Under the pieces are notes generated by a model. The model made no database searches, had not been told where the DNA came from, and saw only the letters and a list, made by a program, of their open reading frames with translations. Below, in pieces: positions 1 through 64,000 of a DNA stretch of 64,000 nucleotides (the stretch's first letter is position 1; every line of letters starts with the position of its first letter). The translations under genes and the position numbers were made by a program. Origin of the DNA: Desulfuribacillus stibiiarsenatis (lineage in GTDB: Bacteria; Bacillota; Bacilli; Desulfuribacillales; Desulfuribacillaceae); assembly GCF_001742305.1 (NCBI RefSeq), contig NZ_MJAT01000036.1, positions 1 to 64,000 of the forward strand, in the 5' to 3' direction.

Positions 1-200
1 CAGCTACTCCTAAAGGGGCCTCCGCTAGTGCCGCTATATACAGCATCATCGAGACAGCAAAAGCAAATGGACTGAACATATACAGCTACCTAAACTATCT
101 TCTCTTATACATGCCGGATACTGATTACCGGAATAGGCCAGAAGATTTAGAAGATTTAATGCCTTGGTCTCCGCGTATACTAGCTGAATGCAAGAACTAG
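1..200 (+). pseudogene. IS66-type transposase (TnpC), C-terminal end only, cut by window edge
   Basis: The frame with codons starting at position 3 reads open to TAG at 198-200. It gives the typical IS66 TnpC tail: a KGASASAAIYSIIETAKANG segment, then a YLNYLL segment, then DLMPWSP before the stop. In this family the region is the end of the DDE transposase after the catalytic core. Only about 65 residues are inside the window, so whether the full gene is intact cannot be judged. It marks a mobile element just upstream of the nuclease-helicase pair. Confidence 0.85.
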
Positions 201-249
201 TGCCACATGGTATTAGTTCTTTTTTGGCACCCTGTTATTGAGCGGTTAC
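201..249. mobile_element. possible right end of the IS66-type element
   Basis: IS66 elements end in inverted repeats that begin GTAAGCG at the outer edge. The downstream non-coding stretch contains GAGCGGTTAC ending at 249, which is close to the reverse complement of that end. The left end is outside the window, so neither the inverted repeat nor the 8-bp target duplication can be confirmed. A second TTAC-like end near 287 is possible. Confidence 0.3.
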
Positions 250-363
250 AAATAAACACGTATTTGATAACGGGTATGTATTTGATTACCGTTTTATGTG
301 CTACAGATATGATAATTATGGATTTTATGATAATATATAGTAAAAATACAAAGGAGGGCATTG

Positions 364-3357
364 ATGAAAGGGTATGTAGAGTATTTACATCAAATCTGTG
401 ATAATCACCCTATTAAAGAGAAGATTTTACTTGTCGAAACGTATGGCATAGGAACACAAATTATTGCTGGATATGTGGATGCAGGGTATGACGCATGTCA
501 TATAAAAGTAAGGACGGTATTCGATCTTGCTACGGATTTAGTAGAGACATATTCTCCAACGGCAAAAGAGATATTAGAGCAACCGATTGCGATCCAGCTC
601 CTTTTTACTATGCTTAAAGAGATGAAACGAACAAATTCTTTACAATATTTTACCGATATCGAGATTACTCCAGCCTTTACCCACTCCGTCCATCAGATGC
701 TACAAAGTTTGCGTATGGCTGCCTATACGAGAGATAATTTTAATAGCGACTGCTTCATATCCTCGAAGAAAGCCTATGATTTCTATAGTATTCTATTACA
801 GTATGAACAACTCTTGATTGAACGAAATGTTGTAGATACAGCTGATATTTTAATAGAAGCACTGACTTACGCTAAACCTCATGGAGCTATTTATATAATC
901 CAACCAAACCTAATGTTATCGTATCTAGAAGAACAATTGATAGAAAGAATTATGGGAGACAATTCATATGTTCTACCCCTAGCACCTGTGTATGGAATTC
1001 CGAATCCTATACAAAGTAAGTACCAAAACTCTTCCGATGGCGTACCCACCTCACTTAGTTACCTTTACGATTTAAAGAACAGTCAAAGTTGTCCAGACCC
1101 TACATTGTTCACGGCCCAAACAACGGAGTTAGAAGTGAAAAACACCTTTCAGTTGATGAAGGAAAAGCATTGGAAATGGGATGAGTGTGTCCTTTTCTAC
1201 ACCAATCAAGATCCATATTGTAACCACATTTATCAGCTTGCTGAAAAGGCAGACCTACCTGTTACGTTTGGAGATGGAATACCGATTCTATACAGTCGAC
1301 CAGGTAAGCTGATACAAGGTTGTATCCGTTGGATTAAGTCGAACTATAGTGTGGCGGCCTTTATAGAGATGCTAAATGATGGGGTGTTGGCTTTCGGAGA
1401 CAGTGCACCTTCAAAGGCAAGGATGGCACGGTTGTTAGTGACGGCCAGGATTGGATATGGACATAGCCGATACCTTACACAGCTCGATCGTGAGTTGAGT
1501 CGAGTTGAAGAACAGGTGCAAGAGGCGGATGAGCAAGGTTTTATTGACCACTATGAGAAAAAACTTGAGCATCTACTGTGGTTACACCAATGGTTTGAAG
1601 CTGTCTTTCATAAACTTCCATCGGAAAGCAATCAAATTAATTTCAAAAAGCTTTTGACGGGGATTTCCTACTTGCTGAAAAACTTCGGCAGAACAGGTTC
1701 GGCGCTAGATGAAGTGGCAAAGACGAAAGTCCTCGATACCATAAAACTGATTCTACCGTATACAGATGAAACGGTATCTATGTATGAAGCCTTTGATTGT
1801 ATTCATGATTGTTTATTGACGATTCAAGTGCAACAATCATCCCCTAAACCTGGGCATCTTCATGTGATGTCCTATCAGCAAGGAATATACAATGTTCGTA
1901 ACAATGTATTTGTTGTAGGTTTAGATAATCGGAAGTTCCCGGGACACTCGAGCCAAGACCCGCTCCTATTAGATGAGGAACGGGCACGTTTGGGACATGG
2001 GTTACGGCCACTACAGGAACAGGGGAACGTTAGGTTATATTCGATGTTGCAATTATTAGCAGAATCGAGCGGGTCAGTAACGCTTAGTTACTGTAATTTT
2101 GACATGGGTGGAAACCGACCTTTATACCCTTGTCACTTATTTCTTCAGGCCTATCGTATGAAAGAGAATGATGATAATCTCACATTTGAACAGGTTAAGA
2201 AACAACTGGATACCATTAAGCCTGCCCATTTTATAGAAAAGAAGGACTTCTGGTTCGAACAATTACTACAAGCCCAACCTAGTAATGTAAATGAGTTTCT
2301 TCAGAGAGTATGGAATAACATCCAGGAAGGTCTAGTGGCACAACAACAACAACGAAATGAGTTCCATTTGACCCCGTTCGATGGTGTAGTTGAGATAGAC
2401 CCAGAGGAGGCGGCTGAAGTTGGTGTAGCCCGTTACTTATCAGCGGGAACATTAGAAACATTGGCGAAATGTCCCTATGGTTACTTCCTGCAAGAAATAT
2501 TGAAGGTTACACCGAAAGAGGAGATTGTTTACGATGCGACTAAGTGGTTAGACCCTGCTTCAAGGGGACAGTTACTACATAGTATTTTTGAGACCTTTTA
2601 TAAAGAGTTAAAGCAAAACAAGGAAAAGCCTTCATGTATTCAACACGAAGAGATGATGGTAAACATTGCAAATGCAATCATAGAAGAATATAGGGAGGAA
2701 ATTCCACCACCGAGCGATCGAGTATTTCGTATGGAAGTAGAAGATATCCACCATTGCTGTAAGATTTTCTTGCGGGAAGAGGAAGAATACTGTGAGAATT
2801 ATGAGCCAGAGCATTTTGAGTACTCTTTCGGTAGAAAGGGCGACGAGCCGGCAGTCATAACTCTTCCATCGGGTAAGCAAATTAAGGTGGCGGGAGTTGT
2901 AGACCGTGTAGATCGACGTAGTGATGGAAGATATCACATTATCGATTATAAGACGGGAAGTACATATAATTACAGTGACCAAAAGTTTTTCCGTGGTGGC
3001 AGGCAGCTCCAGCATTTCATATACGCTCTGGCCATTGAACACCATTTGAATCTCGACCCTGGATCAGTGGTTGAAAGCTCCTATTATTTCCCGAGCGTAA
3101 AAGGATTAGGGAAGCGATATGTCAGAGAACAAAATGATGCAGTGCGCACGAATGGTATGGATATTCTAGAAAGGTTATTAAAGTTGATTCAATCGGGACA
3201 CTTCGTTATGTCAGACGATGATAACGACTGTAAGTACTGCTTGTATATTACAGTGTGTAGAAGGGAGTTCTACCATCCTGATACAATCAAGGGTAAGCAC
3301 TCGGACCTTACTGCAACGGGTTTACAAAGATTCAAGGGGGTGAGGGACCATGGGTAA
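364..3357 (+). CDS. addB: AddB-like PD-(D/E)XK nuclease subunit with Fe-S cysteines
   Basis: About 997 aa, somewhat shorter than B. subtilis AddB (about 1170). An AGGAGG six to seven bases before ATG 364 makes it a better start than TTG 361. The C-terminal third carries a RecB-like nuclease signature (VDRVDRR then HIIDYKTG, residues about 846-866). Four cysteines that bind a 4Fe-4S cluster in AddB are seen: one near residue 703 (AKCPYGY) and three in CKYCLYITVC near 956-965. The N-terminal Walker A of AddB (GxxGSGKT) is replaced by ETYGIGTQ, so the ATP site looks lost. It overlaps the AddA-like gene by 8 bp, so the two are translationally coupled and probably form one complex for double-strand end resection. 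Symbol given by family and partner; the sequence is divergent. Confidence 0.75.
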   Translation: MKGYVEYLHQICDNHPIKEKILLVETYGIGTQIIAGYVDAGYDACHIKVRTVFDLATDLVETYSPTAKEILEQPIAIQLLFTMLKEMKRTNSLQYFTDIEITPAFTHSVHQMLQSLRMAAYTRDNFNSDCFISSKKAYDFYSILLQYEQLLIERNVVDTADILIEALTYAKPHGAIYIIQPNLMLSYLEEQLIERIMGDNSYVLPLAPVYGIPNPIQSKYQNSSDGVPTSLSYLYDLKNSQSCPDPTLFTAQTTELEVKNTFQLMKEKHWKWDECVLFYTNQDPYCNHIYQLAEKADLPVTFGDGIPILYSRPGKLIQGCIRWIKSNYSVAAFIEMLNDGVLAFGDSAPSKARMARLLVTARIGYGHSRYLTQLDRELSRVEEQVQEADEQGFIDHYEKKLEHLLWLHQWFEAVFHKLPSESNQINFKKLLTGISYLLKNFGRTGSALDEVAKTKVLDTIKLILPYTDETVSMYEAFDCIHDCLLTIQVQQSSPKPGHLHVMSYQQGIYNVRNNVFVVGLDNRKFPGHSSQDPLLLDEERARLGHGLRPLQEQGNVRLYSMLQLLAESSGSVTLSYCNFDMGGNRPLYPCHLFLQAYRMKENDDNLTFEQVKKQLDTIKPAHFIEKKDFWFEQLLQAQPSNVNEFLQRVWNNIQEGLVAQQQQRNEFHLTPFDGVVEIDPEEAAEVGVARYLSAGTLETLAKCPYGYFLQEILKVTPKEEIVYDATKWLDPASRGQLLHSIFETFYKELKQNKEKPSCIQHEEMMVNIANAIIEEYREEIPPPSDRVFRMEVEDIHHCCKIFLREEEEYCENYEPEHFEYSFGRKGDEPAVITLPSGKQIKVAGVVDRVDRRSDGRYHIIDYKTGSTYNYSDQKFFRGGRQLQHFIYALAIEHHLNLDPGSVVESSYYFPSVKGLGKRYVREQNDAVRTNGMDILERLLKLIQSGHFVMSDDDNDCKYCLYITVCRREFYHPDTIKGKHSDLTATGLQRFKGVRDHG

Positions 3358-6300
3358 GACTATCGTAGATAAGGCAGCGCGGGAACGTATTGAAAAGGAA
3401 GTAAATACGAATTTTTTAGTGGAAGCGGGTGCAGGGTCAGGAAAGACTACAAGTCTCGTGCAACGAATGGTGTATTTGATTCAATCGGGGACAAGTACGA
3501 TCGATGAAATCGTGGCCATTACATACACTCGAAAAGCTGCCGATGATTTAAAAATCCGTTTCCAAGAGACATTGGAAAAAGCTTGGGCAAAAGCGACCAA
3601 TGGACAGGAACGACTACTGCTAGGAAATGCACTACAGAACATGGAAAGATGTTTCATAGGGACGGTCCACTCCTTCTGTGCACGAATACTCAGGGAAAGG
3701 CCCATTGAAGCAGGGTTAGATTTGAATTTTAAAGAGTTAGAGGAAGAGGATGATCAGGAAGTCCTTAATGAGGCGTGGCTTACATTTATCCATCATGTGC
3801 AGATAGAGAAACTGGAACTTTTACAGGAAATTCGTGAAATCGGCATCTCAGATACAGGTTTGTTCGAATGCCTACAAACAATTAAGGATTATCCTGAGAT
3901 TCGGTGGGTAACGAAGGTAGTTCCTAAGCCTGCGCTAGAGGGTGCATTTAAGGCATTGATGCAGGTAGTTCAGGAGGCAAAGCGCTTTATTCCTGATACT
4001 GAGCCAGATAAAGGTTATGATTCATTACAAAAATCAATTATCTCAGCTGTCATAAAGTTCCGTCATATGAAACAGGGCAACGATGCAGAGATAGTAGACA
4101 TTTTTACAATTTTCGATAAAGAATTAAAGCCGACCTATGTTCGCTGGAATCCTGCAAGTAAGGAAGACGTGAACTATTACTATGAAACAATTTCTAGCCT
4201 TATGGAAGGGACAGTTCGTCCGCTCTTGCAATGTTGGAAGGAGTATTGTCATCCGAAACTGATATCCTTTCTTTTTGAAGCATTGAAAGAATACAATCGG
4301 ATCAAGAAGGAACGATCTCTGCTAAATTTTCAAGACTTGTTGATGTACACGACAAAGGTATTGAGAGAAAATGCCGAGGTAAGAGAATATTTTCAAAATA
4401 AATATAAAAGGCTATTAGTCGATGAATTCCAAGATACAGATCCAATTCAAGCGGAGTTTATGTTTTATTTGACGAGCGAAAATATAAACGAAAAGATATG
4501 GACAAAGTGCAAGCCAAAGCCTGGATCGCTTTTTGTAGTCGGAGATCCGAAGCAAGCAATTTACCGTTTTCGTCGCGCCGATATTGATACATACAATCGA
4601 GTCAAAGATCTCATTAAAAGTCACGGCGGCGATGTTTTGCAGCTTACCATGAATTTTCGGACCATTGACACCGTAACGACCAAGTTGAACGAAGTATTTG
4701 AAAGGCTGCTTCCCGAGCAGGAGAGTGCTTATCAGGCAGCGTATAGGCCATTGCATTCGTACCACGAGGATGTAGGACAACTGCTCTCGGGCATCTATCA
4801 GATTAATGTATCGTCAGCGTGTACTAAAAAAGAAGATATACTACACGAAGATGCAGTTAATATTGCATGGTGTATAGCAAATTATATAAAGCAGGGCTAT
4901 CAAGCTAAAGATTTCTTGGTACTCACACGTTACAATGAAGGCATTACCACCTATGCACAAAGGATAGAAGAGTATCGAATCCCTGTCAGTATTAGTGGAG
5001 ATATTACGATAGGTGAAATGAAGGAGTTTAAGGATTTGTCTATACTGTTGCGCGTTTTCGCTAATCCTCTTGATGAAGTGGGGATTTTGGCAGCGTTACG
5101 GGGAATCTTCTTTGGCATCAGTGACAATGAATTGTATCAGTGGAAACGGGCTGGTGGGGCATTCTCGCTATATGCTGAGCATCCAGAGTTACTAGATGAA
5201 AAACCCGAAGAAAAAGTTAAATTTGCTTTAACAAAGTTATGTAGTTATCAGAAATGGGTAAATCGAATGTTACCTTCTTCTGCTATGGAGAAAATCATCG
5301 AAGATGTCGGGTTTTATCCGTTGCTCGTAAATAACCAATTAGGGAAGCGTGCATATAAGGGACTTATGCAAATTCTTGAGGCCCTAAGAGCACATGAGGG
5401 AGCGAATACAACCTATAAGCAAGGATACGAGTTATTAGATAAACTGATTTGCGAAAAAACCGTAGTCGCCAACATAGAAGGGGAAGAAAATGCAGTCCGA
5501 ATTATGAATGTCCACAAGGCCAAGGGGTTAGAGGCACCGATTGTCTTTCTAGCGCATCCGGCCAAAATGGTCAGTCCAGAAATGGGCCTTAATCGGCATA
5601 TACGACGACAAGGAGATGAATCTGAAGGGTACATTGCCTTTTTTATAAGGGAACAATTTAAAAATAAGGAACTTGCTATACCGCCAGATTGGGAGCAAGT
5701 AAAACAAGAGGAGCTTCGATACCTTACGCAAGAAGAGATTCGGATTGTATATGTAGCAGCCACACGGGCTGAAAAGGCTCTTATTATAAGCTCTTGTGCC
5801 AAGGATAACAAAAACCCGTGGGCATCATTGTTGCAAGTATCGGAAGACAATGCAATTACAGTTCCAGACGACATAGAAATGGAATGCCAACAAGGGCAAG
5901 TAGTACTAATCTATGAAGAATACGAGCGAAACGTAAATGCGATTAATCACTGGTTAGAAATTGGCAAAATGAAGACTTACGACTCATGGACTCCTACAGA
6001 AAATAAAGAAATATTTGATCCGGCAATTGTACTAAGAGAAGCCGGTGGCGGTAAGGATTGGGGAATCATCATCCATCAAGTTTTGGAGAAAGTTGTTAAA
6101 GGGATAGATTGTACCCACTACATTAAAAACATAGTAAGAAAATACAATCTCCCAGCAGAGCGTGAAGCCGAGATCTGGAACTATGTCCAGACGTTTAAGG
6201 AAACTGATGTGTGGCAGGAACTTCAATCGGCGGAGGAAATCCATACGGAAGTACCATTTGCAATCAAAGTTACACCAGGGCATCCAATGTATGAACAGAT

Positions 6301-6532
6301 ACAGAAGTCAGACACTGCGGGGTATCCTATCACAATAAAAGGCGTCATTGATTTAGTATATAAGTATAATGGGATTTGGAACATTGTCGACTACAAGACA
6401 GACCGTCTTGTGAATAAGGAAGACTATCAACTGTTAACTGACTACTACCAACAGCAGCTAGACATTTATAAGCAGGCATGGAGCCAGTTATCAGGGAAAG
6501 AGCAGATTCAGAAAAGGCTTTTATTTATATGA
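3350..6532 (+). CDS. addA: AddA-like UvrD-family helicase with C-terminal RecB nuclease domain
   Basis: 1060 aa superfamily 1A helicase. Walker A AGAGSGKT lies at residues 26-33, motif II LLVDEFQDTDPIQ near 355, motif III GDPKQAIYRFR near 400, and motif VI VYVAATRAEKAL near 800. A RecB/AddA nuclease domain follows: WGIIIHQVLEKV near 903, then GVIDLVY and VDYKTD near 997-1018, with a downstream QLDIY. In AddAB this subunit is the 3'-5' translocase and one of two nucleases in recombinational repair. It is somewhat shorter than B. subtilis AddA (about 1230). It starts inside the end of the AddB-like gene. It lies beside an IS66 end and orphan genes, so a defence role or horizontal arrival is possible, but the motifs fit the housekeeping enzyme. 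Confidence 0.85.
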   Translation: MGKTIVDKAARERIEKEVNTNFLVEAGAGSGKTTSLVQRMVYLIQSGTSTIDEIVAITYTRKAADDLKIRFQETLEKAWAKATNGQERLLLGNALQNMERCFIGTVHSFCARILRERPIEAGLDLNFKELEEEDDQEVLNEAWLTFIHHVQIEKLELLQEIREIGISDTGLFECLQTIKDYPEIRWVTKVVPKPALEGAFKALMQVVQEAKRFIPDTEPDKGYDSLQKSIISAVIKFRHMKQGNDAEIVDIFTIFDKELKPTYVRWNPASKEDVNYYYETISSLMEGTVRPLLQCWKEYCHPKLISFLFEALKEYNRIKKERSLLNFQDLLMYTTKVLRENAEVREYFQNKYKRLLVDEFQDTDPIQAEFMFYLTSENINEKIWTKCKPKPGSLFVVGDPKQAIYRFRRADIDTYNRVKDLIKSHGGDVLQLTMNFRTIDTVTTKLNEVFERLLPEQESAYQAAYRPLHSYHEDVGQLLSGIYQINVSSACTKKEDILHEDAVNIAWCIANYIKQGYQAKDFLVLTRYNEGITTYAQRIEEYRIPVSISGDITIGEMKEFKDLSILLRVFANPLDEVGILAALRGIFFGISDNELYQWKRAGGAFSLYAEHPELLDEKPEEKVKFALTKLCSYQKWVNRMLPSSAMEKIIEDVGFYPLLVNNQLGKRAYKGLMQILEALRAHEGANTTYKQGYELLDKLICEKTVVANIEGEENAVRIMNVHKAKGLEAPIVFLAHPAKMVSPEMGLNRHIRRQGDESEGYIAFFIREQFKNKELAIPPDWEQVKQEELRYLTQEEIRIVYVAATRAEKALIISSCAKDNKNPWASLLQVSEDNAITVPDDIEMECQQGQVVLIYEEYERNVNAINHWLEIGKMKTYDSWTPTENKEIFDPAIVLREAGGGKDWGIIIHQVLEKVVKGIDCTHYIKNIVRKYNLPAEREAEIWNYVQTFKETDVWQELQSAEEIHTEVPFAIKVTPGHPMYEQIQKSDTAGYPITIKGVIDLVYKYNGIWNIVDYKTDRLVNKEDYQLLTDYYQQQLDIYKQAWSQLSGKEQIQKRLLFI

Positions 6533-6680
6533 ATTTATTAGCAATAATTGCTGCTAACATTACTAGATTAAAAACGGAGCAATTGTCGCTATATCCAGAC
6601 TACTTAATAATTATTATATATTTATGAATCATCAATAAAGTATTACCACAAAAAGGTCGAAAGATGGGAGTGTTGAAATT

Positions 6681-7676
6681 ATGACATTAATGGGATTAGA
6701 GTTACCTAGTAACATAGAATTTACACAAGAAGATGATAAACATATTAGAATGCATATTGAAAAGCCAATGGAAAATATGCAGAATGATAGTGCTGCTTTC
6801 GAAGCATGGGCTTTGTGTTTAAAGGCAAAAATGAATTGCAACATTATTCTAAGTTACCAAGAATATAATTGCTGGGATAAATCTTTCTACAAACTATGTT
6901 GTAAACAAACACATTACATGAGATTTTTGTATAGGTTATGGAAGTTTAGTGAACTGATGAGTGAATGGTTTAAAATAGATGTTAAATGCATAGCAGATGT
7001 AGAACAATTTAAAAGGATGTTTTTAGAATTAAAAGCAAATAGACAATATATTAATAATACTCCAATAAATGAAAGTGAAACTAGTAAATCTAATGAACAT
7101 AGAGATGAACATTTTGTTGAAAAAGCTTTTATAACTGCAGTTGGCAAAGAGAAACTGAATCAACTATTGGCTGAAGAAAAAGAGAGTAAATTAAAAATTA
7201 TTAATAACCAACTGCCAAACGGACTATTTAAAGGAAAGTTGGTAGGGGATATAAAAGAACTTAACAGGATATTCCCTACAGGGTTTATTGATTTATGGGG
7301 CATTAGTGAAAAAGATGATCTATGCATATTTGAACTAAAGATTGACAGTAATAATCATGTAGGTATAATTTCACAATTGTTTTTCTATGCAAATTATTGC
7401 AAAGATGTTTTCTATGATAAAGTATATAACGACAGAATACAGAGCTATAAGAGAGGATATAAAGAACTACATAATACTGTGAAAAGTGGCATTGTAAGCA
7501 TTAAAGCGTATTTTCTAGCACCGGGATATCATAAAGAAATTAATGTGAATAGAAACAGAATAGAAGAGATTCTTAATCAAAAGAAAGATATTACCAAAAT
7601 AGAGTACAAATTTCTTGATTATGACTACGAATCGATAAAGGAAATAGTAGATACTAGTGTAAAAATTAAATTGTAA
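6681..7676 (+). CDS. unrecognised protein with a possible PD-(D/E)XK nuclease core
   Basis: 331 aa; I do not recognise the family. The C-terminal half contains GFIDLWGI (residues about 200-207), then CIFELKID (about 214-221), then an ISQLFFYA helix. This D, E-x-K, helix-Q order is typical of PD-(D/E)XK endonucleases and related restriction or repair enzymes. The N-terminal 150 residues show no motif I can name. No membrane segment or signal peptide is visible. The start ATG at 6681 has only a weak GGGAG ribosome-binding site about 10 bases upstream. It is AT-rich and lysine-rich, unlike the flanking housekeeping genes, which suits an accessory gene. It lies 148 bp after the AddA-like gene, so co-transcription is uncertain. 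Confidence 0.55.
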   Translation: MTLMGLELPSNIEFTQEDDKHIRMHIEKPMENMQNDSAAFEAWALCLKAKMNCNIILSYQEYNCWDKSFYKLCCKQTHYMRFLYRLWKFSELMSEWFKIDVKCIADVEQFKRMFLELKANRQYINNTPINESETSKSNEHRDEHFVEKAFITAVGKEKLNQLLAEEKESKLKIINNQLPNGLFKGKLVGDIKELNRIFPTGFIDLWGISEKDDLCIFELKIDSNNHVGIISQLFFYANYCKDVFYDKVYNDRIQSYKRGYKELHNTVKSGIVSIKAYFLAPGYHKEINVNRNRIEEILNQKKDITKIEYKFLDYDYESIKEIVDTSVKIKL

Positions 7677-7677
7677 A

Positions 7678-7974
7678 TTATTTCATTTTATGAATCTGCT
7701 TTAGCTCTTCCAAAACCAGCATGAATTTTTCGTGACTTTGATGAGTTAACAAGCAATTAAAACCGATATACAGCAAATCTCTCTCAAATGTACTGAGACG
7801 ACTGTTATGAACATTAAGGTTAATAACCATATTAATCATAATATCTTTAACAGATTCTATGCTATATGCTGCATGAATAACAGCGAGTTTAAGTGCAACC
7901 GGCCAATAGGGCTCTATTAGTTCATCAATTATTAATAGACCGTAATCGTTAATGTGTAATGATAAGTCAATCAT
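7678..7974 (-). CDS. orphan 98-aa protein, possibly a nonsense-interrupted gene
   Basis: 98 aa, mostly helical by eye, no motif recognised. The best ribosome-binding site on this strand, AGGAGG at 8005-8010, is six bases from an ATG at 7996-7998 in the same frame. That reading gives MYKNP and then an in-frame TAG at 7981-7983. The next in-frame ATG (7972-7974) opens the 98-aa ORF but has no obvious ribosome-binding site of its own. Either the gene carries a nonsense mutation, or the short peptide is a leader that couples translation to the main ORF. It converges with the nuclease-like gene (1 bp apart) and diverges from the wHTH gene across the palindrome-bearing intergenic region. Confidence 0.45.
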   Translation of the reverse strand: MIDLSLHINDYGLLIIDELIEPYWPVALKLAVIHAAYSIESVKDIMINMVINLNVHNSRLSTFERDLLYIGFNCLLTHQSHEKFMLVLEELKQIHKMK

Positions 7975-8047
7975 GATTTTCTAAGGATTTTTGTACATGA
8001 TGCACCTCCTATTTATTTACAATTATATAGAATGGAAGTTACCAAAG

Positions 8048-8122
8048 AGACAACTGTTTGTCGCAATTCTGTAAGTAGAAAGAATGCAAAAGTGCATTTT
8101 ATCAAGCGACAAACAGTTGTCT
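8048..8122. promoter_or_regulatory. 17-bp inverted repeat made of two palindromic operator-like sites
   Basis: A perfect 17-bp inverted repeat: AGACAACTGTTTGTCGC at 8048-8064 and its reverse complement at 8106-8122. Each arm is itself a palindrome of the form GACAA-N4-TTGTC, with centres 59 bp apart. It lies between the divergent genes at 7974 and 8195. A third, very similar site (GACAC-CTGT-ATGTC) lies at 9440-9453 before the gene ending at 8852. This pattern fits dimeric repressor operators, most simply for the wHTH protein next door. The long arms could also form an RNA hairpin. Confidence 0.55.
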
Positions 8123-8194
8123 TTTTACTATTATATTTTCGTTTAATATAGGTAAATAAGCTAGAGATATGTAAATGGAAGGAGGATAAATAGA

Positions 8195-8695
8195 GTGTTA
8201 TCAAAAACAGCCCGTCAACTTATTATTTATCACGTATTTCGATTTACAAAGAGTGTGAGCATACGAGATATTAGGCTCTATATCTCTATTAAAAATAAGA
8301 CTGCCTATAGAGATATTAAGGACTTAAATAATGCGGGCCTTTTACAGACTATATTCTCTAAGAAAGATCAGTGTTATGTCCATCACAAATCTACCTATGA
8401 TGATAGTGAGCAGTTTTATGATCCCAAATATACTGAAAATCAAGCATATAATCGTCATTTAGATAAACTGCGACGATTAGGAAGAATAATGAATAGATTA
8501 CACTACAATACACTAAGTTATAGTGACTGTCTAAACTGGTACCAAAAGGCATTCCCAGGTGTGAGTACAAGAACGATGCAAAGAGATTTCAAAGAATTGA
8601 CATCTATTGGTTACACCATCATATATGACCGCTTTGAAAAATGTTACTATATTAATTTTCCGCGATTTGAGGATGATATTAGGCAATGGAAATAG
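8195..8695 (+). CDS. wHTH transcription factor resembling the N-terminal part of WYL/DeoR-type regulators
   Basis: 166 aa. Two segments look like winged helix-turn-helix units: residues about 15-50 (SIRDIRLYISIKNKTAYRDI then DLNNAGLL) and about 110-155 (CLNWYQKAFPGVSTRTMQRD then FKELTSIGY). The second matches the helix-turn-helix and wing that precede WYL domains, but the protein stops there with no sensor domain. Start is GTG 8195, nine bases after AAGGAGG. Its location beside the paired palindromes suggests autoregulation and control of the divergent gene. No ligand domain is visible, so any signal must come from another partner. Confidence 0.65.
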   Translation: MLSKTARQLIIYHVFRFTKSVSIRDIRLYISIKNKTAYRDIKDLNNAGLLQTIFSKKDQCYVHHKSTYDDSEQFYDPKYTENQAYNRHLDKLRRLGRIMNRLHYNTLSYSDCLNWYQKAFPGVSTRTMQRDFKELTSIGYTIIYDRFEKCYYINFPRFEDDIRQWK

Positions 8696-8862
8696 TAGAT
8701 CTCCATACTAGTGGCCACGCTAGCATGGAGACTATGGTAAAGATTTCAACAATATGCAAGCCTCAAAATGTTATACCAATTCATACGGAAAGAGCGTACT
8801 TATTCTCTAATATATTTGATAATGTTAGAATAGTAAAAGATGGAGAGGAAGTTAGTAAATAA
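8686..8862 (+). pseudogene. fragment of an MBL-fold exonuclease (RMMBL C-terminal domain)
   Basis: A 58-codon ORF overlapping the end of the wHTH gene by 10 bp. It contains DLHTSGHASMETM and NVIPIHTERAYLF, which are the two conserved blocks of the C-terminal RNA-specificity (RMMBL) domain of beta-CASP metallo-beta-lactamase RNases. The catalytic MBL and beta-CASP domains, several hundred residues in intact family members, are missing. A TAG stands immediately upstream in the same frame. I read it as a deletion remnant, possibly of a gene once linked to the neighbouring island. A translated stand-alone peptide cannot be excluded. Confidence 0.65.
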
Positions 8863-9340
8863 GCTTCTTGAATTTTTCTTGATCTATTATATATTGTTCT
8901 GAGTTTATATAAGTCCACATTTCGAGAACATTGAACAAATCTATGAAGAAATGTTTGTACAAAAGCCAGTAAGGATCACAATAGTGGGACAAACCCAAAC
9001 GTCCTTGATTTTGGTCCAGCTCATACAACATAACACCCACATCATCAATTAAGATACGATTGGGCTCATTATCTATTTCGATATAATATTCAATAAAGCC
9101 TATGATAATACGAAATGGGGTTTGTCTAGTTCTCCAATCTGTAAGGTCAACATCCAGTTTATCGATTTCATCTTTAGACAATGTTTTAATATGACGAATT
9201 AAGCTATGTGAAGCAGTTTTAATAGGTTCTTGAGAGAATAATAAGAATCCATTTTGAATATCCAGTTGATCCCATCTTACAATTTCTATGGTTTCAGTTT
9301 TAAAATATCTTGAATAATCTTCTAGTTTAAAATCATTCAT
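8852..9340 (-). CDS. orphan 162-aa protein, function unknown
   Basis: Not recognised. 162 aa from ATG 9338-9340, preceded by a GGGGG ribosome-binding stretch seven bases away; an ATG at 9367 would add nine residues with poorer context. The protein is acidic and rich in aromatic residues (DWRTRQTPFRI, IEYYIEI, YCDPYWLLYK), soluble by eye. That composition recalls small immunity or orphan accessory proteins, but no family can be named. Its 3' end overlaps the MBL-fold fragment by 11 bp on the opposite strand. A TATAAT on the minus strand lies at 9412-9417 and a palindrome related to those beside the wHTH gene overlaps the expected -35 position. Confidence 0.6.
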   Translation of the reverse strand: MNDFKLEDYSRYFKTETIEIVRWDQLDIQNGFLLFSQEPIKTASHSLIRHIKTLSKDEIDKLDVDLTDWRTRQTPFRIIIGFIEYYIEIDNEPNRILIDDVGVMLYELDQNQGRLGLSHYCDPYWLLYKHFFIDLFNVLEMWTYINSEQYIIDQEKFKKLIY

Positions 9341-9436
9341 TAAAAAACCCCCTAATTTTTTTTGCAAGCTATCCAGTTTTCATTGTTCAGTATTTATGAA
9401 TACTCAATCTAATTATATAAAGCCGAACTAATAGGA

Positions 9437-9455
9437 AGAGACACCTGTATGTCGG
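9437..9455. promoter_or_regulatory. third copy of the GACA...TGTC palindrome
   Basis: AGAGACACCTGTATGTCGG matches 16 of 19 positions of the site at 8046-8064. It lies about 100 bp upstream of the minus-strand gene starting at 9340. It is 20 to 35 bp upstream of that gene's candidate -10 (TATAAT at 9412-9417, read on the minus strand), so a bound protein would cover the -35. Confidence 0.5.
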
Positions 9456-9774
9456 CAAGCATCGCAATGATTTTTTTGGATTGAAAAAATGATTTCTTAT
9501 AAGATTGAAATCAAAAACTGACGATTGGCAGTTTCTTTGAATAGAAGTTGCTTAAGATTTGCAAAACCGGTTATAATAAACGCCGCGTCTTTGGCAAGAT
9601 TCATTACATGAATGATGCAAATACATTTTGTGAGGGAATAGGTAGATAGGGGCACTGACAGCCAAGATGGCTGCTAGAATTGTTGTGTGGTATCTGGAGC
9701 AGAATGTAGATGCGCAGATTGTATTTATATGGTAAAATAAGTTTAGTTTATTAATGAAAGGAGAATTGATCGAT

Positions 9775-10035
9775 ATGACTCTAGCTAAGAAAATCGAGAA
9801 TATTCTTAAAGATGAATTAAAGCCAGAGGATGTAAAAACGATTGTTGATATGGCTGAGTTTCTGAAATATAAGAGTTCACTGGCAAAGTGGGATAAAATA
9901 AATGAATCGGAGCCGGAGTATATAACTGAAGATGAAAAAAATGAAATTGACAAGAAAAAGGCATCTGGTGACTACGTATCACAAAAGCAATTACTAAAAG
10001 AACTTGGAATATCTGAAGATGAAATACACCGTTAA
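9775..10035 (+). CDS. type II antitoxin, RelB/DUF2281-like
   Basis: 86 aa from ATG 9775, about 11 bases after AAAGGAG; the in-frame ATG at 9754 lies before that ribosome-binding site and is less likely. The protein is small, charged and helical (KKIENILKDEL, VDMAEFLKYKS) with a flexible acidic middle and a C-terminal LLKELGISEDE, as in antitoxins that wrap around RelE toxins. It overlaps the toxin gene by 17 bp, the usual coupling of such pairs. It would neutralise the toxin and probably repress the operon. Confidence 0.7.
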   Translation: MTLAKKIENILKDELKPEDVKTIVDMAEFLKYKSSLAKWDKINESEPEYITEDEKNEIDKKKASGDYVSQKQLLKELGISEDEIHR

Positions 10036-10270
10036 ATATCAAAAGGATTGTATTAAATATCTGAAGAAGTTAGACAAACTCATGCAGATTAGAATTATTA
10101 AGGCCATAAATCAACTACCTGATGGCGATGTAAAACTATTAAAGAATTGTAAGGATGATTATAGGTTAAGAGTAGGTATCCAGAGGATTATATTTAACAA
10201 AGATGATGATAAAAAGGAAATCTATATTATAAAGATTTCCCCTCGCGGAGAAGTATATAAGCGATTATAG
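10019..10270 (+). CDS. RelE/ParE-family toxin
   Basis: 83 aa from ATG 10019 inside the antitoxin end. It shows the compact RelE/ParE pattern: KYTVKYQKDCIKYLKKLDK at the N-terminus, a helix, then DDYRLRVGIQRIIF and a C-terminal EIYIIKISPRGEVYKRL. Conserved Arg in YRLRVG and the R/Y-containing end match ribosome-dependent mRNA interferases of this superfamily. Whether it cleaves mRNA (RelE) or poisons gyrase (ParE) cannot be told from the sequence. A strong terminator follows. Confidence 0.8.
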   Translation: MKYTVKYQKDCIKYLKKLDKLMQIRIIKAINQLPDGDVKLLKNCKDDYRLRVGIQRIIFNKDDDKKEIYIIKISPRGEVYKRL

Positions 10271-10300
10271 TAACACTTAAATGAAATGGATTTAAACAGT

Positions 10301-10345
10301 GCCAAATTACGAATATAGACTTTGTAATTTGGCGTTTTCTTTTTC
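10301..10345 (+). terminator. intrinsic terminator after the toxin-antitoxin operon
   Basis: GCCAAATTAC at 10301-10310 pairs with GTAATTTGGC at 10324-10333, followed by a T-rich run. It separates the accessory island from panE. Confidence 0.85.
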
Positions 10346-10354
10346 TATATAGGT

Positions 10355-10384
10355 TTGATAATTGTCTTGAAATTCGGGTATAAT
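10355..10384 (+). promoter_or_regulatory. SigA-type promoter for panE
   Basis: TTGATA at 10355-10360 and TATAAT at 10379-10384 with an 18-bp spacer. The leader that follows (about 150 nt) holds a small hairpin GCAAGG/CCTTGC near 10420-10442 of unknown meaning. Confidence 0.65.
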
Positions 10385-10546
10385 TATGAGCTACTACAAT
10401 GCAGGGAAAACACATAGGGCAAGGAAATGTGATATGCCTTGCTAACGATATCATGCCAATCGATTCAAACAATGATATGGTGCCAGTATGGTTAATATAG
10501 AGCAAGAAGCGATTTTTGATAATTGAGGTTGTAAAGGAGTGTCCTT

Positions 10547-11473
10547 ATGGAAATAAAAACAGTATCCCTTATAGGTCTAGGTGCCTTAGGCGTGTTGTTT
10601 GGCGATCACTTATCGAGGAACATGCCCGAGGGAAAGCTTAAAGTTATTGCTGATCAAGGGCGCATTGATAAATATGAAAAGAACGGCGTATTCATCAACG
10701 GTCGTCAGTGTAACTTCCAATATATACTGCCAGAAACTCACTGTGAGCCAGCAGATCTTGTGATATTTGCTGTAAAATATAATAATCTAGAAGAAGCGAT
10801 TGAGGCAGTCAGACATCATGTAGGAGAGTATACCAACATAATCTCTTTGTTAAATGGCATTACCAGTGAATCGATTATCGGTCAAAGTTATGGAATGGAC
10901 AAAATGGTCTATTGCGTAGCCCAGGGAATGGTTGCTGTAAAGGTTGAGAATAAGCTCACTTGTGAAAATATGGGTTTGTTGTGCATTGGTGATCGGGAAC
11001 CAGGGCAGATCTCCGAAAAGGTTAAACGTGTAGCGGATTTCTTCGCGAGAACGGGACTCCCACACGAGGTGGAAACGGATATGTACCGTCGCCTATGGGG
11101 CAAACTAATGCTTAATGTCGGTGTGAATCAAACCATAGCTGTATATGAGACGAAATTCGCTGGTGTTCAAGCGGAAGGTGAAGCGCGGGATATGATGATT
11201 GCAGCGATGAAAGAAGTGATTGCTGTATCTGAGAAAGAGGGCGTTCATTTAACAGAACAGGACCTCAAGTACTGGTTAGACGTTCTAAGTACATTAGACC
11301 CTACAGGTAAACCATCTATGCGTCAAGATGTGGAAGCAAAGCGCTACAGTGAAGTGGAATTATTCTCAGGTACTATTATTCATTTAGGCAAAAAATATGG
11401 TGTTCCAACACCAGTGAATCAAAAGTTCTATGACTGGATTCGCAAGACAGAGGATACATACCAAAGAATTTAA
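10547..11473 (+). CDS. panE: ketopantoate reductase (2-dehydropantoate 2-reductase)
   Basis: 308 aa, normal length. The N-terminal Rossmann motif LIGLGALGVLFG (residues 8-19) binds NADPH. AVKYNN and the conserved YRRLWGKLMLNVGVNQ block near residues 178-195 are ApbA/PanE signatures with the catalytic lysine and asparagines. It makes pantoate for coenzyme A synthesis. AGGAGTG lies eight bases before ATG. A panE relative also stands near bshC and mraZ in many Bacilli, which fits this neighbourhood. Exact substrate is inferred, as the family includes paralogues acting on other 2-oxo acids. Confidence 0.85.
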   Translation: MEIKTVSLIGLGALGVLFGDHLSRNMPEGKLKVIADQGRIDKYEKNGVFINGRQCNFQYILPETHCEPADLVIFAVKYNNLEEAIEAVRHHVGEYTNIISLLNGITSESIIGQSYGMDKMVYCVAQGMVAVKVENKLTCENMGLLCIGDREPGQISEKVKRVADFFARTGLPHEVETDMYRRLWGKLMLNVGVNQTIAVYETKFAGVQAEGEARDMMIAAMKEVIAVSEKEGVHLTEQDLKYWLDVLSTLDPTGKPSMRQDVEAKRYSEVELFSGTIIHLGKKYGVPTPVNQKFYDWIRKTEDTYQRI

Positions 11474-11477
11474 AGAA

Positions 11478-12740
11478 ATGAGTGATACAATGTTTTTTGT
11501 TGTAGTTACAATTGTATTAGGATTCAATTTAGGCTGGTATTTACTCAGCGATTGGTGGTTGCGTAAGGAATTACATAGTTATCCTAAGGCGAGACGGTAT
11601 AGTCGAATAGCCCTAGTTATATGGATGTTCATTGTGTTCGTGCCTATTGTGAGTCAATTGGTTGGGCTAGGAAACCCGTTGGAGTACGGTCCTTGGATAT
11701 GGACTTCTGTGCTATATCTATGGATGGGCGCAATTCTATTTTGGATGCTAGGATTAGCTATTATTGGGATTCCGACTTGGGGATTCTTAAGATATTACGA
11801 CCGTAAGAATCGCAAGCAGGTTACCCATTCAGAGCAAATGCAAGCAACGGAAGTATTGGAATCAACAGCGCAAGACAATATCCTTAGCAGAAGACAAGTA
11901 CTTAAATTGGGCTTAGTTGCAGCACCGCCATTGCTTGTTGGTAGCACTGCAATCGCAACTGTATTTGCAAAGGACCGTTTAAATGTCCGATACATCGACT
12001 TACCAGTGAGAAATCTACCTCATGATCTTGAAGGTTATACAATCACTCATCTTTCTGATACTCACGTTGGGATTGTAACGGGAAGAGAGCGGATTGAGAA
12101 CATTGTAAATACAGCGAATCAGTTAAAAAGTAATATGACGGTTGTTACTGGTGACATTCTAGATAACAACTTTGAATATATGCCTGATTTAGTGGATACC
12201 ATAGGGCAATTGAAAGCAGATCATGGTGTCCATTTATGTATTGGTAACCATGATAAAATACACAATGCAAATGAGTGGATTACTACTGTTAGAAATGCAG
12301 GAATGGATTTGCTTTTGGACGAATCGATTGTCATTGATACTGGTGGCACTCCAATTAAGCTATTAGGAATCGATTATTCACGCCAAGAGGCCGATGATTA
12401 TCGGAACATTCGTAAGGCGGATGAACATGTTAACACACCAGAAAACGGTTTGAAAATATTACTTGCACATCATCCCCATGCATTTGATCCAGCATCAGAA
12501 GCGGACATTCCAATTACGTTAGCGGGACATACCCATGGCGGGCAGATTGCAATTCGAATTGGCGAAGAATATGAACTATTCAATGCAGGAAATTATTTGT
12601 TCCGATATGTGGATGGTATTTATCGCAAGGAGCAAGGGAATAGCCTTTATGTTCATCGCGGGTCTGGAGACTGGTTCCCACTAAGAGCAGGGGTTCCGAC
12701 TGAGGTAGTGCAAATACGTCTAGTGAGAGAAGAAACTTAG
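11478..12740 (+). CDS. membrane-anchored metallophosphoesterase (YkuE-like)
   Basis: 420 aa from ATG 11478, four bases after the panE stop; ATG 11490 is an alternative and neither has a strong ribosome-binding site. Three membrane segments fill residues about 5-110. An internal SRRQVLKLGLVAA stretch resembles a twin-arginine motif leading into another hydrophobic segment. The calcineurin-like phosphoesterase domain then shows LSDTHVG, VTGDILDNN, CIGNHDK, LLAHHPH and LAGHTHGGQI, giving all metal-binding blocks. Members hydrolyse phosphodiesters, possibly lipid or envelope substrates, outside the membrane. Probably co-transcribed with panE. Confidence 0.8.
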   Translation: MSDTMFFVVVTIVLGFNLGWYLLSDWWLRKELHSYPKARRYSRIALVIWMFIVFVPIVSQLVGLGNPLEYGPWIWTSVLYLWMGAILFWMLGLAIIGIPTWGFLRYYDRKNRKQVTHSEQMQATEVLESTAQDNILSRRQVLKLGLVAAPPLLVGSTAIATVFAKDRLNVRYIDLPVRNLPHDLEGYTITHLSDTHVGIVTGRERIENIVNTANQLKSNMTVVTGDILDNNFEYMPDLVDTIGQLKADHGVHLCIGNHDKIHNANEWITTVRNAGMDLLLDESIVIDTGGTPIKLLGIDYSRQEADDYRNIRKADEHVNTPENGLKILLAHHPHAFDPASEADIPITLAGHTHGGQIAIRIGEEYELFNAGNYLFRYVDGIYRKEQGNSLYVHRGSGDWFPLRAGVPTEVVQIRLVREET

Positions 12741-12748
12741 GTGAAGAT

Positions 12749-13177
12749 ATGAGTACATTTAATCAAGTGAATATCAAAGAATACAACAAACAGGTTAGAA
12801 AAATAGCTGTGTGGGGGGCATTAAAATCTTTTGCGCTGTCTTTAGCCCTAGATATTATAGGAAGTAAAATGATACCAGCAACGTTAGCTTCGAGCTTTCT
12901 CATTCAGGCTGCTTTCTCTTACATTATTGACGTTAGAATCATTAAGCAGAGTGGCTTAGATGTCTATAAGGTAAAGTATGATATGTTTGGTGATCATATA
13001 AATGCGGCGAAAAGCGCAGCAACTAGTGAATTGATACGAGTTTTTATATCACAGCAGAAGTTTAAGTTATTCTCCAATGTGATTCCGGTTTTAGGGGCAT
13101 TCTACACGGCACTCGTTGTTTATCGAAGTATTCGAAGAATTGGTTATATGAGTTTGAAAGACGTTACAAACGAATAA
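12749..13177 (+). CDS. small membrane protein, family unknown
   Basis: 142 aa, 8 bp after the phosphoesterase gene with AGGTGAAG before ATG. Hydrophobic stretches lie at about 20-60 (ALSLALDIIGSKMIPATLAS) and 110-130 (VIPVLGAFYTALVVYRSI), separated by an amphipathic basic segment. Glycine and alanine spacing recalls DUF697-like or EcsC-like membrane proteins, but I cannot assign it. It closes the panE operon before a bidirectional terminator. Confidence 0.65.
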   Translation: MSTFNQVNIKEYNKQVRKIAVWGALKSFALSLALDIIGSKMIPATLASSFLIQAAFSYIIDVRIIKQSGLDVYKVKYDMFGDHINAAKSAATSELIRVFISQQKFKLFSNVIPVLGAFYTALVVYRSIRRIGYMSLKDVTNE

Positions 13178-13186
13178 CATCATAAT

Positions 13187-13225
13187 AAAAATTGCCCCTA
13201 ATAATATGACTAGGGGCAATTTTTA
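13187..13225. terminator. bidirectional terminator between the panE operon and tpx
   Basis: AAAATTGCCCCTA pairs with TAGGGGCAATTTTT around a 10-base loop. A-run and T-run on the two sides let it serve both convergent operons. Confidence 0.9.
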
Positions 13226-13261
13226 TAATACAATATACGCAAATCTAATTTATATAAGAAT

Positions 13262-13762
13262 TTATTTTGCTGCTTTGACTGCTTCAATTGCTGCATCATA
13301 GTTCGGATGATCTGTTACTTCTGGTACAATTTCTATGTATGTAATAGTATCGCTAGAATCTACAACAAACACAGCGCGCGCTAATAGACGAAGCTCTTCA
13401 ATGGTGACTCCATAGGCATTACCAAATGACAAGTCGCGATGATCGGAGACTGTTTGTACATTTTCAATACCAGCAGCGCCACACCAACGTGCTTGGGCAA
13501 AAGGTAAGTCTACACTGACTGTGTACACCTTCGTACCGTCTAATTTACTTGCTGCTTCATTAAACTTTCGAGTCTGCATATCACAAACGCCTGTGTCGAT
13601 TGAAGGCACTACGCTAATTAAGCGAACTTGACCTTTAGAATCTGCTAAAGTCACAGGAGATAAGTCATTCGCTAAAACTGTGAAATCTGGGGCTTTCTCT
13701 CCTACTTTTACTTGAGTTCCTACTAGAGTTAATGGATTTCCTTGAAAAGTTACATTCGCCAT
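13262..13762 (-). CDS. tpx: thiol peroxidase (Tpx, atypical 2-Cys peroxiredoxin)
   Basis: 166 aa from ATG 13762, eight bases after AGGAGGA on the minus strand; longer reading to 13804 has no ribosome-binding site. Contains [16 protein letters not shown], the peroxidatic Cys in [16 protein letters not shown] and the resolving Cys in FAQARWCGA, plus a C-terminal [10 protein letters not shown] as in Tpx. It reduces hydrogen peroxide and alkyl hydroperoxides with thioredoxin in the cytoplasm. Single gene, facing a shared terminator. Both active-site cysteines are ordinary Cys codons, unlike the candidate selenoprotein nearby. Confidence 0.92.
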
Positions 13763-13917
13763 ACATTGCATCCTCCTAGTAAAATATGTAAAACTACAAT
13801 TCAATCATATATGTATTGTGCTATAATTTCAACTAATTCACTCATAAGAATTTAAATTTTTGATATCTTAAACAACATAGGATACACTTTGTTAGAAACA
13901 AGATTGGAGGGTTATAT

Positions 13918-14637
13918 ATGTCAAATTTCTATACCGAAATTTCGAAGTATTATGATGAAATATTCCCTACAGGTAGTGCACAAATCTCCTTGATTCAGGA
14001 ACTGGCAGGAGAGGCTCCGAAAGATATTCTTGACGTGGCTTGTGGTACAGGGGGGTATTCTTTAGGTTTAAAGGAAGCCGGATATAATATTACAGCGATT
14101 GATTTAGATGAAGGAATGATTGAAGGGTTAAAGCAGAAGGATCCAGCGATTGATGTGCATGTGCTCAATATGTTAGACATTGAGCAATTGAATAAGAAAT
14201 TCGATGTGATTTTCTGTATCGGTAATTCACTGGTGCATTTAGATAACAATGAAGAGATTGGAAAGTTTTTTGCTATATGTAAAAAGTGTCTGAAGCCTCA
14301 AGGGAAAATCTTACTGCAAATCGTGAACTATGATCGTGTTTTAATAAAAAATATTGAAAGCCTCCCTTTAATTAAGAATGACAAAGTTCCGTTAACGTTT
14401 GAACGTTACTATGAATATTTAGAGCACACTCATAAGATTAACTTCAAAAGTATTCTTAAGGTGGATGGACAAGAGCTTGAGAATCAAGTATATTTACACC
14501 CGATTCAATACTGCGATATTTATGAGCTATTAGATAATCTAGGGTATACTGATATTGAGTTTTATGGTAGTTTTAAAAAAGATCGTTTTGATTCCTTAGA
14601 ATCGTTACCTTTAATCGTAACTGCTAAGGTGGAATAA
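13918..14637 (+). CDS. class I SAM-dependent methyltransferase
   Basis: 239 aa with GGAGGG nine bases before ATG. Motif I DILDVACGTGGYSLGL (residues about 38-53), motif II with acidic ITAIDLDEGM, and FCIGNSLVHL near residue 100 define the Rossmann methyltransferase fold. The substrate is not evident; relatives methylate small molecules. It precedes the TGA-containing ArsC-like gene on the same strand by 54 bp, so they may be co-transcribed. Confidence 0.8.
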   Translation: MSNFYTEISKYYDEIFPTGSAQISLIQELAGEAPKDILDVACGTGGYSLGLKEAGYNITAIDLDEGMIEGLKQKDPAIDVHVLNMLDIEQLNKKFDVIFCIGNSLVHLDNNEEIGKFFAICKKCLKPQGKILLQIVNYDRVLIKNIESLPLIKNDKVPLTFERYYEYLEHTHKINFKSILKVDGQELENQVYLHPIQYCDIYELLDNLGYTDIEFYGSFKKDRFDSLESLPLIVTAKVE

Positions 14638-14691
14638 ATAAACGAATTAAGTACAAAAATTTATAGTATCTGAGATTTAGGAGGCAATTGA

Positions 14692-15051
14692 ATGGAATGG
14701 TTATTATACGAGTACCCAAGGTGAACTACTGTAAGGAAGGCCAAGGCTTGGCTTGATGCGCACCAAATCCCTTGTAAGACAAGACACATTATTAACGAAA
14801 ATCCGAATGCTGAAGAAGTAAGGGAATTACATAAGAACAGTGGACTTGATATTAAAAAGTTTATGAATACAAGTGGTATTAAATATAAAGAGCTTGGTTT
14901 AAAGGATAAGATTCCTACCATGAGTTTGGATGAAATCTATGAATTAATTGGACAAGACGGTATGCTTGTAAAAAGACCGATTATTACAAATGGTGAAAAG
15001 GTGTTAGTTGGATTTAAGGAAGAAGAGTGGGAAGGGCTATTACTCCGGTAA
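14692..15051 (+). CDS. ArsC/YusI-family protein with in-frame TGA at the catalytic Cys: candidate selenoprotein
   Basis: ATG 14692 is seven bases after AGGAGG. The frame runs 119 codons to TAA 15051 with one internal TGA, at 14722-14724 (codon 11). Read through, it aligns along its length with B. subtilis YusI (thioredoxin-fold ArsC/Spx relatives): EYPR-U-TTVRKAKAWLDAH corresponds to WYPKCGTCRKAKKWL, so TGA sits at the nucleophilic Cys. Later family blocks are intact: SGLDIKKFMNTSGIKYKEL, DGMLVKRPIITNGEKVLVGF. The second Cys of the family's CxxC is Val here. A SECIS-like hairpin follows the TGA. Likely a selenocysteine thiol-disulfide or reductase enzyme; arsenate as substrate is unproven. 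Its end overlaps the convergent MATE gene by 12 bp. A standard gene caller would report only a truncated ORF from 14863. The alternative is a nonsense-mutated pseudogene. Confidence 0.8.
14738..14754 (+). promoter_or_regulatory. SECIS-like hairpin downstream of the TGA
   Basis: AGGCCAA (14738-14744) pairs with TTGGCTT (14748-14754), including one G-U pair, around a three-base loop GGC. The apical loop begins 20 nt after the TGA. Bacterial SECIS elements lie within the coding region just after UGA, with a small apical loop that has G in its first two positions about 16-37 nt from UGA. This one meets those rules as I remember them. Confidence 0.65.
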
Positions 15052-16404
15052 TAACCCTTTTTCTATTTTTCTTTGGATAAAGCGTAGACGGGTAAGGAAA
15101 CCAGCAGCTGCAAAGCTTAGACCTATGGTAATACCAACCCAAAAGCCGAACGGTCCTAAAGGAGTATAAGCTGCTAATAAGTATGCTGTGGGGATGCCAA
15201 TAATCCAGTAGGCTACAAATGCGATGTAAAAAGGAATCGTAACATCCTTATATCCTCTTAAAGTACCCTGTAAGCTAGCTTGTGCTGCATCAGATAACTG
15301 AAAGATAACCGCAATCATGAAGAATTGTCCGGCTAACACAATAACCTCGGGATCGTTTGTATACAATGAAGCGATAGGCTCTCGAAATAATATCAAGATT
15401 GCAGCGTTAAATATAGCAATTCCTAATGCTCCGATCACTCCAATTAGGCTATACTGTTTAGCGCTATGTAATTTTTTTCCTCCAATGGAATATCCAACTA
15501 CGATTGTTAAGGCCATGGAAATGCTTAAAGGAATCATAAATATTAATGAAACAAAACTAAGGGCTATTTGATTGGCAGCAATTGTTGCTGTAGAATACAT
15601 CATCCCGATGAGTAACGTAACAACAGAAAAAATCGTAGCTTCAAAAAATATCGATAGCCCAATCGGAAACCCAATTGCAAGCTGTTCTTTCCATGCCTTC
15701 CAGGAAGGCTTGTCCCATGTTGCAAAAATTCGGTAATGTCGTACTTTGGGCAATCCGACAGCAACCAAAATACTAAATAGTAAAATCACCCAGTAAGTTA
15801 CGCCAGTAGCATATCCTGCACCAATACCACCTAAAGCGGGCATACCGAAATGGCCAAAGATTAACGCATAATTAAATAGAATATTAAATGGCACTGCTAA
15901 AACGGTAATTAACATAGTAATGCGAGTGAAACCTTGTCCATCAAAGAAATTCCGTAATACATTCGATACAAACAAGGGGATTATTCCAATAGATAGCCCA
16001 ATTAAATAATGAAATGCTATTCGTTGCACTTCTGTTTCTAAATCCATAAATATCAATATTGGATCAAGGGCAACTACTCCAATAAGTATTACAACAATAC
16101 CTAAGACCATGGATAAATAGATAGCTTGATTTACAGCAGGAGAAATTTTATTCACTTCTCCACTGCCAGTTAATTGCGCTACAATCGGTGTGACTGCTAA
16201 CAAGATCCCGATTGTAAAAGTAAAGACAGGCATCCATAAGCTAGATCCAATCGCTACTCCTGCTAGGTCTTGGGTACTAACGCGTCCTGACATAATGGTA
16301 TCAATAAAATTCATCGCTAATAGACTTAATTGAGTAACCATAATGGGCCACATGACGGAAATATACAAAACGATTTTCTGTCTCCAGGTTTCAGCATGAT
16401 ACAT
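15040..16404 (-). CDS. MATE-family multidrug or metabolite exporter
   Basis: 454 aa with about 12 hydrophobic segments, the normal MATE/NorM size. The N-terminus (VMWPIMVTQLSLLAMNFIDT then IMSGRVSTQDLAGVAIGSSL) and the repeated second half (WKAWKEQLAIGFPIGLSIFF, ANQIALSFVSLIFMIPLSIS) are diagnostic. It exports organic cations or drugs with sodium or proton coupling; the substrate is not readable. GGAGGC is six bases before ATG 16404. Directly before that site is a terminator-like hairpin, so expression may be attenuated. Confidence 0.9.
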   Translation of the reverse strand: MYHAETWRQKIVLYISVMWPIMVTQLSLLAMNFIDTIMSGRVSTQDLAGVAIGSSLWMPVFTFTIGILLAVTPIVAQLTGSGEVNKISPAVNQAIYLSMVLGIVVILIGVVALDPILIFMDLETEVQRIAFHYLIGLSIGIIPLFVSNVLRNFFDGQGFTRITMLITVLAVPFNILFNYALIFGHFGMPALGGIGAGYATGVTYWVILLFSILVAVGLPKVRHYRIFATWDKPSWKAWKEQLAIGFPIGLSIFFEATIFSVVTLLIGMMYSTATIAANQIALSFVSLIFMIPLSISMALTIVVGYSIGGKKLHSAKQYSLIGVIGALGIAIFNAAILILFREPIASLYTNDPEVIVLAGQFFMIAVIFQLSDAAQASLQGTLRGYKDVTIPFYIAFVAYWIIGIPTAYLLAAYTPLGPFGFWVGITIGLSFAAAGFLTRLRFIQRKIEKGLLPE

Positions 16405-16416
16405 AAAGTCGCCTCC

Positions 16417-16447
16417 AAAAAATTAGCAACCCAAATAGGGTTGCTAA
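16417..16447 (-). promoter_or_regulatory. terminator-like hairpin in the MATE gene leader
   Basis: TTAGCAACCC and GGGTTGCTAA form a perfect 10-bp stem with a five-base loop (16423-16447). On the minus strand six T residues follow, and the GGAGGC ribosome-binding site comes next without a gap. No minus-strand gene lies directly upstream, so it may be an attenuator or a repressor site in the exporter leader. Confidence 0.5.
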
Positions 16448-16502
16448 CCAAAGAACTAAGATAATATAATAAACACATAAACAGTCGAAAGCAGGTAAAA
16501 AA

Positions 16503-16940
16503 TTGCAATTTCTATATTATCTTTTTTTATTTATAGGGTCAATCATTTTATTATTATCAACATTTGCGTTCGTATTCCCATTTGGTCCGGAGACAATTGA
16601 AGGGTTACACACATTAGCGAAATGGATTCTGTACGGATTTATTATTGAGTTTATTATCGGTTTGATTCGTTCTAATCACAAACTATATTATTGTAAGAAA
16701 GAATGGATTTCTTTATTAGCGATTGCCGTTTCCATTTCTATTGATTCGCTCACTGGTTTTCTTGGTTTGGTGAAACTTGCAAAATTGGCTAAGCTGATTA
16801 AGGCTATGAAAGGGCTTAAGGGTATGAAAGCCTTTAAATCTTTGAAAGCTGTGAAATTTATTAAGACAATTAAGCTCGGTAAGAAAACCAAGAGGAAGCT
16901 CGTTAAACAAACAGATGCTGAGAATACCAATAACTATTGA
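16503..16940 (+). CDS. stand-alone voltage-sensor-like membrane protein with lysine every third residue
   Basis: 145 aa from TTG 16503, weak AGCAGGT ribosome-binding site. Three hydrophobic segments occur at about 3-27, 38-56 (with an acidic Glu49 in [13 protein letters not shown]) and 67-90 (with Asp81 in [12 protein letters not shown]). Then lysines occur at residues 91, 94, 97 and so on to 130, fourteen in a row at three-residue spacing with hydrophobic residues between. This order (acidic S2 and S3, then a basic i+3 helix) is that of S1-S4 voltage sensors in ion channels. No pore segment follows, and the stop comes 15 residues later. The lysine series is longer than usual S4 helices. Function unknown; a channel remnant or a membrane-associated basic helix are alternatives. 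Confidence 0.6.
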
Positions 16941-17644
16941 AGCTGTGCGTATGTAGTCATAACTTTATTGATATAATGATTCGTCTCTTTAAAAGGCGGT
17001 ACACCACCATGTTTATCTACATTGCCTGGCCCAGCGTTATAGGCGGCTAAGGCTAGTACTAAATCACCGTTATAGCGTTTAAGCATATAGCTTAAGTATT
17101 TGGTTCCACCTTCAATGTTTTGTCGTGGATCGAAGGAATCTGTAACTCCTAACCCTTGGGCTGTTTTTGGCATTAATTGCATAAGTCCTTGGGCACCAGC
17201 CTTTGATACAGCTTTAGAATCAAAATTCGATTCGTGTTTAATAATAGCGCGAATTAAGTCACTATCTACGTCATATTTTAACGCAGCGGCATTGATTAGA
17301 TGATCATAGTTCTGTTCTAAATCTACTACTATTAAAGTAGGGTTTTGTTCTGTAGTTTGTTCAATAGCTTGTTCTGCTACTTCTTCCATTGATTGCTCGA
17401 CTTGTTGCTCGAAAAATGGATGCGTAGTTTCTGCTTGAACGACTGTAGTCGTCATTGTTAGGCTTGCTGACTTAACATATATACTAGTACTTAATGGGCT
17501 TAACGCCATTACGTTTTCTTCCATTGCAGGTTCTTTCACGAGAGTTGCCTGGTAAAAACCTAAGATTACAATAGTCATAAATATTGAAAGAAATAATGTA
17601 ATTGTAATACTATACTTTAATAATTGATGTTCTATTTTATACAC
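16934..17644 (-). CDS. lytic transglycosylase, SLT domain, membrane-anchored
   Basis: 236 aa from GTG 17644, which follows AAGGTGGGA; TTG 17683 has no ribosome-binding site. One membrane segment at about residues 12-35 ([18 protein letters not shown]), a Glu/Thr/Gln-rich linker, then the SLT domain: [20 protein letters not shown] with catalytic Glu, [15 protein letters not shown], and [18 protein letters not shown]. It cleaves peptidoglycan glycan strands with anhydro-muramyl formation, outside the membrane. Converges with the voltage-sensor-like gene with 7 bp overlap and diverges from moeA across two palindromes. Confidence 0.88.
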
Positions 17645-17687
17645 TAGATTCCCACCTTTTTGAATTCTAATAACTAGTATCAACGGA

Positions 17688-17774
17688 TTTGTCCATTTTT
17701 AGACAAAATAGATGAACTAAGTTATGATTAAGCTAAAAACTTTATAGTTGAGTATATGTCCAAATAAGGACAAA
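17688..17774. promoter_or_regulatory. pair of TGTCC/GGACA palindromes between lytic transglycosylase and moeA
   Basis: Two related palindromes: TTTGTCCA-TTTT-TAGACAAA at 17688-17707 and TATGTCCA-AATA-AGGACAAA at 17755-17774, centres 67 bp apart. They share the frame T-x-TGTCCA-N4-(A/T)-x-GACAAA, as expected for two operators of one dimeric regulator or a looping pair. The regulator is not identifiable from the window. Confidence 0.5.
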
Positions 17775-17813
17775 CATTCTTGATTTAGGATTAACGAGAG
17801 TAGGAGGAAGGTC

Positions 17814-19043
17814 ATGTTTTACGTAAAAACTGTAAGCGTAGTTATGGAAGAATGTTTTGCTAAATTTACGCGGAAACAAGAAAATGTTACGGTTGCTTTA
17901 GAAGATTCTCTTGGATTTATATTGGGAGAAGATATTATAGTAAGTGAAAATATACCTGGATTTGATCGATCTACGGTGGATGGATTTGCTGTCTATGCTG
18001 AAGATACGTTCGGTAGTTCAGAATCGATGCCTAGCTTTCTAAAGGTTACTGGGGAAATTCTAATGGGGCGAGAAGCAGACAATCCCTTACATATGGGACA
18101 AACGCAGAAAATTCCTACAGGTGGAATGTTACCAGCTGGTAGTAATGCTGTAGTGATGCAAGAATATACAGAATTACTAGATGATATGGTGAGTATCTAT
18201 AAAAGCGTTTCGCCAGGCGAAAATGTAATAAAGGTAGGAGAAGATTTAAAGGACGGACAGACTATTTTTAAAAAGGGAATCAGGATTCGTCCGCAAGACA
18301 TTGGACTATTAGCTGCTATGGGTATTGTTTCTGTGAATATTATTAAGCCATTAAAGATTGCTGTTATATCTACTGGTGATGAAATTGTAGGGCCTGAGGT
18401 GCAACATCTCGCTTTTGGCCAAGTGCGGGATACGAATGGTTATGCCGTAACGGCTTTATTAAAACAGTATAATTTTCAAGGGTATTACGCAGGAATTATT
18501 AAGGACGATTATGATACTTTGTATACTACTGTCCATAAGTTATATGAACAATATGATGTAGTTATATTATCTGGTGGGAGTTCTGTTGGGACGAAGGATG
18601 TCACGAGTAAGATCATTGAGACACTGCCGAATGCAGAAATTCTTGTGCACGGGATTGCCATAAAACCAGGTAAACCAACCATTATTGCGAAATCCAATGG
18701 GAAGCTAATCATTGGTTTGCCCGGTCATCCGGTATCAGCACTGGTGATTATGCAACATATTATTCTACCAATTTTACATCACATGCAGGGAACGGAAAGT
18801 AAGACTTTCCTACCAGCTGTTCAAGCAATCATAAATCAAAATATTGATTCACAAACGGGAAGAACGGATATCATTCGTGTGCGTCTTACAATGGGAGAAG
18901 ACCAGCATCTAATTGCTGAACCTGAGCGCGGTAAAGCAGGAGTATTTAGTAGTTTGGTTAAGGCAGATGGGTATTTCATAATACCAGAATCTGTTGAGGG
19001 AATAGAGAAGGGAAGCATGATTGACGTACTTCTATATGATTAA
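17814..19043 (+). CDS. moeA: molybdopterin molybdenumtransferase MoeA
   Basis: 409 aa, usual length. Blocks in order: IPGFDRSTVDGFAVYAEDTF near residue 48, IPTGGMLPAGSNAVVMQEYT near 103, ISTGDEIVGP near 185, VVILSGGSSVGTKDVT near 250, and IIGLPGHPVSALVIM near 300. It inserts molybdate into adenylylated molybdopterin, giving active molybdenum cofactor. AGGAGG is six to seven bases before ATG. Single-gene unit between two operator-like palindromes and a terminator. Implies molybdo- or tungsto-enzymes elsewhere in the genome. Confidence 0.93.
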   Translation: MFYVKTVSVVMEECFAKFTRKQENVTVALEDSLGFILGEDIIVSENIPGFDRSTVDGFAVYAEDTFGSSESMPSFLKVTGEILMGREADNPLHMGQTQKIPTGGMLPAGSNAVVMQEYTELLDDMVSIYKSVSPGENVIKVGEDLKDGQTIFKKGIRIRPQDIGLLAAMGIVSVNIIKPLKIAVISTGDEIVGPEVQHLAFGQVRDTNGYAVTALLKQYNFQGYYAGIIKDDYDTLYTTVHKLYEQYDVVILSGGSSVGTKDVTSKIIETLPNAEILVHGIAIKPGKPTIIAKSNGKLIIGLPGHPVSALVIMQHIILPILHHMQGTESKTFLPAVQAIINQNIDSQTGRTDIIRVRLTMGEDQHLIAEPERGKAGVFSSLVKADGYFIIPESVEGIEKGSMIDVLLYD

Positions 19044-19073
19044 AACACTACTTTTTCGAGTAGTGTTTTTTTC
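19044..19073 (+). terminator. intrinsic terminator of moeA
   Basis: AACACTACT pairs with AGTAGTGTT around a short TTTCG-type loop and a run of seven T follows. Confidence 0.9.
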
Positions 19074-19184
19074 TGTTTAAAAATACTCAGTTTTGGTCAT
19101 GCTATATAGTAGGTTACTGATATTCTACTAATTGTATTATTTCATATAATTAATGAACAACGTTGAAATACGGAGGGATAAAAA

Positions 19185-19820
19185 TTGACAGTTAATAGAC
19201 AGGATGCATGGACAGAAGAAGATGATTTACTATTAGCAGAAGTTATATTACGACACATTCGCGAAGGTAGCACACAATTAAAGGCTTTTGAAGAAGTCGG
19301 AGATAAACTGTCACGTACCGGCGCTGCTTGTGGTTTCCGCTGGAATAGTGTAGTCAGGAAGAAGTATGAAGCAGGTATAGAGATTGCCAAAGCTCAAAGA
19401 CAAGCAATGAAGAAAAACAATAGAAGAAAAGAAGATAGAAACATAGAGTATCACCAATCGATAAAAATAGAAAAGGAAAACTATCAATCGAACCCTGTGA
19501 ATTTCACCCATGGTGGAACTTTACAGTTTGAAGATGTAATAAAGTATTTGAAGAATGTGAAGTATGAACACCAAGAACTAAAAAAGCGCAATGTGTACTT
19601 AGAGAAAAGATTGACAGAGTTAGAAGAAGAAAACAAATCCTTACATAAGGAGCTTTCTTCACTACGCAAGGAAAGAAATCAATATGACTCCGTTACGGAA
19701 GACTATAAAGCTCTAGTTCAAATTATGGATCGAGCTAGAAAGCTAGCAGTTCTGGAAGATTATGTGGAAGAAAAGCCAAAGTTTAAAATGGATTTAAATG
19801 GAAATCTAGAACGGGTTTAG
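19185..19820 (+). CDS. rsfA: RsfA-family prespore transcription regulator
   Basis: 211 aa from TTG 19185, seven bases after GGAGGG. The N-terminus is a Myb/SANT-like DNA-binding unit: QDAWTEEDDLLLAEVILRHI then AFEEVGDKLSRTGAACGFRW and NSVVRKKYE. A linker and a coiled coil follow at about residues 115-175 (RNVYLEKRLTELEEENKSL). In B. subtilis RsfA is made in the forespore and tunes SigF-dependent genes. Single-gene unit with its own strong terminator. Confidence 0.88.
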   Translation: MTVNRQDAWTEEDDLLLAEVILRHIREGSTQLKAFEEVGDKLSRTGAACGFRWNSVVRKKYEAGIEIAKAQRQAMKKNNRRKEDRNIEYHQSIKIEKENYQSNPVNFTHGGTLQFEDVIKYLKNVKYEHQELKKRNVYLEKRLTELEEENKSLHKELSSLRKERNQYDSVTEDYKALVQIMDRARKLAVLEDYVEEKPKFKMDLNGNLERV

Positions 19821-19831
19821 TGAGTCTATAT

Positions 19832-19879
19832 AAAATAGCTGTTCAACACATAGTTGCTATGTGTTGAACAGCTATTTTT
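19832..19879. terminator. long perfect terminator after rsfA
   Basis: A stem of about 22 bp (TAGCTGTTCAACACATAG and its complement, with flanking A and T runs) around a TTG loop. Long enough to act on both strands. Confidence 0.9.
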
Positions 19880-19974
19880 AGGAGATACTAATCTATAGAT
19901 AGTAAACAATAGGAACTATATAAGTAAAAACAAAACTAGAAGTAAAATTAATCTTATAAAGGAGTAATGAAACT

Positions 19975-20286
19975 ATGTATGCTATTCTTTTTGACCTTAC
20001 ACCTGACGGACATTCTATTGATATGTCGCTAGCAAAAGATTCTTTGCAAGTAGTAATTGATTCCATTATGACAGATCTCAAGGGACAAAATATAAAGGAT
20101 TATGGTGATAAGTTCGTCATTTGTGATTCTATAGAAGACACAAAGCAAGCCGAAGAAGTATTGAAAGAATATGAGATGAAATATAAAATTTATATTGTGG
20201 ATCAAAGGATACCGACTCATTATAACGATTCTATTCTTTTGGGGAATCAGTCCAATTATTTAATCATACAAAATTACGTAGAGTAA
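19975..20286 (+). CDS. hypothetical 103-aa soluble protein
   Basis: Not recognised. AAAGGAG lies before ATG 19975. The N-terminus MYAILFDLTPDGHSIDMSLA and a central DYGDKFVICDSI suggest an alternating beta-alpha fold of a DNase VapD/Cas2-like or ferredoxin-like size, but this is only resemblance. No membrane segment. Lies alone between the rsfA terminator and the next gene, 123 bp upstream of it. Confidence 0.6.
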   Translation: MYAILFDLTPDGHSIDMSLAKDSLQVVIDSIMTDLKGQNIKDYGDKFVICDSIEDTKQAEEVLKEYEMKYKIYIVDQRIPTHYNDSILLGNQSNYLIIQNYVE

Positions 20287-20409
20287 AAGAATGAGTCCAT
20301 CAAGTCCTAAAATTAATAAAAATTTAAGCATCAAATGCAGGAGATTGATACCCTTTTGTCAAACTATATGTATGATGCATGTGAATTTTTATGAGATTGA
20401 GGGATGTAG

Positions 20410-20787
20410 ATGGAGTTTCTAGCCAAAATCTTTGCGTTTATACTTACACTACCATTTTTAGCTTTTTTCCTCGGATATAATATAAGTAAATGGTTCTATC
20501 AAGATAATAAGAAGGCATTTGATATAGCGATTCATGTTACTACGTTTTCTTTATTTGTATCTGTTAGTGTGATGTTTCAAGTGGTTGGTTATTTGCAATC
20601 TGGAGTGTTTATTACACTTATAATCTGGATTACCTTTTTAGCGGTACTTATTTATTTACAATGGAAGTTAAAAAATCAAATAGATATCCACAAATCCCTA
20701 AAAGGTTCTCTTCGACTTTGGTTTTTAGTATTGTGTATTTGCTATGTTGCTCTATTTATCATAGGAGTTACGAAATCATTTATTTAA
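20410..20787 (+). CDS. four-helix membrane protein, probably DUF3397-like
   Basis: 125 aa with four hydrophobic segments (residues about 5-25, 40-60, 65-85, 98-118). Size, helix count and position near panE, bshC and mraZ fit DUF3397-type proteins of Bacillales, whose role is unknown. GAGGG is eight bases before ATG. Followed by a terminator. The family call rests on length, topology and context, not on a clear motif. Confidence 0.6.
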   Translation: MEFLAKIFAFILTLPFLAFFLGYNISKWFYQDNKKAFDIAIHVTTFSLFVSVSVMFQVVGYLQSGVFITLIIWITFLAVLIYLQWKLKNQIDIHKSLKGSLRLWFLVLCICYVALFIIGVTKSFI

Positions 20788-20800
20788 TGGTTGCGGATGT

Positions 20801-20829
20801 AAAAAGACACCGATTATGGTGTCTTTTAT
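20801..20829 (+). terminator. intrinsic terminator after the DUF3397-like gene
   Basis: AAAAGACACC pairs with GGTGTCTTTT around a six-base loop. Confidence 0.88.
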
Positions 20830-21011
20830 TGCGGTATACTTGCATTACATACGAAACTGTTTATAATTAGGAAAGTATGATAAAAGTAAGATATTTGAAA
20901 TCTCGTTAAAAAACAGTCACAAAAATGCCACAAACAACACAAAAAGAGTAATTTACTATGTGTTAAAATAAAAAATATGCATGTATTTCGCAGAATTCAG
21001 GAGGGTAAATA

Positions 21012-22196
21012 ATGATAGGAATTTCACGTTTATTATGTGGTAGTGAGAACTTTGGTGATAGCTTACGTTATGCGAAAGGTTCACACGGTCAAACGAATGG
21101 TGCAGTAGCAGGTCATGGACCGGTAGTTGTATGGACTTCAACGAAGACTTGTAACTTAAAATGTGTACACTGCTATGCGGCTTCTGAGAATATAAAGTAC
21201 GAAGGCGAATTATCTACTGATGAAGCGAAAGTCTTTATTGATGATTTAGCGAATTTTAAAGTACCAGTGTTATTATTCTCTGGTGGAGAGCCACTAGTAA
21301 GACCAGATACATTTGAATTGGCTGAGTATGCAGCTAGCAAAGGCATTCGTGTTACGTATTCTACTAATGGTTTGTTAATTGATAAAGATGTAGCGAAGAG
21401 AATGAAACAAATCGGTGTTGGTTATGTTGGAATTAGTTTCGACGGAATCGGTGCTGTACATGATGAATTCCGTGGCCTGCCAGGTGCTTTTGAAAAATCA
21501 CTACAAGCTGTAAAGAACTGTATTGAAGTAGATCAAAAGGTAGGACTACGCTTCACAATTAATCAACATAATTATCGCCAACTTCATGAGATCTTTGATT
21601 TCCTAGAAGAAGAAAACATTCCTCGTGCTTGTTTCTATCATTTAGTATACTCTGGTCGTGGAAATGAAATGGTAAACGACGACTTAACGCATGAAGAGAG
21701 TCGTCATGCATTAGATATTATTATGGAGCGTACAGTTGACTTCCATAAGCGTGGAATTACGAAAGAAATTCTCACGGTGGACAACCATGCTGACGCAATC
21801 TATCTATACCTGCGTGCGAAGGAATTATATCCAGATAAAGCAGATGAGATTTATAACTTAATTAAGACGAATGGCGGTAATCGTTCAGGTATCGCATTTG
21901 GTAACGTTGACAATCTTGGTAACGTCCACCCTGACCAGTTTACTCAAAACATTACTTTCGGTAACATCCGCGAGAAGAAATTTAGTGAAATTTGGTCTAA
22001 GGCAGAGCATCCAATTTTAAATGGACTAAAAGACCGTCAGCCATTGTTAAAAGGTCGCTGTTCTCAGTGTAAGTGGTTAAGTATGTGTAATGGAAACTTC
22101 CGTTCTCGTGCACACGCAATTCATAACGATTTCTGGGAAAGTGATCCAGCTTGCTATTTAACAGATGAAGAAATCGGATTAACGGAAAAAGCATAG
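21012..22196 (+). CDS. ahbC: radical SAM 12,18-didecarboxysiroheme deacetylase (AhbC/NirJ1-like)
   Basis: 394 aa. The radical-SAM cluster motif CNLKCVHC places Cys at 47, 51 and 54; FSGGEPLVRPD and YSTNGLLI follow. A C-terminal SPASM-type set includes RCSQCKWLSMCNGNFRSRA and a late Cys in DPACYL. Sequence style (KGSHGQTNGAVAGHGPVVVW, GLPGAFEKSL) matches NirJ1/AhbC, which removes two acetate side chains from didecarboxysiroheme to form Fe-coproporphyrin III. AGGAGG is seven bases before ATG. The ahbD-like gene follows 13 bp later. The partner steps (siroheme synthesis, AhbA/AhbB) are not in the window. Confidence 0.85.
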   Translation: MIGISRLLCGSENFGDSLRYAKGSHGQTNGAVAGHGPVVVWTSTKTCNLKCVHCYAASENIKYEGELSTDEAKVFIDDLANFKVPVLLFSGGEPLVRPDTFELAEYAASKGIRVTYSTNGLLIDKDVAKRMKQIGVGYVGISFDGIGAVHDEFRGLPGAFEKSLQAVKNCIEVDQKVGLRFTINQHNYRQLHEIFDFLEEENIPRACFYHLVYSGRGNEMVNDDLTHEESRHALDIIMERTVDFHKRGITKEILTVDNHADAIYLYLRAKELYPDKADEIYNLIKTNGGNRSGIAFGNVDNLGNVHPDQFTQNITFGNIREKKFSEIWSKAEHPILNGLKDRQPLLKGRCSQCKWLSMCNGNFRSRAHAIHNDFWESDPACYLTDEEIGLTEKA

Positions 22197-22209
22197 GAGG
22201 TACTACAAT

Positions 22210-23361
22210 ATGTCTCATCCTCATTCAGATACATCAATCCATGAAATTCGTAAGCATATGCATGGTATGACCCAAGGTGATGTTACGGATTACATGAAGA
22301 ATATGGGCCACAAATTACGCTTAATCTTCTGGGAATTAACAGAAGGCTGTAATTTGAAGTGTATTCACTGTCGTGCGACGGCGCAACCAGAGCGTAGCGT
22401 TGATGAGCTATCGACGAAAGAATGCTTTAGAATCATTGACGAATTAGTAGAATTCTCTAACCCGATTGTTGTATTAACAGGTGGAGAGCCATTATATAGA
22501 CCGGATTTCTTTGAAATCGCACAATATGGTACGAATAAAGGCTTACGTATCGTAATGGCTTCTAATGGCACTATGATTACTAAAGAAATCGCACAGAAGA
22601 TTAAAGATGTAGGGATTCAACGTGTATCTATCAGCTTTGATGGTGCTACTGCAAAAACACACGATGAGTTCCGCGGTATCCCGGGCTCATTCGATGAGGC
22701 GTTACGCGGTGCTAGAAATTTACGCGAAATTGGTGTAGAGATTCAGTTCAATACTACCATTACAAAGCATAACGTAGCGGAAATGGAAGACATTATGGAT
22801 CTAACTATTCGCGAGGGTGCTGTAGCACTTCATACATTTATGTTAGTTCCAGTCGGTTGTGGAGTAGAAATCTCTGAAAGTTCTATGTTACCGGCGGACG
22901 AGTATGAGCGCGTTCTCGAGTGGTTCTACGACAAGTCGAAGGAAGTTCCTATTGAGATTAAAGCTACTTGCGCGCCTCACTATTTCCGTATTATGAGACA
23001 AAAGGCTAAGCAAGAAGGTGTTCAGATCACTCCTAAGACCCACGGTATGTCTGCAATGACTAAGGGATGCCTAGCGGGAACTGGTGTATGCTTCTTGTCA
23101 CATAAAGGAAGAGTACAACCTTGTGGCTACCTTCCAGTACAAGCAGGTAATGCGACGGAGCAAACAATGAAACAAATCTGGGAAGAGTCAGATGTATTCT
23201 TGCAACTTCGTGATAATAACAATTTAAAAGGTAAATGCGGAATCTGTGAATATAAGAACGTTTGTGAGGGTTGTCGTGCACGAGCTTTCTCAGAAACTGG
23301 CGATTACCTGGATGAAGAACCGTTTTGCAATTACGTTCCTAGAAAACATGCAACTGTATAA
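22210..23361 (+). CDS. ahbD: radical SAM heme b synthase (AhbD/NirJ2-like)
   Basis: 383 aa. CNLKCIHC again gives Cys 47, 51 and 54, then LTGGEPLYRPDFFE and ASNGTMIT. The C-terminal auxiliary cluster region has KGCLAGTGVCFLSHKGRVQP with CGYLPVQAGN, then CGICEYKNVCEGCRARAF. This arrangement is typical of AhbD/NirJ2, which oxidatively decarboxylates two propionates of Fe-coproporphyrin III to vinyls, giving heme b. GGAGGT is eight bases before ATG. Co-transcribed with ahbC and ended by a terminator. Assignment to AhbD rather than another SPASM protein rests on gene pairing and motif style. Confidence 0.85.
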   Translation: MSHPHSDTSIHEIRKHMHGMTQGDVTDYMKNMGHKLRLIFWELTEGCNLKCIHCRATAQPERSVDELSTKECFRIIDELVEFSNPIVVLTGGEPLYRPDFFEIAQYGTNKGLRIVMASNGTMITKEIAQKIKDVGIQRVSISFDGATAKTHDEFRGIPGSFDEALRGARNLREIGVEIQFNTTITKHNVAEMEDIMDLTIREGAVALHTFMLVPVGCGVEISESSMLPADEYERVLEWFYDKSKEVPIEIKATCAPHYFRIMRQKAKQEGVQITPKTHGMSAMTKGCLAGTGVCFLSHKGRVQPCGYLPVQAGNATEQTMKQIWEESDVFLQLRDNNNLKGKCGICEYKNVCEGCRARAFSETGDYLDEEPFCNYVPRKHATV

Positions 23362-23371
23362 TTGATAACTT

Positions 23372-23402
23372 AAACGGGACTTCATTAGTCCCGTTTTTTT
23401 TA
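23372..23402 (+). terminator. intrinsic terminator after ahbCD
   Basis: AACGGGACT and AGTCCCGTT form the stem around a TCATT-type loop, followed by eight T. The bshC ribosome-binding site lies directly downstream. Confidence 0.92.
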
Positions 23403-23416
23403 AGTGAGGGAATTCA

Positions 23417-25072
23417 ATGGAAATTCTACTAACTCATACGCAAGTACCCCCTTTTATAAAAGAATACAAAAAATTCTCGAAGCAATTTTTTTCGCTGTAT
23501 GATTATAGTTGTGTAGATGAAAGAAGTGTACTTGAGCGAACTGCTAATATTCGAGAAATGCAAAGTAAGCACCCACTTCTTGTTGACCGTGGTGCATTAA
23601 GCGAGACGATACGAAGTTATATTCAACGGTTATCTGAAAGCATTGAAATGAAGCAAAATGAGAATTTACAATTAATATCTCAAGGCGCCTTTACTGTGGT
23701 AACTGGACAGCAAGCAGGATTATTTACCGGTCCATTACTTACTATTAATAAAATTATCTCGGTATTAAAAGCATGCGATACATATAGTGTACGGCTAGAA
23801 CAGCCTATCGTTCCGATTTTCTGGATTGCAGGGGAAGATCACGATATCGATGAAATTGATCATACGTATTTTATCACTCAAAAAGCGATTTCTCGTATTA
23901 CTATACCGTGGAATACTGAGAAACCTAAAGTGTCTGTGTCACAGGTACAATTATCGAATGATCAGATTGATGGATTAATCGCACAAGTAAAAGTAACGCT
24001 GCCTGATAGTATTTATAAAAAAGAAGTTATTTCGGTGCTAACGCAAGCATATAGTGAGCAAAGTGTCGTAGTAGCGTTTGCAAAGCTGATTCAGCGCATG
24101 TTTGGAAAGTACGGAGTTTTAATTTTTGATTCTCATGATCTGTCTGTAAGAAAGCTTGAAGTTCCAATACTCCAGAGTATGATTCAGCGAAGTTCAGAAC
24201 TTCAAAGTGCATTCCTAAAGTCGAAACGTGTTTTCACGAGTCTTGGATATGAACCACAAGTGAAGCAGGAAGACCAAGCAACCGGATTATTTATCAACTA
24301 TTGTAATAAGCGTCGTGCTATTCGTTATTCTCAGGATAGATATTCGATAAAAGGGATTGAAGCTACTTACGATGTAAAAGATATGTTTGAATGGGTCGCA
24401 AATGAACCAGAGCGGTTTAGTACAAACGTGTTATTACGACCAATCATGCAGGAACTCCTTTTTCAACCTATTGCTTATATCGGTGGGAATGCAGAAATCA
24501 TGTATTGGGGCCAGATGAAAAGCACATTTGCGTTGTTTGAACTTCGTATGCCGATTATTCTAGCACGAAATTCATACACATATATTGCTGAGCAACTGAG
24601 AAGTAAGATTGTTCAACACGGTATAACTGAACAAGAAATCCTACTGGATACTTCCATGCATAGAAAGGACGAGTTGTTACAAAGCTATATTAATAAAGAC
24701 TTTTCATTGGAACTACATATCGAAGCGTTCAAAAATGAATGGTATGATTTAAACAAAAAGTACTTAAACAAGATGCCTGATCAACTATTTTCTAACGCTC
24801 AACTTGAACAAATTTATGGTACACATGAGCAGCGAGTTTTACGTCTAATGGATACCATGAAACAACAACTATTACAATTAGCAGAGCAGAAGCATCACCA
24901 TATGAAAGACGATCTGGATTTAATCTGGAACGTGGTGTTACCGAAAGGTTCTTTACAAGAAAGAGCAATCAATGTTTATACAATGATTAATGCTTACGGT
25001 GAACAATGGATTCATCAGTTATTAAATCTGCCACACCCATGTAACGGTGAGCACTATCTGGTCACACTATAA
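23417..25072 (+). CDS. bshC: BshC, putative cysteine-adding enzyme of bacillithiol synthesis
   Basis: 551 aa, usual length. Diagnostic blocks: FTVVTGQQAGLFTGPLLTIN near residue 92, PIFWIAGEDHDIDEIDHTYF near 134, a Rossmann-like FGKYGVLIFDSHD near 230, and LLRPIMQELLFQPIAYIGGN near 340, then a long coiled coil near 425-500. It joins cysteine to glucosamine-malate in the last step of bacillithiol synthesis. GTGAGGG is six bases before ATG. Only 14 bp after the ahbCD terminator, so it may share some read-through. In Bacilli bshC commonly stands just before mraZ; here ahcY is inserted. Confidence 0.93.
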   Translation: MEILLTHTQVPPFIKEYKKFSKQFFSLYDYSCVDERSVLERTANIREMQSKHPLLVDRGALSETIRSYIQRLSESIEMKQNENLQLISQGAFTVVTGQQAGLFTGPLLTINKIISVLKACDTYSVRLEQPIVPIFWIAGEDHDIDEIDHTYFITQKAISRITIPWNTEKPKVSVSQVQLSNDQIDGLIAQVKVTLPDSIYKKEVISVLTQAYSEQSVVVAFAKLIQRMFGKYGVLIFDSHDLSVRKLEVPILQSMIQRSSELQSAFLKSKRVFTSLGYEPQVKQEDQATGLFINYCNKRRAIRYSQDRYSIKGIEATYDVKDMFEWVANEPERFSTNVLLRPIMQELLFQPIAYIGGNAEIMYWGQMKSTFALFELRMPIILARNSYTYIAEQLRSKIVQHGITEQEILLDTSMHRKDELLQSYINKDFSLELHIEAFKNEWYDLNKKYLNKMPDQLFSNAQLEQIYGTHEQRVLRLMDTMKQQLLQLAEQKHHHMKDDLDLIWNVVLPKGSLQERAINVYTMINAYGEQWIHQLLNLPHPCNGEHYLVTL

Positions 25073-25082
25073 AGAAAACTTA

Positions 25083-25112
25083 GTTCAGATGGAGTATTAC
25101 TCCATCTGAACT
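25083..25112 (+). terminator. 12-bp hairpin after bshC, no T-run
   Basis: GTTCAGATGGAG pairs perfectly with CTCCATCTGAAC around TATTA. The lack of a following T-run makes a classic terminator less certain; it may be an mRNA 3' stabiliser or part of the ahcY leader region. Confidence 0.55.
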
Positions 25113-25279
25113 CTAGTTGCACTTATTTCGAAGCTTGTCGGCACTTAACTCCTGCTTATAGGAGTATTAGTAACGCCGCTGAGTTAAATTTCTATATACG
25201 GATAGACAAGTTTTTTGTATAATATACACTGTCTATGAATTGGGGTAGTTTTAACTTAATTAAATCAGGAGGGTATAAG
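25113..25279 (+). promoter_or_regulatory. ahcY upstream region with hairpins and a -10 box
   Basis: Contains ACTCCT-GCTTAT-AGGAGT inside a larger TTAACTC...GAGTTAA pairing (about 25146-25187), then TATAAT at 25218-25223 with no clear -35, flanked by ATAGACA and TGTCTAT (25202-25237). The last pair may be an operator around the promoter. I do not see the known SAH riboswitch core here. Confidence 0.4.
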
Positions 25280-26521
25280 ATGAGTATTATTAAAGATATT
25301 GCATTAGCGTCAGAAGGGCATTTAAAAATAGATTGGGTTAAACAAAATATGCCTGTGTTAAATCGCATCCGCGAGCAGTTTGAAAAAGAAAAGCCATTCC
25401 AAGGGTTGAAGGTAGCAATTTCTCTTCATTTAGAAGCAAAAACTGCATACTTAGCGAAAGTTGTACAAGCTGGCGGTGCTGAAGTAGCGATTACTGGTAG
25501 TAACCCGCTTTCTACGCAAGATGATGTTGCGGCAGCGCTAGTGGAAGATGGTTTACATGTATTCTCTATGTACAATCCAGAACCAGAATTATATCATAAT
25601 ATGATGCTTAAAACTTTGGATTTCGGACCGGATTTAATTATTGACGACGGTGGCGACTTAGTTTCAATTCTTCACACAGAGCGTAGAGATTTACTAGCAA
25701 ACGTTCGTGGTGGGGCGGAAGAAACAACGACAGGAATTGTCCGTTTAAAGGCAATGGAGAACAAGGGTGAATTAGAATTCCCAATGGTTGCAGTAAATGA
25801 TGCATTTTGCAAATATTTATTCGATAACCGCTATGGAACAGGCCAATCCGTCTGGGATGGTGTTAACCATACAACGAACCTTGTTGTCGCTGGTAAAACT
25901 GTTGTAGTTATTGGATATGGTTGGTGCGGTAAAGGTGTTGCGTTACGAGCTAAGGGATTAGGAGCTAAGGTAATTGTAACTGAAATCGATGCGATTAAGG
26001 CAACAGAAGCAATCATGGACGGATTCGCAGTGATGAATATGGAAGAAGCAGCGAAACATGGTGACTATTTCGTAACAGTAACTGGCAATATTAATGTAAT
26101 TCGTGGAGTGCATTACAAAAACATGAAGAATGGTGCAATCATGTGTAATGCTGGTCATTTTGATATTGAAATTAATAAACCCGAATTAGATGCTATGTCT
26201 GTTAGTAAACGTCGTGTTCGTAAAGATATTGAAGAATATCAATTAGAAGATGGTAGAAAGCTTTATTTATTAGCAGAAGGAAGACTTGTGAACTTAGCTG
26301 CTGGAAATGGTCATCCGGCGGAGATTATGGATATGACATTTGCTCTTCAAGCGATGAGCTTGAAGTATGTTAATGAGAATTATAAGAGTATTGGCAAGCA
26401 AGTATTGAATGTTCCGTACATCATCGATGAACAAGTAGCGAAATATAAGCTAGAAGCTCTAGGGATTTCGATTGATTCTTTAACAGATGAGCAAGCGAAG
26501 TACCTAGATAGTTGGAAATAG
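25280..26521 (+). CDS. ahcY: adenosylhomocysteinase (S-adenosylhomocysteine hydrolase)
   Basis: 413 aa from ATG 25280, six bases after AGGAGGG; a reading from TTG 25235 lacks such a site. NAD-binding VVVIGYGWCGKGVALRAKG near residue 210, catalytic-region LHLEAKTAYLA and ETTTGIVRLKAM, and C-terminal LAAGNGHPAEIMDMTFALQA are diagnostic. It splits S-adenosylhomocysteine to adenosine and homocysteine, relieving inhibition of methyltransferases. It is of the shorter form common in archaea and thermophilic or anaerobic bacteria. B. subtilis uses the Pfs/LuxS route instead, so presence here is a lineage trait. Confidence 0.93.
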   Translation: MSIIKDIALASEGHLKIDWVKQNMPVLNRIREQFEKEKPFQGLKVAISLHLEAKTAYLAKVVQAGGAEVAITGSNPLSTQDDVAAALVEDGLHVFSMYNPEPELYHNMMLKTLDFGPDLIIDDGGDLVSILHTERRDLLANVRGGAEETTTGIVRLKAMENKGELEFPMVAVNDAFCKYLFDNRYGTGQSVWDGVNHTTNLVVAGKTVVVIGYGWCGKGVALRAKGLGAKVIVTEIDAIKATEAIMDGFAVMNMEEAAKHGDYFVTVTGNINVIRGVHYKNMKNGAIMCNAGHFDIEINKPELDAMSVSKRRVRKDIEEYQLEDGRKLYLLAEGRLVNLAAGNGHPAEIMDMTFALQAMSLKYVNENYKSIGKQVLNVPYIIDEQVAKYKLEALGISIDSLTDEQAKYLDSWK

Positions 26522-26553
26522 AACGGGAAAATAGAACTATTTTTCAATAATAT

Positions 26554-26588
26554 TAAAAATCTTGCATAATATATGCAGGATTTTTTTA
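26554..26588 (+). terminator. intrinsic terminator after ahcY
   Basis: AATCTTGCAT pairs with ATGCAGGATT (one G-T pair) around AATAT, with A and T runs on both sides. Confidence 0.85.
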
Positions 26589-26609
26589 TTTTGTAGAGAA
26601 AAGTATATA

Positions 26610-26637
26610 AAAGTGGTTTAAAGTGGTGGAAAGTGGT
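26610..26637 (+). promoter_or_regulatory. three MraZ-box repeats
   Basis: AAAGTGGT occurs at 26610, 26620 and 26630, an exact 10-bp period on one DNA face. MraZ proteins bind direct repeats of this kind (for example AAAGTG repeats in mollicutes and TGGG repeats in E. coli) to autoregulate the dcw operon. They lie 32 bp upstream of the mraZ start and just after a weak -10 (TATATA at 26604). Confidence 0.85.
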
Positions 26638-26668
26638 GAATGAATTCGGGAAAGGGGAGTGGAAGAAC

Positions 26669-27100
26669 GTGTTCATGGGAGAATACCAACATGCAATGGA
26701 TGGAAAAGGAAGAATTATTATGCCTGCAAAATTGCGTGACGGTCTCGGGGATACGTTTATTATCACTCGCGGATTAGAAAACTGCTTGTTTGTATACCCA
26801 AGGAAAGAATGGGAACAACTAGAATTAAAACTAAAAGCCCTACCATTTACGAAAAAGGATGTTCGTGCTTTTACCCGCTTTCTCTTGTCTGGTGCCATTG
26901 ATGTGGAAGTAGATAAACAGGGTCGTGTTCTCATTCCTAATAATCTTCGCGAATTTGCAGGGATTGACCGAGATTGTGTAATTATCGGCGTTTCCTCAAG
27001 GGTGGAAATTTGGAGTAAAGAACGATGGGAAGAGTACTCTACTGCTGCTGATGCATCTTTTGAAGAAATAGCAGAAACAATAGTGGATTTCGAATTATAA
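26669..27100 (+). CDS. mraZ: transcriptional regulator MraZ
   Basis: 143 aa. GTG 26669 gives the conserved start (M)[18 protein letters not shown], about nine bases after AGGGGAG. Two AbrB-like SpoVT repeats are seen: [14 protein letters not shown] near residue 12 and [18 protein letters not shown] near 85. MraZ forms ring oligomers that bind the repeats in its promoter and control the division cluster. First gene of the dcw operon; rsmH follows after 43 bp. Confidence 0.95.
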
Positions 27101-27143
27101 AATCTTTTTTGTATGAAAATGGTAGGATGAATGGAGCGGTTCA

Positions 27144-28079
27144 ATGAGTTTCCAACATGTCACGGTACTTGCTAATGAGGCAGTAGAAGCTTTAAATGTC
27201 ACACCAGGCAAGGTCTATGTGGACGGCACTTTGGGTGGCGCAGGCCATAGCAAAAAAATTGCAAATATGCTACAGACGACTGGAGTATTAATTTGCCTAG
27301 ATCAAGATGATGTAGCAATAGAGAATGCAAAAACAGCGCTTGCTGACTATCAATCGGTTGTTCGTATTGTAAAAACGAATTTTCGGTACATAGATGAAGT
27401 AATCCAACAACAAGGATTTGAAAAGGTAGATGGAATACTATTTGATTTGGGAGTATCATCACCACAATTAGATGAAGGCGAAAGAGGTTTTAGTTACAAC
27501 CATGACGCACCATTAGATATGCGTATGGATCGCAAACAAACATTAACAGCATATGAAATTGTGAATCAATGGTCTGAAAAAGATATCGCACACATCTTGA
27601 TTGCTTACGGTGAAGAGAAGTTCTCTAGAAAAATCGCTAAGGATATCATCAAACATAGAAGTAATAAACCGATTGAAACAACAGGGGAGCTAGTAGAAAT
27701 TATCAAGGAATCGATTCCGGCTCCTGCGCGCAGAACAGGTCCTCATCCAGCGAAACGAAGCTTTCAAGCAATCCGCATAGCCGTCAACGACGAATTAGGT
27801 GCACTTCAAGAGGTTTTAGATAAAGGTATACAATTATTAGCTGCTGGAGGAAGAATGGCAGTCATTACGTTTCATTCTCTAGAAGACCGTATCGTAAAAA
27901 AGACATTTCAAAAATATGTAGGTGGGTGCATTTGTCCACCAGGATTTCCTCAATGTGCATGTGGCAGAATATCTGCTTTCAAGCTAGTAAATCGTAAAGC
28001 AATAGAGCCATCTGACACGGAAGTGGAAGGGAATCCTAGAGCAAGATCCGCAAAGCTTAGAGTCATAGAAAAGTTATGA
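27144..28079 (+). CDS. rsmH: 16S rRNA m4C1402 methyltransferase RsmH (MraW)
   Basis: 311 aa. FQHVTVLANEAVEALNV, then the SAM site VYVDGTLGGAGHSKKI near residue 24, FDLGVSSPQLDEGERGFSY near 100, and SLEDRIVKK near 245 are RsmH signatures. It N4-methylates C1402 in the ribosomal decoding centre. TGGAGCGG precedes ATG by six bases. Confidence 0.95.
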   Translation: MSFQHVTVLANEAVEALNVTPGKVYVDGTLGGAGHSKKIANMLQTTGVLICLDQDDVAIENAKTALADYQSVVRIVKTNFRYIDEVIQQQGFEKVDGILFDLGVSSPQLDEGERGFSYNHDAPLDMRMDRKQTLTAYEIVNQWSEKDIAHILIAYGEEKFSRKIAKDIIKHRSNKPIETTGELVEIIKESIPAPARRTGPHPAKRSFQAIRIAVNDELGALQEVLDKGIQLLAAGGRMAVITFHSLEDRIVKKTFQKYVGGCICPPGFPQCACGRISAFKLVNRKAIEPSDTEVEGNPRARSAKLRVIEKL

Positions 28080-28103
28080 TAATATGGGAGGTTCATTAAG
28101 AAT

Positions 28104-28514
28104 ATGGCGTATTCGATACAAGATATGAAATACAACCAGAATATGTTTGTTGACACTAGGATTTCTTCTAAGGTAGGATTACAAAGTAAAGTTGGCCTAC
28201 ATACATTTGATAAACTAGTAGTTTTAGTATTCCTTGCTTTATCTATTGCAGCCTCAGGTGTGTTAGTTTCCAAGTACGTGATTGCAACAGAATTAACTTA
28301 CCAAAAGCAAGAATTACAAAAACAGATTGTTTCTTATCAAGAATTGAATTCCCAATTGGAAATGAAAATTGCAGAATTATCATCCCCAGAACGGGTATAT
28401 GAAATAGCAATAAATGATATCGGCATGATGACAGCACCTCCAGATAAAGTGAAAATCATTCATCGTGTGCGTGTTGCTGAGGTGGAATCTAACTATGTTG
28501 GAATCGCAAATTAA
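28104..28514 (+). CDS. ftsL: cell division protein FtsL
   Basis: 136 aa bitopic protein: cytoplasmic N-terminus of about 35 residues, one membrane helix (LVVLVFLALSIAASGVLVSK), then an extracytoplasmic coiled coil with ELTYQKQELQKQIVSYQELN and a terminal ERVYEIAINDIGM block typical of FtsL. It pairs with DivIC and DivIB in the divisome. GGGAGG lies 13 bases before ATG. Ends inside the start of pbpB. Confidence 0.88.
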   Translation: MAYSIQDMKYNQNMFVDTRISSKVGLQSKVGLHTFDKLVVLVFLALSIAASGVLVSKYVIATELTYQKQELQKQIVSYQELNSQLEMKIAELSSPERVYEIAINDIGMMTAPPDKVKIIHRVRVAEVESNYVGIAN

Positions 28515-30660
28515 TGAAAAAGTAAAAAAAAGAGTGAACAGGCGTGCCATTGCTATCGGACTAGCAATGGCTGTACTTATTTTATCCGTCATTTTTAGAG
28601 TGAGCTATATACAGGTGGTACAAGCAGATCAATTGATAGAAGAAGCAGCTGTAATATGGAACAAGAATAGCACCTTATCCCCAAAACGTGGGATGGTTTT
28701 AGATAGAAATGGTGGTAGGTTGGCGTATAACGCAAAGGCTTATACAATTATTGCACATCCTAACGATATTATAGATCCTGTGAATACTGCTAGAAAATTA
28801 TCAACCGTGATTAATATGTCGGAACAGAGAATCTATGAATTAATTACTAGAAAAGGGTATCAAGTAGAATTAGGACCAGGTGGACGTAAAGTATCGGAAG
28901 ATGTTCTTAACCAAGTCAAAGCGTTAGAGCTCCCGGGTATTTCTTCGATGGAAGAGACAATTCGATTCTATCCAAACTCAGCATTTGCTTCCCATGTGGT
29001 AGGGTTTATTAACGCAGAAGAAATAGGGGTTACTGGTGTTGAGCAAGTATTTAATAATGATTTAAAGGGTATTGAAGGAAAGATTTCGTACATAACAGAT
29101 GGTCGCCGACGAGAAATCCCAGCAGGAGTAAAGAGTTACGAGCCAGCACAAGACGGGAATAACATTGTATTAACGATTGATCAGAATATCCAACATTATG
29201 TAGAACGTGCCATTGATCAGGCAATGGATATATATAAGCCTAAAAATATTACGGCAATTGTAGCAGATCCAAACACTGGAGAAATCCTAGCTATTGCAAA
29301 TCGTCCACATTTTAACTTAAATCATATCACGATGGAAGATAGCAAAAATATTTATCAGAATTTAGCATTAAGCCAGTTTGAACCTGGCTCTACATTTAAA
29401 TTGATAACGATGGCAGCTGCCCTAGAAGAAAAAGTAGTGAGTTTAGATGACAAATTCGTAGACAATGGTAGTATAACTGTTCCTGGTGGAACAATTCGAA
29501 CTTGGAACAGAATTGGATTTGGTGAAATTGATTTTTTAACAGCACTAGAACGTTCTAGTAACGTTGGTTTTGTCAAATTAGGGCTAGAGAAATTAGGACA
29601 AGAGAAATTATTTCATTATATTGAGAAATTCGGATTTGGTAAACAATCAGGGATTGAATTACCAAATGAAATGAAAGGGAATATCTTTGCCAATCGTCGA
29701 TTGTATCCGATTGAAGTCGCAACTACTTCTTTTGGACAAGGGATTGCAGTTACACCTCTACAACAAATACAAGCAGTTTCTGCTATTGCAAATGGTGGGA
29801 AACTATTAAAACCAACAATTATTAAAGAAATTAGTCGGATGGAAGGTAATCATAAGGTAGTTATAAAGAAACATGAACCAATCGTAGTCAATACAGTAAT
29901 CTCAGAACAGACAGCACAGACTATGCGCGAGGCTATGGAGTCAGTGGTAAATCATGGATCAGGGACAAAGGCTAGAATTGATGGTTATCGTGTGGCAGGT
30001 AAGACTGGAACAGCACAAAAGGTAGGATCCGATGGTGTATATCGCGATGATCGCCATATCGTATCGTTCATTGGATTTGCACCAGCAGATCAACCGAAAC
30101 TTATCATTTATATAGCTGTTGACGAACCGAACTCCTCTGATAGCTATGGTAGTACGGTGTCTGCACCAATCTTTAAAGAAATAATGCAAGATTCTTTGCA
30201 TTATTTAGGAATCAAAGCTAAAGAAGAACATCGTCTAGTAATGACTGAAGACCATGTAACAATTGATGCCTATGTTGGGAAATTTGTTACCGAGTCGATT
30301 ATCGACGCAGAAGAAAAGGGACTAATAGTAAAGCTAATAGGTAACGGAAATTATGTAGTAAAACAAAATCTACGAAAAAACGAAATTGTGCCAAAAGAGA
30401 CTGAAATTATTTTTGTCACTGGCGGTGAAAAGGGCGAAGTATCACCTATGGCGCTATTAATTCCTAAATTTGATGGTATGTCAAAAAGAGAAGCTATAGA
30501 GCTTTTACAAATACTAGATATGAAATATGAATTGATTGGTGAAGGTTATGTAGTAGAGCAAAGTAAACCGGTAGAAAGTGCATACTCAAAAGGTGACGTC
30601 ATCCGAATTAATTTACAGCCGAAATCTGTCAACGTTCTAAACCCGTCCTCCAATGAATAA
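28495..30660 (+). CDS. pbpB: division transpeptidase PBP2B (FtsI family) with PASTA domains
   Basis: 721 aa from ATG 28495, nine bases after GAGGTGG and inside ftsL by 20 bp. One N-terminal membrane helix (AIGLAMAVLILSVIFRVSYI), a dimerisation domain with RGMVLDRNGG, then the transpeptidase: FEPGSTFK with active Ser near residue 299, ERSSNVG near 354, AGKTGTAQK near 502. Two PASTA-like repeats end the protein (about 580-715). It cross-links septal peptidoglycan. A second, related gene follows and is assigned to sporulation by length and order. Confidence 0.92.
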   Translation: MLESQINEKVKKRVNRRAIAIGLAMAVLILSVIFRVSYIQVVQADQLIEEAAVIWNKNSTLSPKRGMVLDRNGGRLAYNAKAYTIIAHPNDIIDPVNTARKLSTVINMSEQRIYELITRKGYQVELGPGGRKVSEDVLNQVKALELPGISSMEETIRFYPNSAFASHVVGFINAEEIGVTGVEQVFNNDLKGIEGKISYITDGRRREIPAGVKSYEPAQDGNNIVLTIDQNIQHYVERAIDQAMDIYKPKNITAIVADPNTGEILAIANRPHFNLNHITMEDSKNIYQNLALSQFEPGSTFKLITMAAALEEKVVSLDDKFVDNGSITVPGGTIRTWNRIGFGEIDFLTALERSSNVGFVKLGLEKLGQEKLFHYIEKFGFGKQSGIELPNEMKGNIFANRRLYPIEVATTSFGQGIAVTPLQQIQAVSAIANGGKLLKPTIIKEISRMEGNHKVVIKKHEPIVVNTVISEQTAQTMREAMESVVNHGSGTKARIDGYRVAGKTGTAQKVGSDGVYRDDRHIVSFIGFAPADQPKLIIYIAVDEPNSSDSYGSTVSAPIFKEIMQDSLHYLGIKAKEEHRLVMTEDHVTIDAYVGKFVTESIIDAEEKGLIVKLIGNGNYVVKQNLRKNEIVPKETEIIFVTGGEKGEVSPMALLIPKFDGMSKREAIELLQILDMKYELIGEGYVVEQSKPVESAYSKGDVIRINLQPKSVNVLNPSSNE

Positions 30661-30707
30661 TTTTTCTTAAGAGCGAGAGTTTTGTCTTAAGAGGGGGACT
30701 GCTTATC

Positions 30708-32621
30708 ATGAGAGTTACACATATGATCATTAGAAAACGGACGTATATAGTTTTACTAATGGTCATATTTATTTTTGTTGGATTAATTTTCCGTTTGGGG
30801 TATTTACAGTTGTATAAGACTCATTGGCTAACAGATAAAGCCGAAGATCTATGGAGAAGGGATATTCCTGTGGAAGGGAAACGAGGGAAAATCCTTGATC
30901 AATCAGAGAAAGAACTCGTGTACAATATTAGTGCTCCTACTGTAATTGCAATACCAGCACAAATAAAAGATAAAGAAATGACTGCAGAAAAATTGGCGCC
31001 TATCCTTAATATGTCACAAGAAAAGATATTTCAGTTGATTAGTAAAAGAACATTGATGGTATACCTAGCCCCAGGTGGAAGAAAAATTAGTGAGGATGTC
31101 GCAAATCAAATTTTACGGTTAAGATTACCGGGGATTGCTCTAACAGAAGAGAATAGGCGCTACTATCCCTACGGCAGTTTAGCTGCGCATGTACTGGGTT
31201 TTACTGGAATTGACAATCAAGGACTGACCGGCATTGAATTAGTGTATGACGATAAGTTGAAAGGCCAAAGGGGAAGTATTTCATTTTTCTCAGATGCAAA
31301 GGGTCGAGAAATACCGAATGAAAGAGATTTCTATAAGGAACCAATCCATGGGCTTGACCTCGTATTAACACTTGATTTGAATATTCAGAAGTTTGTAGAA
31401 AGAGAGTTAGATAAGGCAATAGAGAAATATAATCCCGAAGGCATTGTTGCCTTAGTAATGAATCCGAATACTGGGGCAGTACTCGGGATGGCAAACCGCC
31501 CTACGTATTTTCCTAGTGATTACAAAAATTATCCGCAAGAAGTATATAATCGTAATCTAGCAATCTGGAAAACTTTTGAGCCCGGATCAACCTTTAAGAT
31601 TGTGACTATCGCTGCCGCACTTGAGGAAGGTAAGGTGAATTTAAAGGAGAGTTTTTTTGATCCTGGATTTATTCTTGTGGCAAATCATAGAATCCGTTGT
31701 TGGAAAGCAGGCGGGCATGGGCAACAAAGTTTTTTACAAGTAGTTGAGAACTCTTGCAACCCTGGTTTCGTAACATTGGGACAGAGATTAGGAGAAGAGT
31801 TACTATTCTCCTATATTCGGAAATTAGGTTTTGGCCAAAAAACAAATATAGATTTACCAGGAGAAGCTTCTGGTCTATTATTTAAACCTTCGCAAGTAGG
31901 GCCACTAGAATTAGCAACTACTGCTTTTGGGCAGGGGGTATCGGTTACTCCGATTCAACAAGTTGCAGCAGTATCTGCTATCATAAATGGTGGGCAAAAG
32001 GTACAACCACATATCGTCAAAGGTTGGAAAGATCCTGTCACGAACATGTATGTCATTAAAAATGAGTTGGAAAAAGGTGAACGGGTCATTAGTGCGGAAA
32101 CATCAGAACTAGTGCGACTGACATTAGAAAGCGTAGTAGCGAACGGAACTGGTAAAAATGCTTACATTGATGGTTATCGTGTGGGAGGAAAAACAGGAAC
32201 TGCACAGAAAGTAGGCCCAGATGGAAGGTATTTAAAGAATAATCACATAGTATCTTTTATTGGATTCGCCCCTGCTGATAAGCCAGAAGTGGTAGTCTAT
32301 GTAGCTGTCGATAATCCGCAAGGGATACAATTCGGAGGTCTAGTTACTGCGCCAATCGTAAAAGGCATTATGGAAGATACTTTGCAGTATTTAAAAGTAG
32401 AAAAAAGAAAAGATCAACTGGAGTTAGAATATCGTTATGATGACACAAGATATTATGATGTTCCAAACTTAATTGGCCAAGATATAAAGGATGTAAGAAA
32501 GAATTTGCAGCATTTTCAATTAGAGATTATCGGTGAGGGAAACAAAGTAATCAACCAATTACCTAAGGGTGATCAAAGGTTACCAGGGGATACAATGATT
32601 CGTGTGTATTTAGGAAATTAG
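30708..32621 (+). CDS. spoVD: sporulation transpeptidase SpoVD (FtsI family, one PASTA domain)
   Basis: 637 aa, matching SpoVD rather than PBP2B. N-terminal membrane helix (VLLMVIFIFVGLIFRLGYLQ), RGKILDQSEKELVYN, active-site FEPGSTFKIVT near residue 293, ENSCNPGF (the SxN motif as S-C-N), GGKTGTAQKVG near 493, and a single C-terminal PASTA domain. In B. subtilis it makes spore cortex peptidoglycan together with SpoVE. GAGGGGG precedes ATG 30708 by about 11 bases; ATG 30723 is an alternative start. The gap of 47 bp may hold its own promoter. Confidence 0.9.
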   Translation: MRVTHMIIRKRTYIVLLMVIFIFVGLIFRLGYLQLYKTHWLTDKAEDLWRRDIPVEGKRGKILDQSEKELVYNISAPTVIAIPAQIKDKEMTAEKLAPILNMSQEKIFQLISKRTLMVYLAPGGRKISEDVANQILRLRLPGIALTEENRRYYPYGSLAAHVLGFTGIDNQGLTGIELVYDDKLKGQRGSISFFSDAKGREIPNERDFYKEPIHGLDLVLTLDLNIQKFVERELDKAIEKYNPEGIVALVMNPNTGAVLGMANRPTYFPSDYKNYPQEVYNRNLAIWKTFEPGSTFKIVTIAAALEEGKVNLKESFFDPGFILVANHRIRCWKAGGHGQQSFLQVVENSCNPGFVTLGQRLGEELLFSYIRKLGFGQKTNIDLPGEASGLLFKPSQVGPLELATTAFGQGVSVTPIQQVAAVSAIINGGQKVQPHIVKGWKDPVTNMYVIKNELEKGERVISAETSELVRLTLESVVANGTGKNAYIDGYRVGGKTGTAQKVGPDGRYLKNNHIVSFIGFAPADKPEVVVYVAVDNPQGIQFGGLVTAPIVKGIMEDTLQYLKVEKRKDQLELEYRYDDTRYYDVPNLIGQDIKDVRKNLQHFQLEIIGEGNKVINQLPKGDQRLPGDTMIRVYLGN

Positions 32622-32686
32622 ATTCCGATAGACACCAATCGAATAGAAGTTTAAAATAGAGGTTAGTAAATTTGGGAGGTAGAAAC

Positions 32687-34183
32687 ATGAAGATATCTGA
32701 TTTGTTTCAACCAGTATTACATAAGAAGTTTTTTAATACAGATAATATCGATCATGTTACGATTACGCAAATTACTTCAGACTCTAGGAAAGTCGAATCT
32801 GGTAGTTTATTTGCCTGTGTACCAGGTCATACTGTAGATGGGCATGATTTTGCTGCACAAGCAGTCCAAAAAGGCGCCATAGCAATTCTTTGTGAGCGAC
32901 AGCTAGATATTCCAGTTTTACAAATTGTAGTACCTAACACATCGCAAATCTTGCCACTTATCGCGGATAGGTTTTATGGTCAACCAACAAGGAAGTTAAA
33001 ACTGATAGGAATTACAGGCACGAATGGAAAGACAACGACAACCTATCTGATAGAAAAAATAATGAAAGATTATAGTCTTAAAACTGGTGTGATTGGAACC
33101 ATAGAGATGCGTATTGGTGACGAGCGTTATTCAGTAGAAAATACGACTCCAGAACCTATTACTTTACAGGAAAGTTTTCATAGAATGGTAGTAGCAGGGG
33201 TTGATACAGCAATTATTGAAGTATCTTCGCATGCTTTAGAATTAGGGCGGGTGGCAGGATGCGATTTTGATATCGCTGGATTCACGAATCTCACGCAAGA
33301 CCATCTGGACTTTCATAAAGATATGGATGAATATAAGCGCGCAAAAGCGAAATTATTCAGCAGATTAGGCAACACATATTCATTTGATAAAGGTCAGAAA
33401 TATGCTGTCTTAAACGCGGATGATGATTGTTATGAAGAATTCAAGTTGGCAACAGTAGCACAAGTATTATCTTACGGAATTGAAAAGCCTGCCGATGTGA
33501 GTGCTACTAATTTAAATATTCAACCCGAAGGTGTATCGTTTGTTCTTCACACAGTAGAAGCATCAATGGAAGTACAAATGAAGATGACAGGAAAATTTAG
33601 CGTATATAATGCACTGACAGCAATCTCTGTGTGTTTATTAGAAGGGATTCCTTTATCGAATATAATTACTAGCATAGAGAGTGTTACGAGCGTAGACGGT
33701 AGATTTGAAAAAGTGGATGTTGGGCAGGATTTTACAGTTCTTGTTGATTACGCCCATACATCTGATAGTTTGGAAAACGTTTTGAAAACCATCCAAGAGT
33801 TTGCACAAAAACGTGTGATTACTGTTTTTGGATGTGGTGGAGATCGCGACCGCTCCAAGCGTCCACTAATGGGTGCAGTAGCACGTGAGTATTCTGACTT
33901 TACGATTGTCACTTCGGATAATCCAAGGACGGAAAACCCTACATTGATCTTAGATGATGTGATGGTAGCGTTTGCTGATGCTGCCAGAGATTCATATATC
34001 CGTATAGAAGACAGAACAGAAGCGATTGAATATGCGGTCAACATGGCAGAATCAGGTGATATAATATTAATTGCTGGTAAGGGCCATGAAACCTATCAGA
34101 TTATTGGTAAAATTAAATCAGACTATGATGACCGGTTGGTCGCTAAACAAGCCATCCTGGTGAAAAGAAATTCAAATGGGTAG
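32687..34183 (+). CDS. murE: UDP-MurNAc-tripeptide synthetase, meso-DAP type
   Basis: 498 aa from ATG 32687, five bases after GGGAGGT. SDSRKVESGSLFACVPG near residue 27, ATP site GITGTNGKTTTTYLIEK near 108, FTNLTQDHLDFHKDMDEY near 205, and SDNPRTENP near 411. DNPR is the motif that selects meso-diaminopimelate over lysine. Adds meso-DAP to UDP-MurNAc-L-Ala-D-Glu in the cytoplasm. Confidence 0.95.
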   Translation: MKISDLFQPVLHKKFFNTDNIDHVTITQITSDSRKVESGSLFACVPGHTVDGHDFAAQAVQKGAIAILCERQLDIPVLQIVVPNTSQILPLIADRFYGQPTRKLKLIGITGTNGKTTTTYLIEKIMKDYSLKTGVIGTIEMRIGDERYSVENTTPEPITLQESFHRMVVAGVDTAIIEVSSHALELGRVAGCDFDIAGFTNLTQDHLDFHKDMDEYKRAKAKLFSRLGNTYSFDKGQKYAVLNADDDCYEEFKLATVAQVLSYGIEKPADVSATNLNIQPEGVSFVLHTVEASMEVQMKMTGKFSVYNALTAISVCLLEGIPLSNIITSIESVTSVDGRFEKVDVGQDFTVLVDYAHTSDSLENVLKTIQEFAQKRVITVFGCGGDRDRSKRPLMGAVAREYSDFTIVTSDNPRTENPTLILDDVMVAFADAARDSYIRIEDRTEAIEYAVNMAESGDIILIAGKGHETYQIIGKIKSDYDDRLVAKQAILVKRNSNG

Positions 34184-34198
34184 GAGGAAGCGAGACAC

Positions 34199-35650
34199 AT
34201 GCTGCTAACCCTACAAGGGCTCATTAATTTATTGAACATCGACCAAGAGCAAATACAAACGGTCAATCAACAATCGTTCATGATGAATGACGACAAATTA
34301 TTAGAATTAACGATTAATGGTGTTAGTACAGATACTCGAACGGCAGAAAAGAATCAGTTGTTCGTTCCATTGATTGGAGAAAAATTTAACGGTCATGATT
34401 ACCGTCAAGTTGCATATAATCGTGGTTGTATTGTAACATTTTGGGATCAAAGCATTGTTGTTCCGCAAATTTCAGGTATATATATATTAGTAAACGATAC
34501 CTTACAAGCTCTACAGAATTTTGCACACCAATATAGAAAATCACTAGATATTCAAGTCATTGGAATTACTGGAAGCAACGGAAAGACAACAACCAAGGAC
34601 TTAGTAGCAAGTGTTCTAAGACAAAAATATCAGGTATTTCAAACAAAAGGTAATCTAAATAATCATATAGGTGTACCACTAACGTTGTTGTCCCTTACAA
34701 GTCAAGATGAAATAGCAGTGGTTGAAATGGGTATGAGTGGTTTCGGCGAGATAGCTTTACTGTCCAAAATTGCATCGCCAGACATTGGGATTGTAACGAA
34801 CATTGGAGAAAGTCATATTGAGAATCTCGGAAGTAGAAAAAATATCGGTAAAGCTAAATTTGAGCTACTAGAAAATATGCAAGCTGGGATTGCTCTCGTC
34901 AATGGTGATGATGCAATTATTGAAGAATTAATCGCTGAGTTCCCTGCTGAACATCCGATTCAATTTATACGTTATGCAGTGAATAATGAGAATGCTCAAT
35001 ACTGCGCAAAGATTGTAAATTCTCAAAGCCATCTTATTGGTGCTGAAACTATATTTGATGTAATTCAGAATAATAATGAAAAATTTGCTACCATTACGAC
35101 TCGAGAGCCAGGACAACATAATATATATAATTCTTTAGTGGCATTTGTAACTGGGTTGTTGATGGGTGTCTCAATTGACAAGATTCAAAAAGGCCTGATG
35201 GAAGCAAATCGTACGCCGATGCGTATGGATATTTCTCGTTATCAGAATTCCTATATTATCAATGATGCATATAATTCAAGCCCAACTTCAACAAAAGCAG
35301 CTTTAACTTATATTGCTCAATTATCTGAACCGTTGAAAAAAGTAGTATTGTTAGGTGATATGCTGGAGCTTGGAGAGTATGCAAAGCAATTCCATAAAGA
35401 TATTGGGGAATACACAAACTCATTACCTATCGATGTTGTATTGTGTTATGGGAATGATGCAAAGTACTTTAGTTCAGTTATTAATGGTGCAGAATATTAT
35501 CCAAACGGGACAGAAGATTCACTAATTGAAAGAGTTAAAACTGAATTATCGAATGGATGCATACTTTTATTAAAAGGATCTAGAGGAATGAAATTGGAGA
35601 GGTTTATAGCATTTACGAAAGAAGTATTATCGGAGAATGGGGAGGGCTGA
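34199..35650 (+). CDS. murF: UDP-MurNAc-tripeptide:D-Ala-D-Ala ligase
   Basis: 483 aa. [20 protein letters not shown] near residue 42, ATP site [17 protein letters not shown] near 121, [48 protein letters not shown] near 357, and [16 protein letters not shown]. Adds D-Ala-D-Ala, completing the pentapeptide precursor. TAGGAGG precedes ATG by 11 bases. B. subtilis keeps murF outside this cluster; its place here resembles Clostridia and many other bacteria. Confidence 0.94.
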
Positions 35651-35652
35651 TT

Positions 35653-36615
35653 TTGGATTATCATATTGTAGTGGTCGCAGTCTTGGTTTCAACAATAATT
35701 ACAGCTATATTAGGCCCTATTGTAATCCCTATCTTAAAACGTTTAAAATTTGGTCAGAGTATAAGAGAGGAAGGACCTCAAAAGCACTTACTAAAAGCAG
35801 GCACACCGACGATGGGAGGAGTAATGATTGTTATTGCTCTATCCCTTACGTCTTTGCAATTTGCAAATAAATCAATTACTCTTTTCTTATTAGCGTTAGT
35901 TACTATTGGATACGGACTTATAGGATTTATCGATGATTATATTAAAGTTGTTATGAAGAGAAATCTTGGTTTAACAGCAAAACAAAAGTTAGTAGCTCAA
36001 ATCATACTAGCTACTATTTTTTATTGGTTTTTAATTCAGATGAATCATGACACGGCAATTTATATTCCTGGAACTTCATTTGGCTTTGAGTTAGGCTGGA
36101 TGTATTTTCCGTTTGTTATTTTTATCATGATTGGCACGACGAATGCTGTGAATATTACGGATGGTTTAGACGGATTATTATCTGGTATAGGTAGTATTGT
36201 ATTTACTACCTTTGCATTGATGGCAATCTATTTAAGTCAATTTGAAGTGGCAATATTCTCCGCTTCTGTTGTTGGTGCTTGCTTAGGATTTTTATTATTT
36301 AATGCACATCCTGCAAAAGTTTTTATGGGGGATACTGGCTCACTAGCGCTCGGCGGTGCCCTAGCAGGAATTGCAATCTTAACAAAAACAGAAATCTTAT
36401 TAGGCATTATAGGCTTAATATTTGTAATTGAAGCAATGTCTGTTATATTGCAAGTTATATTTTTCAAATGGAAGAGAATTCGTCTATTTCGTATGAGTCC
36501 GATCCATCATCATTATGAGTTAGGTGGCTGGTCTGAGTGGAGAGTGGTTATTACTTTTTGGGGCTTCACGTTAGTAACTGCGTTACTAGGGCTAATGATA
36601 CAAACTAAGTTGTAA
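35653..36615 (+). CDS. mraY: phospho-MurNAc-pentapeptide translocase MraY
   Basis: 320 aa from TTG 35653, about seven bases after GGGAGGG. Ten hydrophobic segments. Conserved aspartates in GFIDDYIKV and [19 protein letters not shown] near residue 47, [12 protein letters not shown] near 220, and the [11 protein letters not shown] loop near 285 are diagnostic. It transfers phospho-MurNAc-pentapeptide to undecaprenyl phosphate, making lipid I. Two bases separate it from murF. Confidence 0.95.
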
Positions 36616-36628
36616 GAGGTGTAGTGCT

Positions 36629-37996
36629 ATGAATACATATAAAGGGAAACAAGTGGTTGTATTAGGACTCGGGAAAAGTGGTATGGCTGCGGCAAAACTA
36701 CTACATAGAGTTGGTGCAAAAGTAGTGGTGAATGACAGCAAACCTTTCGAACAAGTAGAAAAAGAAGTACAAGAATTAAAAGATCTTGGAATTGAGATAA
36801 TAGTCGGTCATCATCCGGATGCATTATTTCAATCGAACATAGATATGATTGTAAAAAACCCAGGTATACCGTATCATATTGAGCCTATTCAAAAGGCGAT
36901 TCGGCATCATGTACCGATTATTACGGAAATTGAATTGGCATATCAAATGGTATCAGGAGAGTTTATTGGAATTACAGGCAGTAACGGTAAAACCACTACT
37001 ACATCATTAACGGGAGAAATCCTGAAAAATGCAGAATTACATCCATTAGTGGGCGGGAACATTGGTATTCCGTTATCAGATATGGTTCTTAAGGCGGAGA
37101 GTCCTGTAATCACGGCTCCTATTGTACTTGAGCTGAGTAGTTTTCAACTACAAGGAATTGAACATTTCCATCCGCAGATTGCTGCAATTATCAACATTTA
37201 TGAAACACACTTAGATTATCACAAGACTATGGAAGAATACATAAAGGCAAAAAGTAATATTTTACGAAACCAAACAAAAAATGATTTTGCCATTCTTAAC
37301 GCGGATCAAGCAATTTTTACTGAAATTGCAAAACACACAAAAGCGGAAGTATTGTGGTGTAGCCGTAAGCAGTCAAAGCAATACGGGATTACAATTGACA
37401 ATCATGAACTTGTGTATCGTTCAGACGAGCGCAAGGTTCCTATTTGTGATATACAAGAAATCAATATTCCTGGACAGCATAATGTGGAAAATGCGTTATT
37501 TGCCAGTGCGATTGCTATCGTAAAGGGTGTATCACCAGCGATTATACGTAATACCTTAATGACATTTAGAGGTGTAGAGCATCGATTAGAATTTGTAGGG
37601 AATTTTGAAGGAGTCAAGTTCTATAATGACTCCAAAGCTACCAATCAACAAGCGACGACTCGTGCTCTAGAAGCGTTCGAGCAAAAGGTGATACTGATTG
37701 CCGGCGGTTTGGATCGTGGGAACGACTTCGATGAAATTGAATCAACTTTTAGGAACTGTGTGCAATCATTAATTGTATTTGGACAAACAGCGCAAAAGTT
37801 ATCCAAAACTGCTACTCAAGCAGGTATCAATCACGTATTTCATGTCAATGATTTAAAGGAGGCTGTTGAACAGGCAAAAGCCATAGCAAATCCGAATGAC
37901 ATCGTACTTTTGTCGCCAGCTTGTGCAAGCTGGGATATGTTCACTTCCTTTGAAGTTCGGGGGGCTATGTTTAAAAAATATATTTACGAAAATTAA
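36629..37996 (+). CDS. murD: UDP-MurNAc-L-Ala:D-Glu ligase
   Basis: 455 aa. N-terminal VVLGLGKSGMAAAKLLHRVG, ATP site [19 protein letters not shown] near residue 112, VLELSSFQLQGIEHF, INIYETHLDYHKTMEEYIKA, YNDSKATNQQAT near 332, and LLSPACASWDMF near 428. Adds D-glutamate to UDP-MurNAc-L-alanine. AAGAGGTG precedes ATG. Confidence 0.95.
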   Translation: MNTYKGKQVVVLGLGKSGMAAAKLLHRVGAKVVVNDSKPFEQVEKEVQELKDLGIEIIVGHHPDALFQSNIDMIVKNPGIPYHIEPIQKAIRHHVPIITEIELAYQMVSGEFIGITGSNGKTTTTSLTGEILKNAELHPLVGGNIGIPLSDMVLKAESPVITAPIVLELSSFQLQGIEHFHPQIAAIINIYETHLDYHKTMEEYIKAKSNILRNQTKNDFAILNADQAIFTEIAKHTKAEVLWCSRKQSKQYGITIDNHELVYRSDERKVPICDIQEINIPGQHNVENALFASAIAIVKGVSPAIIRNTLMTFRGVEHRLEFVGNFEGVKFYNDSKATNQQATTRALEAFEQKVILIAGGLDRGNDFDEIESTFRNCVQSLIVFGQTAQKLSKTATQAGINHVFHVNDLKEAVEQAKAIANPNDIVLLSPACASWDMFTSFEVRGAMFKKYIYEN

Positions 37997-38066
37997 AAAT
38001 TAGCATATTTTCAGCTATCTCCGAATGAAATATAGACAAGGATATTATTACTGGGAGGCATTATCT

Positions 38067-39164
38067 ATGGGAAATGAAAAACCCACTCCTGATTATCTTA
38101 TTGTCATGGTAACCGTGGCATTATTAGGTATAGGAGTAATTGTTGTCTATAGTTCTAGCGCTGTCTTGTCTTTGGCGAATTCTGGAGATAGTTTTTATTT
38201 TGCGAAGCGACAATTGTTATGGGCAATTATTGGAGTCATAGCGATGTTAGGTATCATGAAATATGATTATTGGAAGTGGCAAAGCCTAGCTCCAAAAATT
38301 CTAATAGGATGCTATTTCTTCCTTCTGATTGTGTTAATACCGGGCATTGGATCTGTGCGCAATGGTGCAAGAAGTTGGATTGATCTTGGATTTATGTCTT
38401 TACAGCCTGCGGAATTTGCTAAATTAGGAACAATTATATTTTTGTCCTATTGGCTATCTAGAAATCAAGATAAGATTACTGACTTTAAACGTGGGTTTCT
38501 TCCACCACTTGGTATCTGTGTAATGACGTTTGGAATTATTATGCTTCAGCCAGATTTAGGAACAGGGAGTGTATTGTTTCTAACTGGAATGATTATAATC
38601 TTTACAGCTGGAGCTAAATTAAAGCACTTATTTGGTATCGCATCTTTAGCCGTTCCTGCATTTGTTGCGTTAGTGTTTATTGCTCCTTATCGAATTAAGC
38701 GTTTAACGTCGTTTTTGGATCCTTGGGGCGATCCATTGAATACTGGCTATCACATTATACAATCCCTATATGCTATTGGACCTGGGGGGCTAATGGGGTT
38801 AGGATTAGGACGTTCTAGGCAGAAATTCTTTTATTTGCCAGAACCTCAAACGGACTTTATTTTTTCTATATTAGCAGAAGAATTGGGTTTTATTGGTGGG
38901 TCATTAGTGATATGCTTATTCATATTATTGATATGGCGTGGAATGAGAGTAGCAATCACTGCACCAGACTTATTTGGGACCTTTTTAGCGACAGGTATTA
39001 CTGGAATGGTGGCAGTTCAAGTCATTATCAATATCGGTGTTGTTACAGGATCATTTCCCGTTACAGGGATTACTTTGCCTTTTATTAGCTATGGAGGCTC
39101 TTCATTAGTGCTAATGCTATGTAGTATTGGGGTGCTGCTGAATATATCGAAATATTCTAGGTAG
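38067..39164 (+). CDS. SEDS glycosyltransferase FtsW/SpoVE
   Basis: 365 aa from ATG 38067, eight bases after GGGAGG; an ATG at 38025 lacks such a site. About ten membrane helices. SEDS signatures: VYSSSAVLSLANSGDSFYFA, GSVRNGARSWIDLGFMSLQP with AEFAK, LQPDLGTGSVLFLTG, YAIGPGGLMGLGLGRSRQKF, FIFSILAEELGFIGGS and GITLPFISYGGSS. Polymerises lipid II. By order (murD then this gene then murG) it matches SpoVE of B. subtilis, the partner of SpoVD; it may also serve as FtsW. The two roles cannot be told apart from sequence alone. Confidence 0.9.
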   Translation: MGNEKPTPDYLIVMVTVALLGIGVIVVYSSSAVLSLANSGDSFYFAKRQLLWAIIGVIAMLGIMKYDYWKWQSLAPKILIGCYFFLLIVLIPGIGSVRNGARSWIDLGFMSLQPAEFAKLGTIIFLSYWLSRNQDKITDFKRGFLPPLGICVMTFGIIMLQPDLGTGSVLFLTGMIIIFTAGAKLKHLFGIASLAVPAFVALVFIAPYRIKRLTSFLDPWGDPLNTGYHIIQSLYAIGPGGLMGLGLGRSRQKFFYLPEPQTDFIFSILAEELGFIGGSLVICLFILLIWRGMRVAITAPDLFGTFLATGITGMVAVQVIINIGVVTGSFPVTGITLPFISYGGSSLVLMLCSIGVLLNISKYSR

Positions 39165-39173
39165 GTGAAGCGA

Positions 39174-40274
39174 ATGCGCGTGTTATTAACTGGTGGGGGA
39201 ACAGGTGGTCATATCTACCCTGCATTATCTTTAGCAAATCATATTAAAAAACAAGTTCCTCAAACAGAGTTTTTATATGTAGGTACTTCTAAAGGATTAG
39301 AGGCAGATATCGTTCCAAAAGCAGGGATGCCAATGATGCATGTAGAGGTATCGGGTTTTAAACGCTCTTTATCACTTACTAATTTTAAGACTGTGTATCA
39401 ATTCTTAGCTGCATGTAGGAAAGCAAAACAAATCATTCAGACATTTAAACCTGACGTAGTAGTTGGAACTGGTGGTTATGTGTCTGGCCCTATCGTCTAT
39501 ACAGCTAGTCGCATGGGTTTACCAACGATGATTCACGAACAAAACGCAATACCAGGGTTAACAAATAAATTTCTATCACGTTTTATAGATGTAGTTGCAG
39601 TAAGCTTCCCAGAAAGTTTAGAGCAATTTCCAAAAGCTAAGAAGGTAGTACTTACAGGGAATCCAAGAGCAACGGAAGTGATTCATGCAGATCCCCAAAA
39701 AGGCGTAGAGTCATTAGGGCTAAGTAGTATACTGCCGCTTGTCATTGTAGTAGGTGGAAGTCGTGGGGCGAGGGCAATCAATGAAGCTGTTGAGGGTTGG
39801 CTTACCACAGATATAGATTTGCCTTTTCAAGTGCTATTTGTTACGGGTAGTGTGCATTTCGACAAAATAAATAAAACGCAAAAAGCTGTAGATATCTCAA
39901 AGAATGTAATAAGACTTCCTTTCGTCTATAATATGCCAGAAGTGTTAGCCAGTGCAGATTTAGTAATTGCGCGGGCAGGGGCAACATTCCTAGCAGAAAT
40001 CACATCTTTAGGTGTTCCTTCTATCTTAATCCCATCACCACATGTTACGAATAACCATCAGTATCACAATGCGAAAGCTTTAGAAAATGCTGGCGCAGCT
40101 ATTGTCATTGAAGAGAAAGGGTTAACGGCCCAGCGTTTAAAGCAAAAAGTGTATGAACTGGTTGGCAATGATCAGAGAATCGCCCAATTAAAAGTATCAG
40201 CAAAGAAACTCGGATTGCCAGAAGCTGCAGACCGTATGACATATGAAATACTAAAACTTGTTCGAAAAGCATAG
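39174..40274 (+). CDS. murG: lipid II-forming GlcNAc transferase MurG
   Basis: 366 aa from ATG 39174; AGGTGAAG precedes it. LLTGGGTGGHIYPALSLA near residue 4, VVGTGGYVSGP, MIHEQNAIPGLTNK near 125, VVGGSRGARAINEAV near 190, and IARAGATFLAEITSLGVPSI near 266 are diagnostic. Adds GlcNAc to lipid I at the inner membrane face. The stop codon lies within a terminator hairpin, ending this part of the operon. Confidence 0.95.
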   Translation: MRVLLTGGGTGGHIYPALSLANHIKKQVPQTEFLYVGTSKGLEADIVPKAGMPMMHVEVSGFKRSLSLTNFKTVYQFLAACRKAKQIIQTFKPDVVVGTGGYVSGPIVYTASRMGLPTMIHEQNAIPGLTNKFLSRFIDVVAVSFPESLEQFPKAKKVVLTGNPRATEVIHADPQKGVESLGLSSILPLVIVVGGSRGARAINEAVEGWLTTDIDLPFQVLFVTGSVHFDKINKTQKAVDISKNVIRLPFVYNMPEVLASADLVIARAGATFLAEITSLGVPSILIPSPHVTNNHQYHNAKALENAGAAIVIEEKGLTAQRLKQKVYELVGNDQRIAQLKVSAKKLGLPEAADRMTYEILKLVRKA

Positions 40275-40300
40275 AGTTTACTCTATGTTTATTTTTTTAT
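40268..40300 (+). terminator. terminator overlapping the murG stop
   Basis: CATAGAG pairs with CTCTATG around TTTA, followed by a T-rich stretch. It divides the dcw cluster before murA. Confidence 0.7.
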
Positions 40301-40446
40301 ACACCTTTTATTAGCCTAGACATAATATATGATATACACGAGGGAATCAGGGTGCGATTTCTGAGGGATACAGTTAAATTCTACTCGTAAATATAGAAAA
40401 GTTTTAGTAGGGGTCATGGGAGTGCGGTAATGTGGAGGTGAGTTTT

Positions 40447-41709
40447 TTGGAAAGATTGGTCATCCGTGGTGGGAACTCGCTACAAGGTAGTTTGCGCGTA
40501 CATGGTTCTAAAAATGCGGCGCTACCGATACTAGCAGCTTCAGTTTTAGTTGATGAACCTTGTACAATATCAGGAGTACCAAATCTACTGGATATACAAG
40601 CGATGATCAATATCTTGAAATCACTGGGTATGGAAGTGGTTCAAGAAAATGATAGAGTCAATATTTTGAATGCAAAAGTCAGTACTACAAATGTACCTGA
40701 CGAATTGATGAGAAAAATGCGTTCCTCAATTTTTCTTATGGGTCCACTTTTGGCAAAGTACGGCAGTGTTACTGTATCGCGGCCTGGTGGATGTGCCATA
40801 GGGAGTCGCCGAATTGACTTACATTTGAATGGATTGAAAGCTTTAGGTGCGAGTATCATCGAAGTGAATGGATTTATTCATTGTGAAGCGAAAAGGCTCC
40901 GAGGTGCTGATATATATTTAGATTTCCCAAGCGTTGGAGCCACAGAGAATATTATGATGGCAGCATCAATGGCAGAGGGTGTTACAGAAATTATCAACCC
41001 TGCTAGAGAACCAGAAATAATTGACTTGGCGAACTTTATAAACTCCATCGGCGGAAGAATCGAAGGAGCCGGAACAGACCGCATAACAATTTATGGTAAG
41101 AGCAAGTTGAATAGCAATCAAGGACATATTCATTATGAAGTAATCTCTGATCGGATTGTTGCAGGTACTATTATGGTGGGTGCTGCGATGACAAACGGGG
41201 ATGTTATAATTGAAAACGCTAACCCTGTATATCTAAGTTCAGTAATTAGCAAATTAAAGCAAGTAGGTGCAGAGGTTATTATTAAGGACCACTCTATTCG
41301 TGTGATTGGGCCTAAGGAACTAGATAAAATAGATAGAATTGTCACGGCACCATATCCAGGTTTCCCAACGGATATGCAGCCACAGTTGATGTCGATGCTA
41401 ACGATTGCCAAGGGAACGAGCATTATTAAAGAGTCAGTCTTTGAAGAGCGTTTTAAGCATGTGGAACAATTATTACGAATGGGCGCTAAGATTAATGTTG
41501 ATTTAAATCTAGCATTTATTCGTGGGGTTGAACGATTACAAGGCTCAACGGTTAAAGCGACTGATTTACGTGCTGGAGCATCTCTAGTATTAGCAGGTTT
41601 AGTTGCTGAAGGAGAGACGGAAATAGAGTCAGTGTATCATATAGATAGAGGATATGAGAACATTGAAGGAATGTTTAGGAAATTAGGAGCAGATATAACC
41701 AGGAAATAA
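40447..41709 (+). CDS. murA: UDP-GlcNAc enolpyruvyl transferase MurA
   Basis: 420 aa from TTG 40447, a few bases after GGAGGTGAG; GTG 40432 is less likely. N-terminal LVIRGGNSLQGSLRVHGSKN (Lys22-type residue in KNAALP), the catalytic Cys in SRPGGCAIGSRRIDLH, FPSVGATENIMMAA, and APYPGFPTDMQPQL. Catalyses the first committed step of peptidoglycan synthesis and is the fosfomycin target. Its own terminators on both sides make it a separate unit. B. subtilis has murB at this position; here murA takes it and murB is absent from the window. Confidence 0.94.
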   Translation: MERLVIRGGNSLQGSLRVHGSKNAALPILAASVLVDEPCTISGVPNLLDIQAMINILKSLGMEVVQENDRVNILNAKVSTTNVPDELMRKMRSSIFLMGPLLAKYGSVTVSRPGGCAIGSRRIDLHLNGLKALGASIIEVNGFIHCEAKRLRGADIYLDFPSVGATENIMMAASMAEGVTEIINPAREPEIIDLANFINSIGGRIEGAGTDRITIYGKSKLNSNQGHIHYEVISDRIVAGTIMVGAAMTNGDVIIENANPVYLSSVISKLKQVGAEVIIKDHSIRVIGPKELDKIDRIVTAPYPGFPTDMQPQLMSMLTIAKGTSIIKESVFEERFKHVEQLLRMGAKINVDLNLAFIRGVERLQGSTVKATDLRAGASLVLAGLVAEGETEIESVYHIDRGYENIEGMFRKLGADITRK

Positions 41710-41714
41710 TACCC

Positions 41715-41750
41715 AAACAGCGACATAGCCTAAATGTCGCTGTTTTTTTT
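41715..41750 (+). terminator. intrinsic terminator after murA
   Basis: AACAGCGACAT pairs with ATGTCGCTGTT, followed by a run of T. Confidence 0.93.
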
Positions 41751-41807
41751 ATTCTAAATCTAGTATAATGTAACACAGTAATGAAACTATCATATAAGGA
41801 GACCAAG

Positions 41808-42590
41808 ATGTCTTATAGACCTTATGAGGAATATGATGGGAACCCGCCTAGAGAACTATTAATAAACAGTAAGCCTAAGAAAAAATGGCTGTTATCTTTA
41901 ATTTTACTAACATTTTTTCTTATTCTGGCAATCGTAGTTTTCCTGTATTCTCCGTTCTCAAAAATTAACAAGATCAATATATCAGAAACTGAACTAGTTT
42001 CAGAGGAGTTGATTTTGCAAGCAACGCGCGTAATTCCAGGAGATAGCTTTCTAAAAGTAAACACGGGAAAAATTGAGGAAACGATTGTAAAGCTAAGACC
42101 CGTGAAAGATGTAGAAGCTACATTTATATTTCCTGGAGTACTAGAAATCAAAGTTGTAGAGAAAGAAGTCGTCGGGTATATCTATCAAGAGAATCATACA
42201 CTACTGCCATTATTAGAAGATGGTACGATTTTAACCGCACAGCAAAGTTTTGTAAGGTCGAGACCGTTGATTGGGAACACCAATGAGTCGAATATTTACA
42301 AAATTGCAAATCAGTTGAAAGATATTCCTATCCCTGTTATGATTTCTCTATCAGAAATATCCGTTAAAGATTCTAGTGAAGTAATCGTTTACACGAAAGA
42401 TGGTTATGAGTTACATATTCCGCTTAATCAACTAAAGGACAAGCTTTTATTATACAAGGATATTATGGAAGACTTAGAACATATTGAGAATGACGAAGGA
42501 GTTATTTATATGTCAGATGCAATATGGTATATTTCGTATGAGGACTTTAAAAAGGATGTAGAAGAGAAAAATAAAGAAAATAGTAATTAA
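41808..42590 (+). CDS. divIB: cell division protein DivIB (FtsQ)
   Basis: 260 aa from ATG 41808, six bases after AAGGAG. Cytoplasmic N-terminus, one membrane helix (LLSLILLTFFLILAIVVFLY, residues about 35-54), then a POTRA domain (KINKINISETELVSEELIL through LEIKVVEKEVVGYI) and a beta domain with an acidic tail. Part of the FtsL-DivIC-DivIB complex. A TATAAT at 41764-41769 suggests a promoter after the murA terminator. Confidence 0.88.
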   Translation: MSYRPYEEYDGNPPRELLINSKPKKKWLLSLILLTFFLILAIVVFLYSPFSKINKINISETELVSEELILQATRVIPGDSFLKVNTGKIEETIVKLRPVKDVEATFIFPGVLEIKVVEKEVVGYIYQENHTLLPLLEDGTILTAQQSFVRSRPLIGNTNESNIYKIANQLKDIPIPVMISLSEISVKDSSEVIVYTKDGYELHIPLNQLKDKLLLYKDIMEDLEHIENDEGVIYMSDAIWYISYEDFKKDVEEKNKENSN

Positions 42591-42612
42591 TTTTGATAGT
42601 TTTTAATAAAAA

Positions 42613-42643
42613 AAAGGAAAATCGACAAATTGTAGCGAAATAA
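42613..42643 (+). promoter_or_regulatory. SigH-type promoter before ftsA
   Basis: AAAGGAAAA (42613-42621), 12 bases, then AGCGAAATAA (42634-42643). This matches the SigH pattern RnAGGAwww and RnnGAAwww with one departure. In B. subtilis ftsAZ has a SigH promoter raised at sporulation onset; the same position here supports conservation. Confidence 0.6.
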
Positions 42644-42674
42644 ACAAGTAGTTATTGTTAGGAGGTGTCTTTGT

Positions 42675-43907
42675 TTGACTATACAGAACCCCGTTGTGAG
42701 TTTAGATATTGGAACATCAGCAATTCGTGTTGTTATAGGAGAAGCGAAAAATGGCACAATTCATATCGTCGGGGTGGGTTCTGCGCCATCTCGAGGAATT
42801 AAAAATGGTGCTATTGTTGATATAGAGCAGACCGTTTTATCTATTGAAGAAGCTGTCAATAAGGCAGAACAAATGGTAGGCATACAAATCGAATCTGTAT
42901 TTGTAGGAATTAACGGAAACCATATTCAACTTACTGCTTCTCATGGAGTGGTAGCTGTAGGAAACCCTGATAAGGAAATCACAGAAGAAGATGTAGAACG
43001 AGTCATTAATGCTGCTAAAGTGATTAGTATACCACCGGAGCGTGCAATCATTGATGTGATTCCTCAGCAGTATGTTGTTGATGGTTTAGATGGAATACAA
43101 GATCCACGTGGAATGTTAGGTGTTCGTTTAGAAGTAAATGCAACAATTGTTACCGGCTCTAAAACAATATTACATAATATTCGACGTTGTGTGGAAAAGG
43201 CTGGTTTACAAGTTGCGCATTTCGTACTTGCATCTATGGCTGCCGGTACGATTGCTTTGAAGAAAGATGAAAGAGAACTCGGTGCTATTTTAATAGATTT
43301 AGGTGCAGGTGGTGCGAATATTGCTATCTTTGAAAAAGGAGCTTTAGTGCGTACTGCTGTGATTCCAGTGGGTGGGAATTACTTAACTCATGATATTGCT
43401 TATGGGTTAAAAACAGAGATGGAAAATGCAGAGTTAATTAAAGTGAAGCATGGCTGCGCATTGGTGAGTCTAGCAGATGAGGAAGAAGTTTTCAAAGTTA
43501 ATCGTTTAGGCACGAAAAAGGAATATGACTTGAATCAAGAAGAACTGGCTATGATTATTGAGCCAAGATTGCAAGAAATTATGCAGCTTATTCTTAAGGA
43601 AATTAATAAGCTTGGCTATAGTAATGATATTACTGCAGGATTCTTCTTCACTGGTGGAGTCGCAAACATGAAGGGAATCGCTGAGTTAGCAGAGATTGAA
43701 CTTGATGCGCCAGTCCAGATTTCAATGCCAAACTATCTTGGGGTAAAAGATTCTACCTTTACTACTGGAGTAGGAATTATTAAGTATGCTACGGAACAAG
43801 GACTTATTCGTAATCATAAATATAAGCCAAGCAGTAAGCTTCCAAGTGGAGTGCAAGCGGATAATCTAGTTCAAAAGATCAAGGATTGGTTTAAGGATTT
43901 CTTATAA
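42675..43907 (+). CDS. ftsA: cell division actin-like protein FtsA
   Basis: 410 aa from TTG 42675, eight to nine bases after AGGAGGTG. Phosphate 1 motif SLDIGTSAIRVVIGEA at residue 8, VPQQYVVDGLDGIQDPRGM-like block near 125, LIDLGAGGANIAIFE near 208, FFFTGGVANMKGIAEL near 325, and a C-terminal amphipathic membrane helix (LVQKIKDWFKDFL). Tethers FtsZ to the membrane. Confidence 0.95.
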   Translation: MTIQNPVVSLDIGTSAIRVVIGEAKNGTIHIVGVGSAPSRGIKNGAIVDIEQTVLSIEEAVNKAEQMVGIQIESVFVGINGNHIQLTASHGVVAVGNPDKEITEEDVERVINAAKVISIPPERAIIDVIPQQYVVDGLDGIQDPRGMLGVRLEVNATIVTGSKTILHNIRRCVEKAGLQVAHFVLASMAAGTIALKKDERELGAILIDLGAGGANIAIFEKGALVRTAVIPVGGNYLTHDIAYGLKTEMENAELIKVKHGCALVSLADEEEVFKVNRLGTKKEYDLNQEELAMIIEPRLQEIMQLILKEINKLGYSNDITAGFFFTGGVANMKGIAELAEIELDAPVQISMPNYLGVKDSTFTTGVGIIKYATEQGLIRNHKYKPSSKLPSGVQADNLVQKIKDWFKDFL

Positions 43908-43929
43908 AGGTAAATAAGGGGGCGCACTT

Positions 43930-45030
43930 ATGTTGGAGTTTGATGTAGATACTCATCAATTAGCTCAGATTAAAGTAATTGGTGTTGGTGGAGGAGGAAG
44001 TAATGCTGTTAATCGTATGATTGAAGCAGGGATTCAAGGAGTTGAATTCTTAGCAGTCAATACCGATGGACAAGCTCTTCAATCTTCACTAGCTAATAAT
44101 AAAATGCAAATTGGAGAAAAACTAACTAGAGGTCTTGGAGCAGGTGCTAACCCTGAAGTTGGTAAGAAGGCCGCAGAAGAGAGTAAGGAAGAGATTAAGC
44201 ATCTATTAAAAGGTGCGGATATGGTATTCGTTACTGCTGGTATGGGCGGAGGAACTGGAACTGGTGCAGCACCAGTGATTGCGGAAATTGCCAAGGAAAT
44301 TGGAGCGTTAACAGTGGGTGTTGTGACAAAGCCATTTTCTTTCGAAGGTAAACGCAGAACAACCCATGCGAATATTGGAATTGCTAATTTAAAAGAAAAA
44401 GTAGATACATTAATTGTAATTCCTAATGATCGTTTATTAGAGATAGTGGATCGTAACACGCCAATGCTTGAAGCATTCCGTGAAGCTGACAATGTTCTAA
44501 GACAAGGGGTTCAAGGAATTTCCGATTTAATTGCAATTCCAGGTCTGATAAACTTAGACTTTGCCGATGTAAAGACTATTATGGCAGAACGTGGTTCAGC
44601 ACTTATGGGCGTAGGAGTTGCTACTGGAGAGAATCGTGCTGCGGAAGCTGCGAAAAAGGCAATCTGTAGTCCGTTGTTAGAAACCTCTATCCAAGGAGCT
44701 AAAGGAGTACTTCTAAACATCACTGGTGGTACGAATTTGAGCTTATTTGAAGTCAACGAAGCTGCTGACATTGTACAATCTGCTTCAGACCCAGAAGTAA
44801 ATCTTATATTCGGTGCTGTAATTAATGAGAATTTAACGGATGAAATTATCGTCACAGCTATTGCTACTGGATTTGAACAGATGGATGAAGATTATCCACG
44901 CAGAAAAGCTCAAGCTGGAACGAGTGCTGCTACTGGATCGAAGTTACAAGGTATTACGCCTTTTAGCACAGACTCTAGTAATTCTGACATCGATATTCCT
45001 GCATTTATGAGAAAAAGGCAAAATATCTAA
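43930..45030 (+). CDS. ftsZ: cell division tubulin-like GTPase FtsZ
   Basis: 366 aa. [20 protein letters not shown] near residue 14, tubulin signature [20 protein letters not shown] near 102, [25 protein letters not shown], and a C-terminal peptide [12 protein letters not shown] for FtsA and SepF binding. Assembles the Z ring. GGGGGCG lies before ATG. Ends with a strong terminator. Confidence 0.97.
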
Positions 45031-45035
45031 CATAT

Positions 45036-45042
45036 TTCGACA
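45036..45042 (-). promoter_or_regulatory. consensus Spo0A box downstream of ftsZ
   Basis: TTCGACA is the exact reverse complement of TGTCGAA. It lies about 220 bp upstream of the spoIIGA start, beyond the ftsZ terminator, so its role is uncertain. Confidence 0.35.
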
Positions 45043-45071
45043 TAGCCTGTCATAAGATTTCTATAGCTAGT

Positions 45072-45104
45072 AAAAGAGTCTCTTTCATAGAGACTCTTTT
45101 TTTA
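45072..45104 (+). terminator. intrinsic terminator after ftsZ
   Basis: AAAGAGTCTCT pairs with AGAGACTCTTT around TTCAT, with seven or more T. Confidence 0.93.
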
Positions 45105-45188
45105 ATAGCTTCTACTTTTTATGTGGCTCGGCGAAGCTTGCCTAATAGCGAAATATTATCTTTGTATATTCAAGTGAACTAGCAGAAG

Positions 45189-45256
45189 TAGTCGAAAAAT
45201 ATAACGATTTCTTAAACAATTTATGACAGACTTTTACTTACAGGATTGATTATAAT
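45189..45256 (+). promoter_or_regulatory. spoIIG-type promoter with 22-bp spacer and Spo0A-like box
   Basis: ATGACA at 45223-45228 (one change from TTGACA) and TATAAT at 45251-45256 are 22 bp apart, not 17. B. subtilis spoIIG has the same 22-bp spacing and needs phosphorylated Spo0A. AGTCGAA at 45190-45196 is one base from the Spo0A box TGTCGAA and lies about 70 bp upstream of the expected start site. Confidence 0.7.
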
Positions 45257-45279
45257 TTGAGAAAAGTCTGTGAGGTTCT

Positions 45280-46266
45280 ATGGAATCAGTATATCTAGAT
45301 ATTCTGTTCTTAGTTAATTTCATTATTGATCTTAGTTTGTTGTGCATGACCGCCTATTATCGTAACATCAAGAACCAATGGTTAAGGATGGTTTCTGCTG
45401 CGGTTATAGGAGCTTGCTATGGTTCAGCGTGGGTTTTGTATCAATCACCATACTTATTTAGTTTTGCTGCTAAGATTATATTTTCTTTCTTACTGATACG
45501 AATCGCATTCTCTTGGAGAAATTGGCAAACATTTTTACAGCTAATTGTTTCTTTTTATCTCATAAACTTCATTGCAGCTGGTGCAATCTTTGCTGTTCAA
45601 TATATGCTTCTTTCACAGCAGAAGATTTTAAGCCAGTGGATTCGCATTGGAAATCAAAACGTATGGGTTTTGGAAACGACCGTGTCAGCAATTGTATTTG
45701 GACTACCACTTGCATATTTAGGCTTTCGAAGCTTTTGGAAGAATGTTAAAAAGCAATTGAAGAGCAAGTCATGGATTTACACATGTACTATTTATTATAA
45801 GGGAAAAGTTAATACCTTTAACGGTTTATTGGATACTGGTAATCAATTAGCAGATCCAATAAGTTCAAGACCGGTATCCATTGTTGAGTACCAAAAGGTA
45901 GAAAACATGATTCCATCATTTGTCAATACATTGTATGCTGATGGAAGTTTAAATATTGCTGATTTACCTCGTATATTTCAAAAAATCTCAAGTTTTGATA
46001 ATTTTACACTTATTCCTTATCGAGGAATGGGTAGTGAAAATAAATACTTATTAGCCTTCAAACCAGATTGCTTTCAAGTGACAACGAAGGAGGGTGTAGT
46101 GGATTTTCAGGAAGGTTATATAGGAATTACTACGCAGGTTTTATCTGTTATAGGTGATTATTCTGCAATTATTCATCCTGATTTTTTAGAAGGAGAGATA
46201 CGAAAAAGGGAGGAAACAACATATGAAAATGCTAATCTCGAAAATCAAGTACTTCGTCAGACTTAA
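45280..46266 (+). CDS. spoIIGA: pro-SigE processing peptidase SpoIIGA
   Basis: 328 aa. Five membrane helices in the first 150 residues ([19 protein letters not shown] and following), then the aspartic protease-like domain with the active-site [14 protein letters not shown] near residue 186 and [20 protein letters not shown] near 245. It cleaves the SigE prosequence after the signal from SpoIIR. GAGGTT lies five bases before ATG. Overlaps sigE by 44 bp. Confidence 0.92.
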
Positions 46267-46954
46267 ATACTACCAGCTTCTTAATTTACTGGGATGGAAA
46301 CAAGATGAAATTTATTACATAGGTGGTAGTGAAACTTTGCCGCCTCCACTTTCAAGGGATGAAGAGTCCTATTTATTAAAGAAATTATCTACTGGTGATA
46401 AATCGGTTAAGGCAATGCTCATCGAGAGAAATTTAAGACTAGTAGTTTATATAGCTAGAAAATTTGAGAATACTGGAATTAACATTGAGGATTTAGTATC
46501 AATTGGTGCAATAGGTCTGATTAAAGCAGTCAATACTTTTGATCCAGATAAAAAAATTAAGCTAGCAACTTATGCATCTCGTTGCATAGAAAATGAAATA
46601 CTTATGTACTTGCGTAAAAATAATAAAATTCGTACAGAAGTATCTTTCGATGAACCTTTGAATGTTGATTGGGATGGTAATGAATTGTTATTATCTGATG
46701 TTTTAGGAACTGAAAATGATACGGTATTTAAGAATATAGAAGATCGTGTTGATAAGAAATTACTATATAATGCGTTAGACAAACTTTCAGATAGGGAACG
46801 CGTCATAATGGAGATGCGCTTTGGGTTATCGGGGCATGAGGAGAAAACACAAAAAGATGTGGCGGACCTTCTGGAAATTTCACAATCATACATTTCTAGG
46901 CTAGAAAAACGGATAATTGGGCGTTTAAAGAAAGAATTTAACAAAATGATTTAA
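46223..46954 (+). CDS. sigE: mother-cell sigma factor SigE precursor
   Basis: 243 aa. The first about 30 residues ([20 protein letters not shown]) form the amphipathic membrane-bound prosequence, with cleavage expected near [14 protein letters not shown]. Region 2 has [20 protein letters not shown] and [19 protein letters not shown]; region 4 has [12 protein letters not shown] and a helix-turn-helix [26 protein letters not shown] lies eight bases before ATG. Translationally coupled with spoIIGA. Directs early mother-cell genes. Confidence 0.96.
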
Positions 46955-47078
46955 TTATCTTTCATTTAGTCTCTATTGCTTTAAATTACTTATTATTTCT
47001 TTCGAAAAATACGCAAATAATGCTTAAATGCTTAATCTGACGGGATTAGTTGTACTCTCTTCACAAAGGTTTCAAACT

Positions 47079-47106
47079 GCATATTTTCTTTCCTTGGGGA
47101 CATAAT
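47079..47106 (+). promoter_or_regulatory. forespore-type (SigF/SigG) promoter of sigG
   Basis: GCATA at 47079-47083 and GGGGACATAAT at 47096-47106. This fits the SigF pattern (GYATA then GGnnAnAnT with 15 to 16 bases between) with one mismatch and also resembles the SigG pattern. In B. subtilis sigG is read by SigF and then by SigG itself. Confidence 0.55.
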
Positions 47107-47148
47107 TAAATTAATTCCTTTTATTAGGAAACCAAGGGAGGGAGTTTC

Positions 47149-47928
47149 TTGAAACGCAACAAAGTAGAAATCTGTGGAGTAGATACTTCAAAACTTCCTG
47201 TATTGAAAAATGATGAAATGAAGCGATTGTTTATACGCTTGCAAAGCGGAGAAACGTCTGCGAGGGAAACGTTGATAAGTGGTAACCTTAGACTTGTATT
47301 GTCGGTAATACAAAGGTTCAATAACCGTGGTGAATTTGTTGATGATTTGTTTCAAGTAGGGTGTATAGGCTTGATTAAAGCTATCGATAATTTTGATTTA
47401 AGCCAGAATGTGAAGTTTTCAACCTATGCTGTTCCAATGATTATTGGAGAAATTCGTCGATATTTGCGGGATAACAATCCGATACGAGTCAGTCGATCTT
47501 TAAGGGATATTGCATATCAAGCATTACAGGTGAGAGATAGTTTAACGTATAAGAATTCCCGAGAGCCTTCTGTGTATGAAATATCTGAAGTACTCAATAT
47601 CCCTAAAGAAGATGTTGTATTTGCTTTAGATGCAATACAAGATCCAGTATCAATATTCGAACCAATCTATCACGATGGTGGAGATCCAATCTTTGTTCTT
47701 GATCAAATCAAGGATGATCGAGAGCAAGATAATTTTTGGACGGAAGAAATCGCTCTTAATGAAGCATTACATCGATTAGAAGGTCGTGAAAAGAAAATTC
47801 TATCGATGAGATTCTATGAAGGAAAAACACAAATGGAAGTAGCTGAAGAAATAGGTATCTCTCAAGCTCAAGTCTCAAGACTAGAAAAGGCTGCCATTAA
47901 GCAAGTGCAAAAGCACGTAAAAGTGTAA
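47149..47928 (+). CDS. sigG: forespore sigma factor SigG
   Basis: 259 aa from TTG 47149, six bases after GGGAGGG. The N-terminal KRNKVEICGVDTSKLPVLKN is the SigG hallmark that binds anti-sigma CsfB/SpoIIAB. Region 2 ISGNLRLVLSVIQRF, DLFQVGCIGLIKAIDNFDLS and KFSTYAVPMIIGEIRRYLRD; region 4 REKKILSMRFYEGKTQMEVA then EEIGISQAQVSRLEK. Directs late forespore genes. Confidence 0.96.
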   Translation: MKRNKVEICGVDTSKLPVLKNDEMKRLFIRLQSGETSARETLISGNLRLVLSVIQRFNNRGEFVDDLFQVGCIGLIKAIDNFDLSQNVKFSTYAVPMIIGEIRRYLRDNNPIRVSRSLRDIAYQALQVRDSLTYKNSREPSVYEISEVLNIPKEDVVFALDAIQDPVSIFEPIYHDGGDPIFVLDQIKDDREQDNFWTEEIALNEALHRLEGREKKILSMRFYEGKTQMEVAEEIGISQAQVSRLEKAAIKQVQKHVKV

Positions 47929-47987
47929 AAGCATAAAAATCGGTATTCCCATATATAATGTAATATTGGATATGGGGAGCTGATACA

Positions 47988-48296
47988 ATGGTTAAGTTAT
48001 CAGATTTTCAATCAAAAGATGTCATTAACATTGTTGACGGTAGAAGAATAGGAATTATCAGTGATTTTGAACTCGACCTTCATGAAGGTTATATAAAAGC
48101 AATCATAGTTCCTGCTGGTAATCGAATGTTTGGATTCTTTAATGACCGTCAAGATATCGTGATTCCTTGGAAAAGGATAAGAAAAATTGGGACAGATGTA
48201 ATATTGGTAGAAATTAGCGATCTTTCGTCTACTCTTGATGAAAAAACAACTATAAAAATTGACCAAGATAAGTCGAGGCCCTATTACCGGAAATAG
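47988..48296 (+). CDS. ylmC: YlmC/YmxH-family PRC-barrel protein
   Basis: 102 aa. KLSDFQSKDVINIVDGRRIG, DFELDLHEGYIKAIIVPAGN, FFNDRQDIVIPWKRIRKIG and a C-terminal PYYRK tail match the sporulation-linked YlmC/YmxH family with a PRC-barrel fold. GGGGAGC precedes ATG. Lies directly after sigG as in Bacilli. Role unknown. Confidence 0.87.
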   Translation: MVKLSDFQSKDVINIVDGRRIGIISDFELDLHEGYIKAIIVPAGNRMFGFFNDRQDIVIPWKRIRKIGTDVILVEISDLSSTLDEKTTIKIDQDKSRPYYRK

Positions 48297-48310
48297 ACAA
48301 TTGAAATGAC

Positions 48311-48342
48311 GAATGCATGCTTGTTAAAGCGTGCATTTTTTC
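48311..48342 (+). terminator. intrinsic terminator after ylmC
   Basis: AATGCATGCT pairs with AGCGTGCATT (one G-T pair) around TGTTAA, then six T. Confidence 0.88.
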
Positions 48343-48428
48343 GTTTTTTCAAGATATAGAGAAAGTGTTATTTACTCTAGAGGATAAAACAGGTAGAATT
48401 TAAAATACGAATAAAAGGAGCTAGAAAA

Positions 48429-49259
48429 ATGGATTTTTCTTTAACGAAAAAAGAAGGTATTGATATTTTAGAGCTTTCCGATGCGATTGACACAGGTACT
48501 ATAAATCTGATATTTACTTGTAAATCTGGTGGTATTAGTGTATCGCCATTTAATTCATTGAATATGGGGAATCATGTAGGTGATAAAGAAGTACATGTAA
48601 TGGAAAATCGTAGAAAAATATTAGAAATGTACGGCTATCATATTGAGGATGCTATATCATCGCAACAAATCCACGGTGATTATATAACAGTTGTGAACGT
48701 GAAAGATAAAGGGCGGGGGATGAAGAAAATCCCTCCAATTCCCAATAGTGATGGTTTAATTACTACGAATCAAGATATTGTTCTTATGTCCTTCTATGCA
48801 GACTGTGTACCGCTCTACTTATGGGATTGTAAGACAGGGGTCGTCGGACTTGCTCATGCAGGTTGGAAAGGGACTTGTCTTGACATTGCGGGCAAAATGG
48901 TAGAGAATTTTCTTAACCGCTTTCATTCCAATATCAAAGATATCAAGGCGGCGATTGGGCCTTCAATATGTAAATCATGCTATGAAGTTGATGATACGGT
49001 CATACAAGAGTTTCGAAAAACTTTTCAAGAGAATGAATTGCATCAAATATGTACAGATAATGTTAATGGACGTTTTCATTTAGATTTATGGAAAGCCAAT
49101 GAAATTCTATTACAAAGGTGTGGAATACTCCCTGGTCACATTATCGTGAGCCGCTATTGCACGTATTGTAATCCTCATCTATTTTATTCTTATCGTAGGG
49201 ATCAGGGAAAGACAGGTAGAATGGCATCGTTAATTTTTAAAACCAATAGAAAAAGGTGA
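48429..49259 (+). CDS. pgeF: peptidoglycan editing factor PgeF (YlmD, laccase-domain family)
   Basis: 276 aa. SLNMGNHVGDKEVHVMENRR, SQQIHGDYI, SFYADCVPLYLWD, GLAHAGWKGTCLDIAGKMV, AIGPSICKSCYEVDDTV and a C-terminal SRYCTYCNPHLFYSYRRD-type block carry the His, Cys and His zinc ligands of the YfiH/YlmD family. Members act on purine nucleosides or remove misincorporated L-Ser from cell-wall precursors. GGAGCT lies seven bases before ATG. Four bases before yggS. Confidence 0.9.
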   Translation: MDFSLTKKEGIDILELSDAIDTGTINLIFTCKSGGISVSPFNSLNMGNHVGDKEVHVMENRRKILEMYGYHIEDAISSQQIHGDYITVVNVKDKGRGMKKIPPIPNSDGLITTNQDIVLMSFYADCVPLYLWDCKTGVVGLAHAGWKGTCLDIAGKMVENFLNRFHSNIKDIKAAIGPSICKSCYEVDDTVIQEFRKTFQENELHQICTDNVNGRFHLDLWKANEILLQRCGILPGHIIVSRYCTYCNPHLFYSYRRDQGKTGRMASLIFKTNRKR

Positions 49260-49263
49260 AACT

Positions 49264-49977
49264 ATGAACGACAATCCAGTGATTCGCAATCTTTCTCGTA
49301 TTGAAGAGCGAGTAAAGGTAGCAGCGAGTAAGGTAGGAAGGGACCCAGGAGATATTACGATTGTGGCTGTTACTAAGTATACCGATGATACTGGCGTATT
49401 GCATTGTGTAGAAGCCGGCTTAGTGAATATTGGTGAGAATAAAGTACAACAAGCTTTGCCTAAAATTGAAAAGCTTACTTACATCAAGGATAAGATTTTA
49501 TGGCATTTCATCGGCCATCTCCAAAGCAATAAGGTGAAGTATATATTGCCTCATATCGCATGTATTCACTCTCTAGATCGAATATCTCTAGCAGAAGAAG
49601 TAAATGTTCAGGCGAAGAAATTAGCTCAAGTAATACCTTGCTTTTTGCAAGTGAATATTTCTGGTGAGGAGACGAAATATGGCGTGGCACGTGAAGATGT
49701 AATTGATTTTGCAAATTCACTAACTGCATATGAAAATATAAAGATCATTGGATTGATGACAATGGCTCCCTTTTATGACGATCCAGAACTTACAAGGCCC
49801 CATTTCAAAGCGTTACGACTATTACGAGATGAGTTATCATTAATGAATTTATCGAATTTCCAAATAGATCATTTGTCTATGGGGATGTCTAATGACTTCC
49901 ATATTGCTATTGAAGAAGGAGCTACATATATTCGATTAGGGAGTATATTATTAGAAGAGGAGAATATTAGTGAGTGA
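49264..49977 (+). CDS. ylmE: PLP homeostasis protein YggS/YlmE
   Basis: 237 aa. VAVTKYTDDTGVLHCVEAGL holds the PLP-binding lysine near residue 36; GENKVQQALPKI, WHFIGHLQSNKVKYI, LQVNISGEETKYGV, GLMTMAPFYDD and LSMGMSNDFHIAIEEGATYI are family blocks. Single-domain alanine racemase-like barrel that handles free PLP. Overlaps sepF by 8 bp. Confidence 0.94.
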   Translation: MNDNPVIRNLSRIEERVKVAASKVGRDPGDITIVAVTKYTDDTGVLHCVEAGLVNIGENKVQQALPKIEKLTYIKDKILWHFIGHLQSNKVKYILPHIACIHSLDRISLAEEVNVQAKKLAQVIPCFLQVNISGEETKYGVAREDVIDFANSLTAYENIKIIGLMTMAPFYDDPELTRPHFKALRLLRDELSLMNLSNFQIDHLSMGMSNDFHIAIEEGATYIRLGSILLEEENISE

Positions 49978-50404
49978 ACTATTAAATAAGCTATTCTTAT
50001 TCTTAGGACTAGCAGACGAAGATACATCGAAAAAGACTTCCTATGACTCTGAGCCTTATGAAGGACAGGAAATTAGCCGTACAAGAAAACAACAAGTGAA
50101 TCAAACGAAACTACCAGTAAAGCAGGAAATGAGAGTAATCGTAGCTGAACCAACAAATTACGATGAATCTATAGAAATAGCGGATAAAATTAAATTTTCC
50201 TACCCAGTTGTTGTGAATTTACACAAATCGACGATTGCTGACCAGAGGAGGATTATTGATTTTTTAAGTGGAACTGTGTATGCTTTAGGAGGTAACTTAC
50301 AAAAACTTGGGCCACAGATATTCTTATGCTACCCAGAAAATATCGAAGTAGAAGGAAGAATTTCACAAGTTTTAGAAGAGGCGCAACAGCAGCTTAATAA
50401 CTAG
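49970..50404 (+). CDS. sepF: cell division protein SepF
   Basis: 144 aa from GTG 49970, with AGAGGAG before it. N-terminal amphipathic membrane helix (LLNKLFLFLGL), a charged linker, then the SepF fold: EPTNYDESIEIADKIKFSYP and VVNLHKS, then RRIIDFLSGTVYALGGNLQK. Aligns FtsZ filaments and anchors them to the membrane. Confidence 0.92.
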   Translation: MSELLNKLFLFLGLADEDTSKKTSYDSEPYEGQEISRTRKQQVNQTKLPVKQEMRVIVAEPTNYDESIEIADKIKFSYPVVVNLHKSTIADQRRIIDFLSGTVYALGGNLQKLGPQIFLCYPENIEVEGRISQVLEEAQQQLNN

Positions 50405-50418
50405 AAAGGGTGAATCGA

Positions 50419-50709
50419 TTGGCGATCTTAGATATCGTAGCATTATTATTCCGGCTTTATTGGTATATTTTAATCGCGAGGATCATTATGTCTTGGGTAC
50501 CTAGTTTGTATCACACGAAATTCGGAGAAACCGTATATAACTTAACAGAACCATATTTATCTATGTTTCGGGGCTTTATACCGCCGATATCTTTAGGTGG
50601 AGGATACTTGGATGTATCACCAATTATTGCATTTTTAGCGTATCATTTTATTCAAGTAGGTGCATTATCCATTATCCGATGGATCTTGATTACCATTGGA
50701 TTCATGTAA
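50419..50709 (+). CDS. ylmG: YggT-family membrane protein YlmG
   Basis: 96 aa from TTG 50419, six bases after AAAGGGTGA; GTG 50410 lies within that site. Two hydrophobic segments with YWYILIARIIMSWVPSL and LTEPYLSMFRGFIPPISLGG followed by LDVSPIIAFLAYHF, which are YggT signatures. Role near division unclear. Confidence 0.9.
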   Translation: MAILDIVALLFRLYWYILIARIIMSWVPSLYHTKFGETVYNLTEPYLSMFRGFIPPISLGGGYLDVSPIIAFLAYHFIQVGALSIIRWILITIGFM

Positions 50710-50721
50710 TTATTACTGCAT

Positions 50722-51501
50722 ATGCAAGGTTCATTCATTAACCATTATAAACCTGACGATCATGAATTTGTTAAGCGCACGATTCATTGTATAGAAACTG
50801 TATACAATCAAGTTCAAAGTAAACTAACGGATTTTGTTGATCCATCAAAACAGAAAATTATCACAGATCTTTGTAATCGTTATCCTAATTTACAATGTAT
50901 CTATCAAGGGGCTTTTCCAAATGCTGAAAGAAAGCGGGCTTTACTTCTTCCGGAATACTGGAGCTATGAAGCTGAAGACTTCCAGATACGTACCTTTTTT
51001 ATAGATTTATCTACAAATAGCTCATTTGTTAAGCATGGTGATTACCTAGGAGCTATCTTAGGATTAGGGATTAAACGTGAGAAGATAGGTGATTTAGTCG
51101 TACATAATACAGGTGCATACGTTGTTACAGACTTTGTGATAGCCGATTATATTGAACTAAATCTAAGTCAAGTCAATCGATATCCTGCATTAATACATGA
51201 AGTTAGTTTCTCAGAATTACCAATACGAGAGCAAGAATTTCATTATATAGAGAACACAGTTGCTTCATTGCGCTTGGACAATATTATTAAAATGGCGTAT
51301 CAAATGTCAAGGAATAAAGCGGTAGAAGTTATTCAAAGAGGTTATGTGAAATATAATTGGAATGTCTGCGAGAAAGTAGATCATGTAATCGCTAATGATG
51401 ACGTTATTTCTGTAAAGGGCAAAGATAAAATAAAAATTATAGCAATAGGTGAACCAAACAAAAAAGGACGTATCCCTGTAAAAATCGGTCGATTTATGTA
51501 A
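50722..51501 (+). CDS. ylmH: S4-domain RNA-binding protein YlmH
   Basis: 259 aa. LGAILGLGIKREKIGDLVV near residue 110, then a C-terminal S4 domain (SLRLDNIIKMAYQMSRNKAV and RGYVKYNWNVCEKVDHVI). In B. subtilis YlmH acts on stalled large ribosomal subunits in quality control. No clear ribosome-binding site before ATG 50722, 12 bases after ylmG, so translation may be coupled. Confidence 0.88.
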   Translation: MQGSFINHYKPDDHEFVKRTIHCIETVYNQVQSKLTDFVDPSKQKIITDLCNRYPNLQCIYQGAFPNAERKRALLLPEYWSYEAEDFQIRTFFIDLSTNSSFVKHGDYLGAILGLGIKREKIGDLVVHNTGAYVVTDFVIADYIELNLSQVNRYPALIHEVSFSELPIREQEFHYIENTVASLRLDNIIKMAYQMSRNKAVEVIQRGYVKYNWNVCEKVDHVIANDDVISVKGKDKIKIIAIGEPNKKGRIPVKIGRFM

Positions 51502-51561
51502 GCAGGATATTATAGAAATTTGTCGAATTTCATTAAGATAGATAATGGGAGGTGTAGAGCA

Positions 51562-52050
51562 ATGGCATTAACACCATTGGATATTAGCAATAAAGATTTT
51601 TCGCGCGCTTTACGCGGTTACGACATTGATGAAGTGAATGAGTTTCTCGATCATGTAATTAAAGATTTTGAAGCACTTATAAAAGAAAATAGACAATTAA
51701 ATGACAAATTGGCAACTTTAGAAGAGAAACAAAGTCATTTCGAGAAACTTGAGGATAATCTTAAAAAAACAATCGTTGTTGCTCATGAGACTTCAGAAGA
51801 AGTTAGAGGCAATGCAAAGAAAGAAGCAAAGCTAATTATAAGAGAAGCTGAGAAGAATGCGGATCGCATTATTAATGAAGCTGTGATGAAATCTCATAAA
51901 TCAATGATGGAAGTCCAAGACCTTAAGAATCAAGCGAAAGTGTATCGTATACGTTTAAAGTCTTTAATTGAAGCTCAATTAGAATTAATTGATAGTGGAG
52001 ATTGGGATGATTTAGACCGAATAGGGGCAAATCAAGAAGATAACGATTAG
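51562..52050 (+). CDS. divIVA: polar scaffold DivIVA
   Basis: 162 aa from ATG 51562, eight bases after GGAGGTG; a TTG at 51520 lacks such a site. N-terminal [20 protein letters not shown] and [15 protein letters not shown] form the membrane-curvature binding domain, then coiled coils to the C-terminus. Marks poles and septa; needed for chromosome anchoring in sporulation. The ileS leader promoter starts at its stop codon. Confidence 0.95.
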
Positions 52051-52079
52051 TTGACAAAAACATACAGATTGTGTAATAT
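52051..52079 (+). promoter_or_regulatory. SigA promoter of ileS
   Basis: TTGACA at 52051-52056, 17-bp spacer, TAATAT at 52074-52079. Confidence 0.8.
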
Positions 52080-52089
52080 ATCAAAAAAA

Positions 52090-52370
52090 AATAATGAAAT
52101 GCATGGGACAAGTAGATATAGTAATAATGTCACAGCGAGCTGGGATAGTGGAAGCCAGTACAAATTATATATATTGAAATCACCCATTAGATCTTCTCTT
52201 TTGAAACATTCAGGATTAGAAAGAGACGTTTCCTGCGTTAAAGGTCATAAGCGTAATTTATCTACTAGACAGAATAAGTGCACCGCACGAGTTTGAAGTT
52301 TTGAGATAAGTTGTACTAGGGTGGTACCGCGAGTCAACCTCGTCCCTTTTGGGATGAGGTTTTTTTACGT
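52090..52370 (+). ncRNA. isoleucine T-box riboswitch
   Basis: AGGGTGGTACCGCG at 52318-52331 is the T-box antiterminator sequence that pairs with uncharged tRNA ends. Stem I closes with ATGGG near 52105 and CCCAT near 52183; an AGTA bulge follows the 5' side. The specifier ATC at 52179-52181, just before the closing strand, reads isoleucine, matching the gene behind it. The terminator stem CCTCGTCCC/GGGATGAGG with seven T ends at about 52368. Low charged tRNA-Ile lets transcription continue into ileS. Confidence 0.95.
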
Positions 52371-52426
52371 TATAATATGGATAACACACTAAAAAGGAAT
52401 TACAAAAAAAGTTGGAGGGTAATTAA

Positions 52427-55186
52427 ATGGAATATGGAAAGCTATTGAATTTGCCGTTAACAGACTTCCCAATGCGTGGGAATTTGCCTAAAAAAGAACC
52501 AGAAATACAAAGCTGGTGGGATGAGGTAAACCTGTATCAAAAGGTGCAAGAACATCAAGCAGGAAAACCGAAGTTTATCTTACATGACGGTCCACCATAT
52601 GCCAATGGGGATATTCATTTAGGTCATGCCCTTAACAAAGTGCTTAAAGATATTATTGTAAAATGTAAAACAATGCAAGGATATGATGCACCATATGTTC
52701 CAGGGTGGGATACTCATGGTTTGCCAATTGAGCATGCGATTATTAAGAAGGAAAAAATCGATCGTCATTCTATCGGTATTCCAGATTTTAGAAAAAAATG
52801 CGAAGATTATGCGCTATCCTTTGTAGAAAAACAAAAAGGCCAGTTTCGCCGTTTAGGAGTACGTGGTGATTGGGATAATCCTTACATTACTTTAAAGCCA
52901 GAATATGAAGCTGCACAAATTCAAGTATTCGGAGATATGGCGAACAAAGGATATATATATAAGGGTAAAAAACCTGTATATTGGTGTTCTGATTGTGAAA
53001 CAGCATTAGCAGAAGCAGAAATAGAATATAAAGATAAAACAAGTAAGTCCATTTATGTGACGTTTCCAATTGTGGATGGAAAGGGGATTGTCAGTGAATC
53101 AGATACCTTTATAGTCATTTGGACAACAACTCCATGGACAATCCCAGCGAACATGGCGATTGCTCTTCATCCAGATTTAGAATACACGCAAATTGTCGCG
53201 AATGGTAAAAAGTATATTGTTGCGAATGAACTTGTAAAGTCTGTGGTTGAAACGAATCATATTCAAGAATACACAACGGATGGAATCTGGAAAGGTGCTG
53301 AGCTGGAAGGTATAATCGCAAAGCATCCTCTATTTGATAGAAACTCACCGTTAATTCTTGGGGAACATGTTACGATTGAACAAGGAACAGGTTGCGTACA
53401 CACGGCACCTGGACACGGGGTAGAAGACTACCAAGTGGGACTAAAATATAATATTGAAATTTTAGCTCCTATTGATAATAAAGGTCATTTCACTGCGGAG
53501 GCAGGCCAATTTGCCGGGGCTTACTACGCAAAAGGGAATAAGTTAGTCATTGAAGCGCTTGAATCTGTAGGTGCATTATTATCACAAGGTGATATCGAAC
53601 ATCAATATCCGCATTGCTGGAGATGTAATGGACCAGTTATTTATCGAGCGACTGAACAATGGTTTGCCTCTATAGATGGATTTAGACAACAAATGCTAGA
53701 GGAAATCAAAAAGGTTCAATGGGTTCCAAGCTGGGGAGAGCAGCGTATGCATAATATGATTGCTGACCGCGGTGATTGGTGCATTTCTAGACAACGTGTA
53801 TGGGGCGTTCCAATCCCAATCTTGTATTGTGAAGCTTGTAATAAAGAAGTGATATCTGAAGAAACAATATCTATTATTTCGGGGATATTTGCTAAAGAAG
53901 GTTCACAATCGTGGTGGACACGAGAAGCAAAAGACTTTATGCCTGAAGGTTACCAGTGCAGTTGTGGACATTCTACTTTCCGTAAAGAACAGGATATTAT
54001 GGACGTATGGTTTGACTCAGGTTCTAGTCACTATGCAGTTGCAGGTCAAAGGGAGAATCTAGCTTGGCCGACAGATTTGTACCTAGAAGGTTCGGATCAA
54101 TATAGAGGATGGTTTAACTCATCATTATCTACTGCTGTTGCGACGAAAGGACAGGCGCCTTATAAGGCAGTACTTAGTCATGGTTGGGTTGTAGATGGTG
54201 AAGGACGTAAGATGTCTAAATCTTTAGGAAATGGTATTGATCCATTAGATGTTGTAGATAAAATGGGCTCCGACATTTTAAGATTATGGGTATCATCTTC
54301 AGAATATAAAGCGGATGTTAGGATATCAGAGAACATCCTTCAGCAAATGGGTGAAGTGTATCGCAAAGTACGTAATACTTTCCGATTCTTATTAGGAAAT
54401 CTATCGGACTTTAACGTTGAGAACCATAGGGTTCCATACGATCAATTAGAGGAAATAGATCAATATGCAAGTATTCGTTTACAACGATTAATTGAGAAAA
54501 CTACGAATGCTTATAATCGCTATGATTTTCATATTGTGTTCCATGCGATTCATAATTTCTGTACTATTGATTTGAGTGCATTCTATCTAGATATTCTGAA
54601 AGATAGACTGTATACCAATGCACCTCAATCCCACTCAAGAAGAGCTGCACAAACTGTTATTTATGATGTGTTACTGACCCTTGTACGTCTAGTAACTCCA
54701 ATACTATCGCATACTGCAGAAGAGGTTTGGAAGTATATCCCGAACATGAAAGAGTTAAGTCCACAAATGGCAGAATGGCCGCAATATGATGCTCAAAAAA
54801 TCGATGAAACAATTGAGCAGAAGTGGGACCAAGTAGTAAAAGTAAGGGAAGAAATCTTAAAGTCATTAGAAATTGCAAGACAAGAGAAAATTATCGGTAA
54901 ATCACTCGGGGCCAAAGTGGACTTATATCCAGAAACAGATGTATATCAGCTTCTGAAGTCGATTAAAGATTTAGATAAGGTGCTTATCGTTTCTAAAGTT
55001 ATTGTACATGAAACTGGCACAGAGGCACCTGATAAGGCAATTGCTTTAAAGGGATTACATGCATTGATATCTTCTGCTGAAGGACAAGAATGTGAAAGAT
55101 GCTGGATTGTAACACCAGAGATCGGAACTAAGGAAGAACATCCGACTCTTTGTCCAACATGTGCAGATACAATAAGGCATTACTAA
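52427..55186 (+). CDS. ileS: isoleucyl-tRNA synthetase
   Basis: 919 aa, bacterial type. HIGH motif in DGPPYANGDIHLGHALNK near residue 50, editing domain with WTTTPWTIPANMAIALHP, class signature GSDQYRGWFNSSL, KMSKS in GRKMSKSLGNGIDPL near 590, and a C-terminal zinc site CERCWIV with CPTCAD. Charges tRNA-Ile and edits valine. GGAGGG is six bases before ATG. T-box controlled. Confidence 0.97.
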   Translation: MEYGKLLNLPLTDFPMRGNLPKKEPEIQSWWDEVNLYQKVQEHQAGKPKFILHDGPPYANGDIHLGHALNKVLKDIIVKCKTMQGYDAPYVPGWDTHGLPIEHAIIKKEKIDRHSIGIPDFRKKCEDYALSFVEKQKGQFRRLGVRGDWDNPYITLKPEYEAAQIQVFGDMANKGYIYKGKKPVYWCSDCETALAEAEIEYKDKTSKSIYVTFPIVDGKGIVSESDTFIVIWTTTPWTIPANMAIALHPDLEYTQIVANGKKYIVANELVKSVVETNHIQEYTTDGIWKGAELEGIIAKHPLFDRNSPLILGEHVTIEQGTGCVHTAPGHGVEDYQVGLKYNIEILAPIDNKGHFTAEAGQFAGAYYAKGNKLVIEALESVGALLSQGDIEHQYPHCWRCNGPVIYRATEQWFASIDGFRQQMLEEIKKVQWVPSWGEQRMHNMIADRGDWCISRQRVWGVPIPILYCEACNKEVISEETISIISGIFAKEGSQSWWTREAKDFMPEGYQCSCGHSTFRKEQDIMDVWFDSGSSHYAVAGQRENLAWPTDLYLEGSDQYRGWFNSSLSTAVATKGQAPYKAVLSHGWVVDGEGRKMSKSLGNGIDPLDVVDKMGSDILRLWVSSSEYKADVRISENILQQMGEVYRKVRNTFRFLLGNLSDFNVENHRVPYDQLEEIDQYASIRLQRLIEKTTNAYNRYDFHIVFHAIHNFCTIDLSAFYLDILKDRLYTNAPQSHSRRAAQTVIYDVLLTLVRLVTPILSHTAEEVWKYIPNMKELSPQMAEWPQYDAQKIDETIEQKWDQVVKVREEILKSLEIARQEKIIGKSLGAKVDLYPETDVYQLLKSIKDLDKVLIVSKVIVHETGTEAPDKAIALKGLHALISSAEGQECERCWIVTPEIGTKEEHPTLCPTCADTIRHY

Positions 55187-55195
55187 TACAATAAT

Positions 55196-55245
55196 TAAAA
55201 AGTTCCTGTGCGGAGGTATCTACCCCATACAGGAACTTTTTCTAA
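55196..55245. terminator. bidirectional terminator between ileS and the UbiB-like gene
   Basis: AAAAAGTTCCTGT pairs with ACAGGAACTTTTT around a longer loop; A-run and T-run on opposite sides serve both convergent genes. Confidence 0.9.
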
Positions 55246-55247
55246 TT

Positions 55248-56873
55248 TCAAAATCGACCAGATCGAAATATTGCAGTGATTAACCATAGGAACAAGATAG
55301 CTGCAACAACAAATCCAATTTCAATAGCTGGTAATTCCCACAATAAAGTTTGTCGTCTTCCGCCGATTGAAGAGCCGATGATGAGCCCAACCATGATGAT
55401 ACTAAAAGACAACATAATGATTGAGAAGCTAAGACGATTACTAATTCGATCTAATTTGCGAAGAAAGACATCTAGTTTAGGAATTGTAATCTGAAGGTTT
55501 ATCTTACCATCTTTCGCTTTTTGTAAAATATCTCTCGTTAATAGAGGTATTTCTAAGATGACTTGACCATACTCTAATGATTGATCCACTACTTTGGTTA
55601 TGATTTTGTCAGGACAATATTTCTTCATGAAGTATTTCTTACCGATTGGTTCCGCGATCTGGACTATATTTATGTTAGGTGCAATTGTTTCAACCAACCC
55701 CTCTAAGGTTATAAGAGCTTTCGCTAATAAAAGAAATTCCGATGGCATAACGACTCCATGTCTTTTGGAAATGGTAAACAAATCACGGATTGATTCAGAA
55801 AGTGAAATCTCACTAAAAGGGATTTCATAATATTTATCTCGCAAAGCATCTACATCTTGATAAAAACGTTTCAAATCAATAGAATCTGGTAAAACTCCGA
55901 TGTTTTGGATTGCTTTTACAATTGTTTTTGTATTTCTACGCATTAATCCAATCATTACATTAATTAACTCCTGTTGAAGTTTCTCAGAAATCCTCCCAAC
56001 CATACCAAAATCAATCAAACCGATTGTTTGATTATCTATTAAGATTAAATTACCAGGATGTGGATCAGCATGAAAAAATCCATCAAATAAAATCATGTGA
56101 AAAATCACTTCAATAATTTCTTTAGCAATATCTTCGCCATTAGTTGTCTCCGATATCTTACTCCCGTTAAGTAAGTCCATAACCAGAACTCGTTTTGACG
56201 TATATTCCCAATGAATACTAGGTATCATAATTGAAAAACCTTTATTTTGAAGGTTTTCCTTTGCTTTTTCTGTATTTCTTGCTTCTTGTAAATAATTTAA
56301 TTCATTTCGTAAGGAATTGGAGAATTCGTTGACTAAATCGGTAAAATGATAAAATTTCCCCCAGTCTGTTCTCCTTTCAGAGAGTAAAGCTAAGTCACTC
56401 AATATCTCTAAATCTACATCAATAATTTCCGTAATATTAGGGCGTTGAATCTTTACAGCAACCCATTGTCCAGAATGTAGTCGAGCCCGATGGACTTGTC
56501 CAATAGAGGCACTAGCCATAGGGAATTCTTCGAAAGAATGGAATATTTTCGATAGGTCCATGGAGAATTCTGTATTTATCACATGCTCTACTTGTTGATA
56601 GCAGATTGGAGAAACATGGTCTTGTAAATTTTCTAATTCATTAATGATATCTAAAGGTATAATATCTTGCCGTGTGCTTGCTATTTGACCTAGTTTAATA
56701 AATGTCGGTCCCAATTCCTCGCATACGAGACGTATTCTTTCGCCACGAGATTTCGTGATTATATTTACGTTATCCATTTTACTTTGATCTAAGAAGTATC
56801 CGAAGCCATGCTTAATTAGCGTATTGACAATCTCTCGATAACGAAGGATATGACGATAATGTTTTCTAAATAT
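55248..56873 (-). CDS. ABC1/UbiB/AarF-family atypical kinase, no canonical start codon
   Basis: From ATG 56777 the ORF gives 509 aa, but 32 conserved-looking residues continue upstream in frame (FRKHYRHILRYREIVNTLIK then HGFGYFLDQSK), as at the start of this family. GGAGGT at 56881-56886 is seven bases from ATA 56871-56873, preceded by ATT 56874-56876. No ATG, GTG or TTG is available there. The kinase-like core is intact: LGPTFIKLGQIASTRQDIIP (the KxGQ motif), PMASASIGQVHRARL (A-rich loop), VAVKIQRP, FFHADPHPGNLIL and GLIDFGMVG. Two C-terminal membrane helices follow. Family members support quinone or isoprenoid metabolism at the membrane. Expression may use a rare AUA or AUU start, or start weakly at 56777. 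Confidence 0.85.
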   Translation of the reverse strand: MFRKHYRHILRYREIVNTLIKHGFGYFLDQSKMDNVNIITKSRGERIRLVCEELGPTFIKLGQIASTRQDIIPLDIINELENLQDHVSPICYQQVEHVINTEFSMDLSKIFHSFEEFPMASASIGQVHRARLHSGQWVAVKIQRPNITEIIDVDLEILSDLALLSERRTDWGKFYHFTDLVNEFSNSLRNELNYLQEARNTEKAKENLQNKGFSIMIPSIHWEYTSKRVLVMDLLNGSKISETTNGEDIAKEIIEVIFHMILFDGFFHADPHPGNLILIDNQTIGLIDFGMVGRISEKLQQELINVMIGLMRRNTKTIVKAIQNIGVLPDSIDLKRFYQDVDALRDKYYEIPFSEISLSESIRDLFTISKRHGVVMPSEFLLLAKALITLEGLVETIAPNINIVQIAEPIGKKYFMKKYCPDKIITKVVDQSLEYGQVILEIPLLTRDILQKAKDGKINLQITIPKLDVFLRKLDRISNRLSFSIIMLSFSIIMVGLIIGSSIGGRRQTLLWELPAIEIGFVVAAILFLWLITAIFRSGRF

Positions 56874-57019
56874 AATTATTACCTCCGTTTCGCAAAAATT
56901 TAGAATTTCCTATAATTAGTTTTGATTCTTACTTATTATTTAACGAAATGGAGAAAAAATAACATAGAAGTACTTTCTAACGTATTGTTTTTGTAAATGA
57001 CAAAAAAGGTGGGTATATA

Positions 57020-58000
57020 ATGAAATACTCTATGCAAAAATGTTGTATCATCTTTATGGTCATACTAATGATTGTGCCGTTAGTTCCATTGAAAGCCTCA
57101 GGAATGGATTTAACTAATAATCAAGAAATTGAAGAATATCTACGCACTGTAGAAACTGTTACAGGAGTGCCGTGGCATATTCTAGCGGCTATTTATCAAT
57201 ATGAGAAAAATATTCGTAAAGTCCAAAAAGGTGAAATACCAATACAGGTTCATCAAAATATATGGGTTGGGATTGGGGCTATTAATGATTATAGTCATTT
57301 GCCTTTTATCAATTCTTTTTTTGGTGGAATTGGCAAGGATGGAGATGGAGATGGGAAAGCAGAAATGACCCAATTAGCTGATACGATTTATTCATTAGCT
57401 GTATGGATTTCTGAACATGGTGATACTGATGAACACTATATTAAGGCTTTACAAGCATTATATCCGTTAGAAAAATCGCTTGTTCGTATCCAACAATTTT
57501 CTGCAATATATAAACACAATGACACGATTAGTGTTGCAGGGAACAGTTTTCCTATCCCTCTTAACTATTCCTATAGTTATAGAAGCACTTGGGGAGCAGG
57601 AAGGTCTTTTGGAGGTAGAAGGAGCCATGAAGGGACGGATATCTTTGCTAGATCGTGGACACCTGTAAAAAGTACTTCTCATGGTATCGTCGAAATCAAA
57701 GGGTGGAATAAGTATGGCGGATGGCGCGTAGGGATTCGCGATTTAAATAACGTTTATCATTATTATGCCCATTTAGCAGGCTACTCTAAGGATCTAAAAG
57801 AAGGAGATATCATTAAGCCTGGGCAAGTAATTGGCTATGTTGGTAGCTCAGGATATGGAAAACAGGGTACGACAGGAAAATTCCCACCGCATCTTCATTA
57901 TGGAATGTATCGTGATACAGGAGGAAAATATGAATGGGCCTTCGACCCAACCCCTAGCTTACATAGGTGGGAAAAAAACGACAAGAAGGGAAGAAGATAG
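57020..58000 (+). CDS. secreted M23 (LytM-type) peptidase with transglycosylase-like N-terminal domain
   Basis: 326 aa. Signal peptide in residues 1-28 (CCIIFMVILMIVPLVPLKAS). Residues about 35-155 include TGVPWHILAAIYQYEKNI, reminiscent of lysozyme-like folds. The M23 zinc peptidase domain has HEGTDIFA near 204, HYYAHL near 253 and PPHLHYGMY near 290, so all ligands are present. Cleaves peptide cross-links in peptidoglycan. AAGGTGGG precedes ATG. The next gene starts one base after its stop, suggesting joint expression, possibly in sporulation. Confidence 0.85.
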   Translation: MKYSMQKCCIIFMVILMIVPLVPLKASGMDLTNNQEIEEYLRTVETVTGVPWHILAAIYQYEKNIRKVQKGEIPIQVHQNIWVGIGAINDYSHLPFINSFFGGIGKDGDGDGKAEMTQLADTIYSLAVWISEHGDTDEHYIKALQALYPLEKSLVRIQQFSAIYKHNDTISVAGNSFPIPLNYSYSYRSTWGAGRSFGGRRSHEGTDIFARSWTPVKSTSHGIVEIKGWNKYGGWRVGIRDLNNVYHYYAHLAGYSKDLKEGDIIKPGQVIGYVGSSGYGKQGTTGKFPPHLHYGMYRDTGGKYEWAFDPTPSLHRWEKNDKKGRR

Positions 58001-58741
58001 ATGGACAGAGATTTACAGCAACATTTTCAATCAAACTTAAGTCAAACACTTCAAGAATTACAATCTCAAGTAACGGAAAATGATGGCTATGGTCTAAAAG
58101 ATGCTTTGAATGATTCAATTGGCGAGTTAAGTAGTTATGATAATCATCCAGCAGATATAGCTTCTGAGGTATTTGAACGTGGTAAAGACCTAGCTATTAA
58201 GGAAGAAACTTTAAAAAGAATATCTCTTATTGAAAATGCATTGAAACGAATGGAACAAGGGTCATATGGAATATGCGAGAGGTGTAATCAAATGATATCT
58301 ACCGATAGGCTAGTTGCTGTTCCTGAAACTGGATTATGTTATCAGTGTCATGAACAAATGGATGCACACAATCGACCGAGTACTAGACCAATTGAAGAAG
58401 ATGTATTATATCCAGGGTTTGGCGCCCATGATTACGATAATAGTAACCATGAGACTGAGTTTGACAGTGAGGATAGCTGGCAAGCTGTAGCGGAATATGG
58501 AACATCTAATGACGCTACTATGTTAGGCGGAGAAACTAATTACAATGAAATGTATGAAGAAAGTCATGAAAACGAAAAACATTATCATATTGAGTATAAT
58601 TATGTTTATGTTGATCCAAATGAGGATGACTATACAGACGAAGATATAATGAATGCAACCAATGACTTGGATTTTACAGGTGTTAGCAACATTGAGCAGC
58701 AAGCATATCAAGAGTATTTGAGAAATCAACACGAACACTAA
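58001..58741 (+). CDS. ylyA: DksA/TraR-type zinc-finger protein YlyA
   Basis: 246 aa. N-terminal coiled-coil, then YGICERCNQMISTDRLVAVP and LCYQCHEQM with four cysteines of a C4 zinc finger, then a long acidic tail ending in GVSNIEQQAYQEY. Place between ileS and lspA is that of YlyA in B. subtilis, a regulator that affects SigG-dependent genes. YteA is the alternative paralogue. Confidence 0.85.
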   Translation: MDRDLQQHFQSNLSQTLQELQSQVTENDGYGLKDALNDSIGELSSYDNHPADIASEVFERGKDLAIKEETLKRISLIENALKRMEQGSYGICERCNQMISTDRLVAVPETGLCYQCHEQMDAHNRPSTRPIEEDVLYPGFGAHDYDNSNHETEFDSEDSWQAVAEYGTSNDATMLGGETNYNEMYEESHENEKHYHIEYNYVYVDPNEDDYTDEDIMNATNDLDFTGVSNIEQQAYQEYLRNQHEH

Positions 58742-58845
58742 AATTTGAAAATTTATCTCAATATGCTATCCTTATGTCAAATAGTTGATATATAATAAAC
58801 GGAGAGGGGAATTATTTGACTTTTATTTTTAGGAGGATTTACATT

Positions 58846-59337
58846 TTGCCATACTATATTATTGCAATCATTATTGTCATAATTGATCAATTATCAAAGT
58901 TAGCTGTCGTTAACTTTATGGACAACAAAGGTATTAACACTATACCTCTTTGGGAAGGAGTATTTCATCTGACTTCCCATCGGAATGCAGGTGCAGCGTT
59001 CGGAATATTACAAAACCAACGTTGGTTCTTTATCAGTGTAACTATTATTGTAATAGCAACAGTAATTTATATTATTTATAAATATGAAGGCCATAGCGAT
59101 AAGAAGCTTATGCTTTATGGGATCGCACTACTCCTAGGTGGAGCTATAGGTAATTTGATTGACCGAATTTTTATAGGTCAAGTCATTGATTTTTTTGATT
59201 TTCGTTTAATTAATTTTGCAATTTTCAATATTGCAGACTCTGCTATAGTGATAGGTGTTGGGTTGTTATTTTTAGATACATGGCTTACATATCAGGAAGA
59301 CAAGAAGAAGGAGAACATCAATGAATCCAGAAGTTAA
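58846..59337 (+). CDS. lspA: lipoprotein signal peptidase II
   Basis: 163 aa from TTG 58846, nine bases after AGGAGG; TTG 58816 after GGAGAGGGG is an alternative giving ten more residues. Four membrane helices; IIDQLSKLAVVNFM, TSHRNAGAAFGIL, GGAIGNLIDRI and FAIFNIADSAIVIG contain the two catalytic aspartates. Cleaves prolipoprotein signal peptides. Overlaps rluD by 17 bp. Confidence 0.93.
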   Translation: MPYYIIAIIIVIIDQLSKLAVVNFMDNKGINTIPLWEGVFHLTSHRNAGAAFGILQNQRWFFISVTIIVIATVIYIIYKYEGHSDKKLMLYGIALLLGGAIGNLIDRIFIGQVIDFFDFRLINFAIFNIADSAIVIGVGLLFLDTWLTYQEDKKKENINESRS

Positions 59338-60283
59338 TTTATCAAACGACTTAGAAGGAATATTAGAAGATGAAATCAGCAATATAGAGCAGTTTGTTGC
59401 GGAGGAAGACGATACTGGGGAAAGAATTGATAAATGGTTACATACTAAAAACGATTCCCTTTCTAGGTCGCAGATTCAAAGTCTTATTATAGATGGTCAT
59501 ATATTAGTGAATGATTCGCCAATTAAATCAAACTATAAAATTAAAAATCATGATGTCATTACGATTGAATATCCAGAATTACAAGAGGTCACGATTGGAC
59601 CAGAAGATATTCCACTCAATATTGTCTTTGAAGATCAGGATGTTATAGTAGTGAATAAATCTAGGGGGATGGTTGTTCATCCTGCACAAGGGCATTACCA
59701 TGGAACATTAGTGAATGCCTTATTATTCCATTGTAAAGACCTATCGGGTATTAATGGAGAGCTAAGACCAGGTATTGTACACCGTATTGATAAAGACACT
59801 ACTGGCCTTTTAGTGGTAGCTAAGAATGATATGGCTCATCGAAGTCTGTCAGAACAATTTAAACAGCATTCCATTATTCGCAAGTATGTTGCTCTAGTGC
59901 ATGGATTAATACCAAACAAAGAGGGTACTATAGATGCACCAATAGCTCGCCATAAGACACTGAGGAAGAACATGGCAGTCGATGTTACGAATGGAAAACA
60001 TGCGGTTACGCATTTTAAAGTACTTGAATACATTCAAGATTTTACTCTTGTAGAGCTTTCTTTAGAAACTGGCAGAACTCATCAAATCAGAGTTCACATG
60101 GCATATATCGGTTATCCAGTAGCGGGGGACCCTGTATATGGATTTAGAAAAAGTGTGAAACTTCGTGGACAAGCCTTACATGCAAAGATATTAGGGTTTA
60201 TACATCCACGTACTGGAGAGACCATAACTTTTACCAGCGAGCTTCCAGATGATTTTCAAGAAGTCTTAAACTTGTTGAAATAA
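59321..60283 (+). CDS. rluD: RluD-family 23S rRNA pseudouridine synthase (YlyB)
   Basis: 320 aa. N-terminal S4 domain (ERIDKWLHTKNDSLSRSQIQ), then VNKSRGMVVHPAQGHYHGTL, the catalytic Asp in HRIDKDTTGLLVVAKND near residue 155, and LETGRTHQIRVHMAYIGYPV. Modifies uridines in 23S rRNA helix 69 in the E. coli homologue; exact sites here are inferred. Confidence 0.93.
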   Translation: MNPEVNLSNDLEGILEDEISNIEQFVAEEDDTGERIDKWLHTKNDSLSRSQIQSLIIDGHILVNDSPIKSNYKIKNHDVITIEYPELQEVTIGPEDIPLNIVFEDQDVIVVNKSRGMVVHPAQGHYHGTLVNALLFHCKDLSGINGELRPGIVHRIDKDTTGLLVVAKNDMAHRSLSEQFKQHSIIRKYVALVHGLIPNKEGTIDAPIARHKTLRKNMAVDVTNGKHAVTHFKVLEYIQDFTLVELSLETGRTHQIRVHMAYIGYPVAGDPVYGFRKSVKLRGQALHAKILGFIHPRTGETITFTSELPDDFQEVLNLLK

Positions 60284-60307
60284 TCGTTTTTTTTGTCGAA
60301 ACATGCA

Positions 60308-60336
60308 TTGACATTTATCATCACACATATTATTAT
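60308..60336 (+). promoter_or_regulatory. SigA promoter of the pyr operon
   Basis: TTGACA at 60308-60313, 17-bp spacer, TATTAT at 60331-60336. Confidence 0.75.
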
Positions 60337-60354
60337 TGTTTTAATGTGAAAATA

Positions 60355-60517
60355 TCCTTTAAGGACAGTCCAGTGAGGCTGACAAGGAGTTATAGTTTAG
60401 TACCGACAAGTATAGCTTTATATGTAAAGCAATATTTGCATGCGGTTCATGTATTTTTGCCGCGGTATATAGATGATATGATCTCCTTCAGTCTAATTAG
60501 ACAGTTGGAGATTTTTG
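60355..60517 (+). promoter_or_regulatory. PyrR-dependent attenuator in the pyr leader
   Basis: The PyrR-binding hairpin spans about 60355-60388: TCCTT pairs with AAGGA around AGTCCAGTGAGGCTGAC, which is the conserved PyrR recognition loop. A terminator with palindromic GTCTAATTAGAC at 60491-60502 inside ATCTCC/GGAGAT and followed by T5 ends at about 60517. UMP-bound PyrR would stabilise the first hairpin and permit termination before pyrR. Confidence 0.85.
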
Positions 60518-60535
60518 CATATATGGAAGTTCTAG

Positions 60536-61096
<561 letters not shown>

Positions 61097-61127
61097 TTAT
61101 TTACATAACTATTAGGGGGAAAATGAA

Positions 61128-62462
61128 ATGAGTCAAAGAACTATCGACGTACATGAAAAGTTACCATTATCTCAGACTTTACCATTAAGCTTCCAGCATT
61201 TATTCGCAATGTTTGGAGCGACTGTATTGGTTCCTTTTCTAACAGGACTAAACCCAGCAGTAGCTTTATTAACTAGCGGTATTGGTACGCTGATTTTTAT
61301 CTTTATTACAAAAGGACAAGTTCCAGCATATTTAGGGTCTTCCTTTGCTTACATTGCTCCAATTATCGCAGTATCAGCAGCTAGTGGTCCTGGTGAAGCA
61401 TTATTCGGATCTATGATTGTCGGTGTTGTATACGCAATATGCTCTCTTATCATTTATAAATTTGGTGTAAATTGGTTAAAGAAATTATTACCACCTGTAG
61501 TTGTTGGATCTGTAATTATCGTGATTGGTCTTGGTCTTGCATCTGTTGCTGTAGATATGGCAACCACTACTTATACGAATGTAGACCGTCCAGCAACAAT
61601 TGAAGAATTTAATAGCTTGCCTGGCAGTGTTCAAGGCATCTCTGAGGACTCCGTTACATTAAAAGTTTACAGTGGTACAAGTGTACTCGTTGCATTTGTA
61701 TCTTTAGCAGTTGCTATTATTGCGAGCAATTTCTTTAGAGGATTTTTTGCAATCGTACCTATTCTATTCGGAATAATAAGTGGATATCTAGTTTCCATAC
61801 CATTAGGCTTGGTGAATTTTCAGAAAGTGTCGGAAGCAGCTTGGTTTGCAATTCCAGAATTTACAACACCAGTTCCTAATATGTTAGCACTATGGGTGAT
61901 TGTACCAGTTGCACTTGTTACTATTACAGAACATCTAGGTGATGTATTCGTAATGAGTAAAATCGTTGATAAAGATCTTATGAAAAAACCTGGCCTTCAT
62001 CGCACTTTATTAGGTGATGGTACTGCTACATTATTTGCTTCACTAGTTGGGGGACCTCCAAATACAACATACGGAGAAAATATTGGTGTATTAGCAATTA
62101 CTCGTGTATACAGTGTGTACGTAGTGGGTGGCGCAGCAGTCATGGCTACTATTATGGCATTTATCGGTAAAATTGCTGCATTGATTAGCACAATTCCTGT
62201 ACCTGTTATGGGTGGTGTGAGTATATTATTATTCGGTATTATCGCATCTTCAGGACTTAGAATGCTAGTAGACAGCGGTATTCAATATAAAAATAAGAGA
62301 AATCTTGTAATCTCAAGCGTAATTTTAATTTTAGGAGTAGGAAATGCCGTTCTTGACTTTGGACAATTACAGTTACATGGTATGGCTTTAGCTACATTAG
62401 CTGGGGTACTATTAAATGCGGTACTACCTAAAGAACAAGAATCATTAGAAGAATCAATGTAG
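61128..62462 (+). CDS. pyrP: uracil:proton symporter (NCS2 family)
   Basis: 444 aa, about 14 helices. LPLSFQHLFAMFGATVLVPF near residue 16, SFAYIAPII, TEHLGDVFVMSKIVDKDLMK and GGPPNTTYGENIGVLAITRV are typical of UraA/PyrP. Imports uracil. Starts 31 bp after pyrR with GGGGGAAA before ATG. That gap is too short for a second attenuator. Followed by a strong terminator. Confidence 0.94.
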   Translation: MSQRTIDVHEKLPLSQTLPLSFQHLFAMFGATVLVPFLTGLNPAVALLTSGIGTLIFIFITKGQVPAYLGSSFAYIAPIIAVSAASGPGEALFGSMIVGVVYAICSLIIYKFGVNWLKKLLPPVVVGSVIIVIGLGLASVAVDMATTTYTNVDRPATIEEFNSLPGSVQGISEDSVTLKVYSGTSVLVAFVSLAVAIIASNFFRGFFAIVPILFGIISGYLVSIPLGLVNFQKVSEAAWFAIPEFTTPVPNMLALWVIVPVALVTITEHLGDVFVMSKIVDKDLMKKPGLHRTLLGDGTATLFASLVGGPPNTTYGENIGVLAITRVYSVYVVGGAAVMATIMAFIGKIAALISTIPVPVMGGVSILLFGIIASSGLRMLVDSGIQYKNKRNLVISSVILILGVGNAVLDFGQLQLHGMALATLAGVLLNAVLPKEQESLEESM

Positions 62463-62469
62463 AATAATT

Positions 62470-62514
62470 AAAAAGCTTCTTATCGGAAAGGTTATAAGAT
62501 AAGAAGCTTTTTTT
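62470..62514 (+). terminator. terminator between pyrP and pyrC
   Basis: AAAAGCTTCTTATC pairs with GATAAGAAGCTTTT, followed by T. No PyrR recognition loop is seen before it, so it looks constitutive, which would split pyrRP from pyrC-carA or allow partial read-through. Confidence 0.88.
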
Positions 62515-62578
62515 ACAAATCGAAATTGGAAAAAATTAGGACGTGTTTGATTCGACAAGGATAGAGGTGGTAAAACCA

Positions 62579-63880
62579 ATGATTTTATTTAAAAATGTCA
62601 AATTATTTGACGGTCATTCCCTAATTGGAGAAAGAGATGTTTTAATTAAGAATAATAAGATTCAGTTAATTCAAAACGATATTGATGAACAATCTATCCC
62701 AATGGATATATTGCATGAATTAAAAATAATTAATGGCAATGGAAAATTGTTGGCCCCTGGTTTTATAGACGTACATGTACATTTAAGAGAACCAGGCTTT
62801 GAATATAAAGAAACAATAGAAACTGGTTCATTGGCTGCGGCAAAGGGTGGTTTTACAACAATATGTTGTATGCCTAATACAAATCCTGTAATAGATTCAA
62901 TAGAAACAGTGCAATCCATCAAAGCTAAAGCAGCAATCAATAATGGTGTTTCTGTGAATTGTATTGCAGCCATTACTGTATCAGAACGTGGTGAAGACTT
63001 AACAGATTTCGTAGCGCTAAGAGAAGCAGGAATTATTGCACTTTCTGATGATGGGCGTGGCGTTCAAGACGCTAAAGTAATGCAAGATGCTTTTATGCAA
63101 GCAGCTGAGTTAAAGATTCCAGTGATTATCCATGCCGAAGATGAACCATTAGCCAAAGGCGGGCATATGCATGCCGGTGAAAAAGCTGAAGAGTTAGGAA
63201 TTAAGGGCATACCATCTACATCTGAATCAGTTATGGTAGCACGTGATATTCTTCTAGCAGAAGCAGCTAACGCACATGTGCATTTTGCACATCTTAGTGC
63301 AAAAGAATCTGTGCGTTGGATTGAACACGCAAAAAAAATGGGAATCAATGTTACATGTGAAGTGACTCCGCAGCATCTGGTCATGAATGATCAAGACATA
63401 TTAGAAGACCATGGTAATTTCAAAGTGAATCCTCCAATACGTGCTAGGGAAGATCAAAATCAGTTAATTTCCGCATTTCAATCTGGAATTATTGATATCA
63501 TTGCAACCGATCATGCACCACATTCTGAAGAAGAGAAGAGCAGAGGAATTAAAGGATCACCGTTTGGAATGGTTGGTTTAGAAACTGCCTTTGCCGTATT
63601 ATATAGCAAATTGGTACTGCAACATAAAGTGTCGTTAGAAAGACTGTTACAAGCTATGACAAGTCGTCCAGCTGAAATTTTTGGATTTAAGAATGGAATC
63701 ATTGAACCCAATGGTGAAGCAAATCTTGTACTGGTTGATTTAGATAAAAGAAAACTGGTAGATGCAAACAATTTTGCATCGAAAGGGAAGAATTCACCAT
63801 TTATAGGTTGGGAATTGCAAGGATGGCCTATTATGACAATAGTATCTGGAGAAATAATACATGAAGATAAAGAGGTGTAA
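62579..63880 (+). CDS. pyrC: dihydroorotase
   Basis: 433 aa from ATG 62579, after AGAGGTGG; TTG 62543 lacks a site. PGFIDVHVHLREPGFEYKET near residue 55 holds the metal-binding HxH; GGFTTICCMPNTNPV, VIIHAEDEPLA, VHFAHLSAKESV, TCEVTPQHL and IIATDHAPHSEEEK complete the metal and substrate sites. Cyclises carbamoyl-aspartate. In B. subtilis pyrB stands just before pyrC; here it does not. Confidence 0.95.
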   Translation: MILFKNVKLFDGHSLIGERDVLIKNNKIQLIQNDIDEQSIPMDILHELKIINGNGKLLAPGFIDVHVHLREPGFEYKETIETGSLAAAKGGFTTICCMPNTNPVIDSIETVQSIKAKAAINNGVSVNCIAAITVSERGEDLTDFVALREAGIIALSDDGRGVQDAKVMQDAFMQAAELKIPVIIHAEDEPLAKGGHMHAGEKAEELGIKGIPSTSESVMVARDILLAEAANAHVHFAHLSAKESVRWIEHAKKMGINVTCEVTPQHLVMNDQDILEDHGNFKVNPPIRAREDQNQLISAFQSGIIDIIATDHAPHSEEEKSRGIKGSPFGMVGLETAFAVLYSKLVLQHKVSLERLLQAMTSRPAEIFGFKNGIIEPNGEANLVLVDLDKRKLVDANNFASKGKNSPFIGWELQGWPIMTIVSGEIIHEDKEV

Positions 63881-63885
63881 TCAAA

Positions 63886-64000
63886 ATGACTCATTCATCA
63901 ACAATCAGCAATAAAGCTAAAGAATATTTGCATAAACTGAAACAGCAGAAAAATGCGATGTTAGTACTTGAAGATGGTAATGTCTTATACGGTTGCGCAT
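63886..64000 (+). CDS. carA: carbamoyl-phosphate synthase small subunit, N-terminal part
   Basis: Starts at ATG 63886, five bases after the pyrC stop, with AGAGGTG before it, and runs off the window after 38 codons. MLVLEDGNVLYGCA near residue 25 matches the CarA start (LVLEDGTVFEG). About 23 residues precede that block, a short extension compared with most CarA. Order pyrC-carA is that of B. subtilis pyrC-pyrAA. Confidence 0.85.
   Translation, partial: MTHSSTISNKAKEYLHKLKQQKNAMLVLEDGNVLYGCA

Follow-up and report, generated by a model that had tools for sequence, protein, structure and literature searches.

The arrangement of this locus in Desulfuribacillus stibiiarsenatis raises the question of whether three copies of a short palindrome, clustered around a gene for a winged helix-turn-helix (wHTH) protein, are operators of a common regulator and, if so, which protein reads them and to what effect. 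They lie in a window, i.e. the whole stretch of DNA analysed, of 64,000 nucleotides, for which a sequence-only reading had proposed a self-contained switch comprising one regulator and two orphan targets. It is likely, on the evidence considered below, that the copies form part of an autoregulated local switch, in which a 166-aa protein would read CGACAWACAGKTGTCT at three promoters. This is the best reading of the locus, being backed by the orientation of the sites, their 34-36 nt spacing and a composite promoter that is unique in the genome; the binder and the sign of its effect are what we infer.

All three copies are present where they had been noted. The first (S1, 8049-8062, minus strand) serves a 98-aa ORF (7678-7974, minus strand), which is divergent from the wHTH gene (8195-8695, plus strand) and was absent from the earlier proposal; the second (S2, 8108-8121, plus strand) serves the wHTH gene itself; the third (S3, 9440-9453, minus strand) serves the gene behind it, encoding a 162-aa orphan protein (8852-9340, minus strand). 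Read towards their own genes, S1 (an exact match) and S2 have the sequence GACAAACAGTTGTC and S3 has GACATACAGGTGTC, all three copies thus conforming to CGACAWACAGKTGTCT in the same orientation. The site is a 16-bp asymmetric near-palindrome with the gene-forward layout CGACA-W-ACAG-K-TGTCT, the asymmetry residing in the ACAG core.

Within the 64-kb window the pattern GACAN6TGTC is matched by S1, S2 and S3 only, and the genome scan that had been proposed along with the switch found exact GACAMCTGTWTGTC at these same three sites and nowhere else in 3,117,468 bases, all within 1.4 kb, compared with about 0.08 occurrences expected by chance. By contrast, degenerate matches are at chance level genome-wide, with 60 at up to two mismatches (three exact and three with one mismatch) versus 60 for a reversed control pattern. 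Half of these (30 of 60) were inspected individually, loci on the minus strand being left unturned, so that for these the gene-forward and other readings are exchanged. Among the 27 non-exact matches inspected, one (L008) has TATAAT at +32, inside a 342-codon stop-free stretch; another (L004, one mismatch), which is probably intergenic since the longest stop-free stretch spanning it is 30 codons, has TATAAT 29 nt from where the site begins, short of the 34-36 nt seen at the three promoters. When the region 7678-9560 was subjected to dinucleotide shuffling (n=1000), 992 shuffles had no 14-mer within two mismatches of S1 and eight had one, so that none reached the three of the real sequence (S1, as the reference, counted in). 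The exact 14-mer GACAAACAGTTGTC was not found in the literature searched; the bare 16-mer operator has eight matches in viral contigs.

Each site is followed by a predicted -10 hexamer at a nearly constant distance, counted from the G of GACA to the start of the hexamer. For P1 (TATAAT, 8022-8027, minus strand) the distance from S1 is 35 nt; for P2 (TTTAAT, 8142-8147, plus strand) and P3 (TATAAT, 9412-9417, minus strand) the distances from S2 and S3 are 34 and 36 nt, respectively. The composite GACAN6TGTC-N19-23-TWTAAT matches the genome three times, at P1, P2 and P3 (reversed control, two matches), and viral contigs not at all; with up to three mismatches, in two separate searches at N20 and N21, the sole extra match is at C4:8506 (L057, the same locus as L018), where the site is within a 674-codon stop-free stretch. 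TWTAAT occurs at +34 to +36 from about 1% of positions in the region, a figure that serves as a guide only, the hexamer pattern having been picked post hoc. That three exact sites in 3.12 Mb fall within 1.4 kb, with the composite at these promoters, speaks for a local switch.

None of the three promoters has a recognisable -35 element at a spacing of 16-18 bp; the hexamers at this distance from the TWTAAT -10 elements have only 1-2 of 6 consensus matches. A sigma-70 scan does not list any of P1-P3 as drawn here, since their -35 elements are below its threshold, and its total for the region (17) is near the mean for shuffled sequence (12.4). The third site had been described as overlapping the expected -35 element of its gene; at a 17-bp spacing there is an overlap of about one base, but S3 abuts that position and contains no -35 element, and it is better said that the operator stands in for an absent -35.

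A shared site in a fixed orientation, at a near-fixed distance from the -10 element and replacing the -35, is the arrangement expected for an activator making contact with RNA polymerase, and in classical class II activator promoters, of the CAP/FNR type, the site is centred near -41.5. If transcription is taken to begin 13 nt downstream of the first base of each -10 hexamer, i.e. at predicted rather than mapped positions, the operator centres are predicted from the sequence at -41.5 (P1), -40.5 (P2) and -42.5 (P3). On these predicted starts the arrangement, with a site centre near -41.5 beside a missing -35, would resemble that of class II promoters; the protein families are unrelated. On the favoured reading, the 166-aa protein, which has tandem winged helices, would bind at its own promoter, at the promoter of the divergent 98-aa gene and at the one driving the 162-aa gene; when bound near -41 it would contact RNA polymerase and activate transcription. 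Within the switch model the protein is probably an activator, because of the common orientation, the nearly constant -10 distance and the site in place of the -35, with repression nearly as likely.

The alternative that survives best is simple repression by the wHTH protein: the operator would overlie a weak -35 element (TTGTCT/GTGTCT), and the regulator would silence its own gene and the two adjacent ones until a signal is received or the protein is lost. This has an appreciable chance of being correct, though one well short of even; it restates the repressing share of the switch model, and the two are not mutually exclusive. The 3' half of the operator is TTGTCT in P1 and P2, with 4 of 6 matches to TTGACA, and lies 18 nt from TATATA, if this is taken as the -10 element of P1, and 19 nt from the TTTAAT of P2; as a weak -35 it would account for the constant spacing with no activator involved. 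Against repression, the spacers would be long (18-21 nt), P3 has GTGTCT only, and a common orientation of an asymmetric site would not be required. There is a precedent in BrxR, a WYL-family repressor of defence islands, which, according to its description (PMC9122601), represses itself via inverted repeats at few sites, its box having 11-bp arms with a 5-bp gap and lying between the promoter and the gene. The present locus is similar to this in its putative autoregulation via inverted repeats at few sites in an island; it differs in that the BrxR box is downstream of the promoter and mediates repression, and in that a WYL domain is lacking here.

It is rather unlikely that the sites are read not by the wHTH protein but by a host regulator or an alternative sigma factor. 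A fixed -10 distance would also suit an alternative sigma factor, and TACAGGTGT in S3 fits one half of the published NiaR operator of Streptococcus pneumoniae (PMC5343564). The other operator half is missing, however, and S1 and S2 carry TTGTC instead of GTGTC, making NiaR an unlikely reader; the genome has no additional exact or composite match.

The close pair S1 and S2 could alternatively represent an RNA hairpin, a terminator or the terminal repeats of a mobile element, an explanation that we regard as improbable. The two copies do constitute an inverted repeat, perfect over 17 bp (8048-8064 with 8106-8122), as had been claimed, which extends to 21 bp at 95% and has arms 41 nt apart. The resulting 83-nt repeat (8044-8126) folds strongly (z -7.55 on the plus strand and -6.53 on the minus strand) and has TTTTT at its end on the plus strand; it might terminate transcripts reading through from the left. 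The repeat is, however, upstream of both predicted starts, so that neither transcript would contain the hairpin, and a terminator role would account at most for the paired copies, leaving the third unexplained; the hairpin is most readily viewed as a side effect of having two operators in opposite orientation. A MITE, or a mobile element bounded by terminal inverted repeats, is unlikely, given that the exact site is found at one genome locus only and that no target duplication flanks 8044-8126. Viral contigs have nothing with the paired-site pattern. Its match at one place in the genome_contigs collection, in a Phycisphaeraceae MAG (L034), was rejected as a GC-rich chance hairpin, no related gene being seen there. 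Finally, that the copies are chance occurrences, or scattered repeats unrelated to promoters, is scarcely credible, since although degenerate matches occur at the control frequency (60 versus 60), the exact sites and composite promoters are at this locus only and three near-matches arose in none of the 1000 shuffles.

The presumed regulator, i.e. the 166-aa protein, starts at a GTG behind AGGAGG. No other DNA-binding protein was recognised between the sites, which makes the 166-aa protein the candidate binder of the operators. Pfam HTH_11 (3.5e-07) and a PADLOC model for WYL regulators (2e-07, best over residues 4-49) each match it in two stretches, indicating the presence of a DNA-binding domain of the WYL-type winged-helix class. 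These two stretches occupy the 166 residues; a C-terminal WYL sensor domain was not detected with Pfam at E up to 1, and no sensor domain of any kind was found. An asymmetric operator core in a common orientation would suit a single chain with two different winged helices. The gene for the regulator carries the same operator as its putative targets, and the genome contains no further exact copy.

Among 151 genomes (relatives and own) the 166-aa protein occurs in its own genome only, and it has no match in plasmids, phages or viral contigs. In the phylum there are matches in 10 of 398 genomes at E up to 0.01, the own genome included. The strongest of the others (G210, 23% identity, 4.7e-6) was rejected as an orthologue, as was G334 (21% identity), both frames having internal stops; the other seven were rejected in that they cover about one HTH only. 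GACAN6TGTC is present at just two of these nine loci (L036, at 2936, and L039, at 50), in each case over 1 kb away from the part that matched.

Two activators of the WYL family are among the nearest comparisons. In the account of DriD from Caulobacter (PMC12340889), likewise a wHTH protein, the pseudo-palindromic sites are at one fixed distance from the -10 element, the -35 elements are poor, and a site is also present at DriD's own gene. To this extent the present locus, with sites at a nearly fixed distance, poor -35 elements and a site at the regulator's own gene, is similar, whereas the 166-aa protein has two wHTH domains per chain with no WYL domain found; furthermore, the DriD site is described there as centred on the -35, while the present sites abut the -35 from upstream and are nearer the classical class II position. 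PafBC, from actinobacteria, is described (PMC6789036) as having two HTH domains per functional unit (PafB plus PafC), which are sometimes naturally fused, and as recognising the promoter motif RecA-NDp. The presence of two HTH domains in one unit is shared with the protein studied here; the WYL and WCX domains that the same source reports for PafBC are absent from it. We tentatively propose, as a doubtful but specific form of the activator model, a sensor-less single-chain activator built from two different winged helices of the WYL type, which would bind the asymmetric near-palindrome, always facing the same way, where a -35 would otherwise lie; the result would be a minimal switch with positive feedback, inducing two small island proteins that have no match.

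Neither the 98-aa nor the 162-aa protein has a significant match in Pfam, NCBIfam, PHROGs or PADLOC, and the two have no likeness to each other. Both occur only in their own genome among the 151, and in none of the plasmids, phages or viral contigs searched. Within the 398 phylum genomes, own included, the 98-aa protein has matches in three, the two others being marginal, and the 162-aa protein in two, the other (G208) covering 41 residues with one stop. Searches of PDB sequences yielded nothing useful, and the AlphaFold models are poor (mean pLDDT 34.2 and 44.5). For all three ORFs the own frame is the best of six by codon usage, the z values of 2.6, 1.1 and 2.7 giving weak support. No convincing relative of any of the three proteins was found in the collections searched. 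The 162-aa ORF is drawn from an ATG at 9340 behind AGGGGG, a longer form from a TTG at 9367 being possible. Upstream of the 98-aa ORF (7972-7998, minus strand) there is a good Shine-Dalgarno sequence with an ATG at 7998, followed after five codons by an in-frame TAG (MYKNP*KIM), such that translation would need to restart at 7974 without a Shine-Dalgarno sequence of its own; this start reflects either reinitiation after a very short leader peptide or a nonsense mutation of recent origin.

The region from 6.5 to 10.5 kb has a GC content of 0.29-0.33 in 1-kb windows, compared with about 0.40 in both flanks, a difference that fits acquisition of the region as an island; in the sister genome, addA is too diverged to reveal synteny with this island. 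A probable toxin-antitoxin pair of the RelE/ParE type (9754-10270, plus strand) adjoins the switch, comprising an 88-aa frame matching a PHROG RelE-like toxin (7.9e-17) and, preceding it, a 93-aa frame; no operator copy is present in front of the pair. On the other side, downstream of addB/addA-like genes, a 331-aa protein (6681-7676, plus strand) has weak similarity to the C-terminal domain of the NucS nuclease (E 0.062) and to a PADLOC candidate defence model (5.6e-4). Elsewhere in the window, a T-box leader (Rfam RF00230; 52090-52350, plus strand) precedes a gene for a class I aminoacyl-tRNA synthetase of the I/L/M/V group.

The proposed switch is ordinary in kind; its presumed regulator and two targets are unmatched in the collections searched. 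It would offer a compact case of a private regulon governed by a tandem winged-helix protein that lacks a sensor domain, and its three promoters are a natural comparison set. If activation is correct, the 166-aa protein would represent a compact equivalent of activators of the PafBC and DriD types, consisting of the DNA-binding part on its own, and the locus may be a positive-feedback switch controlling uncharacterised island genes.
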